Shown: in pieces, positions 1-14,779 of the stretch
Numbering within the stretch: position 1 is the first letter of the stretch
Layout: each line of letters begins with the position of its first letter
Source of the DNA: Rhodopirellula sp.
GTDB taxonomy: Bacteria; Planctomycetota; Planctomycetia; Pirellulales; Pirellulaceae
NCBI GenBank assembly: GCA_002714565.1
Contig: PAXU01000006.1
Coordinates: 264,639-279,417 of the forward strand
Reading direction: 5' to 3'
Length of the DNA: 14,779 nucleotides
Notes under the pieces: generated by a model
The model's database searches: none
Seen by the model: only the letters and a program-made list of their open reading frames with translations
Told to the model about the DNA's origin: nothing
Translations under genes and position numbers: made by a program

Positions 1-380
1 TCCGGTAATCCAATAATCCTGTTCCGCAATTCTGGATTGACGTCTACCATTTTTTCCAAAACGACCGTCAGCACACTGTGGCAACCTTTTACTTCCGCCA
101 AATACATATCCGAGTCCAGACAGATTCGCTCAAATTCGTGGATCCGGGATTCTTCCAGTGTGTTGTCCAGATACTGGGCGACGCTATTCGGGTCTGCACC
201 GACCCCGCGGCCGTCCAGCTTAGGTGATATAACCGCTGGATTGCGCGATGCCGTTAGCGTTCGATAAACCAAGTCCGTTGCAAATTCACTGTCGTTGATT
301 TTTGCTGCTAGCTCATCCGATTGCTGGGATTCCAGTAGTCCATCGAGATAAGCCAGAAGTGTTCTCAGTGTTAAACGCAT
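1..380 (-). CDS. Conserved planctomycete protein, N-terminal part (cut by window edge)
   Basis: An open frame of 126 codons reads leftward from an ATG at 380-378 and runs off the window without a stop. It begins MRLTLRTLLAYLDGLLE. Two similar segments are visible: one around residues 8-42 (LLAYLDGLLES, then DSEFATDLVYR) and one around residues 65-101 (VAQYLDNTLEES, then DSDMYLAEV..CHSVL). Each has a Y-L-D-x-x-L helix followed by an acidic 'DSxxxxxLV/EV' helix. This recalls a duplicated anti-sigma-like helical fold, but there is no Cys/His zinc motif. A conserved-looking DGRGVGADPN linker sits between the repeats. I recognise this N-terminus from planctomycete proteins of unknown function. The start is supported by the family-like N-terminus and a weak GGA about 9 nt upstream. 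It diverges from rarA. Function is unknown, and the rest of the protein lies outside the window. Confidence 0.75.
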   Translation of the reverse strand, partial: MRLTLRTLLAYLDGLLESQQSDELAAKINDSEFATDLVYRTLTASRNPAVISPKLDGRGVGADPNSVAQYLDNTLEESRIHEFERICLDSDMYLAEVKGCHSVLTVVLEKMVDVNPELRNRIIGLP

Positions 381-543
381 GTAGATTTTCCGCTTTATGA
401 AAGGGAGAAAAACATCGGGGTCAGCATCGTGTAGACAGTGCTATGACAAATAAAGTCAGTTGCATACCTATGTAGTGCGTATTCACGGTAGAATTCGTAC
501 ATCTAAATCCGAATTTTTTGTATTTCTTTTATCAGAGCCTGAC

Positions 544-1881
544 ATGTCCTCACTATTTGATGCGTCAGAACAGAATAATTTGGAACAAGCAAAGCCGCTC
601 GCCGCCCGCATGCGTCCAACAACACTTGAAGAGTTTGTCGGGCAACAGCACTTTCTCGGCGAAGGAAAACTGTTACGTAAATTACTCAAAGCCGATCGGC
701 TGGGAAGTGTTATCTTCTTTGGACCACCTGGTTGTGGCAAAACAACGCTTGCACGGCTGTTAGCTACCGAAAGCTCCCATCGCTTTGTGCAACTTAGCGC
801 TGTTACCAGTGGCGTAAAGGACTTGCGGGAAGTGCTTGAATACGCCCGCCACGATCTTGCAGCCGGGGGAGAGAAGACACTGTTGTTTATCGATGAAATT
901 CATCGGTTCAACAAAGCACAACAGGATGCGCTGCTGCCGGATGTCGAGGAAGGGATTGTCACTCTGGTCGGTGCCACAACGAGCAACCCGTTTTTTGCGG
1001 TAAATAGTGCGTTGGTGAGCCGGAGCCATATCTTTCAGTTTGAGCCTCTAGGTACTCAGGATGTACAACAGTTGCTGAATCGGGCTTTGGAGGACAAGTA
1101 CCGTGGTTTAGGTAGATTTGACGTTACCCTTGAAGCAACTGCAGCGGAATACATCGCCAAGGTCTGTGATGGAGATGCGCGCCGCGCGTTATCTATTCTG
1201 GAAATCGGTGTTTTAGCGAGTGATTCCTTCCCGTTGACGTTTACCCGCGAACTAGCGATGGAATCTGTCCAGCGCAAGGCAACCCACTATGATCCGACTG
1301 GGGATGATCATTACGATACCGTCAGCGCACTGATTAAGAGCATCCGTGGAAGTGATCCTGATGCCTCTATTTACTGGCTAGCGAAGATGCTTGAAGCCGG
1401 TGACGACATTCGGTTTATCTGCCGCCGCCTAGTAATTCTTGCAAGTGAAGATATCGGCAATGCCGATCCACAGGCACTTGTAATTGCCGTTTCATGTATG
1501 CAGGCGTGTGAAATGGTCGGACTACCAGAATGCCAACTTACGCTGTCTCAAACCGTGGCGTATTTGGCATGTGCACCCAAAAGTAATGCTGCTACCACAG
1601 CCATTGGAACCGCCCGGGGGGATATCAAAAACGGTCGAATTCTGCCTGTTCCGGTCGCACTTCGTGACAAGCACTATAGCGGTGCCAAGGAACTTGGACA
1701 TGGTGAAGGTTACAAGTACGCACACAATCATGAAGATGGGATTGCTGCAATGGATTACCTAGGGGTCGATGTACAGTACTATCAACCAACCGACCGAGGA
1801 TTTGAAGCAAAATTGAAACAGCGTCTCGAAAAAATCCGAGAGATACTCGCGCAGGCCAAAACTCCGGCAGAAGACTCCTAG
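544..1881 (+). CDS. rarA: Replication-associated recombination AAA+ ATPase RarA (MgsA)
   Basis: RarA/MgsA is a homotetrameric AAA+ ATPase of the clamp-loader-like class that acts at stalled replication forks. This copy has 445 aa, normal for the family. The family N-terminal motif LAARMRPTTLEEFVGQ spans about residues 20-35. Walker A (GPPGCGKTT) is at 60-68, Walker B with the DEIHRF extension (LLFIDEIHRF) at 113-122, sensor 1 (GATTSNP) at 143-149 and the SRS of the arginine-finger region at 159-161. The C-terminal half keeps the RarA-specific tetramerisation region, including SIRGSDPDASIYWLAKML and the end motif around GYKYAHNHEDG. The frame stays open upstream to a TTG at 460, which would add 28 residues. 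I prefer the ATG at 544 because MSSLFDASEQNNLEQAKPLAARMRP resembles the usual family start, although the Shine-Dalgarno is poor. It stands alone, transcribed away from the left-edge gene and toward the zinc-ribbon gene. Confidence 0.95.
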   Translation: MSSLFDASEQNNLEQAKPLAARMRPTTLEEFVGQQHFLGEGKLLRKLLKADRLGSVIFFGPPGCGKTTLARLLATESSHRFVQLSAVTSGVKDLREVLEYARHDLAAGGEKTLLFIDEIHRFNKAQQDALLPDVEEGIVTLVGATTSNPFFAVNSALVSRSHIFQFEPLGTQDVQQLLNRALEDKYRGLGRFDVTLEATAAEYIAKVCDGDARRALSILEIGVLASDSFPLTFTRELAMESVQRKATHYDPTGDDHYDTVSALIKSIRGSDPDASIYWLAKMLEAGDDIRFICRRLVILASEDIGNADPQALVIAVSCMQACEMVGLPECQLTLSQTVAYLACAPKSNAATTAIGTARGDIKNGRILPVPVALRDKHYSGAKELGHGEGYKYAHNHEDGIAAMDYLGVDVQYYQPTDRGFEAKLKQRLEKIREILAQAKTPAEDS

Positions 1882-1894
1882 AGCTTGCAGCTCT
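1880..1894 (+). terminator. Short hairpin at the rarA stop codon, possible 3'-end element
   Basis: AGAGCT (1880-1885) and AGCTCT (1889-1894) form a perfect 6-bp stem with a TGC loop, starting inside the rarA TAG. No T-run follows, so this is not a classical intrinsic terminator. An alternative 7-bp pairing, CTTGCAG (1884-1890) with CTGCAAG (1923-1929), is mutually exclusive with it. The location between convergent genes fits a 3'-end role, but that is inference. The remaining intergenic DNA to 1997 shows no gene. Confidence 0.3.
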
Positions 1895-1997
1895 CACCAA
1901 CGAAACTCATCCAGCGAAAAAACTGCAAGAAAAGCTAGGATTGCTCTAGTCGCGAATGGCTGTAAAACCTATCATTCCACCGGATTTGTTGGGCATT

Positions 1998-2246
1998 TTA
2001 TGTACCCATCGTAAGTGTGAACGTCACCGCGATGATGCCAATCACACCAAGGATTATCCACCAAATGGGTTTTCCTTCCCACATATTGGTATCCGCGATG
2101 ATATACATCCGACAATGAGGACATTGGTCGGCGTATTCATAGACCTCTTCACCGCAATGTGGACACGGAATGGCCTCACCACCGTCATCCCAGCCTTCCT
2201 CAAATCCATCGTCGAATTCATCGTCGTATTGTGATTCGTCGAACAC
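1998..2246 (-). CDS. Small zinc-ribbon single-pass membrane protein
   Basis: This 82-aa protein has three visible parts. An acidic N-terminus (residues 2-24) is rich in Asp, Glu and Gly. A four-cysteine zinc ribbon follows, with CPHCG at 28-32 and CPHC at 42-45 (C-x2-C-x10-C-x2-C). A C-terminal hydrophobic helix (about 60-79, starting IWWIILGVIGIIAV) should span the membrane. The start is GTG, with AAAAGG ending 8 nt upstream; no ATG lies between it and the upstream stop. The frame is trusted over the opposite strand because of the paired CPHC motifs and the clean TM helix. Proteins with this layout are common in planctomycetes and have no assigned function. Zinc binding is inferred from the cysteines. 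The gene diverges from the LysM/YkuD gene across a 68-bp gap and converges with rarA. Confidence 0.8.
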   Translation of the reverse strand: MFDESQYDDEFDDGFEEGWDDGGEAIPCPHCGEEVYEYADQCPHCRMYIIADTNMWEGKPIWWIILGVIGIIAVTFTLTMGT

Positions 2247-2282
2247 GTGAAATACCTTTTCAACAACAACTTACTCAATCTA

Positions 2283-2292
2283 CCACGCGTGG
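2283..2292. promoter_or_regulatory. 10-bp perfect palindrome in a divergent promoter gap
   Basis: CCACGCGTGG is a perfect palindrome in the 68-bp gap between the divergent zinc-ribbon and LysM/YkuD genes, 9 nt upstream of the latter's AAGGAGG Shine-Dalgarno (2301-2307). An operator is possible from the position alone. A 10-bp palindrome is expected by chance many times in a window of this size, so confidence is low. The 8-mer GATTCGTC also flanks the gap as a direct repeat (about 2233-2240 and 2293-2300). Confidence 0.22.
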
Positions 2293-2314
2293 GATTCGTC
2301 AAGGAGGACGAACG

Positions 2315-3700
2315 ATGCAACGGATCAAGACTATCTTTGTCTTCGCATTTATGACAACCATTTTATATGGTGCATATGTCGTGTTGTACAAACCCGTGCC
2401 AGCACCACCTGCTGAAGTGCAGTCCGTCATGGACGCCGGCTTGCCGGAGCCAGACATCGGATTTGGTAGTGAAGTCTCTCCGGAAGATTTGCTCGCAAAT
2501 ATTAATGAAGACTCCGGTTCCAGTTTAGATGCACCCGATGGTGAAACGATTCATATCGGCTCGGCAGAAGATGAAGGCTCATTTGTATCGCCCGCGGAAG
2601 ACCTCAACACTACCGAGACCGCTGAAAACTCTGACGACACAGCCTTCACACTGAATGATGACGGAGCCGTAAGCGGTTCTATTTCTGATTTTGGAAGTGC
2701 TGCAGAAGCTGAGTCGTCTGTCGACACCAGCGATGCCGTGACAACCACAGATGATGGAAGTTTTAACGTAAGCTCCAATGATGGTGGCTCAACGGTCTCA
2801 GATTCTGGCACATCCACAAATGACAGTACATTCCAGGTATCCAGCAATTCCTCCAATTTCAATGCTGACACAACAAATGCTGATGATACATTTCAGGTCA
2901 GCAAGGATACGGCTACTCTCGGAACACCTGTGTTTGATGAAACCTCCGTTACCCCGGCGAATAACACGACTGAGCTGGAAACCCCCGTCGTGGCTGATTC
3001 GAATGAATTCTTCGACGCATGGATGTCAGCACGCGAACAGGTCAACAACGGTGAGCTAAAGGCAGCCCTTAAGAAGCTGTCGGCTTACCAAAATAATTCG
3101 AGCGTTAGTGAATCCCATCATCAACAACTATTATCCACACTGGACTATCTCGCAGCTGAAGTTATTTACAGCCGCAATCATCACTTGCAGCCAGCCCATC
3201 TTGTAAAGGATGGTGAGACGGTCGAGTCCATTGCACATCAATTTAATGTGCCGGCAACGTTACTGAGGAATATCAATGGGTTTAGACCCGAAGTTCAACC
3301 GGCCTCTGGTGACGAGATCAAGGTGATGCAGGGTCCGTTTCGAGCAGAAGTCTCACTTACTACAAATGAGCTGACACTCTTTCTGGATGATATGTATGCA
3401 GGACGCTTCACGATTAAAGTCGGCACATCCCCTGCCCCGCGAGCCGGTACTTTTCAAGTTCAGGCTAAACAACTTGATAGATCATTTATTACCACAACCG
3501 GTCAAGTGGTACCGGGTGGGCATGAAGCCAATCCGTACGGTGCTTTTTGGCTGGATCTGGGCGGTAACCTTTGCATCCACGGTCAACCTGAAGTGGCGGT
3601 AACAGCGCAACTGCCCGTTGGTTGCATTCAGTTGGGCAAAAGAGATGCCGCTGATATGTTTGGAATTCTCAGTACTGGCAGTAAAGTGATTATTCGCTAG
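2315..3700 (+). CDS. Membrane-anchored LysM / L,D-transpeptidase (YkuD)-like protein
   Basis: YkuD enzymes crosslink peptidoglycan or attach proteins to it. This 461-aa protein has an N-terminal signal-anchor helix (about residues 7-24), a long acidic Ser/Thr/Asp/Asn-rich linker (about 40-228) and a helical segment (about 230-290). A LysM module follows (about 296-338: HLVKDGETVESIAHQFNVP... then DEIKV), then a C-terminal YkuD-like domain (about 342-461). The YkuD His (IHG, His422) and Cys (VGC, Cys437) are 15 residues apart, as expected. However, the usual [S/T]-x-G-C-[IV]-R signature reads P-V-G-C-I-Q, so activity is uncertain. The ATG at 2315 is chosen because AAGGAGG lies 7 nt upstream and the anchor helix follows at once. 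The frame is open upstream to 2159, but that part overlaps the zinc-ribbon gene and reads as a shadow. The 3' end overlaps pyrE by 11 bp, tail to tail. Confidence 0.88.
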   Translation: MQRIKTIFVFAFMTTILYGAYVVLYKPVPAPPAEVQSVMDAGLPEPDIGFGSEVSPEDLLANINEDSGSSLDAPDGETIHIGSAEDEGSFVSPAEDLNTTETAENSDDTAFTLNDDGAVSGSISDFGSAAEAESSVDTSDAVTTTDDGSFNVSSNDGGSTVSDSGTSTNDSTFQVSSNSSNFNADTTNADDTFQVSKDTATLGTPVFDETSVTPANNTTELETPVVADSNEFFDAWMSAREQVNNGELKAALKKLSAYQNNSSVSESHHQQLLSTLDYLAAEVIYSRNHHLQPAHLVKDGETVESIAHQFNVPATLLRNINGFRPEVQPASGDEIKVMQGPFRAEVSLTTNELTLFLDDMYAGRFTIKVGTSPAPRAGTFQVQAKQLDRSFITTTGQVVPGGHEANPYGAFWLDLGGNLCIHGQPEVAVTAQLPVGCIQLGKRDAADMFGILSTGSKVIIR

Positions 3701-4247
3701 CCGGTGGAGTAATCCCAAAATCTTCGATGGTAAGCAGCGTCTGTAATTGATAGCCGGCTGACTCGAAGTTCTCACGGCCGCCTTCCATGCGGTCGATGAT
3801 CGCGATGACGCCGAGAACGGTTAAGCCAGCTGCTTCAACATGCTCGATCGCCTTAAGAGAGCTGCCACCGGTCGTTACCACATCCTCGACGATAACAACC
3901 TGATCACCTGCTGCCACTGGTCCTTCTACCTGGTTACCCTTGCCGTGTTCCTTAGCCTCTTTGCGCACGATGAAGGCACGCAGCTGTTTTTCCTGAGACG
4001 CCGCCTCGGTAATCACCGCTGCTGAAATTGGATCGGCACCAATGGCCATCCCGCCGACAGCATCCGGAAGCGTGTCCCCGAGGATTTCCAGAATGCCCCG
4101 TGCTATTAGCTGAGCACCGCGTGAATCCAATGTCACCTTGCGGCAATCAAGGTAATAGCTCGCCTGCTTGCCTGAAGCGAGAGTGAACTCTCCAAACTCA
4201 AGCGCGCGCTCGCGCACGATTTCTATTAGCGCATCTTTTGAATACAT
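3690..4247 (-). CDS. pyrE: Orotate phosphoribosyltransferase
   Basis: PyrE makes orotidine 5'-phosphate from orotate and PRPP, the fifth step of de novo pyrimidine synthesis, in the cytosol. The protein is 185 aa, slightly shorter than the E. coli enzyme (about 213) and typical of the short PyrE branch. Visible motifs are the substrate loop FTLASGKQASYYLDCR (21-36), the flexible catalytic-loop region RKEAKEHG (95-102) and the PRPP-binding motif VVIVEDVVTTGGSS (117-130). The ATG at 4247 has AGGAG 7 nt upstream. The gene lies 79 bp downstream of the NRDE-family gene on the same strand and may be cotranscribed with it, though a hairpin sits in the gap. No other pyrimidine gene is present, so it is an isolated pyr gene. 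It overlaps the end of the LysM/YkuD gene by 11 bp. Confidence 0.94.
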   Translation of the reverse strand: MYSKDALIEIVRERALEFGEFTLASGKQASYYLDCRKVTLDSRGAQLIARGILEILGDTLPDAVGGMAIGADPISAAVITEAASQEKQLRAFIVRKEAKEHGKGNQVEGPVAAGDQVVIVEDVVTTGGSSLKAIEHVEAAGLTVLGVIAIIDRMEGGRENFESAGYQLQTLLTIEDFGITPPASE

Positions 4248-4276
4248 CGGTCACTCCTGCATATTGCCTTACTGCA

Positions 4277-4295
4277 ACCTGTTTTATCAACAGGT
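4277..4295 (-). promoter_or_regulatory. Perfect 7-bp hairpin in the pyrE leader
   Basis: ACCTGTT (4277-4283) and AACAGGT (4289-4295) form a perfect 7-bp stem around a 5-nt loop, 30-48 nt upstream of pyrE and downstream of the NRDE gene. The minus-strand sequence after it (TGCAGTAAGG) is not T-rich, so it is not an obvious terminator. It could be a dyad operator, an RNA processing site or chance. Pyrimidine genes are often controlled through leader structures, but no known element is recognised here. Confidence 0.3.
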
Positions 4296-4326
4296 CGTCG
4301 CGGCATTATAACGGCTGCAAGCGCCC

Positions 4327-5100
4327 CTATGCACCGGCCTTGGCTCGTGCTTCTCGTAAACCGCGACTGAGGATGTCGCGAAGCATCGGCGAGTAGTCTT
4401 CAAACTTGTTCTCGTCCGGAGTGCCATCAGCAAATTGATAGATCGCATCGCGTGGCTTCATGCCAAGTGCCAGAAGCGTCGAACTAACTGTTCCACGATC
4501 CTGACCATGAATAACCATGCTCGGGCGACCCGGAGCAGATGGGCTTCGAGCAAATACCTTACTGGCAACAGCAAGAAACTTGACGGGAGAATCCAAAGTC
4601 TGAAGTGTCAAAAGTCGATGGGCTAACTGCACTCGCTCGTCGCGGGGATCATTTAAGTCCTGATTTGCGATGATGTTTAGGCCTTCCTGAAGTGGTACTA
4701 CATTGGGATCGTCTCCACCATGTACGCACCAACCGGACTCCCTGTCAGCGATGATATAGTTAACACCTTCGTAACGATTTGAACTTAGCTCGTCCATCGC
4801 CAAGTGCACCGCTTGCTGAGCACTATCACTACGTAGTAACTCGCGACACAATACACCACGGCTTCGCGGTACGATCGGTGGTAACATCTTTCGACGATTT
4901 GAGGCCGCTACGAATAAACCGTTCTGATTTATACCAAGCCAGGTTCCACCACTCTGTTGGTCTCCACCACAGAGAATTCGAGGTTTTCCAGACTGAATCG
5001 ACGGCGTTGTGCTTGGCCGGTCATAAAACTCCTCACGATTTGCTGCTACAAGTATCGGGGAGCCTTCTACTAACTGGTATTGAATAGCCAGAATACACAT
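4327..5100 (-). CDS. NRDE / TANGO2-family protein
   Basis: This 257-aa protein is a full-length member of the NRDE family (PF05742), named after the Asn-Arg-Asp/Glu-Glu motif. Diagnostic features are Met-Cys at the N-terminus (Cys2; an Ntn-hydrolase-like fold has been suggested for the family), VAANREEFYDRP (18-29) and GGTWLGINQNGLF (51-63). The motif VNYIIAD and the segment NIIANQDLNDPRDERV lie further on. The eukaryotic homologue TANGO2 is linked to Golgi organisation and heme or lipid handling. The bacterial role is unsettled, so I assign none. The ATG at 5100 fits the family because Cys must be residue 2. A purine-rich AGGAAGGA lies upstream but too far (about 17 nt) to be a normal Shine-Dalgarno. 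pyrE follows 79 bp downstream on the same strand. Confidence 0.9.
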   Translation of the reverse strand: MCILAIQYQLVEGSPILVAANREEFYDRPSTTPSIQSGKPRILCGGDQQSGGTWLGINQNGLFVAASNRRKMLPPIVPRSRGVLCRELLRSDSAQQAVHLAMDELSSNRYEGVNYIIADRESGWCVHGGDDPNVVPLQEGLNIIANQDLNDPRDERVQLAHRLLTLQTLDSPVKFLAVASKVFARSPSAPGRPSMVIHGQDRGTVSSTLLALGMKPRDAIYQFADGTPDENKFEDYSPMLRDILSRGLREARAKAGA

Positions 5101-5253
5101 GAAGTATAAGAACCAATCCTTCCTAGTCGGTATTACTTAATTCGATAAAACTGAGAGCAATTGAACATCTCAATTTGCAAACAACTCTATCTCTGTAAAT
5201 CCATTTTTTGGTTTTTCTTACACCCAAGAGGTGGATTTCCCACGCCCTACAGG

Positions 5254-5271
5254 CAGTGTTCTAAGACACTG
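5254..5271. repeat. Short hairpin in the 5101-5507 intergenic region
   Basis: CAGTGTT (5254-5260) pairs with GACACTG (5265-5271) around a CTAA loop: six Watson-Crick pairs plus one G-U pair at the loop. It lies 237 nt upstream of the Gfo/Idh/MocA start and could be part of a leader RNA or an operator. No downstream T-run makes it a terminator. The role is unknown. Confidence 0.35.
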
Positions 5272-5306
5272 GTTAAACATTCCAATGTAGTCGCGCATTT
5301 GCACCT

Positions 5307-5331
5307 CAAACACCCTATTTTAGGGGGTTTG
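5307..5331. repeat. Imperfect 11-bp hairpin in the 5101-5507 intergenic region
   Basis: CAAACACCCTA (5307-5317) pairs with TAGGGGGTTTG (5321-5331) around a TTT loop: 10 of 11 positions pair and one A/G mismatch interrupts. TTTG just upstream and CAAA just downstream could extend it across a bulge. A further CACCCCC lies nearby at about 5372-5378. This is the strongest structure in the gap and sits about 177 nt before the Gfo/Idh/MocA ATG. A leader structure, small RNA or protein-binding dyad are all possible. Confidence 0.45.
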
Positions 5332-5492
5332 CAAAGATTAGTGCCGTGTTTTCCTTTAGTCGCGTTGTTTACACCCCCTTTGAGCCTCTATTGAAATCCT
5401 ATAAAGTGCGAAATTGACCACCAATGTTACGTTTTGCGCCATTGGCACACCTGTTTCAGCGGCGAAAATGCACATAGATCCATATCCACCGA

Positions 5493-5506
5493 TAGGAATA
5501 CTCCTA
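5493..5506 (+). promoter_or_regulatory. Shine-Dalgarno of the oxidoreductase gene inside an inverted repeat
   Basis: TAGGA (5493-5497) and TCCTA (5502-5506) form a perfect 5-bp stem with an ATAC loop, ending one base before the ATG at 5508. The only plausible Shine-Dalgarno, AGGA, is in the left arm, so folding would hide it. Whether so short a stem matters in the cell is unknown. Confidence 0.35.
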
Positions 5507-5507
5507 A

Positions 5508-6632
5508 ATGCCGTCAAACACCCCACCCATCCGCATTGCAATCATCGGCGCAGGCGCTGTAAGTGACTATCACCACGTTCCTGGCATAAATATAGATCCT
5601 CGCTGCGAGCTGGTAGCGGTCTGTGACCAGAGTGAAGCACTGTTAGAACAACGTCGAAGTGATTGGGGAATAGACTACGTAACGACAGATTACAACCAAA
5701 TCTGCAACGATCCTGACATCGACGCCGTAATCATTGCGACGCCCAACTTCACACACCATGACATGTCAGTTGCCGCAGCCAATAACGGCAAACACATCAT
5801 GTGTGAAAAACCACTTGGGCTAAACTCGGAAGAAGTACGTCGGATGCGTGATGCAGCTCGGGATGCTGGCGTAGTACATATGACAGCCTTTACCTATCGA
5901 TTCGCACCTTCGATGCGGTACATGCGACATCTTGCTAAATCCGGTGAGTTGGGTGAGCTACGACACTTTCGCAGTCAGCGTTTCCTTGACTGGCCGGAAA
6001 CCAGCTGGGCATGGCGACAATACAAGAAGACTGCCGGCGCAGGTGATTTATTTGACATGACGATACACCGCATTGACTTCGCCATGGATCTCATGGGTCC
6101 AATCAATAAGCTCTGCGGCGCCGTTGCACAGTTTACTCCCAGAGACAAGACCGTCGATGGCCAGGACTGTGAACCATCTGATGTTGATGATTGGTCCGCA
6201 CTCATTGGCGTTTTTGACAACGGTAGCGTCGGTGTCTGGGAAGGCACAACGCTGGCCAAGGGATATCATAAGGACGGATTTGGTCATGAATGGGCAGAAA
6301 TCAACGGATCCGAAGCATCTGCTGTATATCAACTGCGAGAACCAAACCGGATTTGGCTCGGTCGTACCGGCAGTGATCTTGCACCGGTAGAAGTTCCCGA
6401 GGAATTCCTCAAACCCGCGGACAGCCCACGGGTTGTGGGTGAAGGAGACCCTGCGACCGTCTTCCGTTATGACTTAGTTTGGGAATTCGTATCAGCGATT
6501 GTGGAAGGCCGGCAGGCCGTACCGAGTTTTGATCATGGCCTTAATTCTCAAATCATTGCCGATTCAGTATTGGAATCCAATGAAAACGGGGCATGGATCA
6601 ATGTTGCATCACGCCTTGAACCTGTTGACTAA
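5508..6632 (+). CDS. Gfo/Idh/MocA-family NAD(P)-dependent oxidoreductase
   Basis: This family oxidises or reduces sugars, inositols and related compounds with NAD(P); the substrate cannot be read from sequence. The 374-aa protein has an N-terminal Rossmann fold beginning IRIAIIGAGAVSDYHHVPG (8-26), with the GAGAVS glycine loop. ATPNFTHHD (77-85) and CEKPLGLNSEEV (99-110) follow; Lys101 of the EKP motif is the usual catalytic lysine. The C-terminal domain carries DMTIHRID (183-190), where Asp183 and His187 match the family's D-x3-H catalytic pair. No signal peptide is seen, so it is probably cytosolic. The ATG at 5508 has AGGA 10 nt upstream within a small hairpin. The fabH-type gene starts 11 nt after its stop, with that gene's Shine-Dalgarno abutting the TAA, so the two are probably cotranscribed. 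Confidence 0.93.
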   Translation: MPSNTPPIRIAIIGAGAVSDYHHVPGINIDPRCELVAVCDQSEALLEQRRSDWGIDYVTTDYNQICNDPDIDAVIIATPNFTHHDMSVAAANNGKHIMCEKPLGLNSEEVRRMRDAARDAGVVHMTAFTYRFAPSMRYMRHLAKSGELGELRHFRSQRFLDWPETSWAWRQYKKTAGAGDLFDMTIHRIDFAMDLMGPINKLCGAVAQFTPRDKTVDGQDCEPSDVDDWSALIGVFDNGSVGVWEGTTLAKGYHKDGFGHEWAEINGSEASAVYQLREPNRIWLGRTGSDLAPVEVPEEFLKPADSPRVVGEGDPATVFRYDLVWEFVSAIVEGRQAVPSFDHGLNSQIIADSVLESNENGAWINVASRLEPVD

Positions 6633-6643
6633 GGATTATTGAA

Positions 6644-7663
6644 TTGGCTCTCGTTGACTCAGTCACAACCAGTCGTCAAGTTGATACCCTCACGGGTATC
6701 AACATTCTAGCGACAGGGTCATATGCGCCTGAGCAGCGTATACTCAACGAAGATCTTGCCAAGCACGGATATGATGCTGAGTGGATCATCCAACGCACTG
6801 GAATCGAATGTCGACATCAAAGTGCGCCTGGGGAAGCGACCAGCGACGTAGCCTTACAAGCTGCTCGAAATTGCCTGGAACAAGCTAATACCGATCCATC
6901 GGAAATCGACCTCATACTTGTCGCCACGATCACACCGGACCAACAAACACCCTCCACTGCCTGCTTGCTGCAACACAAACTTGGGTCCAATGCACCGGCC
7001 ATGGATATCGGTGCGGCGTGTGCTGGATTCATGTACGCACTGGTAACCGCTGCACAGTTCATAAAAACCGGCACCTATGAACGCATCCTAGTTGTTGGTG
7101 CTGACCTGATGACGCATACCGTTAACCCCGACGACAAGAAAACGTTTCCACTCTTCGGTGATGGCGCTGGTGCAGTACTTGTCGGACCAGGTAATGACGA
7201 TCAAGGCTTACTGGGTTACACGCTTGGTGCTGATGGTGAAGGCGGGTGCCTCTTACATGTACCATCCGGTGGCACACTTAGCCCCCTCAACTCAGAGACG
7301 ATTAGCGATAACCGACACTTTTTGGAAATGGATGGGCGAGCGGTCTTCAAATGGGCAGTCAGGATGCTGGCGAGCAGCGTCAACCAGGTGCTCAAGCACA
7401 CCAACCTCTCAATTGATGATTTAGATCTTGCGGTGTTTCATCAAGCAAACATCAGAATACTTGATGCGGCCCGAGAGAACCTCGGACTACCCACCGACAA
7501 AGTGATCGTAAACCTCCATGAATATGGAAACACATCCGCAGCGAGCATCCCGCTCGCATTGGATGAAGCTAACCGCAATGACCGCATTAAACCGGGCGAT
7601 AAGATACTATTAAGTGGGTTCGGCGCTGGACTCACATGGGGCACAGCAATCATTCAATGGTAA
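6644..7663 (+). CDS. fabH: 3-oxoacyl-[ACP] synthase III (KAS III / FabH-type)
   Basis: FabH condenses acetyl-CoA (or another acyl-CoA) with malonyl-ACP to start fatty acid synthesis. The 339-aa protein keeps the Cys-His-Asn triad: Cys126 in DIGAACAGF, His266 in FHQAN and Asn296 in YGNTSAASIP. The family C-terminal signature GFGAGLTWG is at 325-333, and WIIQRTGIECR (48-58) matches the conserved N-terminal region. The start is TTG at 6644, supported by AAGGA 8 nt upstream; no ATG or GTG fits. It leaves about 17 residues before the family's usual beginning. The gene stands apart from plsX, fabD, fabG and acpP. It may be a second or specialised KAS III, for example one with a branched or longer acyl-CoA primer, which is inference. 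It lies 11 nt after the oxidoreductase gene and 67 nt before pepF. Confidence 0.9.
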   Translation: MALVDSVTTSRQVDTLTGINILATGSYAPEQRILNEDLAKHGYDAEWIIQRTGIECRHQSAPGEATSDVALQAARNCLEQANTDPSEIDLILVATITPDQQTPSTACLLQHKLGSNAPAMDIGAACAGFMYALVTAAQFIKTGTYERILVVGADLMTHTVNPDDKKTFPLFGDGAGAVLVGPGNDDQGLLGYTLGADGEGGCLLHVPSGGTLSPLNSETISDNRHFLEMDGRAVFKWAVRMLASSVNQVLKHTNLSIDDLDLAVFHQANIRILDAARENLGLPTDKVIVNLHEYGNTSAASIPLALDEANRNDRIKPGDKILLSGFGAGLTWGTAIIQW

Positions 7664-7730
7664 TGCCACCGTATTGCCCTTCTTGATCACCGTCTCAACT
7701 CAAAATGCTTCCTCACTTCAAAGGACTAAC

Positions 7731-9569
7731 ATGACTGCTGCAGATACAGATGCCAGTTCCCAGGTAAAAACCCTCGCCGATCGTAGTGAAGTCGCTGTTA
7801 GTGACACATGGGATCTTTCGAGCCTGTTTGAATCCAATGAACAGTGGGAAGCAGCCTTTAATGAACTGGAAGCCCGGCTGGGAGAAATCGAGGAATTCGA
7901 TGGTAAACTCGCCGAGAGTGCATCATCGTTGGCAGCCTGCCTGAGGCTGGACAGCGAACTGGACCGGCTAGCAGAACGCTTGGCATATTACGCTATGCTT
8001 CGTACCAGCGAAGATGTCGGCGACAGTGGCAGCCAGGCCATGTATGCAAGATTTCAAAGCATCGCATCAAAACTAGCTCAGGCCAGCAGCTTTATTCGAC
8101 CTGAAATCATGTCGATCGATGCAGACAAGATGAATGCCATGCTTCAGGACGAGGAATTGAGTTTATTCCAACTACAACTGGAACGGATGCTCAAGTATCG
8201 GCCTCACACGCTAAGTCAGGAGGGAGAACAAATCCTGGCGATGCAATCAGAGATGGCTTCAGCAGCGAGAAAGACTTTCGAACAACTCCATAATGTCGAC
8301 ATGAAGTTCGGCGCTGTGGAAAACGAAAATGGCGAACAGGTTGAGCTTAGTAATGCAACCTTCGGACAATTTCTACAATCTCCGTCCAGAGAGGTTCGCA
8401 AGGCAGCCTTTCATCAGTATTACGACAATTATCAATCACACGAGAACACGCTAGCCGCCACACTCGGCGGATCCATTCAAAAAGACGTCTACTACGCCAA
8501 GGTGCGAAACTACGATAGCGCGTTGTCAGCGGCACTTTTCCCTGACAATATGCCAAGCACCGTATATGACAACCTGATCCAGTCTGTCCGAAATCATCTT
8601 CCTTCTGTATACCGTTATCTGGATGTCCGTCGAAGGATGATGGGGATTGATGAAATCCATCACTATGACACGTACGTACCCATCATTTCCGAAATCGAAT
8701 GTGATTATCCATGGGATCATGCCGTCGACGTCATCATGGAGTCGCTCCAGCCACTCGGTGAAGAGTACTTAAGTGCTCTGGACACTGGACTACGTGGGCG
8801 ATGGTGCGATCGTTATCCCAATCAGGGAAAACGCAGTGGCGCCTTTAGTGCTGGTTCATTCGATGGCGACCCGTACATCTTGATGAACTACAAGCCGAAA
8901 GTATTGGATGATGTGTTCACTTTGACACATGAAGCCGGCCACTCGATGCACTCGTATTACTCATCATCCAACCAGCCGTACGAATACTACAACTACACGA
9001 TTTTTGTTGCAGAAGTTGCGTCCACATTTAATGAGCAGTTGCTCGGTCATCATCTGATGCAAAATGCAACGGACGATCGTGAACGGATGTACTTGATCAA
9101 CAAAGAAATCGATAGCATTCGCGGAACGATCATTCGCCAAACTATGTTCGCTGAGTTCGAGAAGATCACCCACGAGATGATCGAAAGTGGAGAGCCGCTA
9201 ACCACTGACAGTTTCAAAGCAGTCTATAAAGAACTGCTACAGGCATACTTCGGTGATAACTTCAGCATCGATGATCAGCTTGAACTGGAGTGCTTCCGCA
9301 TTCCACACTTCTATCGTGCTTTCTATGTTTACAAGTACGCTACCGGGTTATCAGCTGCAATCGCCTTAAGCGATCGAGTCCTTAACGGTGGCGAACAGGA
9401 ACTTACTGACTACCTAGGCTTCCTCAAAGGTGGTTGCAGTAAAGATTCGCTGGACCTGTTACGTGGCGCCGGAGTTGATATGGAATCTCCTGATGCTGTT
9501 AACACGGCCCTTGCAAGATTTGAAACTCTGGTCGATCAGCTTGACGAGATGAGCAAAAACAACGGGTGA
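7731..9569 (+). CDS. pepF: M3-family oligoendopeptidase F
   Basis: PepF is a cytosolic zinc metallopeptidase that cuts short peptides (roughly 7-17 residues in studied enzymes) and helps recycle peptides. The 612-aa protein begins TAADTDASSQ..., followed by DTWDLSSLFESNEQWEAAF, the typical M3B N-terminus. The zinc site is THEAGHSMHSYY: His400, Glu401 and His404 form HExxH, with the third ligand Glu428 in FVAEVASTFNE. The PepF-type block GAFSAGSFDGDPYILMNY precedes it, and the C-terminal FRIPHFYRAFYVYKYATGLSAA is also characteristic. ATG 7731 is chosen because AAAGGA lies 5 nt upstream and the N-terminus then matches the family; the frame is open further upstream but runs into fabH. There is no signal peptide. 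The stop codon lies within the first arm of a terminator hairpin. Confidence 0.94.
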   Translation: MTAADTDASSQVKTLADRSEVAVSDTWDLSSLFESNEQWEAAFNELEARLGEIEEFDGKLAESASSLAACLRLDSELDRLAERLAYYAMLRTSEDVGDSGSQAMYARFQSIASKLAQASSFIRPEIMSIDADKMNAMLQDEELSLFQLQLERMLKYRPHTLSQEGEQILAMQSEMASAARKTFEQLHNVDMKFGAVENENGEQVELSNATFGQFLQSPSREVRKAAFHQYYDNYQSHENTLAATLGGSIQKDVYYAKVRNYDSALSAALFPDNMPSTVYDNLIQSVRNHLPSVYRYLDVRRRMMGIDEIHHYDTYVPIISEIECDYPWDHAVDVIMESLQPLGEEYLSALDTGLRGRWCDRYPNQGKRSGAFSAGSFDGDPYILMNYKPKVLDDVFTLTHEAGHSMHSYYSSSNQPYEYYNYTIFVAEVASTFNEQLLGHHLMQNATDDRERMYLINKEIDSIRGTIIRQTMFAEFEKITHEMIESGEPLTTDSFKAVYKELLQAYFGDNFSIDDQLELECFRIPHFYRAFYVYKYATGLSAAIALSDRVLNGGEQELTDYLGFLKGGCSKDSLDLLRGAGVDMESPDAVNTALARFETLVDQLDEMSKNNG

Positions 9570-9608
9570 TAACCAGCCACAACCAGTCACCACCCGTTAT
9601 TGTTTTTG
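9554..9608. terminator. Bidirectional intrinsic terminator overlapping the pepF stop
   Basis: The left arm is CAAAAAC (9554-9560) plus AACGGGTG (9561-9568). The right arm is CACCCGTT (9591-9598), a 3-nt bulge (ATT) and GTTTTTG (9602-9608). That gives 15 paired positions around a 22-nt loop, with a T-run after the GC-rich stem on the plus strand and, by symmetry, on the minus strand. It sits between the convergent pepF and isomerase genes, so it can serve both. The left arm includes the last pepF codons and the start of its TGA. The loop holds a near-perfect 10-bp tandem repeat (AACCAGCCAC / AACCAGTCAC, 9571-9590). Confidence 0.82.
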
Positions 9609-9630
9609 AGTTGAACTCAATCCTGCTTGA

Positions 9631-10635
9631 TTACTCGTTTGCTTCTTCAAACGCGGAATCAAATGCGCGATTACTTGGATCAAAATCCAGTTGCTTCGTG
9701 AATCGGCAAGCTTCTGTTGCACCAAATTCACGATCCATTCCGGAATCTTCCCATTCGATGGAAAGCGGGCCATCGTAACCGATGTCATTCAAAGCTCGAA
9801 TGATCTCTTCGAAATTCACTCCGCCGCGACCAGGGCTACGAAAATCCCAACCACGTCGGTGATCACCGAAATTCAAGTGACTGCAGTTAATGCCCGTTCT
9901 GCCATTGAGCGTCGTGATGGCATCCTTGACATGAACGTGATAGATGCGATCTGGGAATGCCCGGATGAATTCCACCGGATCGATACCCTGCCAAATCAGG
10001 TGGCTCGGATCAAAGTTGAATCCAAATTCTTCGCGATTGTCCAACGCTTCAAGTGCTCGTTGAGCAGTATAAATATCAAATGCAATCTCTGTTGGGTGAA
10101 CTTCAAGTGCAAACTTGATTCCACATTCTCCGAATACATCAAGAATCGGATTCCAACGCTCTGCTAGCAGATCGAATCCTGCATCAATCATGTGCGGTGG
10201 ATTCGGCGGAAAGGAATAGATCAGGTGCCAGATGCTTGAGCCTGTGAAGCCGTTCACAACATCAACACCAAACTTCTGGGCAGCACGCGCGGTGTCTTTC
10301 ATCTCCTGGATGGCACGCTCGTTTACCGCTGCTGGATCTCCATCTCCCCAAATATAATCTGGCAGAATTGCCTCATGTCTCTCGTCGATGTTATCGAGAA
10401 CTGCCTGCCCAACCAAGTGAGCACTGATAGCTAGACACTGTAGATTGTGTCGTTCCAGTTGCTCATGTTTTTCCGCACAGTAATTCTCTTCGTTTAGTGC
10501 GCGTTGTACTTCAAAGTGGTCACCCCAACATGCCAGTTCGATACCGTCATATCCAAACTCGGCCGTTTTCTGGCACATAACCTCTGAAGGTAAGTCAGCC
10601 CATTGTCCAGTGAATAGCGTTACAGGTCGCGCCAT
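9631..10635 (-). CDS. Sugar-phosphate isomerase/epimerase, TIM-barrel (AP-endonuclease-2-like) family
   Basis: Members of this family (PF01261: xylose-isomerase-like, IolE/IolI-like, tagatose epimerase-like) isomerise or epimerise sugars and inositols with a divalent metal. The 334-aa protein begins [18 protein letters not shown], with [16 protein letters not shown] at 28-43. Likely metal and catalytic residues are Glu178 ([12 protein letters not shown]), Asp209 and His212 ([11 protein letters not shown]), His235 (YHVHVKDA) and Glu294 ([11 protein letters not shown]). No signal peptide is present. The ATG at 10635 has AAGGAG 7 nt upstream; an upstream in-frame ATG at 10695 would add 20 unlike-family residues and lacks a good ribosome site. 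Planctomycetes often carry such proteins with Gfo/Idh/MocA enzymes in sugar-derivative pathways. One lies 3 kb away on the other strand but is not in an operon with it. The true substrate is unknown. Confidence 0.9.
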
Positions 10636-10653
10636 GAAAATACTCCTTAAGTG

Positions 10654-10683
10654 TTCGCGTTTTTGGCTTGCTCGGGACGCGAA
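10654..10683 (-). promoter_or_regulatory. 7-bp inverted repeat upstream of the isomerase gene
   Basis: TTCGCGT (10654-10660) and ACGCGAA (10677-10683) are perfect inverted repeats separated by 16 bp, just upstream of the isomerase Shine-Dalgarno (AAGGAG, 10643-10648). The spacing suits either an operator for a dimeric repressor or a leader hairpin. The divergent gap continues to 10907 and should hold both promoters, but I cannot place -35/-10 boxes with confidence and see no gene in it. Confidence 0.35.
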
Positions 10684-10907
10684 TACAAATCTCAATACCC
10701 AAGAAAACTTTGCTTTAACGACGGGAACCTAAATAATACAGTTACCCGTGTGTCTCGTTCATTTTGTAGGCACTCACTGTTCGATGCAACTAGGTATCAC
10801 CCCAACTTGACCATTGATGTGATCGGGCATTTCACATTACAATTCCTCGCCCATTCGAAAGTGGAGAGTTACTGATACCGAAAAGTCGAATACGGATCCC
10901 ACCGTTT

Positions 10908-11939
10908 ATGCCAAACCACAAGTCACTGTTATTAATCGCGCTAATCGTCTCGTTATCGAGTACAACCGTCAATGCTGCGCCCATCGTGCGATTGGAATTA
11001 CTGATCGATGGAAACCAGGGATTGCGTTATGCACCGAAGTGGGTGGAGTTTGTGGAGAAGGTAGGCAATTACAACGTACGTGTCCGTAGCAAGAAACCCG
11101 GTGAGAAGCCTGAGGTTCGGCAAACCGGTTCAAAGACATCTCCCATCTACACGGTAATCGGATTCATTACAGAGCGTGAAGTTGTACTACACGCTGCAAA
11201 GTTCCGATTGGGCGACGTGGATGGCCTGAAAAAATACCTCGAACGACTCAAGGGAGATGGCGTTAAGTCGCTCACCGAAGAAATTGGGTTATTCGATTTG
11301 ACCCGAGAGCAAATTGTCGATGTTCATAAAAAGCTATCACAGCCCATCGTGTTTGCCACTCGTGGACGTCCAGTCGGTCAAATCCTTTTTGACCTTGCTG
11401 ACCTCGTAAAGATGGAATTCGCAATTGATGGCTCTGTTTCCTTTGTGGCCAAGTCTGGTGAGAAGTTCCAACACGAGATGAAAGGCCTTTCCGCTGGCAC
11501 AGTCTTTGCCGCAGTTCTAAGAACTCACGGGGTCGCACTCGTCCCCGAGAAACCTCCCGGCAAACCGACCCTGCTAAGGCTGGCGTCACTCAGCGAGACC
11601 GAAGATTTTTGGCCAGTCGGCTGGCCATCCAAGGCGAGGCCTGCAGATCTTGCACCCGATTTATTTAAAAATCTGACCGTAGAAATCAAAGACACCGAAT
11701 TACATAAAGTCATTAACGCAATCAGCCCCAGGCTCAAGACACCCGTGCTTGTGGATGAGCGGGCAATGCTTGCGACGGGTGTGGATCTGAACAAGAAAGT
11801 CACCGTCCCACCCGGTCGATCGTACTACAAGAGAATACTCGATACCGCTTTGGCCATGGGTGGCCTGCGTTGTGCTATTTTGGAAGATGACTCCGGTCGC
11901 GGCTTCCTTTGGATTACTACCGCCAAACCCTATCCGTAA
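10908..11939 (+). CDS. Secreted protein with two secretin/STN-like modules, function unknown
   Basis: The 343-aa protein has a clear signal peptide (MPNHKSLLLIALIVSLSSTTVNA, cut near residue 23), so it is exported. Residues 24-140 form a domain I do not recognise (start APIVRLELLIDG). Two stretches look like the small beta-alpha-beta fold of secretin N or STN domains. One is at about 146-213 (PVGQILFDLADLVKMEFAID... FAAVLRTHGVALV). The other is at about 252-337 (LTVEIKDTELHKVINAIS... PVLVDERAM... YYKRILDTALAMGGLRCAI). The resemblance is by eye only. No secretin barrel or TonB domain is present. The ribosome site is weak (a GGA about 10 nt upstream). The next gene begins 4 nt after this stop, so the two are probably translationally coupled and may act together at the envelope. 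Confidence 0.8.
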   Translation: MPNHKSLLLIALIVSLSSTTVNAAPIVRLELLIDGNQGLRYAPKWVEFVEKVGNYNVRVRSKKPGEKPEVRQTGSKTSPIYTVIGFITEREVVLHAAKFRLGDVDGLKKYLERLKGDGVKSLTEEIGLFDLTREQIVDVHKKLSQPIVFATRGRPVGQILFDLADLVKMEFAIDGSVSFVAKSGEKFQHEMKGLSAGTVFAAVLRTHGVALVPEKPPGKPTLLRLASLSETEDFWPVGWPSKARPADLAPDLFKNLTVEIKDTELHKVINAISPRLKTPVLVDERAMLATGVDLNKKVTVPPGRSYYKRILDTALAMGGLRCAILEDDSGRGFLWITTAKPYP

Positions 11940-11943
11940 ACCC

Positions 11944-13716
11944 ATGCAACTTCTGCTCATTCTTGCTTCGCTGCTGGCACCTGCGGATGAATCTGCTGAT
12001 CAGCAATATCATCGGGACTTAGTGGACCTAGCATCCAAGTGTACTGAACTCGATTTGGATGACCAGGCGGAGATCACTCGCAATTGGGCAGCAACGCAAC
12101 GCGCAGACCAGATTGATCTTTATATCCCCATATCAAAATCAACTACCCTGTCGGAAAATGCGCCTCAACTGGTGAAGTTCTGGCACGAGCGATTTTTGGA
12201 GATACGTAGCCAATACGCTGAACGCCTCTTCAACAACGCTGTTGCCATCTGCAGTGAAGACCCTGGTAGAGCCTATAAGTTGCTCTATCAAACGCTGCGG
12301 GAGAATCCAAATCATTTGCAAGCGTTGACGGCGTTGGAGTTGGATACCCAGTCCAATGTAAAGGTTACAAAGCCAGGCGTAATTCACTCCCGCACCACAT
12401 GGCCAGCACGCACCTACTGGCGGCTTGAGTCCCGATATTTTGTGATTGATACCAATAAAAGCCGTGAGGCGGCCGAACATATTCATGCGGAACTGGTAGC
12501 ACTTGAAGCAGCATGGAAACAAGTATTCTATTCATATTGGGCCGATCCAACGGCGTTAGCCAAGCGTTTAGAGGGCGAAGATGTTTCATTGGCAAAACAT
12601 CGGAATGCAACTCGTAAGCATCGGATCATTGTGTTTGACACAAGAAGTCAATATGCCTCTTTTCTGGATAGCAAGGGCAGTAACGCCACCGCATCACTTG
12701 GTTTATACGATGATAAATCTCAAACGTCGTACTTCTTTATCGATGACCTTGATACACATGATACCTGGTTACACGAAGTGACCCACCAGTTCTTTCAGGA
12801 ACGTGGCCCCGGCGTGCTAAATATAGGCCGCAATCAAAACACGATGCTTGTCGAAGGCATCGCCATGTACATGGAATCATTGCGAGAGGTCTCCGGACAT
12901 ATCACTCTCGGTGGCTGGGAATCGAACCGCCTTCAATTTGCTCGCTACTATCGACTCAACGGACAATTCCACATGCCAGCTAAAGACTTAATGGCGTTGG
13001 GAATGTCTGAAATACAGGGGCATCAAAGTCAGGGTGAGATTTACTATGAAGCGGCCGGTCTTGTGCACTCGCTGATGAACAGCGAAAGCGCGAAGGCAAG
13101 TGAGTTAAGGTCAAATCTCATTGAGGTGATCAGCGGTATATACCATGGAAAAGACACAGCTCAGGATCTAGCAACAACCGTGGCTCCTTGGGATTGGATT
13201 GAAGAAAATTACGTGCCGTTTCTGGTTGTTTCTGATCAGGATGTGTCTAACCTCGATTCAGGTACACCCATTAGGAATCTGGTACTCGCCCAATCACCGG
13301 TTACGGACGATAGCCTGAAGATCATCGGGAAATACAAGGATCTCAACTGGCTGGATCTGACCTATTCAAATGTGACGGATGATGGTGTACAGCACCTCTC
13401 TTCATTGAGCAATATTCGTAAACTCTCATTTGAGGGTACTAAGATATCAAACAGCTCGGCTGGGATACTTAGTAATTTTCCGGATCTGATCGAACTGGAT
13501 TTTTCGAACACACCGATTTCAGATGATGCAGTTGCTCAAATTACTCGCAAAACCAAACTAGAAGTCTTGTATCTCACGGGCACGAAGATTACCGACGAGG
13601 GGTTAAACAAGCTCGCATCTTTACGTAATCTGGAAGTGCTGGATGTTCGCAAAACGAATGTTAGCGATGCAGCCGTCGAGCAGCTAATGAAAATGCTGCC
13701 AAAGCTACAACGGTAG
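11944..13716 (+). CDS. Secreted HExxH metallopeptidase-like protein with C-terminal leucine-rich repeats
   Basis: From ATG 11944 the protein is 590 aa. Residues 1-16 (MQLLLILASLLAPADE) are a short signal peptide-like segment. The middle contains a gluzincin-type zinc site: WLHEVTHQFF gives His277, Glu278 and His281, and MLVEGIAMYMES offers Glu304 as third ligand. The surrounding sequence resembles planctomycete DUF1570-type peptidases. From about residue 442 to the end there are six leucine-rich repeats of 24 residues, such as VLYLTGTKITDEGLNKLASLRNLE and ELDFSNTPISDDAVAQITRKTKLE, typical of planctomycete LRR proteins. It starts 4 nt after the STN-like gene without its own Shine-Dalgarno, so translational coupling is likely. 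The frame is open upstream to 11860 inside the previous gene; I chose 11944 because the signal peptide follows directly. Substrate and partner are unknown; the LRR tail probably binds protein. Confidence 0.87.
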   Translation: MQLLLILASLLAPADESADQQYHRDLVDLASKCTELDLDDQAEITRNWAATQRADQIDLYIPISKSTTLSENAPQLVKFWHERFLEIRSQYAERLFNNAVAICSEDPGRAYKLLYQTLRENPNHLQALTALELDTQSNVKVTKPGVIHSRTTWPARTYWRLESRYFVIDTNKSREAAEHIHAELVALEAAWKQVFYSYWADPTALAKRLEGEDVSLAKHRNATRKHRIIVFDTRSQYASFLDSKGSNATASLGLYDDKSQTSYFFIDDLDTHDTWLHEVTHQFFQERGPGVLNIGRNQNTMLVEGIAMYMESLREVSGHITLGGWESNRLQFARYYRLNGQFHMPAKDLMALGMSEIQGHQSQGEIYYEAAGLVHSLMNSESAKASELRSNLIEVISGIYHGKDTAQDLATTVAPWDWIEENYVPFLVVSDQDVSNLDSGTPIRNLVLAQSPVTDDSLKIIGKYKDLNWLDLTYSNVTDDGVQHLSSLSNIRKLSFEGTKISNSSAGILSNFPDLIELDFSNTPISDDAVAQITRKTKLEVLYLTGTKITDEGLNKLASLRNLEVLDVRKTNVSDAAVEQLMKMLPKLQR

Positions 13717-13759
13717 CTCACCCTTTTACACACAATCGTTTAATTAACACGTCATTCGG

Positions 13760-13770
13760 GGAGACTCTCC
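13760..13770 (+). promoter_or_regulatory. Shine-Dalgarno of the creatininase-family gene inside an inverted repeat
   Basis: GGAGA-C-TCTCC (13760-13770) is a perfect dyad ending at the base before the ATG at 13771. As RNA it could fold as GGAG/CTCC around an ACT loop, covering the Shine-Dalgarno GGGGAG (13758-13763). The arrangement resembles the one before the oxidoreductase gene at 5493-5506. A functional role is not shown. Confidence 0.3.
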
Positions 13771-14550
13771 ATGCGACCGTGGATTCTTGCTGAGGCAAAC
13801 TACGCTTACGTCAAAGAAAACCCGTATGAAGTAGCCGTGCTGCCGCTCGGCGCTACCGAACCGCATAACCTGCATCTGCCATACGGTACCGATTGGTATG
13901 AAGGTACGGATATCGGTGAGCGGATTTGCGAGGCTGCACACAAGCGTGGTGCCAAAGTAACGCTACTGCCGACAATTCCATATGGTACGGAAACGAACAT
14001 GCACAAGTTTCCGTTAGCCATGAATGTTGATCCCACAACATTGTTCTCCTTTGTTACGGATTTGATTCATTCTCTGATCAACACCGGTATCAAGAAGATC
14101 GTTCTGCTTAATAGCCACGGCGGCAACGAAATGAAGCCGCTGCTTCGTGAACTTGCCGATAAAGTGGATGCTCATATCTTTCTCACAAGCTGGTTCAAGA
14201 TTCTCGAAGATGTATATTTCGACATTTTTGATGAGATGGAAGATCATGCAGGTGAAATGGAAACATCACTTATCGAAGCGTTTCATCCGGAGCTCGTTGC
14301 CAAAAACGAGGACGGTACATTCGCGGCAGATAATGGCGACCGAACACCAATGCGGTTTGAGGCACTAAACAAGGGTTGGGTAGGAATCACCCGTCCATGG
14401 CATCTGCTGACAACGAACAGCGGCTCGGGTAACCCGCACGGTGCGTCCGCTGAAAAGGGATACAAGGTGATGGAAGTAATCGTCGAACGATTAAGTAAGT
14501 TTATCGTCGAATTGTCAGATGCAGAAATCGACGAGACATTTCCATTCTAG
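13771..14550 (+). CDS. Creatininase-family amidohydrolase
   Basis: The creatininase family (PF02633) holds metal-dependent amidohydrolases: creatinine amidohydrolase, the ArfB formamide hydrolase of archaeal riboflavin/F420 synthesis, and MftE, which trims mycofactocin precursors. The 259-aa length is normal. Metal-site motifs are visible: LPLGATEPHNLHLPYGTDW supplies Glu30, His32 and Asp41; LNSHGGNE supplies His116; DHAGEMETS supplies Glu164. HGASAEKG near residue 225 is also family-like. No signal peptide is seen. The ATG at 13771 has GGGGAG 7 nt upstream. Nothing nearby points to creatinine, riboflavin or mycofactocin metabolism, so no specific reaction is assigned. It begins 54 nt after the peptidase-LRR stop and lies 27 nt upstream of the ferrochelatase remnant. 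Confidence 0.9.
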   Translation: MRPWILAEANYAYVKENPYEVAVLPLGATEPHNLHLPYGTDWYEGTDIGERICEAAHKRGAKVTLLPTIPYGTETNMHKFPLAMNVDPTTLFSFVTDLIHSLINTGIKKIVLLNSHGGNEMKPLLRELADKVDAHIFLTSWFKILEDVYFDIFDEMEDHAGEMETSLIEAFHPELVAKNEDGTFAADNGDRTPMRFEALNKGWVGITRPWHLLTTNSGSGNPHGASAEKGYKVMEVIVERLSKFIVELSDAEIDETFPF

Positions 14551-14577
14551 GAAGCTCGTAAGCGACGACGAGTCGTT

Positions 14578-14779
14578 ATGCCATCAGAAATCACTTAACC
14601 TGAATCCACGTCAAACAGTTTCGATGCACTGCTGGTCGTTTCCTTTGGAGGGCCGGAAGGACGCGACGAATTGGGAATTGAAATGCAACGTGCGAATACG
14701 GTTGGTACACATCCACGGTTTATCACGATGATACGTGAACTAATCCAGGAGAGATTAAGCGGACATGAAAAATTGGCGA
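14578..14779 (+). pseudogene. hemH: Ferrochelatase (hemH) remnant: early stop plus large internal deletion, open at window edge
   Basis: Ferrochelatase inserts iron into protoporphyrin (or coproporphyrin) and is usually about 320-370 aa. Here ATG 14578 starts M-P-S-E-I-T and hits TAA at 14596-14598. In the same frame the sequence then reads SFDALLVVSFGGPEGRDE (14617-14670), which matches the N-terminus of planctomycete ferrochelatases. Immediately afterwards comes LGIEMQRANTVGTHPRFIT and then MIRELIQERLSG, which matches the family's C-terminal region. Everything between is missing, probably 250-300 codons, including the catalytic His and Glu region. The junction lies near 14668-14675 and keeps the reading frame; GAATTG occurs twice there (14668-14673 and 14675-14680). 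No ATG, GTG or TTG lies between the TAA and the SFDALLV motif. I read it as a decayed gene; an assembly error is the main alternative. Confidence 0.75.

Follow-up and report, generated by a model that had tools for sequence, protein, structure and literature searches.

Introduction

Redundant bacterial genes, whether duplicated or acquired, commonly decay, and this decay is a general kind of process. The gene considered here belongs with ferrochelatase HemH/CpfC (PF00762; NF000689, TIGR00109), and among the titles and abstract openings that we searched, none concerned a planctomycete ferrochelatase that had collapsed or been duplicated. We investigated a ferrochelatase gene, hemH1, that is reduced to codons 1-30 and the last 64 codons plus stop, fused in frame. 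The same assembly encodes an intact ferrochelatase, hemH2. It is highly likely that the remnant is an in-place relic of a second, probably acquired ferrochelatase that was redundant beside hemH2 and decayed. The locus resembles the general decay of redundant bacterial genes in its intact second gene, in-frame deletion, and stop, and is unusual only in the clean series of steps.

Source sequences

The window, meaning the whole stretch of DNA analysed, is 14,779 nt long (G000:C6:264639-279417) and lies on a contig of 296,550 bp that extends 17 kb beyond the window end. The genome, G000, is a 4.54-Mb metagenome-assembled genome (MAG) of 119 contigs, 89.13% complete with 7.24% contamination. In the window we detected no RNA family at gathering score and no tRNA. 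Single scattered N occur at 4.04 per kb in the neighbouring stretch L002 and at 5.54 per kb in contig C85, which carries hemH2, with none in the window; they look like ambiguous consensus bases, and the stretch L070 of G001 has none. G001, the MAG Pirellulales bacterium ALOHA_A2.0_43 (JAKUOW010000013.1), is the sole genome of the same genus among the 60 relatives compared.

The hemH1 remnant and its family

The hemH1 site lies between a creatininase-family gene and tRNA-His(gtg) (L002 1162-1236), which begins 60 nt downstream of the remnant here and likewise in G001. Beyond the tRNA is a permease-like gene on the opposite strand, called FtsX-like by eye. The remnant reads from its start codon through six codons to TAA, then through the motif FDALLVVSFGGPEG and directly, without the middle of the protein, into LGIEMQRANTVGTHPRFITMIRELIQERL. 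Its frame closes with the Cys-rich ferrochelatase tail DVCPENCC.... The features are listed in Table 1.

Table 1. Features of the hemH1 locus, in window coordinates
Feature	Position	Strand	Evidence or remark
hemH1 remnant (pseudogene)	14578..14779, ends 83 nt beyond window at L002:1101	+	translation, G001 comparison, profile match at both model ends
N-terminal piece, codons 1-30	14578..14667	+	aligned to G001 codons 1-30
in-frame TAA = codon 7	14596..14598	+	sense codon in G001 and in open 94-aa relatives
7-nt junction stretch	14663..14669	+	common to both G001 break points, one mismatch
C-terminal piece, beginning (G001 codons 287 to end)	14668..14779	+	Cys-rich tail beyond window
creatininase-family gene, conserved left neighbour	13771..14550	+	PF02633 175.8 bits; 99.2% aa identical in G001

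An earlier note, made from the window alone, had named the gene a ferrochelatase collapsed to its two ends with a stop at codon 7. The translation bears out the stop, and a custom profile bears out the family. This profile (345 positions) was built from 20 intact planctomycete ferrochelatases, leaving out G001 and the protein clusters P0001 and P0002, the nearest relatives of the lost copy. It aligns the two halves of the remnant to opposite ends of the model, at positions 3-23 and 280-342 for the whole remnant or 280-317 for the part in the window, scoring 98.4 and 66.5 bits, respectively, against at most 2.4 bits for the best of 200 shuffles. The note had also proposed a search with Pfam PF00762, and here the expectation held in part: the C-terminal half was matched (model positions 286-316 of 317) and the N-terminal half was not, and the scores stayed under the cut-off of 27 bits, at 19.5 for the part in the window and 17.6 for the remnant in full. 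NCBIfam NF000689 matched two stretches of the remnant at 40.1 bits, compared with a cut-off of 408.

Compared with HemH/CpfC, the remnant keeps both protein ends and a Cys-rich CX3CC tail but lacks 256 of 350 codons, including both conserved catalytic motifs, and has a stop at codon 7. A survey describes this CX3CC form of the tail, in which the fourth cysteine is absent, for Pirellulales (PMC8529089). The remnant thus has no full-length PF00762 domain above the cut-off. Its two ends are homologous to the family, a close relative has the orthologue intact at this site, and the remnant carries disabling lesions, as in a pseudogene.

The deletion measured against a sister genome

How much of the gene has gone? 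The comparison with a sister species that the note had suggested gave a direct answer: G001 has a full 350-aa ferrochelatase at exactly the same place, between flanks that are 97.5% (790 nt) and 95.9% (1393 nt) identical. Missing from our genome are 768 nt, G001 L015 1546-2313, a multiple of three that corresponds to 256 codons (31-286). The catalytic middle is therefore absent with the frame kept across the junction, as the note had read it, and the junction falls between 14667 and 14668. The lost segment contains TAHSIP, starting at G001 residue 191, and SDHMEV, starting at residue 268; their aligned counterparts in 2ac2, a ferrochelatase of solved structure, are SAHSLP and DHLEV. We take these two motifs to hold the catalytic His and Glu of ferrochelatase. 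The kept parts are 92-95% identical in nucleotides to intact hemH1 (G001; P0001 and P0002), which is full-length, unlike the remnant, and in G001 occupies the same place.

The 7-nt near-repeat at the break points, with its one mismatch, is equalled by 57 of 5347 random in-frame pairs within the gene, which makes a homology-guided slip at this near-repeat likely. Protein-changing and silent differences stand at 5:7 in the remnant (three codons with N set aside) and 2:18 in the creatininase gene, a contrast that is not significant (p 0.07) and that suggests relaxed constraint on the remnant.

We propose the following history. A second ferrochelatase would have entered the genus at the site flanked by the creatininase gene and tRNA-His, probably from another planctomycete lineage; alternatively, hemH1 may be an old paralogue retained by few. 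With hemH2 presumably carrying out iron insertion, hemH1 would have been free to decay. A deletion could then have arisen by slippage or joining at the 7-nt near-repeat, and the stop at codon 7 would have been gained after the deletion, at least in our genome. The resulting relic should yield no active enzyme.

Probable separate origins of the two ferrochelatases

In a 71-row tree from which the divergent L004 was left out, the ferrochelatases of genus g3 form the sister group of hemH2 (100/99), and the hemH1 family (G001, P0001, P0002) groups with five other planctomycete sequences (99/89), with bootstrap not settled in either case. A 27-row tree gives the corresponding groupings at 100/99 for hemH2 with g3 and 93/89 for hemH1 with other planctomycetes. 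On the 27-row set, a sister relation of hemH1 and hemH2 was rejected (p-AU 0.005), and a recent duplication inside the genus is ruled out by the trees together with this test.

Gene order was compared for both genes. All four of the g3 genomes examined (G003, G124, G183, and G191) have a ferrochelatase near an FAD-enzyme-like gene, a photolyase-like gene, and a third gene, all named by eye. The order of the block on C85 differs from that in g3, as the FAD gene lies on the other side of hemH2. Outside these two genera, all three stretches examined (G035, G090, and G002) have hemH but are without the block. For hemH1, we examined 25 of 28 creatininase loci, leaving out L066-L068 (KSB1, Caldithrix, and Spirochaetaceae). 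None of the 24 loci other than that of G001 has a ferrochelatase within the fetched stretch, which for two of them reaches less than 400 nt downstream. hemH1 thus stands apart from the other copy of the genus, at a place not found in the other lineages looked at, as a xenologue would. These trees and neighbourhoods point to two ferrochelatases in the lineage, probably separate in origin, with hemH1 probably the second of them and not the ancestral one.

The roles could be reversed, with hemH1 ancestral in the genus and hemH2 a newcomer that displaced it. G001 has hemH1, its assembly yielded no hemH2, and the stretch of C85 around hemH2 is the part that differs from G001. However, hemH2 pairs with the g3 genes in the trees and has neighbours in common with them, and none of the 24 other creatininase loci examined shares the place of hemH1. 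Moreover, the G001 contig ends before the hemH2 region, which leaves the absence of hemH2 from G001 unproved. We therefore regard a late arrival of hemH2 as unlikely, if the most serious of the alternatives. It is possible that one gene acquisition was followed by reciprocal loss in the sister species, of hemH1 here and of hemH2 in G001.

The intact ferrochelatase gene

The earlier note had reasoned that heme synthesis must rely on another ferrochelatase copy or give way to heme uptake. The first of these proved correct: a search of the rest of the genome found hemH2, an intact ferrochelatase of 346 aa at C85:19278-20315 and the one full ferrochelatase of the genome above the PF00762 cut-off. 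It is 62% identical in amino acids to hemH1 of G001 and is therefore no recent copy. Its family cluster, P0119, represents 52 sequences; P0083, a relative at 90%, represents 4. Since hemE, protoporphyrinogen oxidase, and COX1 are also present in the assembly above their cut-offs, heme synthesis very probably runs through the enzyme that remains.

The end of C85 that carries hemH2 is the weakest link in the reading of hemH1 as a redundant relic, against which weigh both the contamination of the assembly and the lack of a G001 counterpart for this end. C85 matches G001 at 96% over 583-6196, at 94% over 8166-15898, and at 81% over 15974-17397, where the G001 contig ends just short of the hemH2 region. 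C85:18999-23104, with hemH2 and the photolyase-like gene, has no G001 counterpart except a hemH-to-hemH match, and a photolyase gene resembling the one on C85 is missing from the G001 assembly. At 15.9 kb, next to the hemH2 region, identity falls sharply, from about 94% to 81% (L003 3975-5398 = C85:15974-17397), which marks either the border of a recombined stretch or a place where the contig was joined.

Could this end of C85 be foreign or chimeric, the organism itself having no working ferrochelatase and taking up heme? The contamination, the unmatched stretch, and the fall in identity would all fit such a case, yet much of the contig matches G001 at 94-96%, a further segment still does so at 81% up to the end of the G001 contig, and hemE, protoporphyrinogen oxidase, and COX1 speak against dependence on external heme. 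We consider a foreign end with heme uptake improbable. Plain contamination as the source of C85 was suspected from the missing counterpart of the hemH2 end and is weakened by the same 94-96% matches. Heme dependence in itself was set aside as similarly improbable, given the intact ferrochelatase and the three other genes in the assembly.

C85 also holds two adjacent CobW-like GTPase genes, named by eye (L069 9408-10727 and L003 1411-2631), which are about 70% identical over 400 nt; both matches recur in G001 and G003.

Collapsed relatives and the order of events

A protein search with the remnant in a set of 5.8 billion proteins returned 31 candidates, three of them at E 1e-8 or better. Two are collapsed in the same way. 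P0214 (94 aa; 24 member sequences on 6 contigs) and P0215 (94 aa; 5 sequences on 1 contig) have the same junction as the remnant and are each 95% identical over the whole query, but their frames are open from the start codon. The third, P0216, is another ferrochelatase end. Full-length hemH1 is itself widespread, with 31 sequences in P0001 and 5 in P0002. Because the collapsed gene is open as a 94-aa frame in other sequences, the deletion probably preceded the codon-7 stop. The note had offered a choice between a recent deletion and a short product still being made; the open frames elsewhere answer this in part, and they place the deletion probably before the stop.

Do the open frames encode something useful? 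In much of the population, the two joined ends may have been retained as a short protein with a Cys tail and a new role, of which our genome would show a broken allele; we see only a slim chance of this. That such a protein works today in most of the population is slightly less probable still. The frames are open in 24 and 5 sequences, and the three tail cysteines are retained in the collapsed frame. However, the collapsed form is without both conserved catalytic motifs, P0215 has lost one glycine of its FGGPEG motif, and our own genome has the stop. A structure prediction for P0214 gave two helices and no confident fold (mean pLDDT 55.2, pTM 0.30), which is weak evidence given that its alignment, A1, is shallow (25 rows) and has the N-terminal part badly placed.

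A deletion arising as an artefact of a single assembly is unlikely on these comparisons, and the specific version in which the middle of a normal hemH1 was dropped as sequence from mixed strains was assembled into the contig is the least credible alternative: G000, as a MAG, does show scattered single N in neighbouring sequence, but the same junction recurs in the clusters of 24 and 5 sequences, though their independence from our assembly is unproved, and the 768-nt segment is found on no other contig, with nothing like it elsewhere in the assembly bar a 70%-like stretch of hemH2.

Implications

What does a broken hemH1 tell us? Most likely, the reading of the remnant as a decayed second ferrochelatase is right but ordinary, a case of redundant-gene decay. 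Its value is that a decay series can be read in an uncultured lineage, from intact gene to in-frame deletion with an open frame to stop, at one place and in near-identical DNA. The pair of ferrochelatases, probably separate in origin, adds to this value. Moreover, heme synthesis judged by the hemH1 locus alone would mislead.

Other planctomycetes showed further differences in ferrochelatase content. A PF00762 match is absent in four of five g70 genomes (G070, G115, G154, and G165, with G070 96% complete), and the fifth, G139, has one; it is also absent in both f12 genomes searched (G047 and G205). On these profile searches, g70 and f12 are possible planctomycete lineages without ferrochelatase. 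Genus g22 (G022 and G103) matches hemH2 weakly (E 2e-12 and 3e-13), yet G022 is the best of 60 on PF00762 (3e-93), and g22 appears from these matches to have another kind of ferrochelatase.
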